DNA from: Halobaculum rubrum
GTDB lineage: Archaea; Halobacteriota; Halobacteria; Halobacteriales; Haloferacaceae
DNA length: 64,000 nt
Reading direction: 5' to 3'
NCBI RefSeq assembly: GCF_019880225.1
Contig: NZ_CP082284.1
Location: forward strand, 1,922,001-1,986,000
The notes beneath the pieces are model-generated. The model was not told the origin of the DNA. It made no database searches and worked only from the letters and a program-made list of their open reading frames with translations. The position numbers and the translations under genes were made by a program. This document shows, piece after piece, positions 1 to 64,000 of the stretch. Each line of letters begins with the position of its first letter. Positions within the stretch are counted from its first letter, which is position 1.

Positions 1-768
1 AACGACTCGCTCCCGATGGAGATCGAGCCCGTCGTCGTCGTCGACCACCACCCGCCGCGGGAGCCGATCGACGCCGGGTTCGTCGACCTTCGGGACGACG
101 TCGGCGCCACGTCCACGCTCATGGTCGAGTACCTCGACCAGTTCGGGTTGACGCCGGATACGCAGGTGGCGACCGCGCTGCTGTACGGGATCCGGATCGA
201 CACGAGGGACTTCACCCGCGAGGTGAGCGAGGCGGACTTCGACGCCGCGGCGTCGCTGCTGTCGCACGTTGACTCGGAGATCCTCGACCGGGTGGAGTCG
301 CCGAGCCTCACCTCCGAGGTGTTGGACGTGCTCGCGCGTGCCATCGAAGCGCGCGACCGTCGCGGGTCGGTCGTCGCGTCCTGTGTCGGGGAGATATCCG
401 ACCGCGACGCGCTCGCGCAGGCGTCCGAACGCCTGCTCGACATCGAGGGGGTACACACGACCCTGGTGTACGGCTACCGCGACGGCGTCGTCTACGCCTC
501 GGGACGGACCCGCGGCACGGACCTGGACCTGGGCGAGACGCTGCGCGACGCCCTCGATCAGATGGGATCGGCGGGCGGCCACGCCGACATGGCGGGCGCG
601 CAGGTCTCCCTCGGCATCCTCGCGGACGTGGACGACGACTCGACGGAATCGCTCACCGAGATCGTCCACGACACGATCGCCGGCCGGTTCTTCGAGGCGC
701 TCGAGGACGCGCCGGAGACGCCCCACCGTGTCACCGACCGCCTCCTCACCCTTCCCGACGAGGACTGA
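1..768 (+). CDS. DHH/DHHA1 family phosphoesterase, 3' part
   Basis: The frame is open from the first base, so the N-terminal part lies outside the window. What remains begins inside a DHH domain: VVVDHHPP is the family's metal-binding DHH motif. It continues into a DHHA1-like domain with a GSAGGHADMAGAQ stretch, the usual GG-H substrate-binding motif. DHH/DHHA1 proteins are Mn-dependent phosphodiesterases of the RecJ, nanoRNase and cyclic-dinucleotide phosphodiesterase kinds. Haloarchaeal members often carry an N-terminal TrkA-N domain, but that part cannot be seen here. The substrate cannot be decided from the visible portion. A CBS-domain protein follows about 95 bases downstream on the same strand. 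Confidence 0.85.
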   Translation, partial: NDSLPMEIEPVVVVDHHPPREPIDAGFVDLRDDVGATSTLMVEYLDQFGLTPDTQVATALLYGIRIDTRDFTREVSEADFDAAASLLSHVDSEILDRVESPSLTSEVLDVLARAIEARDRRGSVVASCVGEISDRDALAQASERLLDIEGVHTTLVYGYRDGVVYASGRTRGTDLDLGETLRDALDQMGSAGGHADMAGAQVSLGILADVDDDSTESLTEIVHDTIAGRFFEALEDAPETPHRVTDRLLTLPDED

Positions 769-864
769 TCGGCCGGGAGCCGGACGACGGTGACGGGTCG
801 GCGGGACGCGTGTCCACCGAGAGGAACGCTTACGCCGGGGCCGGTCGAACCGCACTACGATCAC

Positions 865-1701
865 ATGAGTGACGGCCAGAGCGAGCTGTCGGCCCCGGCG
901 GTCAAAGAGTACATGACCCGGGACGTGGCAACGGTGTCGCCCGACGACACGGTCGGGGGAACCGTCGATCGGATCCTCGACAGCGACCACAACGGCTTCC
1001 CCGTCACGGACGGACGGACCGTGGTCGGGTTCATCTCCGCGCGCGACCTGTTGTCGGCCGACGGCGACGCGCCGCTGTTCACCGTGATGACCGACGACAT
1101 CATCGTCGCTCACCCGGAGATGGACGTCAACGACGCCGCCCGGGTCATCCTCCGCTCCGGCATTCAGAAGCTCCCGGTCGTCGACGACGCGGGCAACCTC
1201 GTCGGCATCATCTCTAACACCGACGTGATCCGCTCGCAGATCGAGCGTGCGACTCCCGAGAAGGTGGGAAAGCTGATGCGCACGCTCGAGGAGATCCACG
1301 GCGTCTCCACCAGCGAGGAGCGACGGGAGATCCCGCTTTCGAACCTCCTCCCGACGCAAGCGCGGGTGTACGCCGACGAACTCGAGGGGCGGCGCTACGA
1401 ACTGGAGCGCGGCCTCGCCGAGCCGCTGGTCGTCATCGACAACCCGAGCGCCAGCGGCGAGCTCGAGGACGACGGCACGCTCGTGCTCGCGGACGGGCAT
1501 CACCGCGTGATGGCGGCCCACCGGCTCGGGATCGAGGAGATGGACGCGTACGTCATCGCGATCGCAGACCACGTCGAACTCGGCATGGAGAAGACGGCCC
1601 GCAAGGAGGGGCTCCAGTCGATCACGGACATCGACGTGGTCGACTACGCGCGCCACCCGTTGGTCGAGACGACGAAGCGCTTCCAGGACGACGAGACCTG
1701 A
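865..1701 (+). CDS. CBS-domain protein with ParB/Srx-like C-terminal domain
   Basis: A 278-residue protein. Two CBS domains lie at roughly residues 12-130 (VKEYMTRDVATVSPDDTV; later KLPVVDDAGNLVGIISNTDV); such pairs bind adenine nucleotides and sense energy state. The second half resembles the ParB/sulfiredoxin nucleotide-binding fold: LVLADGHHRVMAAHRLG matches the ParB DGHHR motif. CBS-ParB fusions are common in haloarchaea and their job is not established. The ATG at 865 was chosen because the protein is recognisable from there (MSDGQSELSAP). A GTG further upstream in frame would add an unlike N-terminus. Confidence 0.85.
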   Translation: MSDGQSELSAPAVKEYMTRDVATVSPDDTVGGTVDRILDSDHNGFPVTDGRTVVGFISARDLLSADGDAPLFTVMTDDIIVAHPEMDVNDAARVILRSGIQKLPVVDDAGNLVGIISNTDVIRSQIERATPEKVGKLMRTLEEIHGVSTSEERREIPLSNLLPTQARVYADELEGRRYELERGLAEPLVVIDNPSASGELEDDGTLVLADGHHRVMAAHRLGIEEMDAYVIAIADHVELGMEKTARKEGLQSITDIDVVDYARHPLVETTKRFQDDET

Positions 1702-1728
1702 TCGCCGCCGGGTCCGTCACGGCCGCGT

Positions 1729-1962
1729 TCACTCACCGGGCAGATCGAACGTCCGCTTCCACTCCGACAGCAACTCGCCCGCGCGCTCGCGGTCGCCGAC
1801 GCGTTCGCGGCGGTACTCGCGGCCGTCCGGCGCCTGTTCGAGGCGATCCAGCCGAACGACGTAGCTGCCGTCCGGCTGTCCACGCACCCGAAGCGTCGCG
1901 TAGCCGTCCGTACGCTCCCATTCGTCGTACCGCTCGGTCGTCTCGACCTCCGTCCAGGCCAT
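1729..1962 (-). CDS. Small conserved haloarchaeal protein (77 aa)
   Basis: An acidic 77-residue protein beginning MAWTEVETTERYDEWERTDGY. The alternating charged and aromatic pattern (YATLRVRGQPDGSYVVRLDRLEQ) suggests a small beta-rich fold. I recognise the type from haloarchaeal genomes, where it is listed as a domain of unknown function; no catalytic motif is visible. The frame is open 23 codons further upstream, but that extension (Gly/Pro/Ala-rich) does not look like the rest, so the internal ATG is preferred. It converges with the CBS gene. Confidence 0.6.
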   Translation of the reverse strand: MAWTEVETTERYDEWERTDGYATLRVRGQPDGSYVVRLDRLEQAPDGREYRRERVGDRERAGELLSEWKRTFDLPGE

Positions 1963-2097
1963 GATCACCCCTTCAACGGCATCCGTCGTCAACGCGGCGG
2001 TCGCCGCCGGCCCACCGGGAGGTTGGTCCACACGCTCGCCCGCCTCGCCGATGCAGGCTCCCTCATCGGTTCGCTTCGTCGCCGGCGTGTGGTCGAC

Positions 2098-2277
2098 TCA
2101 GTGTGCGATCTCTCGTCGCCGACGTCGTTCGATCCGACTGTGCCGGGCGAGCGGACCGGTCGGCCGATCGCACTCCGGGCAGATCGGGTAGCCGAGTCGA
2201 TCGTAGTCGATCCACGTCGACGGTGCGCAGGTGCCACAGCCGCCGCACTCGAACGTCGCCGTCTCTACGTGCACCAT
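2098..2277 (-). CDS. Small zinc-finger protein (59 aa)
   Basis: A 59-codon frame with two knuckles: FECGGCGTC near residues 10-17 and YPICPECDRP near 30-38. The four-cysteine layout (CGGC...CPEC) is that of a zinc ribbon. The tail RIERRRRREIAH is strongly basic, unusual for a haloarchaeal protein and suggestive of nucleic-acid contact. Haloarchaea encode many zinc-finger proteins under 70 residues, several needed for normal growth or biofilm formation, most with unknown targets. The competing frames here are longer but Arg/Ser/Pro-rich and not protein-like. The upstream TATA signal is weak. Confidence 0.7.
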   Translation of the reverse strand: MVHVETATFECGGCGTCAPSTWIDYDRLGYPICPECDRPTGPLARHSRIERRRRREIAH

Positions 2278-2468
2278 GTTATGGCATCACAGTGGTTACC
2301 TGTTAGTTGTAGAGTGGCTAACCGGCGGTTTCCGGGGTGTACGTCGGTTCCGTCGGTCAGCCAGCCCACAGTAGATCGCTCGCGCGACACCGGCCGCTAT
2401 CGGGTACGCGATCGGTGACGGGAGGATCGGCGCCGGTTCGGGGTTCGGTTACGGCTTCCCCGCGACGC

Positions 2469-3806
2469 TCACAGCGCGTCGACGACGCTCAGGAAGCCGG
2501 ATCCGTAGTACGTCTTGTCGTAGTCGTCGGGGACCTCGGCGGCGCGCTCCAGCGCGCTCTCGATCTGGTTCGCGTTGTAGTCTGGGTTGGCGCTCTTGAC
2601 GAGTGCGGCCGCGCCCGCGACGTTCGGCGCGGCCATGGACGTGCCGGCCTTCCAGCCGTAGCCGGGAACGGAACCGGCGTAGTTGCCGTCGTCGTCGGTC
2701 AGTACGGTCGTGACCGTGTTGAACACGAAGTCGTAGGCGTACGCGGGGACGCCATCGACCGGGTCGGTCAGCGACGTGTCAACGTCGCCGCCGGGGGCAC
2801 CCAGATCGACCGCGTTGGTCCCGTAGTTCGTGTAGAACGCGGGGCTCTTGGGGGGAGATTCGAGATCCTCCCCGGCGACCAGCGCGTCGGCGAAACCGAT
2901 CGGTCCGGTCGCGGCGACCGACAACGCCTGCGCGCCCTCGTTCGGGAGGCTGATGAGGTTCTTGTCGTGCTGGAGGTCGGCGGAATCGTTCCCGGCGGCG
3001 ATGACCAGCAGCGTCCCCTCCTTGTTGGCGTACGTCATCGCCTTGTTGAGGAACCCGCCATAGAAGCTCCCGAGTCCCTCACGGGGGATCGGGTACGCGC
3101 CCAACGAGAGGTTCGCCACGTCGCAGTCGGCGTTCGCGGCCGCCAGCACGGCCGCCACGACGATCGAGAACGCCCCGTTCGTCCCGCCGAAATCGGAGAA
3201 GACTCGGAAGTCAACGAGATCAGTCGCCGGTGCAGTGCCCGCGACTCCGGTTGTCCCGTCGGTCTGTGCGGCCGCGATCCCAGCGACGTGTGTCCCGTGG
3301 TCGCCGCCGCCGGGGACGCCGGCGCCGAGACCGTCCCTCGTGAAGTCCTGCGAGATGTCGGTGTTCACCTCGAGGTCGGGGTGACTCGCATCGACGCCGG
3401 AATCGATGATCGCGACGCGCGTCCCCTCTCCCCTCGTCGTCTCGTGGGCGGTCGGAACGTCGAGCGCCTGCTTGTCCCACTGGAACGAGTAGAACTCGTC
3501 GTTCTCGGGGTCGCCCTCGTACGCCCGACTCTCCACTGACGGGTCCGCGCCCTCCAATTCGATGTCCGGTGCGAACGACTTGACCGACTTCGACCGCTCC
3601 AACTCCGACTCGCCTGCGCGAACGACCGCGTAACCGATCTCCGAGAGGTCGAAGACGACTTCTAGGTCGGTCGGTGTCTCCTCTCCCTTCGTCTCCACGA
3701 TGAACCGGTCCGTCCGCTCGGCTGCCGTGACCGTCGTTCCGGCGAAGATGCCGCCCAGTACGCCGCCGCTCAACTTCAGGAACGTCCGTCGTCCATGTCG
3801 GGACAT
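2469..3806 (-). CDS. Secreted subtilisin-like serine protease (S8), Tat substrate
   Basis: 445 residues. The N-terminus MSRHGRRTFLKLSGGV is a twin-arginine signal (GRRTFLK) followed by a hydrophobic stretch and an AAE-type end, so export in the folded state is expected. An inhibitor-I9-like propeptide (about 35-105) precedes the catalytic domain. The triad is visible: Asp135 in IIDSGVD, His170 in HGTHVAG, Ser390 in GTSMAAP, with the oxyanion Asn in VIAAGND. The protein stops soon after the catalytic domain and lacks the roughly 100-residue C-terminal extension of halolysins. The ATG at 3806 was chosen because the Tat motif follows it and a TATA box sits 25-34 bases upstream; an in-frame ATG at 3857 would bury the signal. 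Confidence 0.93.
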   Translation of the reverse strand: MSRHGRRTFLKLSGGVLGGIFAGTTVTAAERTDRFIVETKGEETPTDLEVVFDLSEIGYAVVRAGESELERSKSVKSFAPDIELEGADPSVESRAYEGDPENDEFYSFQWDKQALDVPTAHETTRGEGTRVAIIDSGVDASHPDLEVNTDISQDFTRDGLGAGVPGGGDHGTHVAGIAAAQTDGTTGVAGTAPATDLVDFRVFSDFGGTNGAFSIVVAAVLAAANADCDVANLSLGAYPIPREGLGSFYGGFLNKAMTYANKEGTLLVIAAGNDSADLQHDKNLISLPNEGAQALSVAATGPIGFADALVAGEDLESPPKSPAFYTNYGTNAVDLGAPGGDVDTSLTDPVDGVPAYAYDFVFNTVTTVLTDDDGNYAGSVPGYGWKAGTSMAAPNVAGAAALVKSANPDYNANQIESALERAAEVPDDYDKTYYGSGFLSVVDAL

Positions 3807-3830
3807 ACCACACAAAATGAAGCAATTTGA

Positions 3831-3840
3831 CATAAATGTT
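3831..3840 (-). promoter_or_regulatory. TATA box of the subtilase gene
   Basis: On the minus strand this reads AACATTTATG, inside the most AT-rich stretch of the neighbourhood (3810-3870). Its spacing to the ATG at 3806 is that of a leaderless haloarchaeal transcript. Confidence 0.6.
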
Positions 3841-3902
3841 GGTAAATGCTGCCTCAAAAGTTCTTGATTAAACTCGAATCGTGATCGATTCGAACTGCGC
3901 CG

Positions 3903-4880
3903 TCACTCGTGACCGGACACCCGAACCGGCTCGTACGGCTCCTCCAGGTACTCCATGTCCGAGGAGGACAGCGAGATGTCGAGCGCCTCGACGGCGTCCT
4001 CGAGGTGTTCGACGCTCGTCGTCCCGACGATCGGGGCGTCGACGGCGTCCTGCTCGAACAGCCACGCGAGGGCGATCTGGGCCATCTTCACGCCGCGTTC
4101 CTCGGCCAGCTCGGCGACGCGGGCGTTGATCTCCTCGCCACCGCCCTCAAGGTACGGGTGCCGGCGGGCGTGTTCCTCGCTTTCGCCGCGCGTCGTCGCG
4201 TCGAGTTCGTCGACCGGGCGGGCGAGCCACCCGCGTGCCAGCGGCGACCACGGGATCACGCCGACGCCCTCGCGCTCACACAGCGGGAGCATCTCGCGTT
4301 CCTCCTCGCGGTACAGCAGGTTGTAGTGGTTCTGCATGGTGACGTACCGCTCGAGCCCGAGATCGTCGGCCGTGTGGAGCGCGTCGGCGAACTGGTGGGC
4401 CCACATCGAGGAGGCGCCGACGTAGCGCGCCTTCCGGTCGCGGACGGCCTCGTCGAGCGCCCGGACCGTCCGCTCGATCGGCGTGTCGTGATCGTACCGG
4501 TGCGTCTGGTACAGGTCGACGGTGTCCATCCCGAGCCTCTCGAGGGAGTTGTCGAGTTCCTGTTGGATGGCCTTCCGGGAGAGGCCCCCGGAGTTGGGGT
4601 CGTCCTCGCGCATTTGGAAGTACCCCTTCGTCGCGACGACGAACTCGTCGCGGTCGTACTCCGCGAGCGCGTCGCCGAGGACGCGCTCGGAGGCGCCGTC
4701 GGAGTACATGTTGGCGGTGTCGAAGAAGTTCACCCCCAACTCGACCGCGCGGTCGACGAGTTCGGTTCCCGCCTCCTCGTCGAGCACCCAGTCGCGCCAG
4801 TCGGGGTCGCCGAAGCTCATACAGCCCAGACAGATCCGCGAGACGGTCAGTCCCGTGTCGCCGAGGGTAGTGTACTCCAT
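3903..4880 (-). CDS. Aldo/keto reductase
   Basis: 325 residues, a full-length NAD(P)H-dependent (beta/alpha)8-barrel oxidoreductase. The tetrad is visible: Asp and Tyr in NFFDTANMYSDG, Lys in VVATKGYF, His in YQTHRYDHDTPIE. The early LGDTGLTVSRICLGCMSFG and the late IVGTTSVEHLEDAVEAL motifs place it in the group of general-stress/YghZ-like reductases (COG0667). Substrate unknown; likely an aldehyde or sugar-type carbonyl. It is divergent from an acyl-CoA synthetase gene 139 bases away. A TATA-like ATTTTTGTCG lies at 4901-4910, about 25 bases upstream of the ATG. Confidence 0.9.
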   Translation of the reverse strand: MEYTTLGDTGLTVSRICLGCMSFGDPDWRDWVLDEEAGTELVDRAVELGVNFFDTANMYSDGASERVLGDALAEYDRDEFVVATKGYFQMREDDPNSGGLSRKAIQQELDNSLERLGMDTVDLYQTHRYDHDTPIERTVRALDEAVRDRKARYVGASSMWAHQFADALHTADDLGLERYVTMQNHYNLLYREEEREMLPLCEREGVGVIPWSPLARGWLARPVDELDATTRGESEEHARRHPYLEGGGEEINARVAELAEERGVKMAQIALAWLFEQDAVDAPIVGTTSVEHLEDAVEALDISLSSSDMEYLEEPYEPVRVSGHE

Positions 4881-4987
4881 GCGAGCGCGTCGTCGGGCGG
4901 CGACAAAAATCCGGGTGGCGTCGTCGGTCGCGTCCCGTCGATCCGACGACCGCGCGCCGATCCCAAACGTATGGAACGGTACCCAAA

Positions 4988-4997
4988 CGATTATTCC
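4988..4997 (+). promoter_or_regulatory. TATA box of the acyl-CoA synthetase gene
   Basis: CGATTATTCC ends about 23 bases before the ATG at 5020, fitting leaderless transcription. The divergent aldo/keto reductase has its own box at 4901-4910, so the two genes share an intergenic region but not an element. Confidence 0.55.
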
Positions 4998-5019
4998 CTA
5001 TACTGTCCACCCTCCGCGT

Positions 5020-6678
5020 ATGCCGGTCGACTACGACACCGCCGTCGACGACTTCGAGTGGGACATCCCCGACGACTACTCCCTCCCGTCGGTGATCGAG
5101 GGGCACGCGGAAGCGTTCGGCGACCGCGTCGCCGTGACGTTCCTCGACGACGAGGGAACGCGCGCGGAGCGCACGTACTCGGACATCCACGGGGACATGA
5201 ACCGATTCGCCAACGCCCTCGAGGAGTTGGGCGTCGACGAGGGCGACCGCGTGATGCACCTGCTCCCGCGGCACCCGGACGTGTTCGCCGTCCAGTTGGG
5301 CGTGCTCAAGCGGGGCGCGCTGGTCGTCCCCTGCTCGGAGATGCTCAAGCCGAAGGACCTGCAGTTCCGTGCGAACGACTCCGCGGCGACCACCGTCGTC
5401 GCCCACGAGTCGCTCGTGGACATGGTCGAGCCGATCGTCGAGGAGACGCCGGTCGACACCCTGATCGCGGTCGGGGGGTCGGGTCCCGACGGCTGGCACG
5501 CCTTCGACGACCTCCTCGAGGGTCGGGAGACCGAACACGACGGTCCCGACGTGGGCGCGCAGGACCCGATGAGCATCAACTACACCTCCGGCACCACCGG
5601 ACAGCCCAAGCCCGTCCTCCACAAGCACCGGTGGATGCGCGCGTTCGAGCTGGTGAACGCGCCGTACTGGTGGGGCGTCACCGCCGAGGGAACCGACGCA
5701 CCCGGCGTCGACGACGACGACATCGACCTCGACGAGGAGCTGCTGTGGGCGACGACCGGCACCGGCTGGGCGAAGTGGTTCTGGTCGCCCGTCGGCGTCG
5801 GCATCACCACCGGCGCGAGCCAACTGCTGTACGAGGGCGAGTTCGATGCCGACGAGTTCCTCTCGGTGATGGAGGAGGAGGGCGTCACCCGGCTGTGTGC
5901 CGTCCCGACGCAGTACCGGATGTTCACCCAGACGGACCTGGAGCAGTACGACCTCCCGCTGAAGGAGGCGCTGTCGGCGGGCGAGCCGCTCAACCGCGAG
6001 CCGATCGAGGCGCTGCAGGACGCCTACGGCATCACCCCCCGCGACGGCTACGGGCAGACGGAGACCGTGTGTCTCGTCTCGAACTACCCCGGTATCGACG
6101 TGAAGGAGGGGTCGATGGGCAAGCCGACCCCCGGCCTCGGCACCACGATCATCGACACCCAAGAGGAGGAGGAAGTCGAGCCGGGCGAGACCGGCGAGAT
6201 CGCGGTCCCGGTCGGCTGTCCGGGCATCTTCGAGCAGTACTACGAGAAGCCGAACCTCGACGAGAAGACGTTCTCGGGCGAGTACTACCGCACGGGCGAC
6301 CTGGCCCGCGAGGACGAGGACGGATACTTCTTCTTCGAGGGGCGCGCAGACGACATCATCCTCTCTGCGGGCTACCGCATCGGCCCGTTCGAGGTCGAGG
6401 ACGCGCTCGTCTCCCACGAGGCGGTCGCGGAGGCGGCCGCGGTCGGCTCCCCCCACGAGGAGCGCGGCGACGTGGTGAAGGCGTACGTCGTCCTCGCGGA
6501 GGGCTACGAGGGGAGCGACGACCTCACCGACGAACTGCAAAGCTACATGAAATCGGAGACGGCGCCGTACAAGTACCCGCGTCGGATCGAGTACGTCGAC
6601 GAGCTGCCGAAAACCTCCTCCGGCAAGACGCGGCGGATCGAACTGCGCGAGCGCGAGAAGGAGCTGTTCGGGGAGTAG
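5020..6678 (+). CDS. Acyl-CoA synthetase (AMP-forming, medium-chain/acetate type)
   Basis: 552 residues, ANL superfamily. It activates a carboxylic acid through an acyl-adenylate and transfers it to CoA. The P-loop-like motif YTSGTTGQPK starts at about residue 188, GYGQTE is the A5-type motif, YRTGDLAR is the hinge region, and TSSGKTRRIE near the C-terminus carries the catalytic Lys. The overall pattern is closest to the medium-chain acyl-CoA synthetase (ACSM) group; substrate chain length cannot be read from sequence. The frame is open far upstream, but the ATG at 5020 sits at the right distance from a TATA box and gives the usual family N-terminus. Confidence 0.9.
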   Translation: MPVDYDTAVDDFEWDIPDDYSLPSVIEGHAEAFGDRVAVTFLDDEGTRAERTYSDIHGDMNRFANALEELGVDEGDRVMHLLPRHPDVFAVQLGVLKRGALVVPCSEMLKPKDLQFRANDSAATTVVAHESLVDMVEPIVEETPVDTLIAVGGSGPDGWHAFDDLLEGRETEHDGPDVGAQDPMSINYTSGTTGQPKPVLHKHRWMRAFELVNAPYWWGVTAEGTDAPGVDDDDIDLDEELLWATTGTGWAKWFWSPVGVGITTGASQLLYEGEFDADEFLSVMEEEGVTRLCAVPTQYRMFTQTDLEQYDLPLKEALSAGEPLNREPIEALQDAYGITPRDGYGQTETVCLVSNYPGIDVKEGSMGKPTPGLGTTIIDTQEEEEVEPGETGEIAVPVGCPGIFEQYYEKPNLDEKTFSGEYYRTGDLAREDEDGYFFFEGRADDIILSAGYRIGPFEVEDALVSHEAVAEAAAVGSPHEERGDVVKAYVVLAEGYEGSDDLTDELQSYMKSETAPYKYPRRIEYVDELPKTSSGKTRRIELREREKELFGE

Positions 6679-6761
6679 CCGCACAGTAGCTGCGCGCCCC
6701 GTCGCGGACGCGACTACCATCGCCACGCCCCCGTCGGAGAGTCGTCCGATCGCCGCCCAAG

Positions 6762-6770
6762 ACTTATTCT
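6762..6770 (+). promoter_or_regulatory. TATA box of the Zn-ribbon gene
   Basis: ACTTATTCT lies about 23-31 bases before the ATG at 6793, the leaderless spacing seen at many genes in this window. Confidence 0.55.
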
Positions 6771-6792
6771 GTATCCCGGAGAACGCCGTCGT

Positions 6793-7017
6793 ATGGCAGC
6801 AGCGCCCTCCACCGATAGCGACGACGGCTGTCCCAAGTGCGGTCACACCGACGCCGAGGTCGGGACGATCTCCACCACGGGCGGCGGACTGAGCAAGATG
6901 TTCGACATTCAGACCAACTCCTTCCGGGTGGTCTCGTGTACGAACTGCGGCTACTCGGAGCTGTACCGCGACACCGGTTCCGCCGGGAGCGACATCGTGG
7001 ACGTGTTCCTCGGGTAG
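6793..7017 (+). CDS. Zinc-ribbon nucleic-acid-binding-like protein (74 aa)
   Basis: A 74-residue protein with two CxxC knuckles: CPKCGHTD near residue 13 and CTNCGYSELY near residue 49. The spacing and the closing CGYSELYR block match the DUF2082-type Zn-ribbon group described as nucleic-acid-binding. The central SKMFDIQTNSFRVVSC stretch is typical of it. A partner or target cannot be inferred. It is followed without any gap by a small membrane-protein gene, so the two are probably co-transcribed. Confidence 0.75.
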   Translation: MAAAPSTDSDDGCPKCGHTDAEVGTISTTGGGLSKMFDIQTNSFRVVSCTNCGYSELYRDTGSAGSDIVDVFLG

Positions 7018-7182
7018 ATGGCCGTCGAGGGAGCGTTCGTCCTCGCGTTCGTCGTGCTCGCGATCGCGGCGCCGCTCGTGTTGTACGGCCTCGCCAGGCG
7101 CGAACGCGAGCGCGACGCGGCGAACGTCGCGGACCGCGAGGCGGCCGAGCGGGCCGCCCGACGCGACACCCGCGACCGCTGA
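7018..7182 (+). CDS. Small single-pass membrane protein (54 aa)
   Basis: The ATG follows directly on the TAG stop of the Zn-ribbon gene, which supports translational coupling. The product has one N-terminal hydrophobic helix (about residues 6-25, FVLAFVVLAIAAPLVL) followed by a highly charged Arg/Glu/Asp-rich tail that is predicted helical. No family is recognised. Composition and codon use match neighbouring genes, and the coupled position makes a real gene more likely than chance. Confidence 0.55.
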   Translation: MAVEGAFVLAFVVLAIAAPLVLYGLARRERERDAANVADREAAERAARRDTRDR

Positions 7183-7318
7183 GCCGAGCGGGAGGCGAGC
7201 GCACCGAGTCGGCGAGCGCGTCCAGCCGGCGGACGCGTCGACCGTGAATACGCGAACACTCCCGTCGCAACACCCTTGCGTCGGGCGGTCGTGTATCGGC
7301 CGTCGCGCTCACTCACCC

Positions 7319-8881
7319 ATGACCGTCTGGCTCCTCGGCGACCAACTGAACCCGAACGCCGCACCGCTCCGACACGACGACCACGTCCTCATGATCGAGG
7401 CGCACGGCTTCGCCGAGCGCATGCCGTACCACCCGCAGAAGCTCACGCTGGTGTTCTCGGCGATGCGCCACGCTCGCGACGCCCTTCGCGACGCCGGCTA
7501 CGAGGTGACCTACGTCGAGGCCGAGTCGTTCGGCGAGGGGCTCGACCGGTACTTCGAGGCGAACCCCGGCGACGCGCTCGTGCTCCAGCGTCCCGCGAGC
7601 CACGGCGCCGGCGAGCGCCTGCGAGACATGGTCGAGGCGCGCGGCGGCGACTGCACGCTCGTCGCCAACGACGGCTTTCTCACCACCCCCGACGACTGGG
7701 ACGAGTGGACCGCCGGCCGAGGGTCGGACGGGGCGTCGGGGAACGACGCCGGGACCTACCGGCAGGAGCACTGGTACCGCCACGTCCGCCGCGAGACGGG
7801 GATCCTGCTGACCGACGACGGGGACCCTGTGGGCGGCGAGTGGAACTACGACGACGACAACCGCGAGACGCCGCCGGACGACTGGTCACCCCCCGAGATC
7901 CCCGAGTTCGAACCTGACGCGATCACGCGGGACGTTCACGCCTTCGTCGCCGACAGGTACGACGACCACTGGGGCAGCGCCGACCTTGCGGACTTCGTGT
8001 GGCCCGTCACGCGCGAGCAGGCGCTGCAGGCCCTCGATCACTTTCTCGAGGTCCGCCTCCCGGCGTTCGGGCCGTATCAGGACGCGATGGTCGAGGGCGA
8101 GTGGGCGCTGGACCACTCGCTGTTGTCGCCGGCGATCAACCTCGGCCTGTTGCACCCGCGGGAGGTTGTCGAGGCGGTGGTGGACGCCTACCGCGCCGGC
8201 GACGATGGAGACGACAGTGACGGCCCCGAGGTCCCGCTCAACTCCGTCGAGGGGTTCGTTCGGCAGGTGATCGGCTGGCGGGAGTTCATGCGCCACGTCT
8301 ACCGCGAGTCGATGCCCGGGATGGACGAGGCGAACCAGCTCGACCAGACGCGGGACCTCCCCGAGGCGTACTGGACCGGCGACACCGACATGACCTGCCT
8401 CTCGGAGGCCGTGGGCCACGTCCGGGAACACGGTTACGCCCACCACATCGAGCGGCTGATGGTGCTCTCGAACTTCGCGCTGATCTACGGCGCGGACCCG
8501 GGCGAACTGAACCGCTGGTTCCACCTCGGGTTCGTCGACGCGTTCCACTGGGTGACGACGCCGAACGTCGTCGGGATGGGGTCGTTCGCGACGGACGCGC
8601 TCTCCTCGAAGCCGTACGCCTCCTCGGCGAACTACGTGAACCGCATGAGCGACTACTGCTCGTCGTGTCCCTACTACCACACCAGGACGACCGGCGATGG
8701 GTCGTGTCCGTTCAACGCGCTGTACTGGGACTTCCTGAAGCGCAACGAGAAGGTGCTCCGTGGCACGGGGCGAATGGGGCTGATGTACTCCCACGTCGAC
8801 GACAAAGGCGACGAGGAGTGGGCCGCCATCGAGGAACGCGCCGCCGAGATCCGGGAGATGGGCGCGAACGGGACGCTATAG
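7319..8881 (+). CDS. Fe-S cluster photolyase/cryptochrome (FeS-BCP, (6-4)-type)
   Basis: 520 residues. The N-terminal alpha/beta domain starts TVWLLGDQLNP, and the C-terminal FAD-binding domain includes FVRQVIGWREFMRHVY and the NVVGMGSFATDA block. Four cysteines match the cluster ligands of bacterial PhrB: Cys360 (DMTCLSE), then Cys447, Cys450 and Cys463 with exactly the C-x2-C-x12-C spacing. Enzymes of this clade repair (6-4) photoproducts with blue light and bind a 4Fe-4S cluster. That fits a sun-exposed haloarchaeon. The ATG at 7319 opens directly into the conserved TVWLLGDQ; an in-frame upstream codon would add 25 unlike residues. The last 30 bases, including the stop, are duplicated just downstream. 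Confidence 0.9.
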   Translation: MTVWLLGDQLNPNAAPLRHDDHVLMIEAHGFAERMPYHPQKLTLVFSAMRHARDALRDAGYEVTYVEAESFGEGLDRYFEANPGDALVLQRPASHGAGERLRDMVEARGGDCTLVANDGFLTTPDDWDEWTAGRGSDGASGNDAGTYRQEHWYRHVRRETGILLTDDGDPVGGEWNYDDDNRETPPDDWSPPEIPEFEPDAITRDVHAFVADRYDDHWGSADLADFVWPVTREQALQALDHFLEVRLPAFGPYQDAMVEGEWALDHSLLSPAINLGLLHPREVVEAVVDAYRAGDDGDDSDGPEVPLNSVEGFVRQVIGWREFMRHVYRESMPGMDEANQLDQTRDLPEAYWTGDTDMTCLSEAVGHVREHGYAHHIERLMVLSNFALIYGADPGELNRWFHLGFVDAFHWVTTPNVVGMGSFATDALSSKPYASSANYVNRMSDYCSSCPYYHTRTTGDGSCPFNALYWDFLKRNEKVLRGTGRMGLMYSHVDDKGDEEWAAIEERAAEIREMGANGTL

Positions 8882-8911
8882 GGGGAGATGGGCGCGTACG
8901 GGACGCTGTAG
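8853..8911 (+). repeat. 30-bp tandem duplication spanning the photolyase stop codon
   Basis: The end of the photolyase gene (GGAGATGGGCGCG... to TATAG) is repeated once at a 30-base offset with a few substitutions, ending GCTGTAG. Each copy carries its own in-frame stop. The period is ten codons, so losing the first stop would simply add the second copy to the protein. Confidence 0.85.
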
Positions 8912-8919
8912 GTGGGAGC

Positions 8920-9315
8920 TCAGCGCTCCCCGCCGACCAGCGAGAGCACCCGGACGCGACGGACCGCGTCGAAGTCGCGGAGGCGGTAGACCAACTCGCG
9001 CACGCGGGCTGCGTCGCCGCGGCAGAACACTGTCTCCAGACACCACTCGCCCTGGTGGACGTGCGAGGTGGTCGTGATCACGTCTTGGTAGTCGTGCTGG
9101 ACCCCGTGGAGGTCGCGGATCACCTCGTCGTGGACGTAGTCGAACGCGACGACGGCGGCGACCTCGCCGGCGGCCTCCTCCAGTCGCGTGTGGCGTTCGA
9201 CGTACTCGGCCATCGCCTCCCGGAGCGCCCGCGAGCGGGAGTCGAACCCCTCGGCCTCGGCGACGGCGTCGAACTCGGCGAGGGCGTCGTCTGGGACGTT
9301 CAGGCTCGTTCGCAT
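8920..9315 (-). CDS. nikR: NikR-like ribbon-helix-helix metal regulator
   Basis: 131 residues. Residues 1-42 form a CopG-type ribbon-helix-helix (MRTSLNVPDDALAEFD; SRSRALREAM). The rest is an ACT-like metal-sensing domain. The Ni ligands of E. coli NikR (His76, His87, His89, Cys95) have clear counterparts at His74, His85, His87 and Cys92 (SHVHQGEWC), with one residue fewer before the cysteine. NikR represses nickel uptake genes in bacteria. Here the nearest metal gene is the Cu+ ATPase copA, 308 bases upstream on the same strand, with no nickel transporter visible. The metal sensed is therefore open; the gene symbol reflects the family only. Confidence 0.8.
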   Translation of the reverse strand: MRTSLNVPDDALAEFDAVAEAEGFDSRSRALREAMAEYVERHTRLEEAAGEVAAVVAFDYVHDEVIRDLHGVQHDYQDVITTTSHVHQGEWCLETVFCRGDAARVRELVYRLRDFDAVRRVRVLSLVGGER

Positions 9316-9623
9316 ACGCCGGAGTCGTCGCCCCCGCCGGTTCGACGTTTCGGTATCGTGGCCGCTCCGACCGGGTGATTCCGGGCGGGTTCGGCCGCCG
9401 GCGCCGACCGTCGGCCGTGTTTCGGGCCGTCGCTTCCGGCCTGCTCGTTGGCTCGCTCGCGCTCGGCGTCCTCTCGGGGCGAACCGAGTCAGGGCCGGTC
9501 CATCGCCGCCGCGCGTTCGACCGAGCGAACGCCCGGCCTGGCTGTCGGTTCTCACGTCGGTCACGGTCGCGTGGCGCGGCGCCGAAGAAGGCGTCGCCCG
9601 GGGAGCGACCGCTCCGTCCGATC
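9316..9623. other. 308-bp gap with no convincing gene
   Basis: Between the end of copA and the start of the NikR-like gene. All long frames here are Arg/Pro/Ser/Gly-rich and lack recognisable motifs. No clear hairpin or AT-rich TATA box was seen, though the NikR-like gene probably has its promoter in the first 50 bases. Confidence 0.5.
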
Positions 9624-12218
9624 TCAGCGGAACCGGCCGAACAGCCGGTAGCGCTCGTCGGGGTCGTACGACCGGAACGCCATGCTGTTCGCGAGCACCG
9701 AGACGCTGGAGAACGCCATCGCGGCGGCCGCCAGCGCCGGCTGGAGCAGCCCCACCGAGGCCAGCGGGATCATCGCGGTGTTGTAGCCGAGCGCCCAGAA
9801 GAGGTTCTGCTTGATCTTCGCGAGGGTCCCCTCCGAGACGTTGATGGCCTTCACCACGTCGAACGGGTCCGAGCGCATCAGCGTCACGTCGGCGGCCTCG
9901 ATGGCCACGTCGGTGCCCGAGCCGATGGCGACGCCGACGAACGCGGTTGCCAGCGCGGGTGCGTCGTTCACCCCGTCGCCGACCATCATCGCCCGCGAGC
10001 CGTCCGACTGGATCGCCTCGACGGCGTCGGCCTTGTCGTCCGGCAGGACGCCCGCGCGGACGTTCTCCGGGTCGATGCCGACGCGCTCGGCGACCGCGCG
10101 GGCCGTGCGCTCGTTGTCGCCGGTGATCATGTGGACGGCGATCCCGCGCTCGCGGAGCGCCTCGACCGCGGCGACGGCCGACTCACGGACCTCGTCCGCG
10201 ACCGCCAGCACGCCCAGCAGCTCGCCGTCCGCGGCGACGAGCATCGCCGTCTTCCCCTCCGACTCCAGCTCGCGCATCGTCTCCAGCGCGGGCTCGGGCT
10301 CGACGTCCGCCTCGCGCAGGAGTTCGGGCTTGCCGACGACGACGGTGCCGTGATCGGTTCGCGCGCGGATCCCCTTCCCGGAGACGTTCTGGAGCACGTC
10401 GAGGTCGCCCGGCTCGACGCCGCGGTCGCGGGCGCCCGCCACGACGGCCTCGGCGATCGGGTGCTCGCTGCCGCTCTCGGCGGTCGCGGCCGCAGCGAGC
10501 AGGCGATCCGTCGGACCCTCGGCGTCGCCCGTCTGCTCGCCCGTCTGGTCGGCCGGTACCGCGCCGTCGGCCGCCGGCGAGACGGGAACCGCGTCGGTGA
10601 GGGTCATTTCGCCGCGCGTGAGCGTCCCGGTCTTGTCGAACACGACCGTGTCGGTGTCGCGGACGCGCTCCAACACGTCGCCGCCCTCGAAGAGGACGCC
10701 GTGCTGGGCGCCGATGCTCGTGCCGACCATCGTCGCCGCCGGCGTCGCCAGCCCGAGCGCGCACGGACACGCGATGAGGACCGCGGAGGCGAACACCAGC
10801 ACCGCGAACTCGGTGACGCCGACTGCGGCCGGGCCGCCCGCGGCGAGTCCCCACAGCGGGAGTCCCGAGATGACGCCGGCGAGCGCCTCGGGCGCGAGGT
10901 ACCACACCGCCCCCCACAGGAGGGCGTTGGCGATCACCGCGGGGACGAAGTACGCCGAGATGCGGTCGGCGACGCGCTGAATGTCGGGCTGGCGCGACTG
11001 CGCCTCCTTCACTCGCGTGACGATCTGCTGGATCGCCGTCTCCTCGCCGACCTTCGTCGCCTCGACCACGAGGACGCCGTTCTCGTTGACCGTCGAGCCG
11101 ATCACCTCGTCGCCGGGCGCTTTCCCGACGGGGACGGACTCGCCGGTCACCATCGACTCGTCGACGGCGGACTCGCCCTCGCGGACGACGCCGTCGGTCG
11201 GGACGCGCTCGCCGGGGCGCACCTTCAGGCGATCGCCGACGCGGACGTCCTCGAGGGGAACCTCCTCCTCGGTGCCGTCCTCGCGGACGACGGTCGCGGT
11301 GTCGGCCTTCAACTCCAGCAGCGACCGGATCGCCTCGCCGGCCTGCGACTTCGAGCGCGCCTCGAGGTAGTTGCCCAGCGTGATGAACACGAGGATGAGC
11401 GCGGCCGTGTCGAAGTACAGCCCCGCCCGCGGGAGCACGCCCAGCAGGGCGATCACGGAGTAGCCGTACGCCGTGGACGAGCCCAGCGCGATGAGCACGT
11501 CCATGTTCGCGCGGCCGTTGACGACGAGCGCCTTGTAGGAGTTCACGTAGAACTCCCGGCCCAGGATACCCTGCACGGGCGTCGCGAGCGCGAACGCGGC
11601 CCAGCCGATGTGGAGGCCCGTCCCGGGGATCTCCTCGGGGAGCACGCCCGGCGCGAACAGTTCCAGCACGAGCATCGCGAGCAGCGGCGTCGACAGCGCA
11701 GCGCCGAACAGCGTCAGGCGGCGCTGGTGCCGGAGCTCCGCCGCCCGCGCGGCGTCCTTCGCGGACTGCCCGTCGCCGCCGTCTCCGTCCGTGCCGTCCT
11801 CGCGGATCGGCTCGTAGCCCGCGGCCTCGACGGCGTCGTAGACGTCCTCGCGCGTCGTCACCGACGGCGCGTATCGCACGGTCGCCTCGTCGGTGGCGTA
11901 GTTCGCGTCGACCGAGACGACGCCGGGGAGGTCGCCGACGGCGTCCTCGATGGTCGCCGAGCAGTTCGCGCACGTCATGCCGGTGACGCCGACGGTGACG
12001 GTCTCGGCGATCGGGTCGTAGCCGGCCGACTCGACCGCGTCGAACACCTCCGCCAGCGAGACGCGCTCGGCGTCGTACTCCACGGTCGCCTCGTCGGTGG
12101 CGTAGTTCGCCGTCGCCTCCGCGCCGTCGAGACTCGCCACGGCGTCTTCGATGGTGGCGGCGCAGTTGGCACAGGTCATCCCGCCGACGTCTACCCGGAC
12201 GGTTCGTCGTTCACTCAT
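9624..12218 (-). CDS. copA: Cu+-exporting P1B-type ATPase
   Basis: 864 residues, full length. Two N-terminal heavy-metal-associated domains each carry GMTCANC (Cys16/Cys19 and Cys83/Cys86). Eight membrane segments include the CPC transport motif (Cys484-Pro-Cys486), typical of Cu+ pumps. The phosphorylated Asp is Asp528 (DKTGT). TGES lies in the actuator domain, SEHP in the nucleotide domain, and MVGDGVNDAPAL is the hinge. The C-terminal helix has MAFSSVSVLANSM, whose Met/Ser pattern marks the CopA subgroup. It exports cytosolic Cu+ at the cost of ATP. A chaperone gene (copZ) is divergent 169 bases away, and a NikR-like regulator lies downstream. Confidence 0.96.
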   Translation of the reverse strand: MSERRTVRVDVGGMTCANCAATIEDAVASLDGAEATANYATDEATVEYDAERVSLAEVFDAVESAGYDPIAETVTVGVTGMTCANCSATIEDAVGDLPGVVSVDANYATDEATVRYAPSVTTREDVYDAVEAAGYEPIREDGTDGDGGDGQSAKDAARAAELRHQRRLTLFGAALSTPLLAMLVLELFAPGVLPEEIPGTGLHIGWAAFALATPVQGILGREFYVNSYKALVVNGRANMDVLIALGSSTAYGYSVIALLGVLPRAGLYFDTAALILVFITLGNYLEARSKSQAGEAIRSLLELKADTATVVREDGTEEEVPLEDVRVGDRLKVRPGERVPTDGVVREGESAVDESMVTGESVPVGKAPGDEVIGSTVNENGVLVVEATKVGEETAIQQIVTRVKEAQSRQPDIQRVADRISAYFVPAVIANALLWGAVWYLAPEALAGVISGLPLWGLAAGGPAAVGVTEFAVLVFASAVLIACPCALGLATPAATMVGTSIGAQHGVLFEGGDVLERVRDTDTVVFDKTGTLTRGEMTLTDAVPVSPAADGAVPADQTGEQTGDAEGPTDRLLAAAATAESGSEHPIAEAVVAGARDRGVEPGDLDVLQNVSGKGIRARTDHGTVVVGKPELLREADVEPEPALETMRELESEGKTAMLVAADGELLGVLAVADEVRESAVAAVEALRERGIAVHMITGDNERTARAVAERVGIDPENVRAGVLPDDKADAVEAIQSDGSRAMMVGDGVNDAPALATAFVGVAIGSGTDVAIEAADVTLMRSDPFDVVKAINVSEGTLAKIKQNLFWALGYNTAMIPLASVGLLQPALAAAAMAFSSVSVLANSMAFRSYDPDERYRLFGRFR

Positions 12219-12289
12219 TGGGTGTACGTACGGGGCCCATACTCATGCGATTTGCGCCTTGGGAATCGGTGCTATTCTACGTCGCAAGC

Positions 12290-12306
12290 TTTCTATTCCA
12301 AAGAAA
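12290..12306. promoter_or_regulatory. Inverted repeat in the copA-copZ intergenic region
   Basis: TTTCT-ATTCCAA-AGAAA is a perfect 5-7-5 inverted repeat in the only AT-rich part of the 169-bp divergent region. It is a plausible operator for copper control of one or both genes. No TATA box can be assigned with confidence on either strand. Confidence 0.4.
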
Positions 12307-12387
12307 TGTCGGGCGTTTCCCTCGGAACCCGCGCCGCGTCGTTCCGCGATCGAAACAGGAATCACGGTCCAGCCGTTACAGCCGGCT

Positions 12388-12588
12388 ATGACGACGACGA
12401 TGCGGATCACCGGCATGACCTGTGGCGGCTGTGAGACGAAGGTTGTCGAGGCGCTCGAGGGCGTCGAGGGCGTCGACGAGGCGACCGCGGACCACGAGGG
12501 CGACGAGGCGGTCGTCGAGGGCGACGCCGACCCGCTGGATCTCGTCGCCGCGGTGCCCGAGCAGTACGAGGTCGAGTCGACGGCGTAG
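12388..12588 (+). CDS. copZ: Copper chaperone, heavy-metal-associated domain protein
   Basis: 66 residues forming one ferredoxin-like HMA domain. The metal motif GMTCGGC lies at residues 9-15, and the acidic sequence after it is the haloarchaeal version of the fold. CopZ-type chaperones hand Cu+ to the N-terminal domains of CopA or buffer it in the cytosol. Divergence from copA supports a shared copper response. The ATG at 12388 was chosen because the conserved beta-strand MRITGMTC follows at once. Confidence 0.9.
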   Translation: MTTTMRITGMTCGGCETKVVEALEGVEGVDEATADHEGDEAVVEGDADPLDLVAAVPEQYEVESTA

Positions 12589-12621
12589 GCGGTCGGCGCG
12601 CTCAGTTCGCGGCGACCGTCG

Positions 12622-13215
12622 CTACCGACCCATCGTGTAGAACTCCTCGTTGGGGCGCCAGTCGGCGAACGTCGCCATCCGGTTGGAGAGGTTGAAGAAC
12701 GCGGCGACCATCCCGATGTCCCACACCTCCTCCTCGGAGTAGCCCGCTTCGTACAGCAGATCGAGGTCCTCGGTCGTCACGCCGTCCGGCTCGTCGGTCA
12801 GCTTCACCGCGACCTCCAGCATCGCCATGCGCTTGTCGCTCACGTCGGCGGTGCGGTGATTGCTCGTCAACTGGTCCGCGAGATGCGGGTCCTTCGCGTA
12901 GATGCGCACGAGCGCGCCGTGGGCGACGTTGCAGTACAGGCAGTTGTTCTGCCCGGAGACGGCGACGACGATCATCTCCACCTCCTCGCGGTCGAGCGTG
13001 GTGTCGTCGACGAGGGCGTCGTGGAACGCCATGAACGCCCGGAAGTGGCTGGGCTTGTACGCCAGGGCCGACATGACGTTCGGGGCGAAGCCCGCGCGCT
13101 CGGCCTCCTCGTCGAGGCGCTCGCGGATGTCCTCGGGCACCTCGTCGTAGTCGGGGACCGGGAAGCGTCGCTGGGCGTCGTCGAGCAGGTCCGGTCGAGT
13201 GGATTCCTCACTCAT
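12622..13215 (-). CDS. Carboxymuconolactone decarboxylase/AhpD-like (peroxidase-related) protein
   Basis: 197 residues with an AhpD-like helical core. The redox motif is CLYCNVAHG: the CxxC and the His three residues after it are the proton-relay and thiol residues of the family. The N-terminal FPVPDYDEVPEDIRERL and overall length fit the uncharacterised peroxidase-related group. Likely role: thiol-dependent peroxide or alkyl-hydroperoxide handling; the electron donor is unknown. An in-frame ATG at 13233 would add six residues. It lies convergent to copZ. Confidence 0.85.
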   Translation of the reverse strand: MSEESTRPDLLDDAQRRFPVPDYDEVPEDIRERLDEEAERAGFAPNVMSALAYKPSHFRAFMAFHDALVDDTTLDREEVEMIVVAVSGQNNCLYCNVAHGALVRIYAKDPHLADQLTSNHRTADVSDKRMAMLEVAVKLTDEPDGVTTEDLDLLYEAGYSEEEVWDIGMVAAFFNLSNRMATFADWRPNEEFYTMGR

Positions 13216-13293
13216 GTGACCGGCTACGGACACCCGGGATAAATCGGTGTCCCCGACCGTGACGCCCGGCCCGGGAGCGAAACGCCGTCGCGC

Positions 13294-13794
13294 TCAGATC
13301 GGCGCACCCCGCACCGCCAGCGCGACCGCGGCCGCCAGCGCGAACACGCCGAGGACGAACAGCCCCCAGTTCCAGATCGTCGAGTCGGCGGTCGTGAGCG
13401 ACAGCGACCAGGTCCGCGGGTGTGGCCACAGGAAGTTCACGCCCATCGGCGTGATCGCGTCGCCGAGCAGGTGCGCGACGACGGTTCCGAAGCCGAGGAG
13501 GAAGCCGAACGCGACCATCGAGACGCCGCCGGGCACCGCGATCGAGAGGACGGGCTCGACGAGCGATGCGGCGCCGGCGAAGACGGCGCCGACGACGGCC
13601 GCGAACAGAAGCGAATGGGTCGGCCCGCGGTGGGGGACGCCGGGAACGCGGTGGTCAACGTCCGGCAACATCGCGAGATAGAGGACCGTTCCGGCGACCA
13701 GCGCGCCGAACACGGGGAAGCCGGTCGAGAGCAGCCAGAACGTGATCGGCGCGAGCGCGAGCATGGCGACGCCGAAGTGGCCGCGTTTGTACAC
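13294..13794 (-). CDS. Metal-dependent hydrolase-like membrane protein (YdjM/DUF457)
   Basis: 166 residues with four or five membrane segments. The conserved motif LPDVDHRVPGVPHRGPTHS (Asp and His ligands) and the later HLLGDAITPMGVNFLWP are signatures of the YdjM/LexA-regulated membrane hydrolase family. The GTG at 13794 was chosen because YKRGHFGVAML is the usual N-terminus of the family. The next ATG (about 13763) would remove it. Biochemical activity is unproven for the family. Confidence 0.85.
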   Translation of the reverse strand: MYKRGHFGVAMLALAPITFWLLSTGFPVFGALVAGTVLYLAMLPDVDHRVPGVPHRGPTHSLLFAAVVGAVFAGAASLVEPVLSIAVPGGVSMVAFGFLLGFGTVVAHLLGDAITPMGVNFLWPHPRTWSLSLTTADSTIWNWGLFVLGVFALAAAVALAVRGAPI

Positions 13795-13898
13795 GGGCGA
13801 CGGTGGGGCGGCATCGGTCAAGAACGCTCGGGATCGCGGACGCGAGCGGCCCGGCCGGGAGCTACCGGTGGGCAGGGAGACCGCCGGGGGCACCGAGT

Positions 13899-13906
13899 GT
13901 ATTATC
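13899..13906 (+). promoter_or_regulatory. TATA box of the MscS gene
   Basis: GTATTATC ends 22 bases before the ATG at 13929 and is the only AT-rich element in the 134-bp divergent region. Confidence 0.5.
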
Positions 13907-13928
13907 TCGCCGCGCGCGTCGGGGATGC

Positions 13929-15065
13929 ATGAACGTACTCGCATCCCTGGACGCGCTGGTGCCGTGGCAGGCGGCCGCGCTCGTCCTCGCGGTCTCGCTG
14001 GGCGCCGCCCTCCTCGCCGAACTCGTCGTGATCCGCGCGGCGAGGCGGTTCGTCACTCGGACGAAGACCGGCCTCGACGAGATCGCGCTCGCGGAGGTCC
14101 GCGTGCCGCTGGTCGCCTCGCTCGCACTCGCGGGCGTGTTCGTGCTCACCCGGGTCGAGGGGGTCGTCGCCGCAGTCCCCGTCTCGGGGGCGGCCCTGGA
14201 GTCGTTCTTCGGCGACCCGGCGTTGACGGCCGTCGTCTTACTGTGGGCGTGGGCGCTCAACGAGATCGTCAACCGCGGCGTCGAGTATCTCCAGGATCAG
14301 GGCGCGCGGTACGACTTCGCACCGGTGTTCTCGAACGTGTGGACGCTCGTCGTCCTCGTCGGCACCGCCGGCACCGTCCTCTACATCTGGGAGGTCGACG
14401 TGACGCCGCTGCTTGCGGGCGCCGGCATCGTGGGGATCACGGTCGGGTTCGCCGCGAAGGACACCGTCGCGAACTTCTTCGGCGGGGTGGCGCTGTACTT
14501 TGACGACACCTACCGCGTCGGCGACTTCGTCGAACTCGACTCCGGCGAGACCGGCACGGTCGTCGAAGTCGGCATCCGCTCGACCACCCTCCTGACGCGC
14601 GACGAGGTGCTCGTCACCGTCCCCAACTCCGTGCTCAACGCGACGAAGGTGATCAACCAGTCGGCGCCCTCGCGACGCCGCCGCGTCCGGGCGCCCGTGG
14701 GCGTCGCCTACGGAACCGACCTCGACGCGCTTGAGGCGCTGCTGGTCGACATCGCCGCCGACGAGACGTTGGTGCTCGACTCGCCGAAGCCGCGGTGTCG
14801 CCTCCGGCGGTTCGGCGACTCGGCGCTGGAGTACGAACTGCTGTGTTGGGTGTCGTCGCCGACGCGGCGCGCGAAGGCGGTCCACCGGCTCAACCGGGCG
14901 ATCCACGACCGCTTCGCGGCCGAGGGGATCGAGATCCCGTACCCGAAACGCGACGTGTCCGTCGCCGCCGACAGGCCGACGGACGACGCGGTCCGGCCGT
15001 CCCCCGCGGCAGTCAACGGGGACGGCGCCGTCGACCCGGCCGACGACGGCGGGTCCGGTCGATAA
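13929..15065 (+). CDS. MscS-family mechanosensitive channel
   Basis: 378 residues. Several N-terminal membrane helices are followed by the pore helix and beta domain: LLAGAGIVGITVGFAAKDTVANFFGGVAL is the Gly/Ala-rich TM3, and VGDFVELDSGETGTVVEVGIRSTTL is the classic MscS beta domain. VTVPNSVLNATKVIN leads to the alpha/beta C-terminal domain. The tail from about residue 345 is disordered and acidic. It should release solutes on hypo-osmotic shock, a clear need for a halophile. ATG overlaps another ATG four bases earlier in a different frame; only this one is in frame. Confidence 0.93.
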   Translation: MNVLASLDALVPWQAAALVLAVSLGAALLAELVVIRAARRFVTRTKTGLDEIALAEVRVPLVASLALAGVFVLTRVEGVVAAVPVSGAALESFFGDPALTAVVLLWAWALNEIVNRGVEYLQDQGARYDFAPVFSNVWTLVVLVGTAGTVLYIWEVDVTPLLAGAGIVGITVGFAAKDTVANFFGGVALYFDDTYRVGDFVELDSGETGTVVEVGIRSTTLLTRDEVLVTVPNSVLNATKVINQSAPSRRRRVRAPVGVAYGTDLDALEALLVDIAADETLVLDSPKPRCRLRRFGDSALEYELLCWVSSPTRRAKAVHRLNRAIHDRFAAEGIEIPYPKRDVSVAADRPTDDAVRPSPAAVNGDGAVDPADDGGSGR

Positions 15066-15086
15066 CGTCCGTTCGCAGCGACGGCC

Positions 15087-15890
15087 CTACCGGTTCCAGG
15101 CGGCGTCCTCGGGGTCGATAACGCGCTCGCGGACGTCGTACTCGGCGATGCGTTCGAGGTCGTCCTCGTCGAGTTCCAGTTCCTGCGCCTCGAAGTTCGC
15201 GCGGACGTGCTCGCCCGTCGCCTTCGGGATGGGGACGAGCGCCTCCTGCGCGAACGCCCACGCGAGACAGACCGCGGCGGTGCTCGTGCCGTGCTGCTCG
15301 GCGATCTCGGTGAGCAGCGGGTCGTCCAGCGCCTCGCCGCGCCCCAACGGCGAGTAGCCGACGAGGGTGTGGCCGTGCTCGACGGCGTACTCCCGCAGTT
15401 CCGTCTGCGGGAACAACGGGTGACACTCCACCTGGTGGGCCGCGACCGGGGCGTCGAGGATCGCCCGCGCCTCGTCGAGTAGGTCGGGCGTGAAGTTCGA
15501 CAGGCCGACGTGGTCACACAGTCCCGCCTCGTGCAGTTCGTCCATCGCGCGCAGGGTCTCCTCAGGGTCGTACGCCGAGATCGGCCAGTGGACGTACAGG
15601 AGATCGACCGCGTCCAGTCCGAGGCGCTCCAGCGACTCGCGGGTGGTACGTTTCGCGTCCTCGGACGCGAGGTTGTCGGGGTGGACTTTCGTCGCCACGA
15701 CCACCTCCTCGCGGGGCACGTCGGCGCGGCGGATCCCTTCTCCCACCGCCGCCTCGTTGTCGTACATCTGTGCGGTGTCGACGTGACGGTAGCCCGTCTC
15801 CAGTGCCGTCCTCACCGTCTCGGCGCACTCCTCGAAGTCGTCGTTCGCGGAGGTGCCGAGGCCGAGCGCCGGGAGGTCGAGTTCGGTCAT
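15087..15890 (-). CDS. Aldo/keto reductase (2,5-diketo-gluconate reductase type)
   Basis: 267 residues, COG0656 group. Tetrad residues: Asp and Tyr in GYRHVDTAQMYDNE, Lys in VVATKVHP, His in LLYVHWPIS. CDHVGLSNFTPDLLDEA and VAAHQVECHPLFPQ are the typical co-substrate region motifs. It probably reduces small aldehydes or keto-sugars with NADPH. It is shorter and belongs to a different subgroup than the reductase at 3903-4880. Convergent with the MscS gene. Confidence 0.9.
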   Translation of the reverse strand: MTELDLPALGLGTSANDDFEECAETVRTALETGYRHVDTAQMYDNEAAVGEGIRRADVPREEVVVATKVHPDNLASEDAKRTTRESLERLGLDAVDLLYVHWPISAYDPEETLRAMDELHEAGLCDHVGLSNFTPDLLDEARAILDAPVAAHQVECHPLFPQTELREYAVEHGHTLVGYSPLGRGEALDDPLLTEIAEQHGTSTAAVCLAWAFAQEALVPIPKATGEHVRANFEAQELELDEDDLERIAEYDVRERVIDPEDAAWNR

Positions 15891-16081
15891 CGTCCGTGCT
15901 GCGCGCGTGGCCACCGAAAGCGTTCGGGAGGCGGAACCCCGCGCGCGATATGCCCCGAACCGGCGACGCCCACCGTCGGCGACGCCCGGACCGGAACCAC
16001 CCACACCACGGGTCGATGCACCCCTGGCGCGTTGCTCCCGGTTGGGCAACACCCATCACCCTCGCGGCGGATCGGGCGTCC

Positions 16082-16669
16082 GTGACGAACACGCGACGAC
16101 GGGTGGCGGCGGCGTCGGGAGCGGGCGCGATGATCGCCGCGCTGGGCGGTATCGCGGTCGCGGTCGCGCTGGCGCCGTGGTTCTCGGTCACCACGAACGC
16201 GCTGTCCGACTTGGGCGTCGCTGACCGTGCCGCGGTCGCGACGGCGTTCAACGGCGGGCTCCTGCTCGGCGGCGCCGTCGCGCTCGCGTACGCGTGGGCG
16301 CTGTGGGCGGCCGCCGGGACGCGCGGCGCCCGGCTCGTCGCCGTCGAGTTCGGCGTCGCCGCGCTGCTCATGGCCGGCGTCGGCGCGTTCCCGTCCGGCA
16401 CCTCGCTCCACTTCCCCGTCGCGCTCGGCTTCTATCTCGTCGTCACGCTGGTGCTGGCGACCGACGGGGCGGTCCGGCGAACGACGACGGCGGGACGGCT
16501 CGCGCTCGCGGCCGCCGGCGTCCACGTCGCGCAGTGGTGGTTCTGGATCGCGGGCGTCAGATTCGGTTCGGGGCTCGCGATCCCCGAACTCGTCGGCGCG
16601 CTCGTACTCGCGGCGTGGGTGCTGGCGCTGTCGCCGGTCGCGCCGCTCACGAACCGCGTGCCTCGCTGA
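16082..16669 (+). CDS. DUF998 family membrane protein
   Basis: 195 residues with about six membrane segments. WFSVTTNALSDLGV after the first helix is the DUF998 signature (SxxxNxLSDLG). The function of the family is unknown. I prefer the GTG start at 16082 because it leads straight into the first hydrophobic helix. An in-frame ATG at 16016 would add 22 residues; no TATA box decides between them. Confidence 0.75.
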   Translation: MTNTRRRVAAASGAGAMIAALGGIAVAVALAPWFSVTTNALSDLGVADRAAVATAFNGGLLLGGAVALAYAWALWAAAGTRGARLVAVEFGVAALLMAGVGAFPSGTSLHFPVALGFYLVVTLVLATDGAVRRTTTAGRLALAAAGVHVAQWWFWIAGVRFGSGLAIPELVGALVLAAWVLALSPVAPLTNRVPR

Positions 16670-16747
16670 TGCGTGACGGTGCAGTCGGACTCGCGAACGG
16701 CGAGACGGTCGTGGTCGTCGCCGGGGCGGAGCCGTACACCGAGAACA

Positions 16748-16784
16748 GCTGATAGAACCGCTGATAGAACCGCTAGCAGAACTG
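16748..16784. repeat. 12-bp tandem repeat continuing from the stop of the K+ channel gene
   Basis: On the plus strand CTGATAGAACCG occurs twice in tandem and is followed by the related CTAGCAGAACTG, which contains the stop codon of the minus-strand channel gene. So the last 12 bases of that gene, stop included, appear as three units, two of them in the 3' flank. Confidence 0.65.
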
Positions 16785-18395
16785 TTCGTTGAATCGGTTC
16801 ACGGTGTCGTCGGTGCCGGCGACGACGAGCCTGTCGCCGGCGACCACCCTCGTGTCCGGACCGACGTTCGTGAAGAGGTCGCCGTCGCGCTCGACGGCGA
16901 CGACCGTGACGCCGGTCTCGGCACGCACGTCCGCCTCCGCGAGCGTCCGGCCCTCCAGTCGCGGGGCCACCGTCCGGACCAGATCGACCTGTGTTTCGGG
17001 TCGCAACACCTCCTCGTCGAGCAGGTGTGAGGCGATCAGGCGCCCGGAAACCGTCGACAGCGCGAGCACGTAGTCGGCGCCGGCGCGGTACAGCTTCGGG
17101 ACCGAGTCGGCGTCGTTCGCGCGGACGATCACCTCGGCGTGGGGTGCGACCTGCTTCACCGCCAACGTGGCGAAGATCGTCGTCGTGTCCGAATCGAGCG
17201 CGATCACGACCGCCCGTGCGTCCTCGACGTCGGCCGCCTCCAGGGTTTCGCGGTCGGTCGCGTCGCCGACGACGTCGACGCCCGGCGCGTCGCGCTCGTC
17301 GACGACCACGACCTCGTCGCTGGGGCGCACCTCCGCGGCCGCGCTGTGGCCGACCATCCCGTAGCCGGCGACGACGACGGAGCCGCGGCGTCGGCGTCGC
17401 GTCTCCGAGAGCGTGAGGTCCTTCAGTACCTCGAGCTCGGACTCCGTCCCGACGACGAGCAGGACGGTGTGCTCGTCGATGACACGACCGGGGCGGGGCG
17501 GCGATTCGAACTCGCCGTCCTTCCACGCGCCGAGGACGTTCGCGCCGGTCCGGTCGCCGATCGCCGACCCGGCGATGGACTCGCCGATCAGCGGGCTGCC
17601 GTGGTGGACCAGCAGCTCGGCGATCTGGAAGTCCTCGCCGATCTCGACCCCGTCGCCCAGTTCGTCGGCGACGCTCGCGGTCGCTTTCGATCCGAGCGTC
17701 TCCCCGAGCAGTCGTCGCGGCGACAACACGCGGTCGGCGCCGGCGTACCGGTGGTAGTCGGCGACGTCCTCGTCCTCGACGAGGCTGACGACGCGAACGT
17801 CCTCCGAGCGCTCACGCGCCGAGAGCGCGATGCTGGCGTTCGCTTCGTCGTCGGCGTCGGCGACGAGCGCTCGTGCCGATTCGATGTTCGCCCGGTCCAG
17901 CGTTTGGACTTCCTCGGGGTCGCCGTGAACGACGGGGTGTTCGTCCGCGAGTTCGACCGCGCGATCGGCGTCGGGGACGACGATAACGAACGGCTGATCG
18001 CGGGAGCGAAGCTCTCCCACCAGCATCTCTCCGCGCGGGGTGAACTCACAGATGACGACGTGGTCCGTCCGGTCGGTCGTCATCGGCGGTGAGCTCGTCA
18101 GTGCCTCGTTCACTAACGGCACGACGACTGCGGGCAGCGCGAGAAATATCAACCCGACTCCCGCCAGCTGCATGACGGCCATCAACGCGAGCATTCCGTC
18201 GGAACTCCACTGGTCGGCGTCGAGCCCGAACCCGGTCGTGGTGAACGTCTCGACGACGACGTACAGCGCGTGAATGTAGTCGACCTGCCGACCCTCGAAC
18301 GTCGCGAACCCCCACTGGTAGACGAACGCGAGGAGGAGCATCACGCCGAACGCGCCCAGCAGATACTCGGCCGCGCGTCCGGTCCCGGAGGTCAT
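16773..18395 (-). CDS. Two-TM potassium channel with two RCK (TrkA) modules
   Basis: 540 residues. TM1 is at about 12-30 and the pore helix and filter run from 44 to 57 (ETFTTTGFG). TM2 is at about 68-92. Two regulator-of-K+-conductance modules follow: the first starts VVICEFTPRGEMLVGEL, the second VVVAGYGMVGHSAAAEV, with a full Rossmann GxGxxG. Each is followed by a TrkA-C domain. This is the MthK/Kch-type layout, but with both RCK copies in one chain. Haloarchaea hold molar KCl, so ligand-gated K+ flux is central. The filter TTTGFG has Thr where Val is usual. It is divergent from a small membrane protein with only 54 bases between starts. Confidence 0.88.
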   Translation of the reverse strand: MTSGTGRAAEYLLGAFGVMLLLAFVYQWGFATFEGRQVDYIHALYVVVETFTTTGFGLDADQWSSDGMLALMAVMQLAGVGLIFLALPAVVVPLVNEALTSSPPMTTDRTDHVVICEFTPRGEMLVGELRSRDQPFVIVVPDADRAVELADEHPVVHGDPEEVQTLDRANIESARALVADADDEANASIALSARERSEDVRVVSLVEDEDVADYHRYAGADRVLSPRRLLGETLGSKATASVADELGDGVEIGEDFQIAELLVHHGSPLIGESIAGSAIGDRTGANVLGAWKDGEFESPPRPGRVIDEHTVLLVVGTESELEVLKDLTLSETRRRRRGSVVVAGYGMVGHSAAAEVRPSDEVVVVDERDAPGVDVVGDATDRETLEAADVEDARAVVIALDSDTTTIFATLAVKQVAPHAEVIVRANDADSVPKLYRAGADYVLALSTVSGRLIASHLLDEEVLRPETQVDLVRTVAPRLEGRTLAEADVRAETGVTVVAVERDGDLFTNVGPDTRVVAGDRLVVAGTDDTVNRFNEQFC

Positions 18396-18416
18396 AGCGG
18401 GCTTTCCGGGGCGGAT

Positions 18417-18427
18417 GGATTAAACAC
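18417..18427. promoter_or_regulatory. Shared bidirectional TATA element
   Basis: GGATTAAACAC on plus and GTGTTTAATCC on minus. The ATTAAA core (18419-18424) lies 24 bases from the minus-strand start (18395) and 26 from the plus-strand start (18450). It is the only AT-rich element in this 54-bp gap, so one box may serve both genes. Confidence 0.5.
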
Positions 18428-18449
18428 CACGCACATCCGACCGGGTGAC

Positions 18450-18848
18450 GTGACCGACCGCCGCCGGGACGCTCTGCTCGCGCTCGCCGCGACGGTGACC
18501 CTCCTCCTCACCGCGCCGCTGCTCGGCCTCGAACTTGCGCGCCTGACGGGCGCCGCGTCGCTGGCCGCTGCGGTCGTCGGTGCCGCCGGCGCACTCGGGA
18601 TCGAACTCACGATGGCACGCCGCCCGTCAGCCGCACGTCGACTGTGGGCCGACCGACGCGTTCGCTGGGGCGGGACGCTCCTCGTCGCCCTCGGCGGTCC
18701 TGCCGCGGTCGCCGTCGACGGCGGGGGCGTCGGGCCGCTCGTCGTTGCGGCGTTGTTGGGCGGACTGATCGCGTACTTCCTGCTGCTCGCGGGCGTGTGC
18801 TCCGGCGTGCTCGCGCCGCCCGAGACGTGGTTCACCGATCGCCCGTGA
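18450..18848 (+). CDS. Small polytopic membrane protein, unknown function
   Basis: 132 residues with about four hydrophobic helices (ALLALAATVTLLLTAPLLGL; SLAAAVVGAAGALGI; TLLVALGGPAAVAV; LVVAALLGGLIAYFLLLAG). No family recognised. The GTG start is supported by the TATA element 23-33 bases upstream. Its position opposite the K+ channel could mean co-regulation, but nothing else links them. Confidence 0.65.
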   Translation: MTDRRRDALLALAATVTLLLTAPLLGLELARLTGAASLAAAVVGAAGALGIELTMARRPSAARRLWADRRVRWGGTLLVALGGPAAVAVDGGGVGPLVVAALLGGLIAYFLLLAGVCSGVLAPPETWFTDRP

Positions 18849-18861
18849 ACTGATTGGCCTC

Positions 18862-18869
18862 GGAGGTGA
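18862..18869 (+). promoter_or_regulatory. Shine-Dalgarno site of the CDGSH gene
   Basis: GGAGGTGA, nine bases before the GTG at 18879. It is one of few strong ribosome sites in the window. It fixes the GTG as the start and implies translation from a longer transcript, probably shared with the membrane-protein gene that ends at 18848. Confidence 0.7.
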
Positions 18870-18878
18870 AGCCCGCCC

Positions 18879-19124
18879 GTGCGCGAGGTCACGCTCGAGG
18901 CCACCGGGCCGCTCCGACTGGACGAGGAGGACATCGACGACGAGAAGGGCGACATCGCGGTGTGTCGCTGCGGGCTCAGCGGGGAGTTCCCGTTTTGCGA
19001 CGGCTCCCACCGGCGGACCGAGGACGAGGAGACGGACGTCCGCTACAAGTACGTCGACGGCGAGCGGCGGGTCGTCGAGGAGATCCGGTTCTCTGAGGGG
19101 GACGACGAACGCGACGAGAAGTGA
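18879..19124 (+). CDS. CDGSH iron-sulfur domain protein
   Basis: 81 residues. CRCGLSGEFPFCDGSH is the complete CDGSH motif (C-x-C-x2-S-x3-P-x-C-D-G-S-H), which holds a 2Fe-2S cluster through three Cys and one His. Such proteins are redox or Fe-S transfer factors (mitoNEET family); the partner here is unknown. The tail is very acidic. GTG start with a strong Shine-Dalgarno site. It ends 18 bases before the convergent oxidase gene. Confidence 0.9.
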   Translation: MREVTLEATGPLRLDEEDIDDEKGDIAVCRCGLSGEFPFCDGSHRRTEDEETDVRYKYVDGERRVVEEIRFSEGDDERDEK

Positions 19125-19142
19125 GCGTCGGTCCGGGGACGC

Positions 19143-20009
19143 CTACGCGCCGACCTCGGCGCCGACGTACAGGGCGACGACGAGGAAGATCCAGACGGCG
19201 TCGACGAAGTGCCAGTACATCGAGGCGGTCGTCACGGAGACGTGGCGGTCCGCGGAGTACTGCCCCATGAGGCCGCGAACGAACACGATCGTAAGCAGGA
19301 CCGCACCCATCGTGACGTGCAGCCCGTGCAGTCCCGTGAGCCCGTAGAAGGCCGAGCCGAACAGGCCGGTGGTGAGGGTGAACTCCTCGTGGATGATGAA
19401 CTCGTAGTACTCGTACACCTGCCCGCCGATGAACACGACGCCCAGAAGCAGCGTGACGCCGAGCCAGCCGAGGAACTTCCCGCGATCGTTGCGTCGGATG
19501 GCGCCGTGGGCGAAGTGCAGCGTCACCGACGAGACGATCAGGATGGAGGTGTTGATGATGACCAGCGATCCGAGCAGCGTCGGGAGGTCGCTCGCGATCT
19601 CCGCCCACGCGTCCTGCGACCGGATGAAGAAGAAGTACGTGAAGCCGGCGCTGAAGGTGGCGATCTCCGACCCGAGGAACGCGATCATCCCCCACTGGAG
19701 CTTGTTCGCGCCGTGTTCGTCGGCGCCGCGCTCCCAGAAATGAACGACGAACGCGTGATACATCCACCCGTAGATGCCGACCAGGAACAGCCCGATGCTC
19801 CCGACGATCACCCCGGGACCCACCATCGGCCCCACGAGGGTCCGGTCGCCGACGGCCATGAGGTACAGCGCCGCGCCGATGTAGATGCCGCCGGCCCCGA
19901 GCGCCGTGACGAACGGCCACCACGAGGCCTCCCCGAACCCGCGGGGCCAGTCCTCGACCGCGGGCAAGTGGTGCCCGTCGTCGTGGGCGTCCTCCGTTTC
20001 TGTAGCCAT
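19143..20009 (-). CDS. Haem-copper oxidase subunit III
   Basis: 288 residues with about seven membrane helices. WPRGFGEASWWPFVTALGAG at the N-terminus, FLGSEIATFSAGFTYFFF, YEYYEFIIHEEFTLTTGLFGSAFYGLTGLHGLHVTMGA and SMYWHFVDAVWIFLVVALY are the conserved blocks of subunit III of cytochrome c/quinol oxidases. The subunit stabilises the catalytic subunit I and the proton supply path. It stands alone here: no subunit I or II is adjacent. ATG at 20007-20009 with a TATA-like element 24-31 bases upstream. Confidence 0.93.
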   Translation of the reverse strand: MATETEDAHDDGHHLPAVEDWPRGFGEASWWPFVTALGAGGIYIGAALYLMAVGDRTLVGPMVGPGVIVGSIGLFLVGIYGWMYHAFVVHFWERGADEHGANKLQWGMIAFLGSEIATFSAGFTYFFFIRSQDAWAEIASDLPTLLGSLVIINTSILIVSSVTLHFAHGAIRRNDRGKFLGWLGVTLLLGVVFIGGQVYEYYEFIIHEEFTLTTGLFGSAFYGLTGLHGLHVTMGAVLLTIVFVRGLMGQYSADRHVSVTTASMYWHFVDAVWIFLVVALYVGAEVGA

Positions 20010-20031
20010 GCGCGCCGGTAGCCGACGGGGA

Positions 20032-20040
20032 GACAAAAAT
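20032..20040 (-). promoter_or_regulatory. TATA-like box of the oxidase subunit III gene
   Basis: ATTTTTGTC on the minus strand, 23-31 bases upstream of the ATG. It is the only AT-rich run in the region. Confidence 0.5.
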
Positions 20041-20198
20041 CCTCCCACCTGCGCCGGCCGCCGCCGGCCCGACGGCGATCCGATGCCGTGACCAGCCGAT
20101 CCGATGGCGCGCCGACACCCCTCGATCGTGGTTCCCATCCCGGTAGTTTGTGTGATCGGCCGATACACATACTACGGTAGACGGTAATCATCGGATGT

Positions 20199-20354
20199 AT
20201 GCCGGAGTGTAGGAACTGTAGTTCGTTCGTCACCGAACGGTACGTCCGAGTGTTCGCTCCGGAAGGGATGGACAACGTCCGCGTGTGCCCCTCCTGCGAG
20301 GACATGATCCGCGAGGGCGCCGGGGTGCGGGAGGCCCGGTCGAAGCGCGCCTGA
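20199..20354 (+). CDS. Small zinc-finger protein (51 aa)
   Basis: 51 residues: CRNCSSFVTERYVRVF at the start and VRVCPSCEDMIREG in the middle, a four-Cys zinc ribbon, then a charged tail. I recognise this as a small protein found in almost all haloarchaea (probably the DUF7563 group); function unknown. The ATG at 20199 is in frame and gives the typical MPECRNC start; an ATG four bases earlier is in another frame. Confidence 0.75.
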   Translation: MPECRNCSSFVTERYVRVFAPEGMDNVRVCPSCEDMIREGAGVREARSKRA

Positions 20355-20435
20355 GTCGACCCCTCCGACCCCATCGAATCGTGCGTCCGCGTCCCGGCGG
20401 TGTGTTTTTGCCCGCCGAGAAGCCCCTTCTCCCTA

Positions 20436-20969
20436 ATGGCGGTGTTCGACACCTACGTCGCCGAACTCGACCGCGGGGACGGCGACGTTCCGCCCGAGGC
20501 CCGACTTGTCGGCGTCGCGGCGTCGTCCTCGCGGCGCCTGCATGCGCTCGTCGACGAGGCTCGTCCGGCGCTGGGGCCGCCGCGGGCGCTCCGTGATGAT
20601 CACGCCGACGCCGCCGCGGCGTTCCGGATCGACGGGCTCTGTGCGTCCGGCGCGCACAACGCGGCGTGGGACCGCGTCGACTTCGCCGACCGCTACCGCG
20701 AGCACCTCGCGTCCGATCCCGACGCCCGCTCGGCGCTCGATTCGCTGTGTGCGACGCTGAACGCGGGCGCGGACGTCGTGATCGTCGGCCCCGAGCGCTC
20801 CGGCGAACTGCGGAGCCACCGAACGGTCCTCCGCGAGGTGCTCGCCGAGCGGACGGACGACATGCGTCCCGACGCGGGCGACGACCGCGTCGACGATGTT
20901 AGTGACAGCAGCGATGCTGTCGACGACCGCGGCGACGCTGTCGGCGCCCACGACGACGATTCCGGTTGA
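20436..20969 (+). CDS. DUF488-like protein with acidic tail
   Basis: 177 residues. About residues 1-135 look like the haloarchaeal DUF488 type (RLVGVAASSSRRL, ALGPPRALRDD, SGAHNAAWDRVDFADRYREHLASDP, then VVIVGPERSGELRSHRTVLREVL). In related proteins a Cys often stands in the H-x2-L block near the end (as in CHRTLL), but here it is SHRTVL, so any thiol chemistry is lost. From about 138 onward the sequence is a low-complexity Asp/Val tail (DDRVDDVSDSSDAVDDRGDAV) that is probably disordered. Function unknown. Confidence 0.6.
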   Translation: MAVFDTYVAELDRGDGDVPPEARLVGVAASSSRRLHALVDEARPALGPPRALRDDHADAAAAFRIDGLCASGAHNAAWDRVDFADRYREHLASDPDARSALDSLCATLNAGADVVIVGPERSGELRSHRTVLREVLAERTDDMRPDAGDDRVDDVSDSSDAVDDRGDAVGAHDDDSG

Positions 20970-21056
20970 TCGGTCGGCGCCGGCGTGCCCCGGGATCCGT
21001 CGCGGGCGCGCCGAGGTTTCGCAAGCTACTCGTCCGCACCCTCCCAACCGCCGGTG

Positions 21057-22451
21057 ATGGATCGCCACTCCCGATGTGCCGGCCTCGCGAGACGCGCGAC
21101 CCCGCTCGCGCTCGCGACGCTGGGGTTGGTCGCGAGCGCGGCCCGCGTCGCCGCCCACGCCGGCGGCGTCCGGGGCGCGACCCGCGAGACGGTGACGGTG
21201 CCGACGTGGCTGTTCCTCGCCACCGGCGGCGCCGTCGTCGGCGCGTCGTTTCTCCTCGCGTCGGCGGTCACCGACCGAGCGTACATCCGTCGGATCGACG
21301 GGTGGGGACGCGCGCTCCCCGACGCCGGTCGCGTCCCCCGGCTCCTCGCGAGGGGGGTCGGGATCGCGGCGCTCGCGGTCACGATCGTCGCCGGCCTGTT
21401 CGGGCCGACATCCGCTACCGACAGCGCGGCCGTCCTGATCGTGTGGGTCGGCTGGTGGGCCGTGTTCGTGCTCTCGGCGTACCTCCTCGGCAACACGTGG
21501 CCGGCGGTCGATCCGTTCCGCACGATCGCCGGCGCGCTCCCGTCGCTGAACCGCCCGTACCCCGAGCGGCTCGGATCGTGGCCTGCGGTCGCCGGCCTGC
21601 TCGCGCTCGTGTACTTGGAGGTGGTGACGCCGATGGCGGACGACCCGCGACTGCTCACCGCGCTCGTGGTCGGCTACCTCGGCGTCTCCGTCGCCGGGAG
21701 CGTCGCCTTCGGCGTCGGCGACTGGTTCGAAACCGCCGACCCGGTCTCGCAACTGTTGGCGGCGTACGGCCGGGTTGCCCCCGTCACGCGCACCGACGAC
21801 GGCCTCCGCCTGCGGCTTCCGGGAATGGGACTCACCGACGCCGCGTGGGTCGACGGCCGCGACGACGTCGGCTTCGTCGTCGCGATCGTCTTCGTCACCA
21901 CCTACGACGGGTTCGTCGGTACCGCCGCGTGGACCGCCATCGCGCGCCCGGCGGTCGAGGCGGGAGTCCCCGCGCTCGCCGTCTATCTGGCGGCGATGCT
22001 GGTCGGGTACGGCCTGTTTCTGGCGCTGTATCTCGCGTCCGCCCGCGCGGCCCGGCGGACCGCCGACACGTACGTCGCGCCCGACGTGCTCGCCCGCCGG
22101 TTCGCGCCGTCGCTGTTGGCGATCGCCGCCGGCTACCACCTCGCGCACAACCTCGCGACGGCGCTGTCGCTGTCGCCGACGCTCGCGGTCGTGCTCACGT
22201 CGCCGCTGTCGCCCCCGGCGACGGTCCCGGCGCTGCTCGTGCCCGGCTGGGTCGGCGGCGTCGGCGTCGCCGCGGTGCTGGCCGGGCACCTGCTGGCAGT
22301 CTGGGTCGCGCACTCGGCCGCCTACGATCTGTTCCCCGACCGACTCCAGGCGATCCGGAGCCAGTACGGCGTCACCGTCGCGATGGTGGCGTACACGATG
22401 GCGAGCCTGTGGATCGTCTCGCGCCCCGGAGGTGCGCCCCCGTTCGTATGA
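21057..22451 (+). CDS. Polytopic membrane protein, unknown function
   Basis: 464 residues, about ten membrane helices with short loops. An N-terminal hydrophobic segment ends ARVAAHAGG and may be a signal anchor. Notable motifs: GWWAVFVLSAYLLGNTWPAVDPFR, YGRVAPVTR, and YHLAHNLATAL, with several His and Trp inside helices. I know similar haloarchaeal proteins only as hypothetical. Its stop overlaps the start of a C2H2-TM protein by four bases (ATGA), which argues for a joint function. Confidence 0.7.
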   Translation: MDRHSRCAGLARRATPLALATLGLVASAARVAAHAGGVRGATRETVTVPTWLFLATGGAVVGASFLLASAVTDRAYIRRIDGWGRALPDAGRVPRLLARGVGIAALAVTIVAGLFGPTSATDSAAVLIVWVGWWAVFVLSAYLLGNTWPAVDPFRTIAGALPSLNRPYPERLGSWPAVAGLLALVYLEVVTPMADDPRLLTALVVGYLGVSVAGSVAFGVGDWFETADPVSQLLAAYGRVAPVTRTDDGLRLRLPGMGLTDAAWVDGRDDVGFVVAIVFVTTYDGFVGTAAWTAIARPAVEAGVPALAVYLAAMLVGYGLFLALYLASARAARRTADTYVAPDVLARRFAPSLLAIAAGYHLAHNLATALSLSPTLAVVLTSPLSPPATVPALLVPGWVGGVGVAAVLAGHLLAVWVAHSAAYDLFPDRLQAIRSQYGVTVAMVAYTMASLWIVSRPGGAPPFV

Positions 22452-22747
22452 GCGACGCCCAGTCAGCCGGCGGCGACGCGCGGGGCTCGGTGACCGACCC
22501 GTACGAGGTGCCCGCCGACGCGACCGCGTTCGCGTGCCCGCGGTGCGGTCGGCCGTTCGCCCGCGAGCGCCACCGCGACCTGCACCTCGGACAGGACCAT
22601 CGGGATCTCGACGACGACGAGCGCGCGGCCTACGAGCACGCACGCGAGGCGGAGTCCGACGCGCTCCGACGGTTCCGTATCGTGTCGCTGGGAACGCTCG
22701 TCCTCCTGTACTTCGGCTTCCTGTTCCTGTACGCGATCGCGGGCTGA
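22448..22747 (+). CDS. C2H2-type zinc finger protein with C-terminal membrane helix
   Basis: 99 residues. CPRCGRPFARERHRDLHLGQDH (about 30-51) is a C2H2-like finger. One membrane helix closes the protein (VSLGTLVLLYFGFLFLYAIAG). A finger tethered to the membrane, encoded in a 4-base overlap with a ten-helix protein, suggests a small subunit or assembly factor for that protein rather than a DNA-binding regulator. This is inference. Confidence 0.75.
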   Translation: MSDAQSAGGDARGSVTDPYEVPADATAFACPRCGRPFARERHRDLHLGQDHRDLDDDERAAYEHAREAESDALRRFRIVSLGTLVLLYFGFLFLYAIAG

Positions 22748-22824
22748 TCGGCACACGCGACTCCCGATGCCGAAGCTGTCAACCGCAGAGAACCACCGTC
22801 CGACGGCCGTCCGACCAGGCGGAA

Positions 22825-22833
22825 GGTATTTGC
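22825..22833 (+). promoter_or_regulatory. TATA box of the 792-residue protein gene
   Basis: GGTATTTGC, 24-32 bases before the ATG at 22858. Confidence 0.5.
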
Positions 22834-22857
22834 GTCGGACGCGGCGATGTACCGGCG

Positions 22858-25236
22858 ATGGACGGTGAAACAGTCGAAACGGTGACCGGATGGGAGTCCG
22901 AGCCGCTCTCGGGGGGGATCGACGGGCTCCGTACCTTGCAGTCCCGCGAGTTCACCGGGGCGGTCACCGAGGGACACGCGTGGCTGTTCCTGTTGAACGG
23001 TCGCGTTGTCGGCGTGTTCGACGGGTCGTTGGACTCGTTTTCGGACGCCGACGGCACCGCATACGCCGCGCCCGACCCGTCGCTGCCGCTGCTGTACGCG
23101 ATGCGGGAACGCGGCGGCGAGACGAAGGCGCGCTACTACACGAACGACACGGCCCTGTCGGCCGCGGACGCGAAGCTCTCCTCCGGGAAGTTCACCGGCT
23201 ACGTCGAGCTGTCGGAGAACGTCCTCTCGGGCGACTACTACGTGGTTTACTACGGCGGTCGCCGGCTCGCGTGCGCGTTCGTCGGCACGGGCGAACAGAA
23301 GCAGGTCCTCACCGGGGACGAGGCGTTCGAGGCCGCCGACGACGAGGTCGGGATCTACGAGGTCGTCGACGTCGACGTCGACGTCGTCGACATCCCGGAA
23401 CCTGAACCGGAGTCGGAGCCGGAGCCGGACCCGATGCCGGACGCCGAAACCGGGGACCCGAGCACGGGTCCGGACGGTGCCGTCGGCGACGACGCGCCCG
23501 GAGACGACTCCCCGACGAGCATCACGTTCGGCGGCGCCGACGGGCCGAGCGACACGGACGACTCGACGGCGGACACCGCCGGCTCCGCCGGTTCGTCCGA
23601 CCCGAGCGCCGGCGGGGCGACCGATCCCGACGGACCGGACACGCCGACCGACCCCGGCGACGTCGGGGCCGCGCCGGGCGAGAGCGACGACCGGGCGGCC
23701 GCCGCCGCGACGAGGCAGGAGTCGGACACGACGGCGGAGCCGGACGACCCCGACGAGACGGGCGGGGCCGACGACGCAGTCGAGTCGACTGTCGGTGCGC
23801 CGACGCGGGAGAACGACGGGACGGCGGGCGCGACGCGATCGGTCGAGGACCTGCCCGCGGAGGACGGCGCCGCGACCGGACCGGAACCGGCCGACCCCGG
23901 GCGGCCCGCGGCGTCGCGATCGGCGGATCCGTCCGGGGATACGGCGGGCCGCGGGGAGTCGAGCGGTGACGGCGACCCGTTCTCCGCGGAAGAACAGTGG
24001 CGGGAAACCCGATCGATCCCGTCGCTCGACCCGTCGCGAACGGGGACCACGGAGATGACGGAGGCGCAGACGAACGCGTCGAACGCGGTCGCGGACCGCC
24101 GGCGCCAGCGGGACCGATCGACGACCGGAACGGCCTCCGCGACGGGCGACGCCGGTCGGGGCGAGCGCTCCCGCGGCGTCGACTCGGACGATCGGCGGTC
24201 GAGTGATCGCGGCGACGGCGCGCCGGTCTCGACCGCGGGCCCGGCAGAGGCCGGCGAGGAACTCGGGGCCGCGCGGGAGGCGTTGGCGACGGCGCGTGCC
24301 GAGCGCGACCGCGCCATCGAGGGCGCCCGCGAGGCCCGCGAGCAGTTGGAGTCGAACGAGGACGAACTCGATCGGCTCCGCGAGGAGAACGACCGCCTCT
24401 CCGAGCGCGTCGAGGAACTGGAGACGGAGCTGTCCGAGGCGCGCGAGGAGGCGGAGGCGGCGCGCGAGCGGGCGTCGTCCGGCGGCGAGGACGGGGGCGA
24501 CGACGGAACGCCCGCACGCGCGATCCCGGCGGACCGGGCGCTGGCGGGGACGAACCTGTTCGTCCGGTACGAGTCGAAGGGCGGCGCGACGCTGGGGAAC
24601 GCGCACGCGGGCGGCGAGAGCCGGTCGGACGTGAACGACAACCTCCGGTTGGAGCTCCACACCGACTTCGAGGCCGCCGACGCGACCGTCGAGGGGCGGC
24701 CGTTCCGCGAGTACCTCACCGATACGATCGAGTACGGCTTCGTCGAGTGGGCCGTTCGCGAGTTGCTGTACGAGATCCAAAGCACCGGCAACGAGTCGGC
24801 GCTGCGGGACCTGTTCGACGCCATCCCGGAGATCGACCGCGCCGAACTCGACGGGACCGTCGCGGTCGACGACGCCGACGGCGGCGCGACCGAGCACACG
24901 TTCGACGTCGTGCTCCGCGACCGGATGGGCAACCCGCTGGTGGTGGCCGACGTGACGGAGGGCCGCGACGCGACGACCGAGTCGATGCTCGACGGGCTCG
25001 TCGGCGACGCGGGTGCCGTCGCCGACGCCGACGACCACCTCGCGGCGGGCTTCTACGTCACGGCCTCCTTTTTCGATCCCGGGGCGCTGGAGGCGGCCGC
25101 CGACGCCACCGGCGGGGGGCTGCTCTCGCGCGGCAAGCGCAAGAGCTTCGTGAAACTCTCGCGCAAGCGGGGCTTTCACCTCTGTCTGGTGGAGTCGCGC
25201 GAGGGCGAGTTCCACGTGAACGTCCCCGAACTGTAG
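22858..25236 (+). CDS. Large modular protein: N-terminal sensor-like domain, acidic linker, coiled coil, conserved C-terminal domain
   Basis: 792 residues. Residues 1-170 are a globular domain with an internal two-part pattern (LQSREFTGAVTEGHAWLFLLNGRVVGVFDG; SSGKFTGYVELSENVLSGDYYVVYYGG) reminiscent of PATAN/DUF4388-type modules. Residues 175-460 are a disordered Asp/Glu/Pro/Thr/Ser linker starting with a PEPEPESEPEP repeat. A coiled coil follows at about 465-545 (Glu/Arg-rich heptads). A compact C-terminal domain (about 555-792) starts LAGTNLFVRYESKGGATLGNAH and ends FHLCLVESREGEFHVNVPEL; I recognise it only as a haloarchaeal domain of unknown function. ATG supported by the TATA box. The pattern fits a scaffold or signalling protein, not an enzyme I can name. 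Confidence 0.7.
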   Translation: MDGETVETVTGWESEPLSGGIDGLRTLQSREFTGAVTEGHAWLFLLNGRVVGVFDGSLDSFSDADGTAYAAPDPSLPLLYAMRERGGETKARYYTNDTALSAADAKLSSGKFTGYVELSENVLSGDYYVVYYGGRRLACAFVGTGEQKQVLTGDEAFEAADDEVGIYEVVDVDVDVVDIPEPEPESEPEPDPMPDAETGDPSTGPDGAVGDDAPGDDSPTSITFGGADGPSDTDDSTADTAGSAGSSDPSAGGATDPDGPDTPTDPGDVGAAPGESDDRAAAAATRQESDTTAEPDDPDETGGADDAVESTVGAPTRENDGTAGATRSVEDLPAEDGAATGPEPADPGRPAASRSADPSGDTAGRGESSGDGDPFSAEEQWRETRSIPSLDPSRTGTTEMTEAQTNASNAVADRRRQRDRSTTGTASATGDAGRGERSRGVDSDDRRSSDRGDGAPVSTAGPAEAGEELGAAREALATARAERDRAIEGAREAREQLESNEDELDRLREENDRLSERVEELETELSEAREEAEAARERASSGGEDGGDDGTPARAIPADRALAGTNLFVRYESKGGATLGNAHAGGESRSDVNDNLRLELHTDFEAADATVEGRPFREYLTDTIEYGFVEWAVRELLYEIQSTGNESALRDLFDAIPEIDRAELDGTVAVDDADGGATEHTFDVVLRDRMGNPLVVADVTEGRDATTESMLDGLVGDAGAVADADDHLAAGFYVTASFFDPGALEAAADATGGGLLSRGKRKSFVKLSRKRGFHLCLVESREGEFHVNVPEL

Positions 25237-25381
25237 GCAAGCCGTTCCGAGGCCGCTGCTGGTTTCCGGGGTATCCGGATCCGTTCGACAGCCGCGACGA
25301 ACGCAAGCGAGGAGACAGCCGCGGCGCTACCGCGGTCGCAGCGAGGTGACCGCAGGAAGCGTCAGCCGAATTTCGGTCGGG

Positions 25382-25687
25382 TCAGCCCTCGAGTTCCGGC
25401 GCGTCCTCGATCCGCATGCCGCCGATCTTCTCGACGATCTCGTCGATCTTGCCGTCGAGCTCGTCGACGAACTCGGCGGTCCGCTCGGTCGTGATCGCGC
25501 CCTGGCTGGACGGCTCGATGAGGTTCTCCTCCTCGAGTACGCGCAGCGAGTAGCGGACTTTGTGGTGGGGGTATCCCGTCTCGTTGGACATCTTCACGAT
25601 CCCGATCGGCTCGTTCTCGATGACCATCCGGAGGACTTGGAGGTGTCGCTCCAGCATATCGACCTCCTTCTCCAGTCTGTCTATCAT
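25382..25687 (-). CDS. Winged-helix transcriptional regulator (101 aa)
   Basis: A helix-turn-helix core reads ERHLQVLRMVIENEPIGIVKMSNETGYPHHKVRYSLRVLEEENLIEPSSQGAI, with a C-terminal amphipathic helix (EFVDELDGKIDEIVEKIGGM) likely for dimerisation. This is a haloarchaeal one-domain regulator with no ligand domain. Start at 25687 is supported by a TATA box at 25714-25722. A palindrome sits between box and start and could be an autoregulatory site. Confidence 0.8.
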   Translation of the reverse strand: MIDRLEKEVDMLERHLQVLRMVIENEPIGIVKMSNETGYPHHKVRYSLRVLEEENLIEPSSQGAITTERTAEFVDELDGKIDEIVEKIGGMRIEDAPELEG

Positions 25688-25688
25688 G

Positions 25689-25722
25689 ACACGTGTTAAC
25701 TCGTCCGTCCTCCTTTTAAAAG
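25689..25722 (-). promoter_or_regulatory. Promoter of the winged-helix gene with ACACGTGT palindrome
   Basis: TTTTAAAA (25714-25722 region) is a strong TATA box. ACACGTGT (25689-25696) is a perfect 8-bp palindrome between it and the ATG, where a bound repressor would block the transcription start. Confidence 0.5.
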
Positions 25723-25842
25723 TTCTCCTCCCGGTCTGGATCCGGTCGCCGGACCGTCACGATGTCGGGCGGTCTCGACTCGATCTCGGGTATGGGTGTG
25801 GTTAACGGTTACGCCCGGGGACTGAACGGGAAATGCGCAGAT

Positions 25843-25864
25843 CCGAACAGTCCCGTCAGTTCGG
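25843..25864. repeat. Inverted repeat upstream of purA
   Basis: CCGAAC-N10-GTTCGG, a perfect 6-bp inverted repeat about 50 bases upstream of the purA TATA box. It could be a regulator site or a chance repeat. Confidence 0.3.
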
Positions 25865-25914
25865 GGGCTCGATAATGCACACATGTGGATCCTCGTTGCG
25901 CACGGACCGTAATC

Positions 25915-25924
25915 GGTTTATCAC
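25915..25924 (+). promoter_or_regulatory. TATA box of purA
   Basis: GGTTTATCAC, 23-33 bases before the ATG at 25948. Confidence 0.6.
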
Positions 25925-25947
25925 GCGGCGCGGAATCGGCGGTCGGT

Positions 25948-27282
25948 ATGACTGTCACCATCGTCGGTTCCCAGCTCGGGGACGAGGGCAAGGGTGCCCT
26001 CGTCGACCTCTGGGGCGGGGACGCCGACGCCGTCGTGCGGTATCAGGGGGGCGACAACGCCGGCCACACCGTCGTCGAAGGCGGCGAGGAGTACGCGCTC
26101 TCGCTGGTCCCCTCCGGCGCCGTCCGCGACAAGGTCGGCGTGCTCGGCAACGGCTGTGTCGTGAACCCGCGGACGCTCTTCGAGGAGCTCGGGGCGCTCC
26201 GCGAGCGCGGGCTGGACCCGGACGTGCGCGTCGCCGAGCGCGCGCACGTCATCATGCCGTATCACCGGCGGCTCGACGGCATCGAGGAGGAGGCGAAGGC
26301 CGACTCCGACTCCGGCGTCGAGGTCGGCACCACCGGGCGCGGGATCGGCCCGACCTACGAGGACAAGGCCGGTCGCCGCGGCGTCCGTATCGGAGACCTG
26401 CTCGATCCGGACGTGCTGCGCGAGCGGTTGGAGTACGTCGTCCCGCGGAAGCGCGCGCTCGTCGAGGACGTGTACGGCCTCGACGCCGACGAGGCGTTCG
26501 ACGTCGACGCGCTCCACGAGGAGTACGCCGAGTTCGGTCGTCGCCTCCGCGAGGAGGGGATGACGGTCAACTGTTCGAAATTCCTGTACGAGCGCCGCCA
26601 GAACGGGGACAACGTGCTGTTCGAGGGCGCGCAGGGCACCCTCATCGACGTCGACCACGGCAGCTACCCGTACGTCACCTCCTCGAACCCGACCGCCGGC
26701 GGCGCCGCCACCGGCACCGGGGTCGGTCCGACCGTTACCGGGCGCGGCGAGGTCGTCGGCGTCGTGAAGGCGTATCTCTCGCGCGTCGGCGAGGGGCCGA
26801 TGCCGACCGAGCTCGACGGCGACGAGCGCGAGGAGGCGCTCGCCTCGGACATCCGCGAGAAGGGCGGCGAGTTCGGCACCGTCACCGGCCGCCCGCGTCG
26901 CATCGGCTGGCTCGACGTGCCGATGCTGCGCCACGCCACCCGGGTGAACGGCTACACCGGGATCGCGGTCAACCACCTCGACGTGCTCGCCGGGCTGGAC
27001 GAACTGAAGGTCGGCCACGCCTACGAGCTGGCCGACGAGGAGCGACTGTCGCTGCCCGCGACGACCGAGCGCTGGGGGGAGTGCGAGCCCGTGCATCGCG
27101 AGTTCGACACCTGGGAGGCGTTCGACGCCGACGCCGTCGCCGAGGAGGGGTACGAGGCGCTGCCCGCCGCCGCCCGCGACTACCTGGAGTACCTCGAGGA
27201 CCAGCTCGACACGTCCGTCTACGCCGTCGGCGTCGGGCCCGACCGCGAGCAGACGGTCGTGCGGGCGAACCCCTGGACGTAG
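25948..27282 (+). CDS. purA: Adenylosuccinate synthetase
   Basis: 444 residues, full length. It makes adenylosuccinate from IMP, aspartate and GTP, the first step from IMP to AMP. GSQLGDEGKG (Asp12 catalytic base, P-loop) and GGDNAGH (His40) are the GTP/IMP-site motifs. GTTGRGIGPTYEDKAGR and FEGAQGTLIDVDHGSYPYVTSSN are the IMP-binding blocks, and VTGRPRRIGWLD is the aspartate-loop region. Leaderless start on a good TATA box. No other purine gene is next to it. Confidence 0.97.
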   Translation: MTVTIVGSQLGDEGKGALVDLWGGDADAVVRYQGGDNAGHTVVEGGEEYALSLVPSGAVRDKVGVLGNGCVVNPRTLFEELGALRERGLDPDVRVAERAHVIMPYHRRLDGIEEEAKADSDSGVEVGTTGRGIGPTYEDKAGRRGVRIGDLLDPDVLRERLEYVVPRKRALVEDVYGLDADEAFDVDALHEEYAEFGRRLREEGMTVNCSKFLYERRQNGDNVLFEGAQGTLIDVDHGSYPYVTSSNPTAGGAATGTGVGPTVTGRGEVVGVVKAYLSRVGEGPMPTELDGDEREEALASDIREKGGEFGTVTGRPRRIGWLDVPMLRHATRVNGYTGIAVNHLDVLAGLDELKVGHAYELADEERLSLPATTERWGECEPVHREFDTWEAFDADAVAEEGYEALPAAARDYLEYLEDQLDTSVYAVGVGPDREQTVVRANPWT

Positions 27283-27402
27283 GCGGACCGGCCGGACCCT
27301 CCGTAGGCCACTCCGTCGGAGCCGACGACACGAACGCGCGGACGGCGTGGTCGACACACGGAACCCGCACGCTTTTGCCCGACCCGCGCCACGAACCGAC
27401 CG

Positions 27403-27594
27403 ATGAAGGAGTCCCTGTTGGACATCGTCTGCTGCCCGCTCGACAAGCACGACCTCGAGCTCGAGGTGACAGAGCGCGAGGAGGGCGAGGACGGCGAGAT
27501 CATCGCGGGCACGCTCACCTGCACCGACTGCGGCGAGACGTATCCCATCGAGGACGGGATCCCCAACCTGCTGCCGCCGGACATGCGCGAGTAG
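27403..27594 (+). CDS. Trm112 family zinc-ribbon protein
   Basis: 63 residues: LLDIVCCPLDKHDLEL and LTCTDCGETYPIEDGIPNLLPPDM are the standard Trm112 blocks with the zinc-ribbon cysteines. Trm112 activates several tRNA, rRNA and protein methyltransferases by forming a zipper with them. In Haloferax it partners with many methyltransferases. A CTTTTG box 25-35 bases upstream supports the ATG. Confidence 0.85.
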   Translation: MKESLLDIVCCPLDKHDLELEVTEREEGEDGEIIAGTLTCTDCGETYPIEDGIPNLLPPDMRE

Positions 27595-27676
27595 GCACGG
27601 TTCCCGACCCCGCGGTCTACCGGAAACGCCGGCCGACGATCGCCGCCGCGGCGACGAACTTTTTTCTCGTCTCCGC

Positions 27677-27684
27677 GGGAGGAG
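27677..27684 (+). promoter_or_regulatory. Shine-Dalgarno site deciding the GTG start at 27690
   Basis: GGGAGGAG, five bases before the GTG. A TATA-like CTTTTTTC (about 27659-27666) lies just upstream, so the leader would be very short. Confidence 0.5.
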
Positions 27685-27689
27685 AACCT

Positions 27690-28421
27690 GTGTCGTCAGA
27701 GGCAGCTATCCTGGGGGTGACGCTGAACCGCGATCGACTCAACGGGGTGACCGCGCCGGAGTCGTTCGCGACCGACGGCGAGTTCGCCGTCGAGCTCGAA
27801 AACGAGGGGGAGCCGGTCCACGTGCACCTGCGGTTCGACGGACCGGTCGCCGAGGTCGCGTCGGTCACGCCGCCCAACCACTACGTCGACGGCGGGGCGA
27901 CCCGCACGGTTCGCGTGTCGGTCGCGCCCGTGAACGCCGCGGTGGAGGGAGTCCTGGAGATCGTCGTGGGCCACGGCGCGGAGCGGACGACGGTACCGCT
28001 GCGGATCGCCCCGTCGTCGAACGCCGCCGGCGACGACTCGGCGGAAGGTGGCGACCCTGCGGACGGCGATCCCGCCGGTGACCTCGCGGAGCGGGATCAG
28101 TCGGGAGACCCATCGACGGCGGCCGCCGACCCGTCGGCGTCGACGCCGACGGATGACGGACGCTCGGTGTCGGCGTCGACCGCCCGACAGCGACTCGTGG
28201 AGGGTATCGAACGTTCCCGTGTGGCCGCGGGCGCAGTGATCGAGAGCGAGGTGGAGGCCCCTTCGCCGACGTCTGGGACGCTCGCGGTCGGCGCCCTCGC
28301 GGCCGCGGCGCTCGTCGGGGCGGGGATCGTCGCCGTCGCGCTCGACGGGTTCGCGGTCACGCTCGGGGTGGTCGCGGTGTGCGTCGCCGTGCTGGTCGCC
28401 GGGTTCCTGCTGTTCGGCTAG
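27690..28421 (+). CDS. Membrane-anchored haloarchaeal protein, unknown function
   Basis: 243 residues. A beta-sandwich-like N-terminal domain (about 1-105; VTLNRDRLNGVTAPESF, RTVRVSVAPVNAAVEGVLEIVVGHG) resembles CARDB/Ig-like adhesion folds. A disordered acidic linker follows (105-165), then a conserved helix STARQRLVEGIERSRVAAGAVI and two closing membrane helices. No signal peptide is present, so the N-terminal domain should be cytoplasmic unless the C-terminal hairpin is inserted the other way. Function unknown; probably a haloarchaea-specific DUF. Confidence 0.65.
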   Translation: MSSEAAILGVTLNRDRLNGVTAPESFATDGEFAVELENEGEPVHVHLRFDGPVAEVASVTPPNHYVDGGATRTVRVSVAPVNAAVEGVLEIVVGHGAERTTVPLRIAPSSNAAGDDSAEGGDPADGDPAGDLAERDQSGDPSTAAADPSASTPTDDGRSVSASTARQRLVEGIERSRVAAGAVIESEVEAPSPTSGTLAVGALAAAALVGAGIVAVALDGFAVTLGVVAVCVAVLVAGFLLFG

Positions 28422-28460
28422 TCGAGTCCGGCGGAGCGGGTCGATCCGTCGCCGTGCGGG

Positions 28461-29639
28461 CTATTCCTCGTGGTCGTCGTCGCCGTGCCCTTCCTCGGGA
28501 TCGGTCGGGACGCCACACAGGTTGCCGTGGTCGTCGAACAGCTTCGCGCGGAGGTAGCGCGTCCGGTAGCGGTTGGCGTCCTCGTACACGTCGGCCTCGC
28601 GGATCCCGCCGACGCGGCCGTCGGCGACGGCGTCGATGACGCCCTCGATCTGCTCTTTCTCGCTGGGCGTCAGGTGGAACGTGTACTCGCGGGGCTCCTC
28701 CTCCTCCAGCTTCGTCCACCTGCGCGCGGCCGCGACCACGAGCGAGCACGGCTCTCGGCACGGGAACGCGCCGGCCCCGCCGTCGGCGGCGAGGTCGTCG
28801 CCCTCGTCGTACTGCCACTCCCGGCGCTTCACGCACTGGGAGTCGACGCAGGCCGCCTCGGCGACCCACTCGACGGCCTCGCGCGGGAGCTCCGAGACGA
28901 CCCCGTAGATACCGGTCTGCCGGTCGGTCGTGTCCGTCCAGTGGTCGATGTCGAGGCGTCCCTGCTGCTCGCGGTACCAGTTCGCGACCGTCGCGGGGTA
29001 CAGCGTCTCGACCGTCTCCACCGCGTCGCGCCAGTCCAGGTCGTGGAACGCCCACCCGGTCGGCAGGTTCGTCCCGGTCTTCAGCGGGCGGTACATCCCG
29101 TCGTCGTCGTGTTTCGACAGATCGCGGGCCTCCAGCGGGTCGTCGTACGGCTCCAGTTCCTCGACCGCGTGGTCGGCGTCGTCGACGTGACGCACGTCGT
29201 AGCGGCGGGAGCCGTCCGCGGGGGTCGCGTCGCCCGCGGCGTCCGCGAGCGTCGCCTCGATCCGGAGCTGGCCCCACTCGGTGACCATCCCGTCCGCGAG
29301 CGCGTCGTACCGCTCGTGGGCGCCGTGTTCGTCGGCCGCCTCCGCGCGTCGGAGGAACGCCCGGCGGGGGGACTCGTGACGTTGCACCTCCCGCTCCCAG
29401 AAGTACCAGTTCGTGACGTACGGGCTCCCGTCGGCGTGCGCGTGAAGCTCGGACTCCGAGAGACCGGTCGCCTCGTGCTCGGGCGTGGCGAAGGTGTAGC
29501 CGCCGCCGTCGCCCGAGGCGGCTCCGTCCCCGTCGCTTCCGTGTCCGTCACCCTCGCGGGCGACGCGCAGACCGTCGAAGTCGATCCCGCCGTCGGACTC
29601 GGCGGCCGCGAGCAGCGCGTCGAACTGTCGCGCGAGCAT
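28461..29639 (-). CDS. DR2241 family Fe-S protein, CbiX partner
   Basis: 392 residues. The family is named after Deinococcus DR2241 and is usually encoded beside CbiX. WYFWEREVQ and FHDLDWRDAVETVETLYPATVANWYREQQGRLDI are characteristic blocks. Four cysteines (ACVDSQCVKRREW, then FPCREPCSLVV) form the predicted 4Fe-4S site. Its ATG follows immediately on the TGA of cbiX, so the two are translationally coupled. Role inferred from context: cobalt insertion or cobalamin-precursor handling. The N-terminal Gly/Asp-rich insert (about 28-48) looks disordered. Confidence 0.85.
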   Translation of the reverse strand: MLARQFDALLAAAESDGGIDFDGLRVAREGDGHGSDGDGAASGDGGGYTFATPEHEATGLSESELHAHADGSPYVTNWYFWEREVQRHESPRRAFLRRAEAADEHGAHERYDALADGMVTEWGQLRIEATLADAAGDATPADGSRRYDVRHVDDADHAVEELEPYDDPLEARDLSKHDDDGMYRPLKTGTNLPTGWAFHDLDWRDAVETVETLYPATVANWYREQQGRLDIDHWTDTTDRQTGIYGVVSELPREAVEWVAEAACVDSQCVKRREWQYDEGDDLAADGGAGAFPCREPCSLVVAAARRWTKLEEEEPREYTFHLTPSEKEQIEGVIDAVADGRVGGIREADVYEDANRYRTRYLRAKLFDDHGNLCGVPTDPEEGHGDDDHEE

Positions 29640-30518
29640 TCAGTCGTCCGCCCCCGGGGCGACGCGGGTCGTCTCGCGGACGGATTCGATGGCGGCGCTC
29701 ACGTCGGCGCCGGCGTCGGCAGCGCGCTCCAGCACCACGTCGGCCATCAGCGACTCGGTGCCGACGGCGCCCGCGTACCAGATGCGGTGGCCGTCGACCG
29801 CGGCGGGCACGTCGTAGCCGGTGCGGTAGTCGTCGGTGAGGCCCATGTCCTCGGGGATGTCCTCCTGCGTGTGGAAGCCGTCGGAGATGAACAGCGGGAC
29901 GACGACCACGTCCTCGGCGGTGAAGTAGTCGGTCACGTCGTCGACCTCGGGCTCCTCGTCCATGTACAGCGCCTGCACCTCCTCGAAGCGGTCCATGTCG
30001 CGGACGCGGTCGGCGTGGTACTCGATCGCCTTCGCGGAGTTCTCGTTGCGTTCGGTGCCGTGGCCGACGACGGCGAAGCCGAAGCCCTCCCCCACGTCGG
30101 GGTCGTTCGTCACGCTCTCGGCCCGGCGCACCAGCACGTCCGTCATCGACTCGTGGGTGCCGACCGGCCCGCAGTAGTGGACCGTCTGGCCGGTGTCCTC
30201 GGCGGTGTAGGTGGCCACGTCCGCCGAGAGGCCGTCGGAGTCCCAGTCGGCGACGTCCCAGTCGCCGAGGCGGAGCTCGCGTGGGATCACCTGCTCGGTA
30301 AAGTAGCCCTCCGAGATGAACATCGGGACGACGTACGCCTCGTCGGCCTCGCAGGTGCGCAACACCTCCCGCAGGCTCGGTTCCTCCTTCCAGAATCCGG
30401 TTCGGACCTCGTCGAACGCCCCCGCCGCGCGGATCGTGTCCGCGTGGTCGTAGGTGGGCGCGCTCGACCCGGGGTTCAGGTGCGACCCGTGGGCGACGAT
30501 GACCAACGCCTGACTCAT
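29640..30518 (-). CDS. cbiX: Sirohydrochlorin cobaltochelatase
   Basis: 292 residues, two CbiX-type class II chelatase domains in one chain. The metal/proton His is seen in each: VIVAHGSHLNPGS (His10) and FAVVGHGTERNENS. VVPMFISEGYFTEQVIP and VVPLFISDGFHTQEDIP repeat as internal homologues. It inserts Co2+ into sirohydrochlorin, the entry to anaerobic cobalamin synthesis. A TATA-like GCGATAAGG 20-30 bases upstream supports its own promoter. DR2241 follows directly. Confidence 0.93.
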   Translation of the reverse strand: MSQALVIVAHGSHLNPGSSAPTYDHADTIRAAGAFDEVRTGFWKEEPSLREVLRTCEADEAYVVPMFISEGYFTEQVIPRELRLGDWDVADWDSDGLSADVATYTAEDTGQTVHYCGPVGTHESMTDVLVRRAESVTNDPDVGEGFGFAVVGHGTERNENSAKAIEYHADRVRDMDRFEEVQALYMDEEPEVDDVTDYFTAEDVVVVPLFISDGFHTQEDIPEDMGLTDDYRTGYDVPAAVDGHRIWYAGAVGTESLMADVVLERAADAGADVSAAIESVRETTRVAPGADD

Positions 30519-30647
30519 GGGCGAATCGAAGGCCGGAGCGACCTTATCGCCTTCGGCAGGGGAGGGCGATCGCGTCGGGGGAACGCGATGATGGCGAAGA
30601 CGACGAGCGTGGGGAGGGGCGTCAGCGGGGACCGAAACTCGACCGGC

Positions 30648-30899
30648 TCACAACTCGACGCAGGCGCGGGCGCCGGGGAGGCACAGCCGTCGGCGCCGGC
30701 GACCGACGAACTGATTTCGTGCGGCGGGCAGGAGTCGTCTCGCAGCGAGTGCGACCGCCGCACCGCCGACAGCCGCGGCGACGAACGGGAACAGCGACGC
30801 GAGAAGCGCCGCCAGCACGACCGCGACGACCGCGACTGCCGGACCGATCGATGCGTCGGGCTCGGGGACGCCGTGTCCCAGTTGGGCCGGTTGTCTCAT
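30648..30899 (-). CDS. Small membrane protein upstream of cbiX (83 aa)
   Basis: One long or two short hydrophobic helices (PAVAVVAVVLAALLASLFPFVAAAVGGAAVALAA) followed by a basic tail. The ATG sits 25-35 bases after a TATA-like element (TTTAG/ATTACCC on minus, about 30926-30936), which is the main support. The C-terminal quarter is Arg-rich and may be read-through of chance frame. Function unknown. Confidence 0.45.
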   Translation of the reverse strand: MRQPAQLGHGVPEPDASIGPAVAVVAVVLAALLASLFPFVAAAVGGAAVALAARRLLPAARNQFVGRRRRRLCLPGARACVEL

Positions 30900-31054
30900 T
30901 GCATATGGACAGTGGGCTCCCGTCGACTAAAGGGTAATCTGAATGATGTTTCTGTCCGCGGTCTTACTGAAACTCGCTTCCGTGGGCGGCGTGTCACCGG
31001 TTGCACGGCGGCGCTGTCGGAGTCGTCGCAGCCGCCGGAGTCGCGTCCGTGTCG

Positions 31055-31109
31055 CCACCGGAACCGTCGCCCGTGAATCAGCATCCCCACCGGAACCGTC
31101 GCGGTTATG
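31055..31109 (+). promoter_or_regulatory. 16-bp direct repeat and TATA box upstream of the gene at 31134
   Basis: CCACCGGAACCGTCGC occurs at 31055-31070 and again at 31087-31102, 32 bases apart (about three helical turns). GGTTATGT (31103-31110) follows at once and is the TATA box for the ATG at 31134. Repeats this placed may be activator sites. Confidence 0.45.
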
Positions 31110-31133
31110 TCCGCCGCCGCCGCGTGCCTGCCC

Positions 31134-31640
31134 ATGACCGTCGCCGAGAAGACCCGCGCCGCCGTCCGCGAGCGACCGTTCCTGTACGACGCTCTTCGGG
31201 CCGGCGTCGTGAACTACGCGGCCGCCGCGGCGACGCTCGACATCGACGCCGACCCCGACGCCGTGGCGACGGCACTACGGCGGTTCGCGAACGAGCTGGG
31301 CGACGACGCGAGCACGGTCGCCGGAACCGACGCCGACGCGCGCGTCCGAATGGAGCGCGGCGTCGGGACGGTCGACGGCGTCGACGACAATATCGACGAT
31401 GCCGACGCCGTGCTCGCGGTCGCCGGGACCGAGTACGCCGCCGGCGCGGGCGACGCGACTGCGGTCGTCGCCGCCGGCGACGTGGGGCCGCGCGCGCTCG
31501 AACGCGTGCTCGGACGGCTCCGCATCGCGGGCGTCGCCGTCGACGCCGCCGGCGTGACGCCGACCGGGCTGACCGTGGTCGTCGGTCGCCGGGCCGGCGC
31601 CGACGCGCTCCGGGCCGTCGAGGTCGCTTTGGACGGCTGA
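31134..31640 (+). CDS. Conserved haloarchaeal protein encoded before cysS
   Basis: 168 residues, no membrane helix. It starts MTVAEKTRAAVRERPFLYDALRAGVVNYAAAA, a helical region resembling a small DNA-binding or ACT-associated fold. It ends with a regular beta-alpha-beta part (DATAVVAAGDVGPRALERVL, GVTPTGLTVVVGRRAGADALRAVE). I have seen this type next to cysS in haloarchaea (probably DUF7523); function unknown. The internal ATG at 31134 fits the TATA spacing; the frame opens nine codons earlier. Confidence 0.7.
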   Translation: MTVAEKTRAAVRERPFLYDALRAGVVNYAAAAATLDIDADPDAVATALRRFANELGDDASTVAGTDADARVRMERGVGTVDGVDDNIDDADAVLAVAGTEYAAGAGDATAVVAAGDVGPRALERVLGRLRIAGVAVDAAGVTPTGLTVVVGRRAGADALRAVEVALDG

Positions 31641-31749
31641 CCGCGCCGTTCCGGACCCGAGGAGCCCCTTTCCCGTCGCGTCCGTCCCTACCCCCCGCCG
31701 AGTCGATCTTCGACCGTTTAACACGGAGGACCGCGTAGCGGCGCCCGAC

Positions 31750-33267
31750 ATGGGTCTGTCCGTGACCAACACCTTGACGGGCGAACGTGAGGCGTTCGAG
31801 CCGGCGAGCGACGACGAGGTCCTGCTGTACGTCTGTGGGCTGACGGTCTCGGACGACGCGCACCTCGGCCACGCCCGGCTGTGGTTCCACGCCGACATCC
31901 TCCACCGGTGGCTCGACCACCTCGGCTACGACGTGCGTCACGTCGAGAACGTCACCGACGTGAACGAGAAGATCGCCGCCCGCGTGGGCGAGCGCGAGGG
32001 CTGGGACTCCGAGGCCGACGTTGCCCGCCACTTCACCGGGGAAGTCCTCGAGGACATGCGCGGGCTCAACCTCAAGCGCGCGGCGGTGTACCCCCGCGTC
32101 TCCGAGCACGTTCCGGAGATCGTCGCGCTGGTCGAACGGCTGATCGAGTCGGGCCACGCCTACGAGGAGAACGGCTCCGTCTACTTCGACGTGACCTCCT
32201 TCGAGGAGTACGGTCACCTCTCGAACCAGCAGCCGGAGGAGCTGGAGGCCGACGAGGACGAGGACGTGCTCGCGGAGAAGCGCCATCCCGGAGACTTCGC
32301 GCTGTGGAAGGCCGACGGCGTGAGCGAGGACGCCGTCCGGGAGCACCGCAAACACGACCACGATGGCGACCTCCCGACGGGTCGGACGTGGGAGTCGCCG
32401 TGGGGCGAGGGTCGCCCCGGGTGGCACATCGAGTGTTCGGCGATGTCCACTAGCCACCTCGGCGACACCCTCGACGTGCACATGGGCGGGCGCGATCTGG
32501 TGTTCCCGCACCACGAAAACGAGATCGCTCAAAGCGAGGCCGCGACGGGCCACACGTTCGCGCGCTACTGGCTCCACAACGGCCTGCTGGAGACCACCGA
32601 GGACAAGATGTCCTCCAGTCTCGGCAACTTCTTCACCGTCGCGGACGCGCTCGAGGAGTTCGGCGTGAACGTCCTACGCACGTTCTATCTGGGCGCACAG
32701 TACCGCGGCGACCAGACGTTCTCCGGGGACGCGATGGCCGAGGCCGAGGAGCGCTGGGACCGCCTCGAACGCGCCTACGAGACGGCCATCGACGCCTGCG
32801 ACTCGGTCGACGCCCGCGCGAAGGCGACCGACGACGACCTCCGCGCGGCGGTCGACGACGCCGGCGAGAGGGTCGTCGAGGCGATGAACGACGACCTGAA
32901 CGTCCGCGAGGCGTTCGGCGCCCTGCTCGATCTCGGGACGGCGGTGAACCGCCACGTCGAACGCGTCGACGCCGCCGCCGACGGCGTCGACGACGGGGAC
33001 GCCGACGCGTACGACTACCGGGGCCTGCGCCGCGCGGTCGAGACCTTCGAGACGTTCGGCGGCGACGTGTTCGGGCTCGAACTCGGTCGCGAGGCCGGCG
33101 GCGACGTGGAGCTGGTCGGCGATCTCGCGGACCTCGTGCTCGACGTGCGCGAGGCGGAGCGCGAGGCCGGCAACTACGAGCGTGCCGACCGTCTCCGCGA
33201 CGACCTGGAGGCGCTGGGGCTCACCGTCGAGGACGGCGACGACGGGCCGGAGGTCCGGTTCGACTGA
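31750..33267 (+). CDS. cysS: Cysteinyl-tRNA synthetase
   Basis: 505 residues, class Ia synthetase. It charges tRNA-Cys. The HIGH counterpart is HLGH at residues 38-41, KMSSS is at 286-290, and Cys29 with the later Cys/His/His cluster (IECSAMS, FPHHENE) binds the zinc that recognises cysteine. The C-terminal DALR region reads MNDDLNVREAFGALLDL. Halophile insertions are acidic. A TATA-like CGTTTAACAC (31715-31724) and a GGAGGA lie upstream. Confidence 0.96.
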   Translation: MGLSVTNTLTGEREAFEPASDDEVLLYVCGLTVSDDAHLGHARLWFHADILHRWLDHLGYDVRHVENVTDVNEKIAARVGEREGWDSEADVARHFTGEVLEDMRGLNLKRAAVYPRVSEHVPEIVALVERLIESGHAYEENGSVYFDVTSFEEYGHLSNQQPEELEADEDEDVLAEKRHPGDFALWKADGVSEDAVREHRKHDHDGDLPTGRTWESPWGEGRPGWHIECSAMSTSHLGDTLDVHMGGRDLVFPHHENEIAQSEAATGHTFARYWLHNGLLETTEDKMSSSLGNFFTVADALEEFGVNVLRTFYLGAQYRGDQTFSGDAMAEAEERWDRLERAYETAIDACDSVDARAKATDDDLRAAVDDAGERVVEAMNDDLNVREAFGALLDLGTAVNRHVERVDAAADGVDDGDADAYDYRGLRRAVETFETFGGDVFGLELGREAGGDVELVGDLADLVLDVREAEREAGNYERADRLRDDLEALGLTVEDGDDGPEVRFD

Positions 33268-33280
33268 CGCGAACGGCGGC

Positions 33281-33385
33281 GCCTACCCCTCCGATTCCGC
33301 ATCCGCATTCGCCCCGCCTACCCCTCCGATTCCGCATCCGCATTCGCCCCGCCTACCCCTCCGATTCCGTATCCGCATTCGCCCT
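33281..33385. repeat. 35-bp tandem triplication at the 3' end of the Usp gene
   Basis: Three head-to-tail 35-base units beginning GCCTACCCCTCCGATTCCG (33281, 33316, 33351). The third overlaps the last codons and stop of the minus-strand Usp gene; the other two are nearly perfect copies in the 3' flank. There are no spacers, so it is not a CRISPR array. Confidence 0.9.
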
Positions 33386-34294
33386 TGCCTCGTCGAGGGA
33401 TCCGGCAGTCGCCGGCACCACCAGGACGGGCCGGTCCGCGGCCCTGAGGATCCGCTCGGCGACCGAGCCGAGCACGACCCGTCGGACGCCGGTTCTGCCG
33501 TGTGTCCCGACGACGAGGAGGTCCGCGTTGCTATCGCGGGCGTACCTGCAGACGGCCCTGCTCGGCTCCCCCTCGATCACCTCGCCGTCGGCGTCGACGC
33601 CGACCGCCTCGGCGCGGTCGAGCGCCCGGTCGACGGCGTCGGTGGCCCGGGTCGTCAGCGCACGCTTGACCGACTCGACCGTCTCGTTCGTGAGCACGCC
33701 GCCGCCGGCGCTGGTGAGCGCCCGCGCCTGGTCGACGGCGCTGACGGCAGTGAGTCGCGCCCCCAGCGTCGCCGCGAGGTCGACGCCGATCCGCTCGGCC
33801 GGGGCCACCGCGTCGCTGCCGTCGGTCGCCAGCAGGACCCGGCTCTCGCTCCCCCACTCGCCCTCGACGCCGTCGCCGTGGACCACGAGCACCGGCACGT
33901 CCGCGGTGCGGACGACGGTCTCGGCGACCGAGCCGAGGAGCACACGCCGCGCGCCGCCCCTCCCGTGGGTGCCAATGACCACCATCCCCGCGCCGACCTC
34001 ATCGACGTACGCGAGCAGCTCGTCGGCCGGCACCCCCTCGCGGACGGTCGCGACGGCGTCGACCCCGGTCGCATCGGCGCGCGCGGCGATCGACTCGACG
34101 CGCTCGTCGGCCTCCTCGCGGCGCTTCCTGATGTCGGCGAGCGACTGTCCGGTCGGGAAGGGATTCACGACCGTGCAGGCGTGCAGCGTCGCGCCGGTGC
34201 CGGCCGCGAGCCCGATCGCCGCATCGACGGCGGCGGCGGCGGGGTCGCTGCCGTCGGTGGCGACGACGATGTCCGTGAATGAGGTGTCGTCCAT
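33353..34294 (-). CDS. Two-domain universal stress protein
   Basis: 313 residues, two tandem UspA domains. Each begins with an ATDGSD motif (VVATDGSDPAAAAVDAA; LLATDGSDAVAPAERI) and closes with the ATP-binding G-x2-G-x9-G(S/T) signature (GTHGRGGARRVLLGSVAE; GTHGRTGVRRVVLGSVAE). Both domains should bind ATP. Usp proteins help under starvation and stress; the partner is unknown. Convergent with cysS, with the tandem repeat between the two. Confidence 0.93.
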   Translation of the reverse strand: MDDTSFTDIVVATDGSDPAAAAVDAAIGLAAGTGATLHACTVVNPFPTGQSLADIRKRREEADERVESIAARADATGVDAVATVREGVPADELLAYVDEVGAGMVVIGTHGRGGARRVLLGSVAETVVRTADVPVLVVHGDGVEGEWGSESRVLLATDGSDAVAPAERIGVDLAATLGARLTAVSAVDQARALTSAGGGVLTNETVESVKRALTTRATDAVDRALDRAEAVGVDADGEVIEGEPSRAVCRYARDSNADLLVVGTHGRTGVRRVVLGSVAERILRAADRPVLVVPATAGSLDEARANADTESEG

Positions 34295-34356
34295 ACCTGA
34301 GGGTTGTCACGATCCCACGATAAAACCGCCGCCACGGTCCGGGGCCCTGGATCCGC

Positions 34357-34644
34357 TCACCCCGTCGTGAACAGGTCGGTGTCCTCGGGGATCGCGAACA
34401 GACCCATGCGGACGCCACAGTCGAGCCACCCGTAGCCGTAGGAGTACGACGCCAGCGCGTTCACCGGGTCGCCGCGCTCGCGGAAGTGGCGCCCGTCCTC
34501 GAGATACGAGACGGCCATCTCCTCACACTCCAGCGCCATCCCGTGGAGCGGCGTCCCCTCCGGGACGCACACCTCCGCCGCCGCGAGGGCGTCCGCGAGC
34601 ATCTCCCCGTATCTGGTCGTCTTCTCGCCGAGGTCGGCGGGCAT
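34357..34644 (-). CDS. DUF357 family protein (95 aa)
   Basis: An all-helical small protein: EKTTRYGEMLADALAAAEVCVPEGTPLHGMALECEEMAVSYLEDGRHF and DPVNALASYSYGYGWLDCGVRMGLF are the two DUF357 blocks. The fold is a helical bundle of unknown role, widespread in archaea. Lies between the Usp gene and an Lrp regulator on the same strand. Confidence 0.85.
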   Translation of the reverse strand: MPADLGEKTTRYGEMLADALAAAEVCVPEGTPLHGMALECEEMAVSYLEDGRHFRERGDPVNALASYSYGYGWLDCGVRMGLFAIPEDTDLFTTG

Positions 34645-34761
34645 GTCAGGACCGATCCGGTCGGCGGTCCCTGAGCGTGTCGCCGTCGCGGCGACGGCGC
34701 GCCCGACCGTGATACCACGTCCGACCGCGATGACACGACCGGCCTCGGCGGGGCACCGCGA

Positions 34762-35265
34762 TCACGAGCCGTCCCCCCCGGCTTCGTCCTCCGGACTCTC
34801 CTCGGGGTCCAGGAAGCCGTGATACGGGCAGACGTGCTCGTCGCGGATGAGTTGCTCGTCGATGATCTCCAGTCCCAGTTCGTCCAGCTCCCGGTTGATC
34901 CGGTCGAGGTCGTCGTGATCGCGACCGATCGCGTTCACGTACACGTTCCGCTCGCCGGTCATGATCTCGCGGACCGCCGTCACGCCGCGGATCTCTCTGG
35001 CCTTCCTCCCCAGCTCGTCGCGCTCCGGGATCTGCGCGGTGCAGACGATCTTCGTGTACAGCGGGTAGCCCGCGAGGTCGTAGTCGATGTCGATGTGGTA
35101 GCCGCGGACGATCCCCGACTGTTCGAGCTTGTTGAGGCGGGTCCGCACCGTGCTCGCCGAGAGATCGAGCTTCTCCGCGATGTCGCTCGACGACGTCCCT
35201 CGGGCGTCCTGCTGGAGGTAATAGAGGATGTGCCGGTCGACGGAATCCAACTCGCCGTCCTTCAT
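34762..35265 (-). CDS. Lrp/AsnC family transcriptional regulator
   Basis: 167 residues. The AsnC helix-turn-helix (residues about 5-62: DRHILYYLQQDARGTSSSDIAEKLDLSASTVRTRLNKLEQSGIV) is followed by a RAM-like ligand domain (YPLYTKIVCTAQIPERDELGRKAREI, GERNVYVNAIGRDHDDLDRINREL). The frame is open to 35295 and beyond. I chose 35265 because a TATA-like GACTAATG lies about 25-30 bases upstream of it, while nothing suitable precedes 35295. It is divergent from the amino-acid permease gene and may control it. Confidence 0.9.
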   Translation of the reverse strand: MKDGELDSVDRHILYYLQQDARGTSSSDIAEKLDLSASTVRTRLNKLEQSGIVRGYHIDIDYDLAGYPLYTKIVCTAQIPERDELGRKAREIRGVTAVREIMTGERNVYVNAIGRDHDDLDRINRELDELGLEIIDEQLIRDEHVCPYHGFLDPEESPEDEAGGDGS

Positions 35266-35389
35266 TTCTACCGTGGACTGCTCCGGCCGACGCATTAGTC
35301 TTGTTCCGTCGACCGCGTCCCCGGAGCCCCGCCGTCGACCCGGGCTCAGGTGCGGATCGGGAACGGATAGAGCGATATATGTATCTATC

Positions 35390-35422
35390 ATTGACGATCC
35401 GTCAATAGAAACGCTTTATTTA
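35390..35422 (+). promoter_or_regulatory. Palindrome plus TATA box of the permease gene
   Basis: ATTGACG-ATC-CGTCAAT (35390-35406) is a perfect 7-3-7 inverted repeat. CTTTATTTA (35414-35422) is a strong TATA box eight bases downstream. The start codon is at 35480, so this gene has a leader of about 30 bases. The palindrome lies between the Lrp gene and the permease gene and is a natural candidate for Lrp binding. Confidence 0.65.
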
Positions 35423-35479
35423 TCAGGTCCCGTCACACACATACGATCGAGTACCCGGTCCGTCGGACCCATACCCATC

Positions 35480-37663
35480 ATGAAGGAACTCGAACGAGAC
35501 CTCGGTCTCCCGTCCGTCCTCGCGATCAGTATCGGCGCGATGATCGGCAGCGGCATCTTCATCCTGCCGGCGCTGGCGCTGGAGATCGCCGGCCCGGCGG
35601 TGATCCTCGCGTACGCGCTCGCCGGCCTGCTGGTGGTCCCGGCGGCCCTCTCGAAGTCGGAGATGGCGACCGCGATGCCGGAGGCCGGCGGGACGTACAT
35701 CTACATCGAACGCGGGATGGGACCGCTGCTGGGAACGATCGCCGGCGTCGGCACGTGGTTCTCGCTGTCGTTCAAGGGGGCGCTCGCGCTCGTGGGCGGC
35801 GTTCCGTACCTCCTCCTGCTGTTCGATCTCCCGCTCAAGCCCGTCGCGCTCGGGCTGGCGGCCGTGTTGATCCTCGTGAACATCGTCGGCGCCAAGCAGA
35901 CCGGCCGGCTCCAGGTCGCCATCGTCGTCGTGATGTTGGCGGCGCTGGGATGGTTCGCCGCCGGGAGCGCACCCAGCGCCCAGTCGGCCAATTACGTCGA
36001 CTTCTTCGGTTATGGCGTCGACGGCATCCTCGCGGCGACCGGGCTGGTGTTCGTCTCGTACGCGGGCGTCACCAAGGTCGCCAGCGTCGCCGAGGAGGTC
36101 GAGGACCCGGGACGGAACATCCCGCTCGGGATCCTCGGCTCGCTGGCGTTCACGACGGTGTTGTACGTCGTCGTCGTCGCCGTGCTGGTCGGCATCACCG
36201 ACCCCGGCAGCGTCGCCGGCTCGCTGACGCCCGTCGCCGTCGGCGCGGAACAGACGCTCGGGCAAGCGGGGGTCGTCGCGGTCATCGTCGCGGCCGTGCT
36301 CGCGTTGATCTCGACGGCGAACGCGGGAATCCTCTCGTCGTCGCGGTACCCGTTCGCGATGAGTCGGGACCAACTCGCGCCGCCGTCGCTGTCGTCGGTC
36401 AGCGAGCGGTTCGGCACGCCGGTCACGTCGATCACGCTGACCGGCGCGGTGCTGCTCGCGCTGATCGCCTTCGTCCCGATCCTCGACATCGCCAAGCTCG
36501 CAAGCGCGTTCCAGATCATGGTGTTCGCGATGATCAACGTCGCGGTGATCGCCTTCCGGGAGGGGAGCACCGAGTACGAGCCGGTGTTCACTTCGCCGCT
36601 GTACCCGTGGATCCAGGTGTTCGGCGCCGTCTCCGGCCTCCTGCTGTTGACACAGATGGGAACGATCGCGCTCGCGGGCGCAGGAGTCATCACCGTCGGC
36701 AGCGTCGTCTGGTACTTCCTGTACGTCCGCCCGCGGGTCGACCGCGAGGGGGCGGCGACCGACGCGATCCGGCGGCAGGTCAGCCGGGAGGCGCTCTCGG
36801 AGATCGAGTCCGCGCTCGCCGAGCGTCCCGACACCAGGGAGGTGCTGGTCGCGCTCACGAAGGACCTCGATCCGGAGCGCGAGCGCTCGTTGGTCGCGCT
36901 GGCGGCGGATCTCGTCCATGAGGACGACGGCCGCGTCGTCGCCGTTCGGTTCGAGGAGGTGCCCGATCAGGCGCCGCTCACCGAGGGAGTAACCGCCCAG
37001 TCCGACGCCGACCGATCCTTCGAGACCCGGGTGAACGCGCTCGCCGACGAGTTCGGCGTCGACATCGAGGCCGACGAGATCGTCAGCCACGACACGAAAC
37101 ACGCGGTCGTCAACTTCGCGACCCACCGCGGGGTGGACACGATCGTCGCCGAGCACGAGCCGCTCCGGCTCCGGTCGCGGCTGTTCGGCGACCCGATCGA
37201 CTGGGTCGTCAGGCACGCTCCCTGCGACGTGCTGCTCGTCGACAACCTCGGCTACGACGACCCGAAACGGATCGTGCTCTCGGGCGACGTGGGACCGTAC
37301 CCGCCGCTTGCGGTGAACGTCGCCGAAGCCGCCGCGGCTGCGAACGGCGGGAACCTCTCGCTGTGGTACCCCACGAACGAGGGTGACCCCGACAAGCATC
37401 GCCGGCTGGTCGAGGACTACCGTTCGGAGCTGTCCGAGTTGCTCTCGGTGCCCGTCGCCACCGAGTCCGTCCGGACGGACGGCGGGCGGTTGGAGGCGCC
37501 CGATCTCCTGATCCGCAGGGGGGCCGACCACCGGCTCCGAAACGCACTGCTCGACGAGCGGCCGGAATTCCCGAACCCGGGCTGTACGACCGTCACCGTC
37601 TATCCGCACGAGTCCAGCCGCGTCGGGCTGGCGCGGCGGTTGATCGAACGAGTCGCGTTCTGA
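35480..37663 (+). CDS. APC-superfamily amino-acid permease fused to Usp domains
   Basis: 727 residues. Residues 1-420 are a twelve-helix APC transporter: ISIGAMIGSGIFILPALAL is the TM1 unwound motif, and EMATAMPEAGGTYIYIERGMGP the TM2-TM3 block. VFVSYAGVTKVASVAEEVEDPGRNIPLGI is the conserved cytosolic loop. The soluble part (about 435-727) has two Usp-like domains (TREVLVALTKDLDPERERSL; PKRIVLSGDVGPYPPLAVNVAEAA). Such fusions are common in haloarchaea; the Usp part probably gates uptake with adenine nucleotide. Substrate unknown; the adjacent Lrp regulator suggests an amino acid. Confidence 0.9.
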   Translation: MKELERDLGLPSVLAISIGAMIGSGIFILPALALEIAGPAVILAYALAGLLVVPAALSKSEMATAMPEAGGTYIYIERGMGPLLGTIAGVGTWFSLSFKGALALVGGVPYLLLLFDLPLKPVALGLAAVLILVNIVGAKQTGRLQVAIVVVMLAALGWFAAGSAPSAQSANYVDFFGYGVDGILAATGLVFVSYAGVTKVASVAEEVEDPGRNIPLGILGSLAFTTVLYVVVVAVLVGITDPGSVAGSLTPVAVGAEQTLGQAGVVAVIVAAVLALISTANAGILSSSRYPFAMSRDQLAPPSLSSVSERFGTPVTSITLTGAVLLALIAFVPILDIAKLASAFQIMVFAMINVAVIAFREGSTEYEPVFTSPLYPWIQVFGAVSGLLLLTQMGTIALAGAGVITVGSVVWYFLYVRPRVDREGAATDAIRRQVSREALSEIESALAERPDTREVLVALTKDLDPERERSLVALAADLVHEDDGRVVAVRFEEVPDQAPLTEGVTAQSDADRSFETRVNALADEFGVDIEADEIVSHDTKHAVVNFATHRGVDTIVAEHEPLRLRSRLFGDPIDWVVRHAPCDVLLVDNLGYDDPKRIVLSGDVGPYPPLAVNVAEAAAAANGGNLSLWYPTNEGDPDKHRRLVEDYRSELSELLSVPVATESVRTDGGRLEAPDLLIRRGADHRLRNALLDERPEFPNPGCTTVTVYPHESSRVGLARRLIERVAF

Positions 37664-37686
37664 CCGGCCGCGCCGCGACCGTTCCG

Positions 37687-37717
37687 TTGTCTTGTTTTAT
37701 CTAGACAATACTGTTGT
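37687..37717 (+). promoter_or_regulatory. Repeated TTGTC half-sites around a TATA box upstream of trxB
   Basis: TTGTCT (37687-37692) and AGACAA (37703-37708) form a perfect inverted repeat enclosing TTTTAT, and a third TTGTC follows at 37714-37718. The start codon is about 60 bases downstream. A regulator bound here would cover the TATA box. Confidence 0.5.
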
Positions 37718-37775
37718 CCGCGCACCGAGCACGACAGCACAACGTACAAACCCCGTTCGACCGTATCGATCGGTA

Positions 37776-38834
37776 ATGACAGACACCGCAGATATCGTCG
37801 AGCACCGCCCGTTGATCATCGCCGGGAGCGGCTCCGCCGGCCTGACGGCGGCCATCTACGCGGCCCGGTCCAACAACGAGCCGCTCGTGTTCGAGGGCGA
37901 CGAGCCCGGCGGGCAGCTCACGCTCACCTCAGAGGTCGAGAACTTCCCGGGGTTCCCCGAGGGGATCAACGGCGCGGAGTTCATCAACAACGCCAAGGAG
38001 CAGGCGAAGCGCTTCGGCGCCGACGTGAAGAACGGCATCGTCGAGTCGGTCGACGGTTCGCAGCGACCCTTCCGCGTCGAACTCACGAACGGCGACGTGT
38101 ACACCGCCGACGCCGTCATCGCCGCCTCCGGCGCGTCGGCCCGCACGCTCGGCATCCCGGGCGAGGACGAGCTGATGGGCTTCGGCCTGTCGACGTGTGC
38201 GACGTGTGACGGCGCGTTCTTCCGCGACGAGGACATGCTCGTCGTCGGCGGCGGCGACGCCGCGATGGAGGAGGCGAGCTTCCTGACGAAGTTCGCCGAC
38301 ACCGTGTATATCGCGCACCGCCGCGAGGAGTTCCGCGCCGAGGACTACTGGATCGACCGCGTGATGGACCACGTCGACGAGGGCAACATCGAGATCATGC
38401 GCAACACCGAGGTGACCGAGCTCCACGGGACGCCCGAGGACGGCATCGAGTCGGTCACGCTCGTGCACAATCCGGAGGGACACCCCACCGACAAGCTCGA
38501 CGACCCCGGCACCGAGGAGCGGGCGTTCGAGGTCGGCGCGGTGTTCTACGCTATCGGCCACACGCCCAACACCGACTACCTCGCCGACACCGGCGTCGAA
38601 CTCGACGACGACGGCTACCTGCAGACGGTCGGCGGCTCCGGCGGCGGCCAGACCGAGACGGCGGTGTCCGGGCTGTTCGGCGCCGGCGACGTGGTCGACT
38701 ACCACTACCAGCAGGCCGTGACGGCCGCCGGGATGGGGAGTAAGGCGGCCATCGACGCCGACGACTACCTCGAGGACCTGAAGCGGGCCGAGGCGACGCA
38801 GGCGGAAGAGGAGCCCGCTGCCGCCGACGACTAA
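37776..38834 (+). CDS. trxB: Thioredoxin reductase
   Basis: 352 residues. IIAGSGSAGLTAAIYAARS is the FAD motif, VVGGGDAAMEEASFL the NAD(P)H motif. The redox pair is Cys141-Ala-Thr-Cys144 (TCATCDGAFF). AVSGLFGAGDVVDYHYQQAVTAAGMGSKAAIDAD is the closing FAD-binding block. It passes electrons from NAD(P)H to thioredoxin. HRREEFRAEDYW replaces the usual HRRxxxRA, which is close enough for NADPH binding. Acidic tail (about 335-352) is disordered. Confidence 0.94.
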   Translation: MTDTADIVEHRPLIIAGSGSAGLTAAIYAARSNNEPLVFEGDEPGGQLTLTSEVENFPGFPEGINGAEFINNAKEQAKRFGADVKNGIVESVDGSQRPFRVELTNGDVYTADAVIAASGASARTLGIPGEDELMGFGLSTCATCDGAFFRDEDMLVVGGGDAAMEEASFLTKFADTVYIAHRREEFRAEDYWIDRVMDHVDEGNIEIMRNTEVTELHGTPEDGIESVTLVHNPEGHPTDKLDDPGTEERAFEVGAVFYAIGHTPNTDYLADTGVELDDDGYLQTVGGSGGGQTETAVSGLFGAGDVVDYHYQQAVTAAGMGSKAAIDADDYLEDLKRAEATQAEEEPAAADD

Positions 38835-39199
38835 GAACCTCTTTTCTGACGGGGGTTTCCTCGGTCGCTCGCTTCGCTCGCTCCCTACGGGAACCCCCGT
38901 TGAAAACCCGTTCATGCCAAAACTGCCGCTCGCTCGCCAGCCTGACGACTGGCTCGCTCGCGGTACAATACGTAGGACCTGTGGCTTGGCACGCGTCGGC
39001 CGCGACGGATCGCGGTCGGGAGCGCGGCGAGCCGCAGGCGTCGAGAACCGCGGGGGGTTCCGCGGTCATCGTCGTCGTCACCGAAGCGACGACCGTCCGT
39101 GTGACTGTTCGACCAGTCGGAACTTCCTCAACGCTCCAAACGACGCCACGAATACACGATACCCACGGACCTTTACGTCCGGTGACCCTCCGAGAAGTC
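38835..39199 (+). other. 365-bp intergenic region with hairpin and dispersed motif
   Basis: No gene is visible. The first 70 bases hold a long hairpin (next entry). The rest is GC-rich, with frames that lack protein character. A CCTTTACGT box (about 39169-39177) near the end is the promoter of the next gene. Confidence 0.6.
38849..38900 (+). terminator. Long hairpin downstream of trxB
   Basis: ACGGGGGTTTCC (38849-38860) pairs with GGGAACCCCCGT (38889-38900), all but one position Watson-Crick and that one a G-T pair. The loop contains GCTCGCTTCGCTCGC, itself self-complementary. A CTTTTCT run precedes it by a few bases. Possible transcript end or RNA-stability hairpin; archaeal termination itself depends on T runs, so the assignment is tentative. 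Confidence 0.4.
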
Positions 39200-39484
39200 A
39201 TGGTTGGAACTGAAACCTACACGATCTCCGGTCCGGACGGCGACAGCGACGAGGTCGACCTCCCCGAGGGGCTCGTCGACATGCTCGCCGAGCAGGGCGA
39301 GAACCCCAGCGAGGTCATCAGCGACGTGGTCCTGCAGGCGTTCGCCCAGCAGGCCCACGCCATCGCCCATCACAGCGAGGGCGAGCCGCCCCAGGACGTG
39401 CTCGAGATCAACGAGACGGCCGAGGAGCTGTTCGAGGAGCGCTTCGGACAGAGCCTCTCGGACGCGATGGGCCACTCGCACTAA
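39200..39484 (+). CDS. Conserved haloarchaeal protein (94 aa)
   Basis: Starts MVGTETYTISGPDGDSDEV, then PEGLVDMLAEQGENPSEVISDVVLQAFAQQAHAIAHHSEG, a helical region rich in His and Gln. No metal motif or membrane helix. I recognise the type as haloarchaea-specific with unknown function (probably DUF7545). ATG supported by a TATA-like box about 25-30 bases upstream. Convergent with the ZIP gene. Confidence 0.7.
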   Translation: MVGTETYTISGPDGDSDEVDLPEGLVDMLAEQGENPSEVISDVVLQAFAQQAHAIAHHSEGEPPQDVLEINETAEELFEERFGQSLSDAMGHSH

Positions 39485-39519
39485 CGCGACCGCCTCGCCG
39501 AGACGCCCGTTCTCTCACC

Positions 39520-40332
39520 CTACACCGACGTGACCGACAGCAGCGGCAGCATCGCGCCGACGCCGACGAGGACGCCGGCGACGAGCTCGCGCTTGCCGTC
39601 GCCGGCGAGGCCCTCGCCCAACTCCAGCGCCTCCGGGATGAACTCCGTGAGCACGAGATACACCATCGCGCCCGCGGCGAAGCCGAACCCGATCGGGAGG
39701 AACCGCTCGGCGAGCGTGACGAAGTAGAACGCGATCACCGCCCCGACCGGCTGCGGGAGGCTGGAGAACACCGCCCACCAGACCATCCTCGGCGGGGACA
39801 CGTCCATCGAGCGCAGCGGGATCGACACCGCGACGCCCTCGGGGACGTTGTGGATCGAGATGGCGACGGTCATGAACACCGCCAGCAGCGGCACCGCGGT
39901 GCCGAACAGCACGAGCCCGCCGGGCGTGTCGAACCCCAACTCGGCGAAGGAGACGCCGACGGCGACGCCTTCGGGGAAGCTGTGAACCGTGAGGACGCCG
40001 AGGATGAGCAGGAGCTTCTTGAAGTCGGCCTCCTCGTAGGCGCCGGGGTCGACCTCGGCCCCTTCGATAACCTCGTGGGCGCCGACGACCAGCAGGACCC
40101 CTGCCAGCACGCCGACGCCCAACTCCAGCGGGCCGCCGTACGCGAGCCCCTCGCTCACCAGCCCGAACAGCGACGCGCCGAGCATGATCCCCGACGCGAG
40201 CCCCCACAGGACGACGTTCCACCGGTCGCCGATCTCGTCCACGAGGAAAAACGGGATCGCGCCCAGCCCGGTCGCGAGCGCGGTGATCAGGCCCGCGACG
40301 AAGACGAACACGTACGCCCCGGCGTCGATCAT
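39520..40332 (-). CDS. ZIP family metal transporter
   Basis: 270 residues, eight membrane helices. The binuclear metal site motifs are clear: HSFPEGVAVGV (TM4) and HNVPEGVAVSIPL (TM5). The TM3-TM4 loop is short and acidic (EGAEVDPGAYEEADFK) instead of His-rich. ZIP proteins import Zn2+, Fe2+ or Mn2+ into the cytoplasm. TATA box at 40352-40359 (minus, TTATTTAC), and two matching palindromes further upstream suggest tight metal-dependent repression. Confidence 0.92.
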   Translation of the reverse strand: MIDAGAYVFVFVAGLITALATGLGAIPFFLVDEIGDRWNVVLWGLASGIMLGASLFGLVSEGLAYGGPLELGVGVLAGVLLVVGAHEVIEGAEVDPGAYEEADFKKLLLILGVLTVHSFPEGVAVGVSFAELGFDTPGGLVLFGTAVPLLAVFMTVAISIHNVPEGVAVSIPLRSMDVSPPRMVWWAVFSSLPQPVGAVIAFYFVTLAERFLPIGFGFAAGAMVYLVLTEFIPEALELGEGLAGDGKRELVAGVLVGVGAMLPLLSVTSV

Positions 40333-40351
40333 ACCGGTCGTAGTCGACAGA

Positions 40352-40434
40352 CGTAAATAACTCTCACGATACTGATGGTTTTGGCATGCCGAAAGCGAGC
40401 ACACTCGCGGATCGGTCTTTTTGGCCGTCCAAAA
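40352..40434 (-). promoter_or_regulatory. ZIP promoter with two palindromic operators 40 bp apart
   Basis: The minus-strand TATA box is at 40352-40359. TTTTGG-CATG-CCGAAA (40379-40394) and TTTTGG-CCGT-CCAAAA (40419-40434) share the pattern TTTTGG-N4-CC(G/A)AAA. Their centres are exactly 40 bases apart, close to four helical turns. The form resembles sites of DtxR-type metal repressors; the actual regulator is not in the window. Confidence 0.7.
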
Positions 40435-40485
40435 CGGAACAATTCGATCGGAGCTATCGTATCAGTGTTCGGGGAGTTGCTGTCG

Positions 40486-41673
40486 CTATTGCGTCTTCCA
40501 GTCGCGGTCGGTTCGGTTCAGACGGACACAGCCGTCGTCGGTGACGACGACGAGGTCCTCGATCCGGACGCCGAACTCGCCCGACAGGTAGACGCCCGGT
40601 TCGACGCTGAACACCGTTCCGGGCTCGAGCTCGCGCTCGCCGCCGGCGACGACGTACGGCTCCTCGTGCACGTCGAGGCCGACGCCGTGGCCCGTCCGGT
40701 GAACGAACTCCTCGCCGTGGCCCGCCTCCTCGATGACCTCGCGGGCGGCGGCGTCGATCTCGCCGGTCGTGACGCCCGGCTCGACCGCCTCGACGGCGGC
40801 GTCCTGGGCCTCGCGGACCACGCGGTGGACCTCACGGAAGCCCGGAGGCGGCGACGCGTCGCCGAACACGAGCGTGCGGGTCTGGTCGGAGGGGTAGCCG
40901 TCGACGCGGGTACCGAAGTCGAGGACGACGGGGTCGCCCGCGCGGATCACGCGGTCGCCGTGGGTGTGGTGGGGCATCGCCCCGTTCGGCCCCGAGCCGA
41001 CGATCGTGTCGAAGGAGACGCCGACCCCGCCGTTGGCGACGAGGCGGTCCTCGATGTGGCGCGCCAACTCCGCCTCGGTCATCCCGACCACCTCGTCGCC
41101 GTCGGTCCGAAGCTCCCGGATCACCGCGTCGGCGGCCTCGCCCGCGCGGCGAAGCGCCGCGATCTCGGCGTCGTCTTTGATCACGCGCAGGTCCGCGAGC
41201 ACCTCGCTCGCGAGCCCGAACGTCGCCCTCGGGAGCACCTCGCGGAGGTCCTGCATGAACCGGGCGTGCATGGTGTCGTCAACGAGGACGTGGGGCGCGT
41301 CCTCGCCGTTATCGCCATCGCCGCCGCCGTCGCTGTCGGCCCCACGCCGCAGTCCGAGGTCGTCGACGACCGACGCCAGCGCCGCCACCGGGTCGTCGTC
41401 GTCGGCCCACGTACGCACGTCGCTGACGGGGGTCCCGGCGCGCACCTGTTCCCCGGAGAGTTCGGGCACGAGGAACACCGGCTCGTGGTCGGCGGTCACG
41501 AACAGCAGGAAGTGGCGCTCGCTGGGGTGTTCGCTGTGGCCCGTGAGGTACCGGAGGTTCGTGCTCGGGAAGAGGACGACGGCGTCGGCGGCGCCGCCGT
41601 GGAGTCTGTCGCGGGCGGCCTCGAGACGGCGCGCGTGTGTTGCGTCGGCATCGGTCGCGTCCGTGTCGCTCAT
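40486..41673 (-). CDS. M24 family metallopeptidase (Xaa-Pro aminopeptidase type)
   Basis: 395 residues. The N-terminal creatinase-like domain (LRYLTGHSEHPSERHFLLFV) is followed by a pita-bread catalytic domain. All five metal ligands are visible: Asp in VVLDFGT, Asp in YPSDQTRT, His in GHGVGLDVHEEP, Glu in FSVEPGVY and Glu in RIEDLVVV. It should cleave N-terminal residues before proline from peptides. Loop DSDGGGDGDNGED is a disordered insert. The frame stays open far upstream because of base composition, but the protein clearly begins at the ATG at 41673 (MSDTDATDADATHARR). Confidence 0.92.
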   Translation of the reverse strand: MSDTDATDADATHARRLEAARDRLHGGAADAVVLFPSTNLRYLTGHSEHPSERHFLLFVTADHEPVFLVPELSGEQVRAGTPVSDVRTWADDDDPVAALASVVDDLGLRRGADSDGGGDGDNGEDAPHVLVDDTMHARFMQDLREVLPRATFGLASEVLADLRVIKDDAEIAALRRAGEAADAVIRELRTDGDEVVGMTEAELARHIEDRLVANGGVGVSFDTIVGSGPNGAMPHHTHGDRVIRAGDPVVLDFGTRVDGYPSDQTRTLVFGDASPPPGFREVHRVVREAQDAAVEAVEPGVTTGEIDAAAREVIEEAGHGEEFVHRTGHGVGLDVHEEPYVVAGGERELEPGTVFSVEPGVYLSGEFGVRIEDLVVVTDDGCVRLNRTDRDWKTQ

Positions 41674-41985
41674 GCGCGACGGTTCCGCCGCCGCCGGGTT
41701 GAACGCGTCGGAGGCGGTCGCGCTCAGTCGGCGCGGACACATCGATCGTACGCGGACAGGAAGTCCTCGTCGGACTCGGCGGTGCGCGCCCAGTCGGCGA
41801 GCCCGCGTCAGTATCGGCCTCGCGACCGTCGCCGTCGTCTTCGCCTTGCATCCCGTCCCCTCGTTCGGGTTCTCCGACTTCACCGTACTGTGCTTCGAAG
41901 CATCCTGTCGGTCGGCCGATCTCGATCCTCCGGCGTCGTCGGACGGCTGCGGAAGGAATTTGTCGCCCCCGGAACAGTCCCGTCC
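41674..41985. other. 312-bp gap between the M24 peptidase and MFS genes
   Basis: It holds a possible broken small gene on the minus strand (next entry) and, at its right end, GGAATTTGTC (41954-41963), the TATA-like box of the MFS gene. Otherwise nothing. Confidence 0.5.
41724..41851 (-). pseudogene. Possible frameshifted small gene
   Basis: From an ATG at 41851 one frame reads MQGEDDGDGREADTD. One frame away, from about 41807, the minus strand reads GLADWARTAESDEDFLSAYD and ends at TGA 41724, 50 bases before the M24 start. The second part is strikingly protein-like for a GC-rich gap (Trp, Tyr, Phe, acidic surface) but has a TGA directly before it. A single-base shift near 41808 would join the two into a protein of about 43 residues. 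It may be a pseudogene, a sequencing slip, or chance. Confidence 0.3.
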
Positions 41986-43287
41986 GTGGATCGCACCCGT
42001 CGCTGGCTGATCGCCTGGGGACTGGGGTACGCCGCCGTCGGCGGCGCCTCCGTGCTGGTGCCGCTGTACGCGATCGCGCTGGACGCAAGCCTCGCGTTCG
42101 TCGGGCTCATCGCCGCGACCGCTGCGCTCGTGGGCGTCCCCGGCGCGCTCGCGTGGGCCGCGCTGGCCGCCCGGACGAACCGTCGGCGCCCGTTCGTCCT
42201 CCTCGCGCTCGGGGCGACCGCGGGCGTGCTCGCGCTCGTACCGCTGGCGACGACGCCGGCGGCGGTGTTGGCGCTCAACGCCGCGCTGTGGTTCGTCGTC
42301 GCCGCCGCGGTGCCCGTCCTGAACCTGATCGTCGTCGAGGGCGCGCCCGTCGAGGAGTGGGACGGCAGAATCGCCTCGCTGAACGCCTGGCAGGGGTACG
42401 GCTGGGTGGCCGGCCTCGTCGTCGGCACCGCGTGGACGCTCGCCGTTCCCCGGTTCGGCGTCGACCCGATCACGGGCCAGCGTATGCTGTTCCTCCTGCT
42501 CGCGGTCGCCGCGACGGCGGCGCTGCTGCTCGCGCGGGTGTGGTATCCGGAGCCGTCGACCGTCTCCGCGGAGCGCTTCCGGCGGGTGTACGACCGGCTC
42601 TCGCGCTCGAACTGGGGCGCCGGTCGCTATCTCCGCGCGAGCCTCTACGGCCCGACCCGGGTGTTCTGGGGGCTGCGGACGCTTCGAAACGGGACTCGAT
42701 CGCGTCGAGATGGCGCCGGAAGCCGGAACCCCCTCGCCGGCTTCTCCCCGTCGCTGCGGCGGTACGTTCTCGCGGTAGTCGTCTTCTCGCTGGGCTTTGC
42801 CGTCTTCTGGGGGCCGGTGCCGGCGTTCCTCGCCGGACGGGTCGACGACGGGGCGGTGTTCGGCGTCTACCTTGCGGGCAACCTCGGCTCCGCAGTGTGT
42901 TACGGCCCCGCGGGACGGCTCGCCGGGCGGTACGCCCCGCGGACCGTGCAGGCGGCCGCGCTCGCCGGCCGGGCGGCGCTGTTCCCCGGCGTCGCGTTCG
43001 TCGCGCTCGTGCTCCCCGCGCTGGCGGGCTTCTCGCTGATGTTCGGGCTCATCGGCGTGACGTGGGCGGTCATCGCCATCACCTCCGCGAGCATCGTCAC
43101 CCGGCTCGCCGACGACGGGAACCGAGGGGCGGCGCTGGGCGTCCAGGCCGCGGCCGCCGGCCTCGCCACGGCGGTCGGCTCGGCGCTCGGCGGCGTCGTC
43201 GCGGGCGCCGCGGGCTACCTCCCGACGTTCGGCCTCGGCGCGGCGCTGGTGTTTGCGGGGCTGGCGCTCGTGATGCTGGCGCGGTGA
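41986..43287 (+). CDS. MFS transporter
   Basis: 433 residues with about twelve membrane helices and a central charged loop (about 185-245, RFRRVYDRLSRSNWGAGRYL). Opening block WLIAWGLGYAAVGGASVLVPLYAI and the closing LGVQAAAAGLATAVGSALGGVVAGAAGY are typical of major facilitator proteins. Substrate unknown; export of a small molecule is as likely as uptake. GTG start at 41986 fits the TATA-like box 23-32 bases upstream; no ATG is suitably placed. Confidence 0.85.
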   Translation: MDRTRRWLIAWGLGYAAVGGASVLVPLYAIALDASLAFVGLIAATAALVGVPGALAWAALAARTNRRRPFVLLALGATAGVLALVPLATTPAAVLALNAALWFVVAAAVPVLNLIVVEGAPVEEWDGRIASLNAWQGYGWVAGLVVGTAWTLAVPRFGVDPITGQRMLFLLLAVAATAALLLARVWYPEPSTVSAERFRRVYDRLSRSNWGAGRYLRASLYGPTRVFWGLRTLRNGTRSRRDGAGSRNPLAGFSPSLRRYVLAVVVFSLGFAVFWGPVPAFLAGRVDDGAVFGVYLAGNLGSAVCYGPAGRLAGRYAPRTVQAAALAGRAALFPGVAFVALVLPALAGFSLMFGLIGVTWAVIAITSASIVTRLADDGNRGAALGVQAAAAGLATAVGSALGGVVAGAAGYLPTFGLGAALVFAGLALVMLAR

Positions 43288-43327
43288 GCGAACCGGCGCC
43301 GGCCGTGTCGGGTCCGGGCCCCGACGC

Positions 43328-44275
43328 CTACCCGTCGTCGAGGAACGCCTCCACCTGCTCCCGCGTCGGCAGCGCGGCCATCGCCCCCTGCGCGGTCGTC
43401 GCCCGGGCGCCGACGGCGTTGCCGAAGCGGAGCGCCTCCGCGAGGGAGGCTCCCCCGTCCAGCGCGTCGATGGCACCCGCGGTGAACGCGTCGCCCGCGC
43501 CGGTCGTGTCGACCACGTCGGTGTCGAACCCGGGGTGCTCGGCGGTTCCGGCGCCCCACGGCGCGTCCGGGGTCGAGCGGGCGTACGCTCCCGCCGCCCC
43601 GCGGGTGATCAGCGCGGTGTGGGGACCGTCCGCGACGACCGCGGACGCGACGGTCTCCGCCGTCCCCTCGTAGCCCGCGGGGTCGAGATCCTCCGCGGAG
43701 GCGACGAGCACGTCTACGTCCGGGAGCGCCCGCGCGAGCGTGTCGGCGTAGTCGAACTCCCGCCACAGCGAGGGGCGCGCGTTCGGGTCGAACGAGACGG
43801 TGGCGCCGTCGGGTGTCCGCTCCAGCAGGTCGAACACGGCCGAGCGCGAGGGGTCGTGGGCGAGTTCGACGCCGCCGACGTGGAGCCAGTCGACCGTCGC
43901 GAGCGCGTCGTCGCCGACCCGGCCGGGCTCCAGCCGGGTGCTCGCGGTGCCGTCGAGGTACAGCGAGAACGAGCGGTCGCCGTCGGCGTCGAGGGCGACT
44001 ACCGCGAGGCCGGTCGGTGCGTCCGGGTCGCGCTCGACGTGCGTGTCGGGAACCCCCTCCTCGCGCAGCGTCGACGCGAGGAAGTCCCCGAAGCCGTCCC
44101 GGCCCAGTCTGGTCCACAGCGCCGGCGCCTCGCCGAGGCGTGCGAGGCCGACGGCGACGTTCGCGGGCGCGCCGCCGGGCCGTCTGGCGTACGTCCCGGC
44201 GTCGCCGTGGCCGCCAGACTCGGCCCCCTCGGGGTGAAGGTCGACGATGCACTCGCCGACGACCAGCCGGCTCAT
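43328..44275 (-). CDS. PfkB family sugar kinase
   Basis: 315 residues, ribokinase/fructokinase fold. RRPGGAPANVAVGLARLG is the substrate-side PfkB signature. VDTTGAGDAFTAGAIDAL is the second signature with the catalytic Asp and the anion hole. It phosphorylates a sugar or sugar acid with ATP. Its start overlaps the stop of the isomerase-like gene by four bases (ATGA), so the two act in one pathway. Candidates are fructose, a keto-deoxy sugar acid, or inositol-type substrates; sequence does not decide. Confidence 0.92.
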   Translation of the reverse strand: MSRLVVGECIVDLHPEGAESGGHGDAGTYARRPGGAPANVAVGLARLGEAPALWTRLGRDGFGDFLASTLREEGVPDTHVERDPDAPTGLAVVALDADGDRSFSLYLDGTASTRLEPGRVGDDALATVDWLHVGGVELAHDPSRSAVFDLLERTPDGATVSFDPNARPSLWREFDYADTLARALPDVDVLVASAEDLDPAGYEGTAETVASAVVADGPHTALITRGAAGAYARSTPDAPWGAGTAEHPGFDTDVVDTTGAGDAFTAGAIDALDGGASLAEALRFGNAVGARATTAQGAMAALPTREQVEAFLDDG

Positions 44276-45087
44276 TCTCTGCCCTCCGCGCCGCCGGTCC
44301 CGGTCGCCGCCAGCGACTCCTCGATCCGGTCGAGGCTGTGGCCCAGATAGCCGGCGTCGTGGGTGAACACCTCCGCCGAGAGCGTCCCCGCCCAGTCGTC
44401 GGGGAGCGCCCGAAACAGCCGCTCGAAGTCGACGAACCCCGACCCGATCGGGAGGTGCTCGTCGCTGGGACCGCGGACGTCGTTCAGGTGGAAATGCGAG
44501 ATCCGGTCGGCGTGGGCGTCGATCAGCGCCGCGATGCCGCCGTCGTCGCGGCCGTCGACCCGGGCGTGTCCCGTGTCGAGACACATCGACACGTCGGTAC
44601 GGTCGAGCAGCTCGTCGATCCGGTTCGTGTCGAACCGCCCCTTCGGGATGTTCTCCGCGACCAGTTCCACGTCGCGGTCGGCGGCGTAGCCGTCGAGATG
44701 TCGGACCGACTCGACGATCGCGTCGCCGACCGTCGCGTCGTCGTGGGCGGGACCCCACGCGTCCGTCGTCGGGTGCAGCGTCGCCTTCGTCGCCCCGAGG
44801 GCCGACGCGAGGTCGACGTGCGCCTCCAGCTCGGCGACGGCGCCCGAGCGTACGGCGTCGAACGGGGAGCCGGGGTCGATCGATCCGAACGGGAGATGGA
44901 CCGTACAGTCGACGCCGTGGTCGGCCAGCGTCGTTCGGAGCTCGTCGCGACGCGGCGCGAGCCGGTCGCGTGCGCCGGCGCCGTCGAGCATCACCTCGAC
45001 GTAGTCGTAGCCGTGGTCGGCCGCGATCGTCACCGCCTCGCGGTGGCCCATACCGAGCTGCGTGACGAACCCGATGTCGACGTTCAT
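44272..45087 (-). CDS. Sugar phosphate isomerase/epimerase (xylose-isomerase-like TIM barrel)
   Basis: 271 residues. An AP-endonuclease-2/xylose-isomerase-like barrel: VDIGFVTQLGMGHREAVTIAADHGYDYVEVML at the start, LVAENIPKGRFDTN (Glu ligand), MCLDTGHARVDG (Asp, His), HFHLNDVRGPSDEHLPIGSGFVDF (His, Asp, His) and SAEVFTHD (Glu). These are the divalent-metal ligands of the family. It probably isomerises a keto-sugar or inositol-like compound, feeding the coupled PfkB kinase. Confidence 0.88.
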   Translation of the reverse strand: MNVDIGFVTQLGMGHREAVTIAADHGYDYVEVMLDGAGARDRLAPRRDELRTTLADHGVDCTVHLPFGSIDPGSPFDAVRSGAVAELEAHVDLASALGATKATLHPTTDAWGPAHDDATVGDAIVESVRHLDGYAADRDVELVAENIPKGRFDTNRIDELLDRTDVSMCLDTGHARVDGRDDGGIAALIDAHADRISHFHLNDVRGPSDEHLPIGSGFVDFERLFRALPDDWAGTLSAEVFTHDAGYLGHSLDRIEESLAATGTGGAEGRE

Positions 45088-45158
45088 ACCGCCCGTTCCA
45101 CCGGTCGACACTTCGACCCACCGCATCGCTCATGGCGTCGCGGGTCCCAGCCTGACGT

Positions 45159-45530
45159 ATGGAGGATCTCGGCCCGCTCGCGCCCCACGTCGCGGACGCG
45201 GCGGCGGCCGCCGACGTCGACGAGTCGGCCGTGCGGGGGACACTGATCACGATGCAGGCCGACGTTCGCGCGTATCCGGGCGTCGCCGACCTCGTCTTCG
45301 AGTACCGACGGGCGTTCGAGTACGACCCGTTGGTCCGCCGCGACGACCGGGCGTACTTTCTGCTCGTTCCGCCGCGCGTGTGGAGCGAGTTCGCCGCGAC
45401 GCTCGACGCGTCGGCGGCAGTTCTCGCGGCCGTGCGGGCGGTCCACGACCGAGCGTTCACCGCCGGGACGGAGCTGGCTCCGGAGGAGCGAGGCGACTGG
45501 GAGCCGCTGGTGGTCGTCGCGTCGTCGTAG
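45159..45530 (+). CDS. DUF5809-like haloarchaeal protein (123 aa)
   Basis: MEDLGPLAPHVADAAAAADV at the start, then TLITMQADVRAYPGVADLVFEYRRAFEYDPLVRRDDRAYFLLVPPRVWSEFAA, a compact soluble fold rich in aromatic residues. The overall pattern matches a haloarchaeal family I recall as DUF5809. Function unknown. Divergent from the isomerase gene and convergent with the histidine kinase gene. Confidence 0.7.
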   Translation: MEDLGPLAPHVADAAAAADVDESAVRGTLITMQADVRAYPGVADLVFEYRRAFEYDPLVRRDDRAYFLLVPPRVWSEFAATLDASAAVLAAVRAVHDRAFTAGTELAPEERGDWEPLVVVASS

Positions 45531-45566
45531 GTCGGGCCATCGCTCGCGTCGTCGTCCGAGGAGTGT

Positions 45567-47807
45567 TCACCGTTCGTCGTCCGGTGGCTGTGGCGCGACC
45601 CGCGGATCGAAGGGGTCCACGTCGTCGTCGTCCCCACCATCGGTGCGCTGGGGACGCGCTCTGGTGACGTCCCACGGGTCCATCTGGTCGATCGATCCCG
45701 TCGGCACCGACTCCGCGTCGGCCGCACGCAGGCGAAGCACGACGACCGTCCCGACGTCGTCGATCGGTTCGGCCGTCGCCTCCTCGCCGTCCACGAAGGA
45801 GAGCTCGCCGTCGACCCCGTCGACGATCCACCTGACGAGCCAGAGGCCGAGCCCGCTCGCGTGGCGGAGCTGGGTCTCGTGGCCCGACTCCACCGCCTCG
45901 CGATCCTCCGCCGGGATCCCGGGGCCGTCGTCCGCGATCCTGAGCTCGGTCGTTTCGGGGGTGCTCGACAGCGTGACCGACACCTCGGGCCGGTCTCCGT
46001 CGTGGTGACGACCGGCGTTCTCCATGACGTTCCACACCGCGGTGGCGAGCAGCTCGTCGGCGTACGCGACCGCCTCGTCGGCCTCGACGGTCACCGTCAT
46101 CTCCGGGAACCGGTCGCGGGTGCGGTCGGCAACCTCGCCGACGACGCGCGTCACGTCGACCGGGCGACCGCCGTGATCCGTTCGCCGGAGCGTCTGATCG
46201 ACGCCGCGGACCCGGGTTCCCAGCGAGGCGAGTCGTTCGGCCGATCGCTGGATACGTTCGGCGTAGTCGGCGGCGTCCCCGTCCTCGTCCGCTATCACGT
46301 CCGCGTAGCCGTGCACGACGTTGAGTTCGTTGCGGAGGTCGTGTCGGAGGACGCGGGTCAACACGCGCAGTCGCTGCTCGTAGCGGTCCCGCCGGGTCTC
46401 GTCGCGAAGGGTCAGCAGATAGCCGCCGATGTGTGGGTCGTCGAAGCGGTTCACGCCGACGCCGTCGAGCACGCGCCAGCCGCCGTCGCGGTGCTCCGCG
46501 CGGAAGGAGACGTGGACGCGCTCGCCGGGTCGATGAAGGCTCTCGGCGAACTGCTCCACGACCGACCGCCGGTCGTCGGGGTGGATGTAGTCGGTGAACT
46601 CCTCGCCCTCGAGCGTCTCCGTGTCGTATCCGAGGACGATCTCGGCGGCGGGGCTGATGTACTCGAGGACGCCGTCGGCGTCGGCGACCGCGACGATGTC
46701 CTCGGAGTGCTCGACGTAGGCCCGATACCGTCGCCGGATCCGCTGTTGCTCGGTCACGTTACGGAACACGAGCAGCCGAACCCCCTCCCGTCCGAGCGAC
46801 TCGCAGGTCGCCTCGAAGTACGTCGGGTCCGGGACCTGCTCGCCGAACCCCCCGTCGCCCGCGATATCGGGGTCCGGCTCGTCGAGGACGATCTCGGCGT
46901 TGTCGCCGCCGTCGTCGTCGAGCAGCCCGGACTCGACGACGGCGTCCGGCAGCACCCGTTCGGCGTCGGCGCCGATCTCGTCGCCGTCGAGGCCGAACGC
47001 GTCACGAGCGGCGGGGTTCGTCTCGAGCACGCGATCGTCGTCGTCGACGACGACGATCGCGTCGTCGAGCCCGGCGAACACCGTCTCGTGGGCGACGGAG
47101 GCGACGTCGAACAGGTCGTACCGGGTCATCGCGACCAGCAGCACCAGGCTCACCGTCCCGAAGCCCAGCGGCGTGAGGTCGACCGGCGGCAGCCACGATA
47201 GCTCCAGGGCGAACACCGAGAGGGTGACTATCGGGGCCGCGGTTCCGGCACACAGCACCGCAGCCTGGGTCCGGTACGGTCCGGACGACCGTACCGCCGT
47301 CCGAGCCAGGAGCGCGATGAACGCCGCCCCCGCGACCACGCTGTACATGAGGTGTGCGACGAGCGCCGGGCCGGGGGTACCGACGAGCACGAGCACCCCG
47401 AAGACGGTCCGCGGCTCGATCCCGGCGAGGAAGACAGCGTTCGGATTCACGACGACCAGTGCGCCGACGGCCGCGGGCTCCGCGGCGAGCGCGACGACCC
47501 GGGGCGGAGTCAGCCACTCGCCGTAGCCCGCGTACGTGATCGCGAACAACAGGGACGTGGTTACGATCGGGAGCGAGATGATCCACTTCAGCCGGAGCAG
47601 CCCCTCGGCTGTGGCCGTCGTTCCGGCCGCCAACTGGAGACCCAGCGTGGCCGACCAGGCCGCGACCAACAGCAGCGTCGCCGCGATCGCGGCGCCGGCG
47701 GAGTCCGTCCGCTCGCGAGTCCGGACGTACGCGAGCGCCCCCGCTGCCGCCGACAGCAGCGTTGAGCCGACGGCGGCGGCGAGGAGGATACTTGATGCGT
47801 GGACCAT
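45567..47807 (-). CDS. Membrane sensor histidine kinase with PAS domains
   Basis: 746 residues. Seven membrane helices at about 5-225 form a histidine-kinase N-terminal 7TM sensor. PAS domains follow at about 245-350 and 360-475 (YRAYVEHSEDIVAVADADGVLEYISPAAEIVLGYD, HPDDRRSVVEQF), then a HisKA helix with phospho-acceptor His489 (LRHDLRNELNVVHGYADVI). The ATPase domain has WNVMENAGRHH (N box), IADDGPGIPAEDR (G1) and GLGLWLVRWIVDG (G2). The tail after about 690 is acidic and disordered. No response regulator is adjacent, as usual for haloarchaeal kinases. TATA-like GCTTTATGAG at 47841-47850. Confidence 0.92.
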   Translation of the reverse strand: MVHASSILLAAAVGSTLLSAAAGALAYVRTRERTDSAGAAIAATLLLVAAWSATLGLQLAAGTTATAEGLLRLKWIISLPIVTTSLLFAITYAGYGEWLTPPRVVALAAEPAAVGALVVVNPNAVFLAGIEPRTVFGVLVLVGTPGPALVAHLMYSVVAGAAFIALLARTAVRSSGPYRTQAAVLCAGTAAPIVTLSVFALELSWLPPVDLTPLGFGTVSLVLLVAMTRYDLFDVASVAHETVFAGLDDAIVVVDDDDRVLETNPAARDAFGLDGDEIGADAERVLPDAVVESGLLDDDGGDNAEIVLDEPDPDIAGDGGFGEQVPDPTYFEATCESLGREGVRLLVFRNVTEQQRIRRRYRAYVEHSEDIVAVADADGVLEYISPAAEIVLGYDTETLEGEEFTDYIHPDDRRSVVEQFAESLHRPGERVHVSFRAEHRDGGWRVLDGVGVNRFDDPHIGGYLLTLRDETRRDRYEQRLRVLTRVLRHDLRNELNVVHGYADVIADEDGDAADYAERIQRSAERLASLGTRVRGVDQTLRRTDHGGRPVDVTRVVGEVADRTRDRFPEMTVTVEADEAVAYADELLATAVWNVMENAGRHHDGDRPEVSVTLSSTPETTELRIADDGPGIPAEDREAVESGHETQLRHASGLGLWLVRWIVDGVDGELSFVDGEEATAEPIDDVGTVVVLRLRAADAESVPTGSIDQMDPWDVTRARPQRTDGGDDDDVDPFDPRVAPQPPDDER

Positions 47808-47927
47808 TGCCGATTGGTGTCTCGAAGTGACAGTGATCGACTCATAAAGCCGCGCCCGGAATTATCAGAACGGATTGTCGAAGCCGCTCGACACGGCGCC
47901 CTCGCCGACCGCGATCGGGACGCCCGG

Positions 47928-49070
47928 CTACAGCCCGAGCTGGCGACCGATGATGAGGTGCTGGATCTCGCTGGTCCCCTCGCCGATCTCCATCAGCTTC
48001 GCGTCGCGGTAGAACCGCTGGGGCGGGAAGTCTGTCGTGTACCCGTAGCCGCCGTGGACCTGCACCGCGTCCTCGGCGACCTCCCGGGCAGCCTCGCTGG
48101 CGTCCAGCTTCGCGAGCGCGGACGCCCGCGTCACGTCCTCGCCGTCGTCGTATCTCGTCGCAGCCTTGTGTGTGAGCAGCCGCGCGCGCTCGGTCTTGCG
48201 GTGCATGTCGACGACCATGTCGCGGACGGCGTCGAACGACGAGATCGGCTCGCCGAACTGCTCGCGCTCGCCGGAGTACTCCTTGGCGGCCTCGTAGGCG
48301 CCCTGCGCGAGGCCGGTCGACAGCGCGGCGATGGAGATCCGGCCGCCCTCCAGCGTCTTCATCGTCTGCGTCCACCCCTCGCCCGCCTCGCCGAGCAGTC
48401 GCTCCGCGGGGAGTCGCACGTCGTTCAGCTGGATCTCGCAGGTCGGCGAGGAGTTCAGCCCCATCTTGTCCCAGACGGTCGTCACCTCGAAGCCGTCGTC
48501 GCTCTCGGGATCGACGATGAACGTCGAGATACCGTCGTAGCCCGCCTCGGGATCGGTGACAGCCTTCACGAGCACGCTGTTGGCCACGTTGGCGTTCGTG
48601 ATGAACTGCTTCGTGCCGTCGAGCACCCACTCGTCGCCGTCCTTCTCCGCGGTGGTGTCCATGTCCGAGGCGTCCGAGCCCGAGCCGGGCTCGGTGAGCG
48701 CCCACGCGCCCATCCCCTCGCCCTCCGCGAGCGGTCGCAGCCACTCCGCTTTCTGGTCGTCGGTGCCGAACAGCTCGATCGGCTTCGAGCCCAGCGAGAC
48801 GTGCGCGGCGTACGAGAGACCGATGCCGCCGGAGACGCGCCCGAGTTCCTCCGTGACGATCGCGTACATGAGCTGGTCGCCGCCCAGTCCGCCGTACTCC
48901 TCGGAGACGGGGATGCCCATCATATCGAGGTCCCCGAGCTGTTCGAAGATCTCCTCGGGGAAGCGGTGCTCGTCTTCGATCTCCTGGGCGATCGGGGCGA
49001 TCTCCTCCTCACAGAACTCCCGGACCTGATCCCGGATCATCCGGTGTTCCGCGGGTAGATCAAAGTTCAT
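47928..49070 (-). CDS. Acyl-CoA dehydrogenase
   Basis: 380 residues, full length, FAD flavoenzyme of fatty-acid or branched-chain acid oxidation. LTEPGSGSDASDM and FITNANVANS are the FAD/substrate blocks; REQFGEPISSFDAVRDMVVDM and DAVQVHGGYGYTTDFPPQRFYRDAKLMEIGEGTSEIQHLIIGRQL are the C-terminal signatures. The position of the catalytic base (Glu in EIGEGT) matches the short/medium-chain group. ATG at 49070 with a TATA box at 49093-49100. Confidence 0.94.
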   Translation of the reverse strand: MNFDLPAEHRMIRDQVREFCEEEIAPIAQEIEDEHRFPEEIFEQLGDLDMMGIPVSEEYGGLGGDQLMYAIVTEELGRVSGGIGLSYAAHVSLGSKPIELFGTDDQKAEWLRPLAEGEGMGAWALTEPGSGSDASDMDTTAEKDGDEWVLDGTKQFITNANVANSVLVKAVTDPEAGYDGISTFIVDPESDDGFEVTTVWDKMGLNSSPTCEIQLNDVRLPAERLLGEAGEGWTQTMKTLEGGRISIAALSTGLAQGAYEAAKEYSGEREQFGEPISSFDAVRDMVVDMHRKTERARLLTHKAATRYDDGEDVTRASALAKLDASEAAREVAEDAVQVHGGYGYTTDFPPQRFYRDAKLMEIGEGTSEIQHLIIGRQLGL

Positions 49071-49092
49071 GAACGAACCACGGGCGCCCCCC

Positions 49093-49160
49093 GAAATACC
49101 TGTTTCGATGGCTTTCGGTCGGCGCAATATCCGCGGGCGGCCCGCCGCAACGATTTATTC
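49093..49160. promoter_or_regulatory. Divergent promoter pair: acyl-CoA dehydrogenase and RIO-like kinase
   Basis: On minus GGTATTTCGG (49091-49100) lies 21-30 bases before the dehydrogenase ATG. On plus GATTTATTC (49152-49160) lies 26-34 bases before the kinase ATG. The two boxes are separated by about 50 bases, so regulation could be shared. Confidence 0.55.
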
Positions 49161-49185
49161 CCTCTCGCGGACTACGGTCGACCCC

Positions 49186-50004
49186 ATGGACTTCCAGCGC
49201 CTCCTCCGCGGGACTGTCGAGTGGGGACGCCTGGAGGCGGTGGCGCGCGACCTCGCCGGCCGCTACGGTGACGGGACGGCACGCGTCGAGTTCCTCGACG
49301 CGGACAACTGGCTGTCGACGCCGTTCATCCTCCACACCGGCGGCGAGACGTACTTCGTGAAGGTTGTGAGCCGCCAGAACTCCGTCGTGCACGCGCTGTT
49401 CACCGCCGGGCGCAACCTCGGGGCGTTCTCCTCGGGCACGGAAGGCTTCTTCGAGCACTTCGGCACGCCCGCGGAGATGGCCCGCCACGAACTGCAGGCG
49501 ACCGAGGAGATGCGTGCTATCGGCATCAACGCGCCCGAGCCGGTCGAGGCGCTGGAGATCGACGGCCTCGGCGTGCTCGTCGTGGAGTACCTTCCGGCGT
49601 TCCGCCCGCTCGACGAACTCGACGCCGACGCCGAGCGTGAGCTCGCGCCGGCGCTGTTCCGCGCGCTCGAGCGGCTCCACGACAACGGCCTCGCACACGG
49701 CGATCTGCGTGCGGAGAACGTGCTCATCCTCGCGGGCAACCTCTACTTCATCGACGCGACGAGCGTCCGGGAGCCGGGGGCGTTGGACGCCCGGGAGTAC
49801 GACCTCGCGTGCGGGCTGGCGGCGCTGGAGCCGCTGATCGGCGCGAGCGACGCCGTCGAGGCCGCGCTGTCGGCGTACCCCCCAGCGGACGTGCTCGCCG
49901 CCCGCGAGTATCTCGATTTCGTCGCGATCCGCCCGGACCACGACTTCGACGGACCGAGGCTCAAAGGCGAGATCGAGAAACGTGCGACGGCGAACGGTGC
50001 GTGA
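49186..50004 (+). CDS. RIO-like serine/threonine protein kinase
   Basis: 272 residues. VEFLDADNWLSTPFILHTGGETYFVKVV gives the nucleotide loop and the VxK Lys; RHELQATEEMRAIGINAPEPVEALEI follows. The catalytic loop is HGDLRAENVLIL with Asp173, and YFIDATSV holds the metal-binding Asp that replaces DFG, as in RIO kinases. It is shorter than Rio1/Rio2 and lacks their winged helix, so it belongs to the looser RIO-like group. Substrate unknown. Confidence 0.85.
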   Translation: MDFQRLLRGTVEWGRLEAVARDLAGRYGDGTARVEFLDADNWLSTPFILHTGGETYFVKVVSRQNSVVHALFTAGRNLGAFSSGTEGFFEHFGTPAEMARHELQATEEMRAIGINAPEPVEALEIDGLGVLVVEYLPAFRPLDELDADAERELAPALFRALERLHDNGLAHGDLRAENVLILAGNLYFIDATSVREPGALDAREYDLACGLAALEPLIGASDAVEAALSAYPPADVLAAREYLDFVAIRPDHDFDGPRLKGEIEKRATANGA

Positions 50005-50071
50005 AGCGAGCCGTGAGCGAAGGGTCCCGTGAGACGAGCATGAGCGCGGCCCCCGTCGAGACCGGGTCGGA

Positions 50072-50518
50072 TCACTCCTCCGTGATCTCGATGGTGACCG
50101 GACCGTCCTCCCCGTCGGCGGCGCCCCCCTCGGCGTCGCCGGCGGCGTCGGCGACGAACTCCTCGAGGTAGGAGACGTTCCACGTGTTCGCCTTGAGGAA
50201 CGTGTCGAACACCGGGCCGACGACGGGGATCGATCCGAGCGCCGCGTCGGCGGTCACGTTCGCCAGCATGCGAACGACCGTCGTCAGCGGCACGCCGAGG
50301 TAGGCGGCCTCGGCGACGATGTACAGCGAGACGCCGGCGGCGACCGCGTCGCCGACGCCCGGTGCCACGCCGAGCACCGGATCGAGGCCGACCCACGTGT
50401 TCGTCCCCGGAACCCGGACCGCCTCGTCCATGATCCGGGCGACGGTCTTCACGCGCCGCAGCGCCGGGTCGTCGACCGATTCGGGCAGGTCCATCGTGAG
50501 CGACTGGGCGTCGGTCAT
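50072..50518 (-). CDS. DUF4112 family protein
   Basis: 148 residues. The block DEAVRVPGTNTWVGLDPVLGVAPGVGDAVAAGVSLYIVAEAAYLGVPLTTVVRMLANVTADAALGSIPVVGPVFDTFLKANTWN is the DUF4112 domain, with two weakly hydrophobic helices that may lie in the membrane. The C-terminal 25 residues are acidic and disordered. Function unknown. Frame open upstream of 50518, but the ATG there starts a normal N-terminus. Confidence 0.85.
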   Translation of the reverse strand: MTDAQSLTMDLPESVDDPALRRVKTVARIMDEAVRVPGTNTWVGLDPVLGVAPGVGDAVAAGVSLYIVAEAAYLGVPLTTVVRMLANVTADAALGSIPVVGPVFDTFLKANTWNVSYLEEFVADAAGDAEGGAADGEDGPVTIEITEE

Positions 50519-51207
50519 GGTCGTGAGGACGTGACGACGAGGAATGGCTCTTGTGGCGGTGGCGGGTCGACCGAGAGCTGCCGCGACGGGAGCGTCGAGG
50601 GGAGCCGTTCCGTCGACCGATCGCTCAACGGCGACGAACCGGGTGAGGTCCGTCGCGGCATCGAGGCCGACACGAAGCCCGAAGACGACCGACGACGGCT
50701 CCTTCGGCCGACCGAGCGTCACCCCACCGCACGGTCGGTTCGCTCGTTCCGTGGCGCCGCGGCGTCGCCACTCCGTCATCTGAAAGCCGTTCCCGGGGTG
50801 CGACGACCCCGGTGTGACCGAGGCGCCGGGCGCGACGTGGGTCGTGTACTCTGTGTCGCGCGTCGCCGCGTCGGACCGCGTTTTCGACGCGGTGTCGGGG
50901 CCGTGTGGCCGGAGCGGGAGTGGGAGCGGGAGTTGCTCCGGCCGGCCCGCGCGGATGGGCGAAATCGCCGCCGCACGGGCGGCCCCGGTTTCGCCGGGGA
51001 CGTACTGCCCCCTGGCCCGCGGAGCCGAACCGGACCGACCGAAACGGCCGGCGTGTCCGGACGCGCTGGGGGGTGCGTCCGGACGGGGTTCGGCCCCGCG
51101 GTGTCACTATCGGTGCGCGTTCGGTACTTCAACACTCCGCCCGAATTATCGGAAGCGATTCTCGATCGGCCGGTGCGGTTTAGCCCCTCGGCGCGGACGA
51201 TCGGGGT
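50519..51207. other. 689-bp gene-free region with several perfect hairpins
   Basis: No frame has protein character. On either strand four hairpins stand out: CCGGGGT/ACCCCGG (50793-50812), GGCCGGAGC/GCTCCGGCC (50907-50943) with a loop of three GGG runs, CCCCGG/CCGGGG with TTTCG loop (50983-50999), and GGGG/CCCC near 51086. Promoter-like GGTTTAGC (51177-51184) belongs to the next gene. A structured RNA is possible; decayed coding sequence is the alternative. Confidence 0.5.
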
Positions 51208-52347
51208 ATGTTCGAGTCGACGTTCGCGGACGCGAGGCGACGCGACTGGGCGGGCGAGGACGACACGATCGGGGACCGCGGCGGCGACGCCGACGCGACG
51301 ATCCGGATCGCGACGGTCGGCTGCGGCAACTACGCGCGCTCGGTCTCGATCCCGGCGGTGGAGCGCGGCGACTACGCGGCGCCGACGGTCGTCGTCAGCG
51401 GCGACCCGGGGAAGCGATCCCGCCTCGCCGACGAGTTCGGCGTCACCGCGATCGACTACGACGAGTACGAGTCGGGCGTCGCGAGCGACGAGTACGACGC
51501 CGTCTACGTCGCCACCCCGAACCGGCTCCACCTGCCCCACGTCGGGACGGCCGCCGCACACGGCAAACACGTCATCTGCGAGAAGCCGCTCGAGGCGACC
51601 GTCGAGCGCGCCGAGCGACTCGTCGCCGCCTGCGACGATGCGGGCGTCCGGCTGATGACCGCCTACCGAATGCAGACCGATCCCGTACTGCGGCGCTTGC
51701 GGGAGTTCGTCGCCGGCGGCGGGATCGGCGACCTCCAGCGCGCGTCCGGCGACTTCACGTTCCCGGTGCTCCGGGGAGACGCCGGCCCGGACCAGTGGCG
51801 CCTCGACGGCCGCCTCGCGGGCGGCGGCGCGTTGTACGACGTTGGCGTGTACCCGCTCAACACCGCGCGGTTCCTCGCCGGCGGCGACCCGGTCGCGGTC
51901 TCGGCGACGACCCGGTCGCCCGACCCCGCGTTCGACGAGGTCGATCAGCACGTCGACTTCCGGGTGGAGTTCGGCGCCGCGAGCGGTGTCGCTGACGGCG
52001 ACACGGGTGCCGTCGACGGCGGTGACGGGTGGGTCGGGAACTTCTCGGCGTCGTTCTCGGGGCATCCGAACACGTCGCTGGAACTGCTCGGGAGCGAGGG
52101 CCGGATCGCGATCCGGTCGGCGTTCCAGCCCGGCGCGGACCGCGAGGTGACCGTGGAGACGGCCGAGGGGACGATGGAGCTCGCGGGCGTCGGCACGGAC
52201 GAGACGGTCGAGGAGTTCGACTACTTCGCGCACGCGGTGGCGGCCGGCGGCGACATCGAACCCGACGGGGGAGACGGGCTCGTCGACATGCGGACGCTTG
52301 CGGCGATACAGACCGCCGCACGGACGGGAGCGCGGGTCGAACTGTAG
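51208..52347 (+). CDS. Gfo/Idh/MocA family oxidoreductase
   Basis: 379 residues. Rossmann motif IATVGCGNYARSVSIPA (about 33-49), AVYVATPNRLHLPHV, and ICEKPLEATVERAERLV with the conserved EKP Lys, then the C-terminal beta-sheet domain with GGGALYDVGVYPLNTARFLAGG (catalytic His replaced or shifted: DVGVYPLN with Asp conserved). It is related to haloarchaeal sugar dehydrogenases such as the xylose/glucose-fructose oxidoreductase group. NAD(P)-dependent sugar oxidation is likely; the sugar is unknown. Start fits the TATA box. Confidence 0.85.
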   Translation: MFESTFADARRRDWAGEDDTIGDRGGDADATIRIATVGCGNYARSVSIPAVERGDYAAPTVVVSGDPGKRSRLADEFGVTAIDYDEYESGVASDEYDAVYVATPNRLHLPHVGTAAAHGKHVICEKPLEATVERAERLVAACDDAGVRLMTAYRMQTDPVLRRLREFVAGGGIGDLQRASGDFTFPVLRGDAGPDQWRLDGRLAGGGALYDVGVYPLNTARFLAGGDPVAVSATTRSPDPAFDEVDQHVDFRVEFGAASGVADGDTGAVDGGDGWVGNFSASFSGHPNTSLELLGSEGRIAIRSAFQPGADREVTVETAEGTMELAGVGTDETVEEFDYFAHAVAAGGDIEPDGGDGLVDMRTLAAIQTAARTGARVEL

Positions 52348-52646
52348 CACGGCGGTCCCTGCGTGGACGCACAGGTCGCGGCGAGCGAAAGCGTCAGTGA
52401 ACGAAGGTGGGGGTGGGGAGGCGGTGTGCGCGCGTCCGGTGCGGTGGACCCCTGACCGCGGAGCGGGCGCGCGCGATCGCGTCGGGTGCGGCGGCGCGGA
52501 TCTCGTGTGTGCCAGCTTACGACGAGAAAAGCGTCGGTTCGCCGGCACTGGGGTGTATTCCGCTTATCGGGATAAATGCTCCGGCACCGGTCGGCGAGGA
52601 TCGGGTCGACGGCAACGATTATACTCGCGCACGGAATGCGTTCAGT
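52348..52646. other. 299-bp gap with promoter of the following small gene
   Basis: GC-rich, no gene visible. It holds CGATTATAC (52616-52624), the TATA box for the ATG at 52647. TTATCGGGATAA (52564-52575), a perfect inverted repeat (TTATC-GG-GATAA), lies about 40 bases before it. Confidence 0.5.
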
Positions 52647-52892
52647 ATGGCTCGCCTCAGGGCCGAGGCGCTGGTCGGCGGCGCCGAGGACCTGCTGTCA
52701 CAGCCGCGTTGCATCGTCGACCACCGGCGACTCGGAACCCCGGGCGACTCGGTCGACGCCGACGGCGGAGGGACGCTCCTCCGCGTCGAGGAGATGCCCC
52801 TCTCACACGTCGACGTGGATCCGGACGTCCGCGAGCGTCTCTCCCACCTGCTCGACGACGAGCACACCGTGTTCGTTCACTACGTCGACTAG
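52647..52892 (+). CDS. Small haloarchaeal protein, unknown function (81 aa)
   Basis: MARLRAEALVGGAEDLLSQP then LRVEEMPLSHVDVDPDVRERLSHLLDDEHTVFVHYVD. The closing beta-strand (TVFVHYVD) and the short helix are protein-like; no known motif. Start chosen from the TATA box 23-31 bases upstream. Convergent with the nitrilase gene. Confidence 0.6.
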   Translation: MARLRAEALVGGAEDLLSQPRCIVDHRRLGTPGDSVDADGGGTLLRVEEMPLSHVDVDPDVRERLSHLLDDEHTVFVHYVD

Positions 52893-52929
52893 CTCGCTCG
52901 CCCGTCTTCGATCGCCGTCGTTTCTCGCT

Positions 52930-53757
52930 TCAGTAGTCGCGTCTGTCGCGCAGCGCCGGGAACTCCTCGCGCACGTTCGCGACGCGGTCGGGCTCGATTT
53001 CGGCGGTGACGAGCGCGGGCTCCTCGCCGGTCGACGCCAGCGTCGTTCCCCACGGGTCGTACACGGTCGACCGCCCGACCAGGTCCGCCTCCTCGAAGCT
53101 CCCCGACCCGTTCGCCGTCGCGACGTACGCGAGGTTCTCGATGGCCCGCGCACGCGGGAGCGTCCGCCAGTGTTCGACGCGCGGGTACGGCCACGCGCTG
53201 GGGACGAGCACGAGGTCGACTTCCCCATCCCCGTCGCCGCCGTCCACGAGCGCGCGGAACTGTTCGGGGAACCGCAGGTCGTAACACGTCGTCACTCCGA
53301 TACGAACGCCGAGCAGGTCGACGACCGGCAGCGCCTCGCCGGGCGTGAGCAGTCGCGTCTCCGCCGACTCGTACCCGAACAGGTGGTGCTTCCGGTACAC
53401 CGCACGGCGGTCGCCGTCCGAGTCGAACAGGACGGCCGTGTTCGCGAGGCCGTCGTCGGCGGGCACGTCCGCACCCGCGGCGGCGCTCTCGGCGAGGTCC
53501 TCGACGACTGAGCCGGCCAGCACCGCGATATCGTGGTCACGGGCGGCCTCGGCGAGCCGGCTCAGGGTCGGTCCCGACAGGGCCTCGGCACCGCGTTCGT
53601 ACGCCTCGAACGCGAAGTAGCCGACGTTCCACAGTTCCGGAAGCGCGACCAGATCCGCGCCGCGGTCGGCGGCGGCGGCGATCGCCGTCAGCGCTCGGTC
53701 GAGGTTGCCGTCGCGGTCGGCCGCGCGGACCTCGATCTGCGCGAGCGCGAGCCTCAT
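52930..53757 (-). CDS. Carbon-nitrogen hydrolase (nitrilase superfamily)
   Basis: 275 residues. The catalytic triad is visible: Glu41 (ALPELW), Lys123 (YRKHHLF) and Cys158 (TTCYDLRFPE). RARAIENLAYVATANGSG and GRSTVYDPWG are the usual closing blocks. The omega-amidase/Nit2-like subgroup fits best; an amide of a dicarboxylate or N-carbamoyl compound is the likely substrate. Overlaps the upstream SRPBCC gene by four bases (ATGA). Confidence 0.9.
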   Translation of the reverse strand: MRLALAQIEVRAADRDGNLDRALTAIAAAADRGADLVALPELWNVGYFAFEAYERGAEALSGPTLSRLAEAARDHDIAVLAGSVVEDLAESAAAGADVPADDGLANTAVLFDSDGDRRAVYRKHHLFGYESAETRLLTPGEALPVVDLLGVRIGVTTCYDLRFPEQFRALVDGGDGDGEVDLVLVPSAWPYPRVEHWRTLPRARAIENLAYVATANGSGSFEEADLVGRSTVYDPWGTTLASTGEEPALVTAEIEPDRVANVREEFPALRDRRDY

Positions 53758-54182
53758 GCGAGCCCCAGATCGCGCTCCAGAGCGCGTTCGAGGTTGTCCA
53801 GTTCGTCGCTGAACTTCCGTTCGAAGAACGACTCGACGCCCGGGAGGCGGCCGTCGACGACGAACTCGTTGACGAGGCGGGCGCGGCCGTCCTCGGTCTC
53901 GGAGACCGTGTGCTCGCCCGTCACGCGGAACGCCCGGGATTTCCCGACGAACTTGACGTACTCGGGCGGGTCCTTGCGCACCTCCTCGGTTTCGACGGCG
54001 ATGCTCGATCGGATCACCGGGATCGGCAGGCGGACGTGCCACGTCGCGGTCCCGTTGTCGCCGACCTCGTACTCGTCGACGACGCTGATCGCTCCGGCAC
54101 GTTTGACCGGGTCGGAGATGAACGCCCAGACGTCCTCCGGGTCGGCGTCGAAGACGAGCACTCGGCGTACACGCACAGTCAT
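53754..54182 (-). CDS. SRPBCC/START-like domain protein
   Basis: 142 residues of the CoxG/polyketide-cyclase-like fold: VRVRRVLVFDADPEDVWAFISDPVKRAGAISVVDEYEV at the start, and a long final helix FFERKFSDELDNLERALERDLGL. Such proteins bind hydrophobic ligands in a deep cavity. Coupled to the nitrilase gene, but the chemistry linking them is not evident. TTTTTT run on the minus strand (about 54208-54213) is the likely TATA element. Confidence 0.85.
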   Translation of the reverse strand: MTVRVRRVLVFDADPEDVWAFISDPVKRAGAISVVDEYEVGDNGTATWHVRLPIPVIRSSIAVETEEVRKDPPEYVKFVGKSRAFRVTGEHTVSETEDGRARLVNEFVVDGRLPGVESFFERKFSDELDNLERALERDLGLA

Positions 54183-54386
54183 CGAACCGACGTACGTGCG
54201 GGGGGCGAAAAAACGGGCGGGTTCACGGGTCGACCGGGGCACCGATCGTCGACCCGACGGTCGGTGCTGCGACCACGACGAGCGTCGCGCCGGGTCGGTT
54301 CGTGCTCGTTCGGGACGCGGCGGTACGCCGGTGTATCGACCGCCGTCTGCTGGCTGGGGAGTTCGGGAAGCATCGAGCGCGGGCGA

Positions 54387-54611
54387 CTACGGAAGCTCGA
54401 CGCGCCAGGTGGTCGAGCGGGCGCGGCCCCACTTCTCGATGTCGACCTCCTCGGACTTCTCCGCGAGCGTCGGAAGTCGGGTGCCGACCTGCTTGGCGGA
54501 GAGGCCGATGGCCTCCGCGATGTTCTTCGCCCGGAAGTACTCCTCTCCCCGGGAGACGCTGTCGCGCAGGTACGCGAGGATGCGCTTCTCCTCGTCGGTG
54601 TACTCCGTCAT
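54387..54611 (-). CDS. Small winged-helix-like haloarchaeal protein (74 aa)
   Basis: EEKRILAYLRDSVSRGEEYFRAKNIAEAIGLSAKQVGTRLPTLAEKSEEVDIEKWGRARSTTWRVEL is a complete winged-helix: helix-turn-helix followed by a beta wing. I recall it as a very conserved haloarchaeal protein (probably DUF7123). Likely a DNA-binding factor. A GTTAAGAA box lies 30-39 bases upstream. Confidence 0.8.
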   Translation of the reverse strand: MTEYTDEEKRILAYLRDSVSRGEEYFRAKNIAEAIGLSAKQVGTRLPTLAEKSEEVDIEKWGRARSTTWRVELP

Positions 54612-54698
54612 TTGTGCTGGTTCAGTGTTGGGTACGAGCGTTCTTAACGCTTCCCTCACCTCCGGCTGTGGGATCGACCGGCGACGTGACGACGCCCG

Positions 54699-54884
54699 TT
54701 AGACGTCGAACGCCTGCAGCGCGACGACCGCCAGGATCGCCGCGGTCACCGCCAGTGCGAACCCCCACGCCATCACGATCTGGGAGGCGCCCGCGAGCAT
54801 GAACCCCGCGCCGACCACGGCGAACGCGGCGAACACGAGCGAGACGCCGATCGCCTTGTCGCTTTCGAGAGTCTCGGTTTCCAT
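54699..54884 (-). CDS. Small two-helix membrane protein (61 aa)
   Basis: METETLESDKAIGVSLVFAA starts the protein; two hydrophobic helices (about 12-33 and 37-58) fill the rest. I recall similar haloarchaeal proteins (probably DUF7525) with unknown function. TATA-like GCGTTAGG 22-31 bases upstream of the ATG. Confidence 0.7.
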   Translation of the reverse strand: METETLESDKAIGVSLVFAAFAVVGAGFMLAGASQIVMAWGFALAVTAAILAVVALQAFDV

Positions 54885-55113
54885 ACGCGTCGCTCCGACG
54901 CGGCGTACCTAACGCTTGCGGATGCGGGGCACGTCGCGCGGTCGGCGCTCGGCCGATCGCATCCGTTTCGGGGGAGCGATACGGCGTCGCTGATGCGACC
55001 ACCGTCGGAACGCGGGCCGACACCCCGGGAACGGATCGCGGGCTCCCGACCGCCGACCGCCGACCGACTATCCCATCCGACCGGGCGCGGAACTCGCCAG
55101 CGCCGACAAGGCT

Positions 55114-55626
55114 TTGTCCTCGGGCGGACACGTCCGGGTATGTTCCGGAGTCCATCAGCTCCTGATCGAGTTCTCGGACGGTAACGCAACCGCCTCTCCG
55201 GACGGCGATGGCATCGTCGTGGAGGTGGACGGACAGACGCACGAGTTGACCCGCGAGGCCGCCGCCGACCTCCAGGAGTCGCTGGCGGACGCGCTGACCG
55301 AACGGCGGGAGTTCTTCCGCACCGCCGGGGAGTTCCGCGCCGACGGGAGCTACGTCGTCTCGCGGAAGGCCGCAGACTCGGCGGGCAACGCGAAGGTGTT
55401 CGACTCCTTCGACGCGCTCGTTCGGCTGTACGACCGGCTGCCGGACCGGTTCGACGCCGACGACGTCGGCCGAACGGGCATCACCGGCTCACGGCGACAT
55501 ATGCTGATCAGACACTTCGCCGAACACCCGGCGTTCGACTGCCGCATCCGGCGTCGAAACCCCCTCAGCGCCGAGAAAACCGAGCGCGACGAGGGCGCAC
55601 AGGCGGTCACAGAAGCGGAGGAGTAG
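55114..55626 (+). CDS. Conserved haloarchaeal protein with uncertain start
   Basis: The conserved protein begins near VHQLLIEFSDG and continues THELTREAAADLQESLADALTERREFFRTAGEF, FDALVRLYDRLPDRFDADDVGRTGITGSRRHMLIRHFAEHPAFDC. No enzyme motif; function unknown (probably DUF7528). The TTG at 55114 is the only start codon in this frame before the conserved region, and that is unusual. An ATG at 55140, at the leaderless distance from a weak TATA box, is one frame off and ends after 14 codons. The true start may be non-standard, or a base may be missing or extra. Confidence 0.6.
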   Translation: MSSGGHVRVCSGVHQLLIEFSDGNATASPDGDGIVVEVDGQTHELTREAAADLQESLADALTERREFFRTAGEFRADGSYVVSRKAADSAGNAKVFDSFDALVRLYDRLPDRFDADDVGRTGITGSRRHMLIRHFAEHPAFDCRIRRRNPLSAEKTERDEGAQAVTEAEE

Positions 55627-55855
55627 CCCGTCGCGAGAGGACCGCAGTCGCGCGTTTCTGCGGTCGCAACGAGGTGCTCGCTTCGCTCACGGCTCACTCG
55701 TCTTGTGGGCGGCTCGGGCCGGGCAGCCTCACTCCGCTCACGGGTCGCTTCGCTCTCCGTTCGCTGTCGCGGTCTCACTGCGTTCGACCGCGAACTATTC
55801 GGCTGCCGACACCTCGCCGCCGTTCTACCGAGGTCTCCCTGCGGTCGACCTCGCC
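55627..55855. repeat. GC-rich palindromic stretch with dispersed motif
   Basis: No gene visible. It is packed with short self-complementary words (GCTCGCTTCGCTC, GGTCGCTTCGCTC, TCACTGCGTTCGACCGCG). TGCGGTCGCAACGAGGTG resembles a stretch near 25330-25350, and GCTCGCTTCGCTC resembles the loop downstream of trxB, so this is probably a dispersed intergenic element. Confidence 0.45.
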
Positions 55856-56887
55856 CTACTCGATCGTCACGAACTCGTTCTCCTCGTTGAGCGCGAGGTT
55901 CGCGGCCACCTCCGCGATCCGCATCGCGTACTGGGCGGTCTCCTGGAGGCTGACGAGCACCTCGCGCACCTGCAGCAGCTGCGCGTTCGACATCTCCGGA
56001 AGGTCGGTGAGGATGTCCTGCTCGCGGTCCTTCAGCTCCTGAAAGAGGTACTTCACCTCGATGGTGAGCGCGTAGTCCCGCTTGACCGCCGACTCGACGG
56101 CCATCTCCGTGATCTCGTCGACCTGATCGGTGAAATCGCGGATGCGCCGCATCGTCGACTCGTCGACGTCAAGGGTGTTGCCCTCGGCCTCCATCGCGAT
56201 CTCGGCGATGTCCTCGGCGTTGTCCGCGATGAGCTCGAGGTTCTTCGCGATCGACCGGTAGCCGATGAGCGGGAACCCGGAGTCCAGTCCGACGGCGCGC
56301 GCGAGGTTCGGGTTCTGGTAGGCCGTGAAGATGAGCCGCAGGAGGAGGACGAATATCTTGTTCGCCTGCCGCTCGCGGTTGAGCGCGCGCTGGGCGAGGT
56401 CCGCGTTGCCGTGCGCGAGCGCCTTCACCGCCTCACCGCGCATCGTCGACCCGGTGTTCTCCAGACGCTCCAGCAGGTTGTCGAGCGTGAAGTCCTCGGG
56501 GTCCACCGAACACCTGATTGCGATGTTCTCCGGGGTCTCCTCGATCACGCCCAGCCCCATGAGCTGGGTCTCGGCTTTGTACACCGCGTTGATGTGGTCC
56601 GAGCCGAGCGCGCCGTCCTTGGTGGTGATGTTGATGACGCGCCGCCCGAGCACGTACTGCGCGAGGATCGCCCGCTCCAGGGCGTCCGCGTCGAGGTTGT
56701 CGGCGTGCAGCGTCGCCTCCGCGTCCTCCGTGCTCGCGGACTCGGGCAGCACCGTCAGCGTCCCCTTGCCGCCCATCCGCAGCGACACCTCGTCGCCCTT
56801 CTCGACGTTCTGTTCTTTCGCCCACTCGGCCGGCAGCGTCATCGCCAGTGTCGAGGGGCCCAGCCGCTGGACCTTCCGCGTCTCCAT
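55856..56887 (-). CDS. AbrB-PhoU fusion, phosphate-uptake regulator family
   Basis: 343 residues. The N-terminal swapped-hairpin domain (METRKVQRLGPSTLAMTLPAEWAKEQNVEKGDEVSL, about 1-45) is an AbrB/SpoVT DNA-binding fold. The rest is helical: two PhoU repeats (about 115-215 and 220-335; NLELIADNAEDIAEIAMEAEG). PhoU represses phosphate sensing in bacteria; the haloarchaeal fusions probably bind DNA directly. No pst transport genes lie here. TTAAGG 25-31 bases upstream supports the start. Confidence 0.9.
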   Translation of the reverse strand: METRKVQRLGPSTLAMTLPAEWAKEQNVEKGDEVSLRMGGKGTLTVLPESASTEDAEATLHADNLDADALERAILAQYVLGRRVINITTKDGALGSDHINAVYKAETQLMGLGVIEETPENIAIRCSVDPEDFTLDNLLERLENTGSTMRGEAVKALAHGNADLAQRALNRERQANKIFVLLLRLIFTAYQNPNLARAVGLDSGFPLIGYRSIAKNLELIADNAEDIAEIAMEAEGNTLDVDESTMRRIRDFTDQVDEITEMAVESAVKRDYALTIEVKYLFQELKDREQDILTDLPEMSNAQLLQVREVLVSLQETAQYAMRIAEVAANLALNEENEFVTIE

Positions 56888-56997
56888 ACGCGATGGCAGT
56901 CTCTATACGACCTTAACCTTGACCCTGTGTCCATTATACCCTTGGAAAGACGTGTAAGGATCGAACCCTCGATACGAGTGCCAGCCCCGGCTCCGAT

Positions 56998-58062
56998 TCA
57001 CACGATCTTCATCATCCGGCGCTCGAAGCGCCCGACGCGAACTTTCACCCAGCCGCGGAGTTCCTCGTCGAGTTCCGGGTCGTCCGTGTCGACACGCAGC
57101 ACCCGCAGGTCGTCGAGCTTGTCGCGCGAGGCGACGATCTCCAGGTCGCACTCGCGGATCACTGCCGGCGACAGCTGGGGGTTGCCGCGACCGAAGACGA
57201 ACCCCTGTCCGCCGATGGGTGTGACGACGATGACGTTGTCCTCGCCCAGCGAGTCGAGGATCTCCGACTCCGCGGCGTCGAGGGCGAGCACGTCGCCGTC
57301 CCGGTACACGTCGACGCCGATAGGGGACCCCTCGAACTCCAGTCGCTCCTTCACCTCGCCGACGGTCGAGCCGGGGCCGAGCACCCACGTCGTCCCCGGT
57401 CGCGCGCGCACGTCGTCAGCGACGCCGGTCGCCAGCGACTCGACGGTGCCGCCGCCGGTCTGCTTGCCCGACTGGAGCTGTTCGGCGACGGGGACGTGCG
57501 CGACGGCGCGCAGTTCCGGGTGGACCTCGCCCTCGCGGTACTCGTCCTCGTCGATGTCCATCACCTCGCGGCGCTCGGCGCGCTCGAACGTCGCGGCGAC
57601 GTACGCCGCGTCCTCCGGGGAGACGGCGAACACCGACGAGTACACCTTCACGCCCGCGGGGACGCCGAGCATCGGCACGTCGCTCCCCTCCAGCGCCTCC
57701 GCCACGTCCGCGGCGGTGCCGTCGCCGCCGACGAACAACACCAGATCGACGCCCGCCTCGCGGAACGCCTCGACGGCCGCGGCCGTGTCGTCGGCGTCCG
57801 TCTCGTCGCCCGCGGGCGCGCCGAGCACGGTCGGGTCGAAGCCGGCGTCGCGGACCTCGCTCGCCCCCATCGGGTCGTCCCACGTGAACACCGCCGTCCC
57901 GGGGGCGCGCTCGGCGAGGGCATCGAGCCCTCGACGGGCGCGATCGGGCGCCCGCGGCTCGGCGCCACGGGCGCGCGCCTCGGCGACCTTTCCGTCGGTG
58001 CCCTTCAGCCCGACCCGGCCGCCCATCCCCGCGACGGGGTTGATCAGGAACCCGATTCGCAT
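56998..58062 (-). CDS. ATP-NAD kinase-like protein
   Basis: 354 residues. MRIGFLINPVAGMGGRVGLKGTDG at the start is the COG3199 group signature, and FVGGDGTAADV (Gly112-Gly113-Asp114) is the catalytic GGDG loop of NAD/diacylglycerol kinases. VLGPGSTVGEVKERL and GGQGFVFGRGNPQLSP are family-typical. Members are predicted NAD kinases or polyphosphate/ATP-NAD kinases with unproven substrate. A CTTTTGTC box lies 21-31 bases upstream. Confidence 0.88.
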   Translation of the reverse strand: MRIGFLINPVAGMGGRVGLKGTDGKVAEARARGAEPRAPDRARRGLDALAERAPGTAVFTWDDPMGASEVRDAGFDPTVLGAPAGDETDADDTAAAVEAFREAGVDLVLFVGGDGTAADVAEALEGSDVPMLGVPAGVKVYSSVFAVSPEDAAYVAATFERAERREVMDIDEDEYREGEVHPELRAVAHVPVAEQLQSGKQTGGGTVESLATGVADDVRARPGTTWVLGPGSTVGEVKERLEFEGSPIGVDVYRDGDVLALDAAESEILDSLGEDNVIVVTPIGGQGFVFGRGNPQLSPAVIRECDLEIVASRDKLDDLRVLRVDTDDPELDEELRGWVKVRVGRFERRMMKIV

Positions 58063-58198
58063 GTCGGAAGGGGGGCGCGCCGGCGACAAAAGCCCGCCGG
58101 CTCGACGGGGTCGCGTCGCCGTCGACGACGCGGCGCGCGGAGGAAGGAGTTCGGAACCGGTGCGGGCTCGGGAGAACGAGCGAACGTCTATCGACCGC

Positions 58199-58651
58199 TT
58201 ACAGCAGCGAGATGTCCAGCGCGTAGGGCCACGGCGCCGACGCGAGCGCGAGGAACGCCAGCGACGCGCCCGCCATGACGACGTTCTTCAGGAACTGCGT
58301 CATCTCGTCCTGTTGCTGGTCCTCGGGGACCGCCCAGAAGTCGTGGATCGTGACCGCCGACCCCAGCAGGAACACCGCGAGCCCGCCGGCCGCGAGTGCG
58401 ACGAACGCGCCCGTGGCGACGCCTATCCCGCCGAATATCAGTAGCCCGCCGGAGAACAACGTCGCGAGCCGGGGCGCGGGGATCCCCTTCGCCTCCGAGT
58501 AGCCCGCGAGGCCGTCGGTCATCATGAAGTGGTTCAGTCCCATGAACGCGAGGACGAAGCCGAACAGCAGCCGCGCGAGCAGGAAGACCTCCCCGGAGCC
58601 GGTACTGGTGAACAGATCGGATGCGCCCTGCAGTAGGATCGTATCGAACAT
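58199..58651 (-). CDS. DoxX family membrane protein
   Basis: 150 residues with four membrane helices; ARLLFGFVLAFMGLNHFMM and IHDFWAVPEDQQQDEMTQFLKNVVMAGASL are DoxX motifs. The family is linked to quinone or thiosulfate oxidation and, in some bacteria, to redox stress complexes; the role here is unknown. An ATG 15 bases further upstream is also in frame. TATA box AGTAATAAATC on minus (58675-58684), and a palindrome lies just beyond. Confidence 0.85.
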   Translation of the reverse strand: MFDTILLQGASDLFTSTGSGEVFLLARLLFGFVLAFMGLNHFMMTDGLAGYSEAKGIPAPRLATLFSGGLLIFGGIGVATGAFVALAAGGLAVFLLGSAVTIHDFWAVPEDQQQDEMTQFLKNVVMAGASLAFLALASAPWPYALDISLL

Positions 58652-58674
58652 CACTCCTCCGTACACGCCGCCCT

Positions 58675-58712
58675 GATTTATTACTTCCCTGACATTGAGG
58701 TAACCGGGTTAC
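58675..58712 (-). promoter_or_regulatory. DoxX promoter with GTAACC-G-GGTTAC operator
   Basis: The minus-strand TATA box is at 58675-58684. GTAACC-G-GGTTAC (58700-58712), a perfect 6-1-6 inverted repeat, lies 16 bases upstream of it. The site could serve a HxlR/MarR- or PadR-type regulator for this gene or, less likely, the divergent gene. Confidence 0.55.
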
Positions 58713-58901
58713 ATGCGCGTCATCGTTCCCCGATTTCCCGCAAACAGACTTCTGAGGCGATATTTCGAACTGATATTTCGCTCGTCGACTAAACCGGGTT
58801 CTCATACTCAGCATCCTGTCAATAAATTCGAACTCCGGAACGGGCGAGTCGTGACCGCCGGCGCCGACGGAGGTTTCCCCGTTCGGTCCCACAGATCACC
58901 C

Positions 58902-59342
58902 ATGTACACGGGGCGAACCGAACAGCCGTGTTGCCTGTGTGACTCCCCCGAGACGACCGCTCGGATCGACATCCCGCCGCGGGCGGTGCAGTTGATGAAA
59001 CACTCGGCCCCGATCGCCTGGCGCGACATCGTCGGCGAGGTGTCGATTCACTTCTGTGAGTCGGACTGGGAGACGGTCGCCGACCTCGTCGTGGACCTCG
59101 GGATGAACCCGCTCTCGAGATGCAACGTCGCCCGGGCGTCGTTCGACCTGCGCGAGGACTTCGAGGCGCTGCTGAACGACACCCGCGGGGAGCCCGACCA
59201 GACCGAACTGGAGGCGCGGATGCTCGCGGACGCCGAGGAGACGCTGGCGGCCCTTGACGACCCCATGACCGAGGAACGCGCCGTCGTCGAGGCGCACGTC
59301 GTGGTCGACTCGCTGGCGGAGTTCGACGTCGTGTCGGCGTGA
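58902..59342 (+). CDS. Conserved haloarchaeal protein with Cys motif (146 aa)
   Basis: EQPCCLCDSPETTARIDIPPRAVQLMKHSAPIAWRDIVGEVSIHFCESDWETVADLVVDLGMNPLSRCN: four cysteines (CCLC, FCESDW, SRCN) and a conserved His suggest a metal site. The rest is helical and acidic. No family named with certainty. The ATG at 58902 follows a long upstream region; no clear TATA box decides it. The frame is open further upstream, but without protein character. Confidence 0.65.
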   Translation: MYTGRTEQPCCLCDSPETTARIDIPPRAVQLMKHSAPIAWRDIVGEVSIHFCESDWETVADLVVDLGMNPLSRCNVARASFDLREDFEALLNDTRGEPDQTELEARMLADAEETLAALDDPMTEERAVVEAHVVVDSLAEFDVVSA

Positions 59343-59439
59343 GGAACGCCCCGTTCGTGTCGGCTGTGTGGTGTGTCACTGGTCGTGCACGGCGGTGACA
59401 GGCTTTTATCGGTGCCCGGTGTAGCGAGTTCCAACCCTG

Positions 59440-60159
59440 ATGTCACTTCGGGCAGTCATCGACGCCGTCGAGGGCCGAGAGAAACGCCTGACGGTGTTCG
59501 ATCCGCCGACCGACGACGCGGTCGCGGAGCTGCGCGAGTACTTCGCCTCCCAGGCCGTCCGGATCGAGGAGGGCACGACCGACAGCGGCCTCTCGGGGTA
59601 CGTCGTGCTCTCCGACGAGCACGACGACGAGGTGCTCGCGGCGGTCGACCTCCGGCATCTCCGGGGCGAGGTCGCGGTCGGGCCGGGCGAGCGGAGCGCG
59701 TTCGCGCCCATCCTCGAACACCTCGACGAGGCGACGTTCACATCGTACGACCTCGGCCAGATGATGGCGGCGACCCGGGAGATGGAGGACCGGGCGTGGC
59801 GTTCGGGGGCGGGCGAGCTCCACGCCGGCTTCCAGCGCGTCGACGCGATCCGCGCGCAGAAGGGCGTCTACGAGGACCTCGCGACCAAGGAGATCGACAT
59901 CCACGCCTACTGTGGCCCGAGCGACGACGCACCCGAGATCGAGGGCGTGTCGATCCACCGGGAGGACGCCGACGAGATCAGACGCTCCTGGTTCGTCGCG
60001 TTCGACGGCGGCGGCGACCCCGGCGACGCCTGTCTGCTCCTCGCCGAGGAGCGGGGCGACCCCGCCGACCGACAGTTCTACGGGTTCTGGACCTACGACT
60101 CGACCACCGTCGCGACGGTGATCGACCACCTCCAGGAGACGTACGCGATCACCGCGTAA
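59440..60159 (+). CDS. DICT-like sensory domain protein
   Basis: 239 residues. MSLRAVIDAVEGREKRLTVFDP, FVV-type blocks (SGYVVLSDEHDDEVLAAVDL), FTSYDLGQMMAATREMEDRAW and SWFVAFDGGGDPGDACLLLAEE match the DICT sensory domain seen in haloarchaea, related to domains fused to GGDEF and kinase proteins elsewhere. It is probably a small-molecule or light sensor; no output domain is attached. GCTTTTATC (59402-59410) is the TATA box. Confidence 0.8.
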   Translation: MSLRAVIDAVEGREKRLTVFDPPTDDAVAELREYFASQAVRIEEGTTDSGLSGYVVLSDEHDDEVLAAVDLRHLRGEVAVGPGERSAFAPILEHLDEATFTSYDLGQMMAATREMEDRAWRSGAGELHAGFQRVDAIRAQKGVYEDLATKEIDIHAYCGPSDDAPEIEGVSIHREDADEIRRSWFVAFDGGGDPGDACLLLAEERGDPADRQFYGFWTYDSTTVATVIDHLQETYAITA

Positions 60160-60196
60160 CGATCAACGCGTCGACCGCGTGTCCCGGTTTCAAACA

Positions 60197-60226
60197 GGTT
60201 ATATACGTCCCTGACTGAACGTTCAG
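60197..60226 (+). promoter_or_regulatory. TATA box and CTGAACGTTCAG operator of the exporter operon
   Basis: GGTTATATAC (60197-60206) is a strong TATA box. CTGAACGTTCAG (60215-60226) is a perfect 12-bp palindrome between it and the ATG at 60236, over the expected transcription start. TetR-type repressors bind such sites; no TetR gene is in the window. Confidence 0.65.
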
Positions 60227-60235
60227 ACAAGACCG

Positions 60236-61789
60236 ATGTCACGCCGCCCACAGACGCTGTTGATCGCAGCCCTACTGATCTTCTCCGCGGTCGGCGCGGG
60301 ATTCGTCGGCGTCGCGGCCGCGGACGAGGACCCCCGATTCGAGACCGATGTGGCCGAGCCGGTGCTCCAGCCCGGGACGACCCAGGAGCTCACCGTCGAA
60401 CTCACGAACGACGCCGCCGACCGCGACGACGACGTCGAGCCGGCGCTCGACGTGAACGCCACGGTCGGCGATATCGACGGGATCGACGTCCTCTCGTCCA
60501 CGAGGGACCTCGGCCGAATGGGCGACGGCGCCACCCGGTCGGTGACGGTACAGATCGACGTCGCGGCCAACATCCCCGGCGGGGAGCACCGCGTCCCGAT
60601 CACCGTCAAGTACCGCGACGAGGACGACGAGGACGAGGTGCTCACGACGACGGTGTACGCGACAGTCCGCGTGCAGGAGCGTGCCCGATTCGAGCTCGAA
60701 GACGTCGAGTCGGCCGCTCCGGTCGGCGGATCGGGGACCGTTTCGGTGACGATCCGCAACGTCGGCAAGGAGTCGGCCCGGAATGCGGTCCTCTCGCTCC
60801 AGTCCGGTAACGGCGACCTCACGTTCGGCCGGTCGGCGAGTGCCCGCCGGTTCGTCGGCATGCTCGGTCCGAACGAGACCCGGACCGTCGAGGTCGACGC
60901 GACGCTCGTCGAGTCGGCCGAGACGCGCGAGTACGCGGTCGACGCGACCGTCGAGTACGAGGCGGAGGGCGGCGCGTCGGCCACCTCCCGACCGCTCTCG
61001 TTCGGCGTACTCCCGCTGCCCGAACAGACGTTCGGTGTCGACGACCTCGCGAGCACCCTCCGGGTCGGCGAGGAGGGGCAGGTAACCGGCACCGTGACCA
61101 ACACGGGTGAGCGGACCGTGACGAACGCCGTCGTCCTGTTCGAGACGACGAACCCGAACGTCTCGCCGCTGGAGTCCGAGGTCGCCGTCGGGACGCTCGA
61201 CCCCGGCGAGTCGACCGAGTTCGCGTTCGACATCGAGGTGTCCGACGCCGCGGAGGCGGGACCGCGCCAGTTCACGCTGCGCGTCCAGTATCGTGACGAC
61301 GAGGGCACCCGCAGGACCGGCGATTCGATCGACGCGCCGGTCTCGATCGCCCAGTCCCGCGACGAGTTCGCCGTGAGCGCGGTCAACGGAACGGTCGAGG
61401 TCGGGAGCGGCGGGACGTTCACCCTCGAGGTGACGAACAACCGCGACGAGCCGGTACGCGACGTGTCCGCGAAGCTGTTCCTCGATGGCCCGCTGTCGTC
61501 GGGGGACGACGAGGGGTTCATCGACGCGATCGCCCCCGGCGAGACGAGAGAGGTGACGTTCGACCTCTCGATGGCCGGGAGCGCGATCGCCGACAAGACG
61601 TACCCCGCGAGCGTCGACTTCCGGTACGAGACCGGCGACGGTGATACCCTGATCTCCGACACCTACGAGGTGCCGGTCGAGGCGGTCGCGCCCAGCGGGA
61701 ACGGCCTGCCGCTCGGTGCCATCGGCGTCGCGGCGGTCGTCGTCGTTCTCGGGATCGCCGGCGCCGTCTACCTCCGGCGCAACAGATGA
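60236..61789 (+). CDS. Secreted COG1361-type protein, partner of the MMPL exporter
   Basis: 517 residues. A signal peptide (MSRRPQTLLIAALLIFSAVGAGFVGVAAA) is followed by four Ig/CARDB-like repeats. Each has a TVEL/TVSV-type strand and an NxG or PGE turn (VLQPGTTQELTVELTND; SGTVSVTIRNVG; EEGQVTGTVTNTG; SGGTFTLEVTNNRDEPV). A membrane helix closes the protein (GAIGVAAVVVVLGIAGAVYLRRNR). The surface domain likely docks with the RND transporter encoded in a 4-base overlap. Strong TATA and a repressor-like palindrome control it. Confidence 0.88.
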   Translation: MSRRPQTLLIAALLIFSAVGAGFVGVAAADEDPRFETDVAEPVLQPGTTQELTVELTNDAADRDDDVEPALDVNATVGDIDGIDVLSSTRDLGRMGDGATRSVTVQIDVAANIPGGEHRVPITVKYRDEDDEDEVLTTTVYATVRVQERARFELEDVESAAPVGGSGTVSVTIRNVGKESARNAVLSLQSGNGDLTFGRSASARRFVGMLGPNETRTVEVDATLVESAETREYAVDATVEYEAEGGASATSRPLSFGVLPLPEQTFGVDDLASTLRVGEEGQVTGTVTNTGERTVTNAVVLFETTNPNVSPLESEVAVGTLDPGESTEFAFDIEVSDAAEAGPRQFTLRVQYRDDEGTRRTGDSIDAPVSIAQSRDEFAVSAVNGTVEVGSGGTFTLEVTNNRDEPVRDVSAKLFLDGPLSSGDDEGFIDAIAPGETREVTFDLSMAGSAIADKTYPASVDFRYETGDGDTLISDTYEVPVEAVAPSGNGLPLGAIGVAAVVVVLGIAGAVYLRRNR

Positions 61790-64000
61790 GCGGCGAGGGG
61801 GTCACCGCCGCGGTCGCCACGGAGATCACGGAGCGTCCCGGCCGGATCGTCGCGGCGTTCCTGCTGCTCACGCTGGTGTTCGCCGGCGGGCTGGCGAACG
61901 TCTCGACGGCCGCCGGCACGGAGCAGTTCACTTCGGGGATCCCTGCAGAGGAGGCACTGTCGGACATCCAGCGGGACTTCGGTCCGTCGTTCGCCGACGA
62001 CACCGGCTCGACACAGCTCGTCCAGCGGGACCGGAACGTCCTCTCGAAGCCGGCGATGCTGCGAATGCTCGAGGCGCAGTATCGGCTGCAGGAGACGGAC
62101 GGCTTACGCGTGGTCGGCGTGTCGTCCCCGGCGGCGACGGTCGCACGGACGATCGATCCGAACGCGACCACGACAGAGGCGCAGATCCGCGCGCTCGAAC
62201 GGTCGACCCCCACGGAGATAGATCAGGCGGTCCGTGAGAACGCGGATAACCCGGCGTTCACCGGCGGCGTGTCCGACGACTTCAACGCCGAGTCGGCCTC
62301 TGCGTCGGCCACGATCGGCGTCGTGACCCACGAGATACCGGGCGCCGGCGGCGGCGGTGCGGCGGCCGGGCAGAGCGGTTCCAGCCCGCTGACCGATATC
62401 CAGCTCCGGAGCCAGCGCGTCGTCGACACCGTCGGCGGCGACATCACCGTCTTCGGGTCGGGGATCATCTCCGCGGAGTTCTCGTCGGTGATCACCGACT
62501 CGCTGCTCATCGTCACGCCCGCGGCGGTCCTGTTGATCATCGGCTTCCTGATCGTCGCCTACCGCGACCTCATCGACCTCCTGTTGGGGTCGTTCACGCT
62601 GCTGTTGGCGGTCGTGTGGACGTTCGGGTTCCTCGGGCTCGCCGGGATCCCGTTCAGCCAGATGATGATCTCGGTGCCGCCGCTGCTGCTGGCGGTCGGG
62701 ATCGACTTCGGTATCCACGCGGTGAACCGCTACCGGGAGGACCGGGCGGAGGGCTACGGCGTCGAGGACGCGATGAACCTGGCAGTTCGGCAGCTTCTCG
62801 TGGCGTTCTTCATCGTGACGGGGACGACCGTGATCGGGTTCCTCGCGAACCTCACGTCGGACCTCGCGCCGATCCGGGAGTTCGGGCTGGTCGCGGCCGC
62901 GGGCATCCTGTTCACGTTCCTCCTGTTCGGCGTGTTCCTCCCGGCCGCGAAGGTGCTGATCGACCAACGTCGCGACGTCATTCCCATCCCGACGTTCTCC
63001 CAGGCGCCGCTCGGCGCCGAGGGGACCGGACTCGCGAGCGTGCTTCGGGTCGGCGTCTCGGTCGGCGACCGCGCGCCGCGGGTGTTCCTCGCGCTCGTGC
63101 TCGTTCTCACGGCGGTCTCGGGCGGCTACGCGGCGGGGATCTCCACGTCGTTCTCACAGGAGGACTTCCTCCCGCCCGAGGAGACGCCCGACTACCTGGA
63201 GGAACTCCCCGAGCCGTTCGCGCCCAGCGACTACACCGCCGTCGCGACGCTCAACTTCCTCGAGGAGAAGTTCACCGCGAGCCAGGGGGGATCGGTCACG
63301 GTCTACGTCGAGGGCGATATGGAGGACCCGACGAGACTCGAGGAGATCCATCGGATGGGGAAGGATCCGCCGAGCACGTTCGTCTCCGAGGACGGGCGCG
63401 CGGAGTCACGAAGTATCGTGACGGTCATCCGACAGCGCGCGGCGTCCGACCCCGAGTTCCGCCGGCTCGTGAACCGGAACGACCGGAACGCGAACGGCGT
63501 CCCCGACGACAACCTCGGGGAGATCTACGATTACCTGCTGTCGTCGTCCTCGCGCGAGCAGGCGCTGCAGTACCTCGCCGAGGACCGACGGAGCACACGG
63601 GTGGTCTACTCGACGGAAGCCGACGCCGACCAGTCGGCGGTGACGGCCGACGGACGCGCGGTCGCCGACCGCTACCGCGACACCAGCGGCGTCGCGGTCG
63701 CGACCGGCGGAACCGTGGTGTTCGCCGCCGTGTCTGACCTGATCTTCGTCTCGGCCGTCCAGAGCCTCGCCGTGGCGCTGTCGCTCACGGTTGTGTTCCT
63801 GGTCGTCATCTACGGCGTGATCGAGGGCTTGCCGTCGCTCGGCCTCGTCAACACCCTCCCGATCATCGCGTCGGTGGCGCTCGTGGCGGCGACGATGCGG
63901 CTCGCGGGCATCGCGTTTAACGCATTCACGGCGACGATCCTCTCGTTGACGATCGGCTTGGGGATCGATTACTCGGTTCACGTCGTCCACCGCTTCATCG
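61786..64000 (+). CDS. RND/MMPL family exporter, 5' part
   Basis: At least 738 residues, running off the window end. The ATG overlaps the preceding stop (ATGA). TM1 is near residue 20 (VAAFLLLTLVFAGGLA), then a large exterior loop (about 40-240), helices from 245 on. GIDFGIHAVNRYRED and, near the window end, GLGIDYSVHVVHRF are the two MMPL GxDY/F motifs with the proton-relay Asp, so both halves are present. It exports lipids, drugs or envelope compounds with proton drive. Its exterior domains probably meet the COG1361 partner. Confidence 0.92.
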   Translation, partial: MSGEGVTAAVATEITERPGRIVAAFLLLTLVFAGGLANVSTAAGTEQFTSGIPAEEALSDIQRDFGPSFADDTGSTQLVQRDRNVLSKPAMLRMLEAQYRLQETDGLRVVGVSSPAATVARTIDPNATTTEAQIRALERSTPTEIDQAVRENADNPAFTGGVSDDFNAESASASATIGVVTHEIPGAGGGGAAAGQSGSSPLTDIQLRSQRVVDTVGGDITVFGSGIISAEFSSVITDSLLIVTPAAVLLIIGFLIVAYRDLIDLLLGSFTLLLAVVWTFGFLGLAGIPFSQMMISVPPLLLAVGIDFGIHAVNRYREDRAEGYGVEDAMNLAVRQLLVAFFIVTGTTVIGFLANLTSDLAPIREFGLVAAAGILFTFLLFGVFLPAAKVLIDQRRDVIPIPTFSQAPLGAEGTGLASVLRVGVSVGDRAPRVFLALVLVLTAVSGGYAAGISTSFSQEDFLPPEETPDYLEELPEPFAPSDYTAVATLNFLEEKFTASQGGSVTVYVEGDMEDPTRLEEIHRMGKDPPSTFVSEDGRAESRSIVTVIRQRAASDPEFRRLVNRNDRNANGVPDDNLGEIYDYLLSSSSREQALQYLAEDRRSTRVVYSTEADADQSAVTADGRAVADRYRDTSGVAVATGGTVVFAAVSDLIFVSAVQSLAVALSLTVVFLVVIYGVIEGLPSLGLVNTLPIIASVALVAATMRLAGIAFNAFTATILSLTIGLGIDYSVHVVHRFI

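Follow-up and report, generated by a model that had tools for sequence, protein, structure and literature searches.

The ZIP-family metal transporter gene of Halobaculum rubrum is preceded by two palindromes of the same kind. The proximal palindrome is probably a conserved DtxR-type operator that represses the ZIP gene when metal is plentiful, and the distal one a labile auxiliary site. The sites are read as DtxR-type operators because the motif also precedes iron and siderophore uptake genes in other haloarchaea. The regulator, which would be one of the two DtxR-family proteins whose genes lie elsewhere in the genome, would when loaded with metal bind the conserved proximal palindrome just upstream of the BRE/TATA region of the presumably leaderless ZIP gene. 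Once bound, it would hinder TFB/TBP loading, so that the transporter would be made under metal scarcity. The distal palindrome may have been repeatedly gained and moved in evolution and would raise local occupancy with no need for a fixed helical phase. Regulator binding, the identity of the metal, the binding paralogue and the sign of control are what we infer from the observed motif, its conservation and position, the motif class common to iron genes and the presence of the regulators.

Arrangement and conservation of the ZIP promoter

The preliminary description reported two palindromes 40 bp apart upstream of the ZIP gene, and this was confirmed. Both TTTTGGCATGCCGAAA (proximal) and TTTTGGCCGTCCAAAA (distal) are exact forward-strand matches to TTTTGGNNNNCCRAAA, with start-to-start and centre-to-centre distances of 40 bp alike (Table 1). 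Position 40352 is merely the edge of the span noted originally, and the first palindrome begins 27 bp beyond it. The start of the gene was placed at ATG 40332, from which the homologues align and about 25 bp before which a TATA-like box is found; the transcript is thus presumably leaderless. The longest open reading frame would start at GTG 40404 and place the proximal palindrome inside the frame, and was rejected because the homologue alignment begins at ATG 40332. The ZIP protein is 93% identical to its Halobaculum saliterrae counterpart and also gave a below-cutoff match to ZupT NF003243.

Table 1. Features of the ZIP locus in the window, the whole 64-kb stretch of DNA that was analysed
Feature	Position	Strand	Remarks
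Proximal operator (predicted), TTTCGGCATGCCAAAA in gene orientation	40379..40394	-	-62 to -47 from ZIP start codon
Distal operator (predicted), TTTTGGACGGCCAAAA in gene orientation	40419..40434	-	-102 to -87 from ZIP start codon
Second inverted repeat, ATCAGTATCGTGAG (TCA-N6-TGA)	40363..40376	-	between proximal operator and TATA box
TATA-like box, TTATTTA	40354..40360	-	~25 bp before ATG
ZIP-family metal transporter gene, 270 aa	39520..40332	-	Pfam PF02535, E 6.6e-16

All 10 Halobaculum genomes that bear a ZIP gene have the proximal site at -62 to -64, one of them with a single mismatch, and the genus search found no ZIP in an 11th. We then considered 90 ZIP promoters, comprising 80 homologues, nine congener loci and that of the window. 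At no more than 1 mismatch the proximal site is present in 44 of them, or in 42/88 once the duplicates (L164 = L015, L165 = L016) are removed; read in gene orientation, the sites have the consensus TTTAGGCCGGCCAAAA. In 34 of the 42 site-bearing promoters, 18-19 bp separate the operator from the start of the AT-richest heptamer. At the same threshold the site is absent from 46/88 distinct promoters, mainly of Halorubrum, Natrinema and allies. The orthologous promoters thus do not refute the operator reading.

The second inverted repeat overlaps the presumed BRE. A TCA-N6-TGA or ATC-N8-GAT repeat directly follows the operator in 28 of the 42 ZIP promoters (shuffle mean 0.18, maximum 2), which are not 28 independent events since the promoters share descent; only 3/46 promoters without the operator carry such a repeat. 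The composite TTTAGGN4CCNAAA-N(1-5)-ATCN8GAT was matched four times in 117 genomes, each time before ZIP. A regulon of the second repeat itself was also considered and rejected: the pattern ATCAN6TGATAA-N(1-5)-TTA gave 22 loci among the matches listed for 194 genomes, as against 26 for the reversed control. Five of these 22 loci hold ZIP, and enrichment beyond ZIP was not found.

Distribution of the motif and of candidate regulators

Within the window, TTTTGGNNNNCCRAAA with up to 2 mismatches gave 5 strand-matches, compared with 0.94 expected, and 5 was reached in 1 of 100 shuffles. With up to 1 mismatch, the whole 3.06-Mb genome has 6 matches on the forward strand and 8 on the reverse; the reversed control gave none. 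The relaxed motif TTTNGGNNNNCCNAAA occurs exactly at 8 places in the genome, of which only the two ZIP sites are in the window; with 1 mismatch allowed there are 23 places, compared with 10 for the control. As judged by reading the open reading frames, all eight exact places are intergenic, so that the frequency of the motif inside and upstream of genes did not refute the operator reading either. Besides the two at ZIP, one precedes a 2Fe-2S ferredoxin gene (NF041393), one is flanked by a ferredoxin/Hdr-like gene and a formate-dehydrogenase-like gene, one by a transporter gene and a glycosyltransferase-like gene, and one by a FEN1-like gene and a cupin gene. The remaining two precede an RGP-like gene adjoining a solute-binding-protein gene and a small ORF near DpsA, respectively. 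The metal-handling targets in this genome are ZIP, ferredoxin and Fe-S oxidoreductase genes, with one site near Dps. One site with 1 mismatch (locus L006) lies inside an ABC-transporter ORF. At L009:4013-4055 in the same genome, an RGP-like glycosyltransferase gene that adjoins a solute-binding protein gene is preceded by two boxes at a distance of 27 bp, of which one has 1 mismatch.

The general motif, TTTNGG-N4-CCNAAA, was found at 6-27 places per genome in all 24 other haloarchaea, compared with 0-3 for the control, which was the reversed motif. Meanwhile, a pair pattern allowing a spacing of 28-58 matched in 34/59 genomes of the order, and its control in none. The genome motif search and the pair-pattern search together yielded 54 loci, 30 of them preselected by the pair pattern, with 34 neighbouring pairs. 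Their spacing is 36 (n = 18), 35 (n = 7) or 34 (n = 5), and otherwise 44 (n = 2), 33 (n = 1) or 30 (n = 1). The gap within these iron-type pairs often resembles a BRE followed by a TATA box, e.g. ATCCGAAACGCATTTAGTGG, and an ORF starts 2-6 bp after the second site in 21 of the 30 pair loci. A Pfam scan of 20 genes, from 20 of these 30 loci, gave Peripla_BP_2, a domain of siderophore and iron binding proteins, in 13, DUF5059 in two, and SBP_bac_6, Aminotran_3 (a class-III aminotransferase), Fe_dep_repress, CARDB and pyridine-nucleotide oxidoreductase in one each. The motif clusters at metal genes, at ZIP in H. rubrum and before Peripla_BP_2 genes elsewhere, and judged from these sequences the paired motif marks a predicted iron-uptake regulon in haloarchaea. 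In loci L131-L160 the pairs lie 34-36 bp apart and straddle BRE/TATA, the second site often standing 2-6 bp before the ATG of an iron or siderophore binding protein, an arrangement that clamps the core promoter and recurs in many haloarchaea. An Idr-like DtxR gene (L152:991-1446) has a 36-bp site pair upstream, which suggests autoregulation.

Three places in the H. rubrum genome matched PF01325 above the cut-off. Two are clear DtxR-family proteins with Fe_dep_repress and Fe_dep_repr_C domains, namely L097 (253 aa, PF02742 and a FeoA domain) and L098 (145 aa, PF02742); their nearest solved relatives are 5zr4, 8pvt, IdeR, DtxR and MntR. The third (L099) is Lrp-type by reading of its translation. 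No DtxR gene is present in the 64-kb window and both clear ones are located outside it, in agreement with the earlier statement that the regulator acts from elsewhere. A regulator gene in the window (34762-35391, minus strand) was rejected as a DtxR candidate, being of Lrp/AsnC type with a DtxR HTH match below the cut-off. L098 (L098:1240-1677) and its orthologues are short DtxR-family proteins with conserved cysteines (CPDC and others), which may point to a metal or redox site rich in thiols. Haloarchaea have three DtxR paralogue types, of which the Idr-like third (L176) is missing from the H. rubrum genome, and paired iron-type sites occur both with and without it. Naming the regulator by co-occurrence was tried and abandoned. 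The L097 query, which left out L029 and L064, matched 36/36 genomes whose ZIP promoter has a site or near-site as well as the 42/42 searched genomes whose ZIP promoter has none. As a DtxR relative occurs in all 42 site-less genomes searched, co-occurrence neither picks nor requires a regulator. According to excerpts of published work, Idr, SirR and TroR are candidate iron regulators of Haloferax volcanii (PMC11349517), Halobacterium SirR exerts Mn-dependent repression of Mn uptake genes (PMC3600143), and a FeoA-domain DtxR protein has been described (PMC11218638); the present motif appears in none of these excerpts.

Site spacing and alternative explanations

The preliminary description took the exact 40-bp distance as close to four turns, a spacing at which two dimers on one DNA face might cooperate or loop. 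Both sites are indeed intact and exact in H. rubrum, but we consider this reading very unlikely in the light of the related promoters. Of the 10 ZIP-bearing Halobaculum genomes only 4 have a distal site, at spacings of 40 (H. rubrum), 28, 29 and 28, and a second site was not found in the other six. In nine of ten Haloferax multi-site loci one spacing is 47 or 48, the tenth (L033), with three sites, has spacings of 32 and 15, and 40 is found in none of the 34 neighbouring pairs from the 54 loci. At 10.5 bp per turn, 40 bp corresponds to 3.81 turns, about 70 degrees off the same face; the other Halobaculum spacings correspond to 2.67, 2.76 and 2.67 turns, and those of 47-48 in Haloferax to about 4.5. 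The conserved near-integral spacing of a same-face cooperative tandem operator is absent. Since spacings differ among relatives, the 40 bp is therefore a property of H. rubrum, no common phase is kept, and the argument from an exact 40 bp, four turns and one face fails.

As for the metal-responsive repressor of the preliminary description, the assignment to DtxR-type operators stands, the motif being conserved and found before iron and siderophore genes, whereas repression itself is only the likelier sign of control at ZIP. Enrichment over the reversed control, the fixed proximal position, the iron-gene motif, the two DtxR proteins and the SirR precedent all count for a repressing operator. 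Against it count the 46/88 distinct ZIP promoters without a site although DtxR relatives are present in 42/42 genomes searched, and an operator upstream of BRE/TATA that, unlike at iron genes, leaves the start uncovered by any site. Such a position is also typical of archaeal activators. The same DtxR-type operator might thus let the bound regulator activate ZIP by aiding TFB/TBP binding from upstream, for example in cross-control where plenty of one metal switches on uptake of another. The operator stops some 18 bp short of the TATA box and no site overlaps the start, whereas iron-type pairs put the second site 2-6 bp before ATG in 21/30 loci. However, DtxR proteins normally bind DNA when metal is plentiful, which fits activation of an importer poorly, and activation is a possible but distinctly less probable explanation than repression.

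The palindromes could also be bound by a regulator, perhaps specific for zinc, that belongs to a different family and only resembles DtxR in specificity. The CCAAAA half is frequent at ZIP sites, compared with CCTAAA at iron-type sites, and the second inverted repeat accompanies the site at ZIP only. But CCAAAA and CCGAAA halves also occur in iron-type pairs, and by sequence the ZIP and iron-type sites appear to form one continuous motif class, which makes a separate family improbable. Similarly doubtful is the idea that DtxR-type regulators read promoter geometry: a pair about 36 bp apart would clamp BRE/TATA and the start at iron genes, giving repression, and the same protein, bound upstream only at ZIP beside the second repeat, would act differently, perhaps as an activator or with a second factor at TCA-N6-TGA. 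A repressing proximal operator with a labile auxiliary site is the explanation we retain.

Relation to known metalloregulatory systems

ZIP genes are reported by Leyn and Rodionov (2015) to belong to archaeal DtxR regulons. On the reading retained here, a ZIP transporter of many haloarchaea and siderophore uptake would fall under one DtxR-type operator class, and evolution would preserve where a site stands relative to BRE/TATA, not how two sites are phased along the helix. Set side by side, the iron-type pairs, which straddle TATA at a spacing of about 36 bp, and the ZIP layout, with both sites upstream, could serve as a testable system for repression and activation by archaeal metalloregulators. 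A literature search that excluded the three main haloarchaeal DtxR papers found no paper giving the motif or the spacing.

The closest known system is presumably the haloarchaeal DtxR-family regulons of Idr1/Idr2, SirR and TroR (Leyn and Rodionov 2015, Schmid 2011, Martinez-Pastor 2017). Their operators likewise seem to feature a TTTAGG/CCTAAA-like palindrome before metal-uptake genes, and DtxR-type regulators are encoded in the genome, as here. They differ from the H. rubrum sites in that the halves at ZIP are TTTTGG and TTTCGG, and that both ZIP sites are upstream of TATA with the start uncovered. More distantly, the Corynebacterium DtxR/IdeR operator is TTAGGTTAGSCTAACCTAA. It shares TTAGG/CCTAA half-sites with the ZIP sites, and the regulators belong to one fold family, whereas the ZIP sites are 16 bp long with an N4 centre and stand in tandem near an archaeal BRE/TATA.
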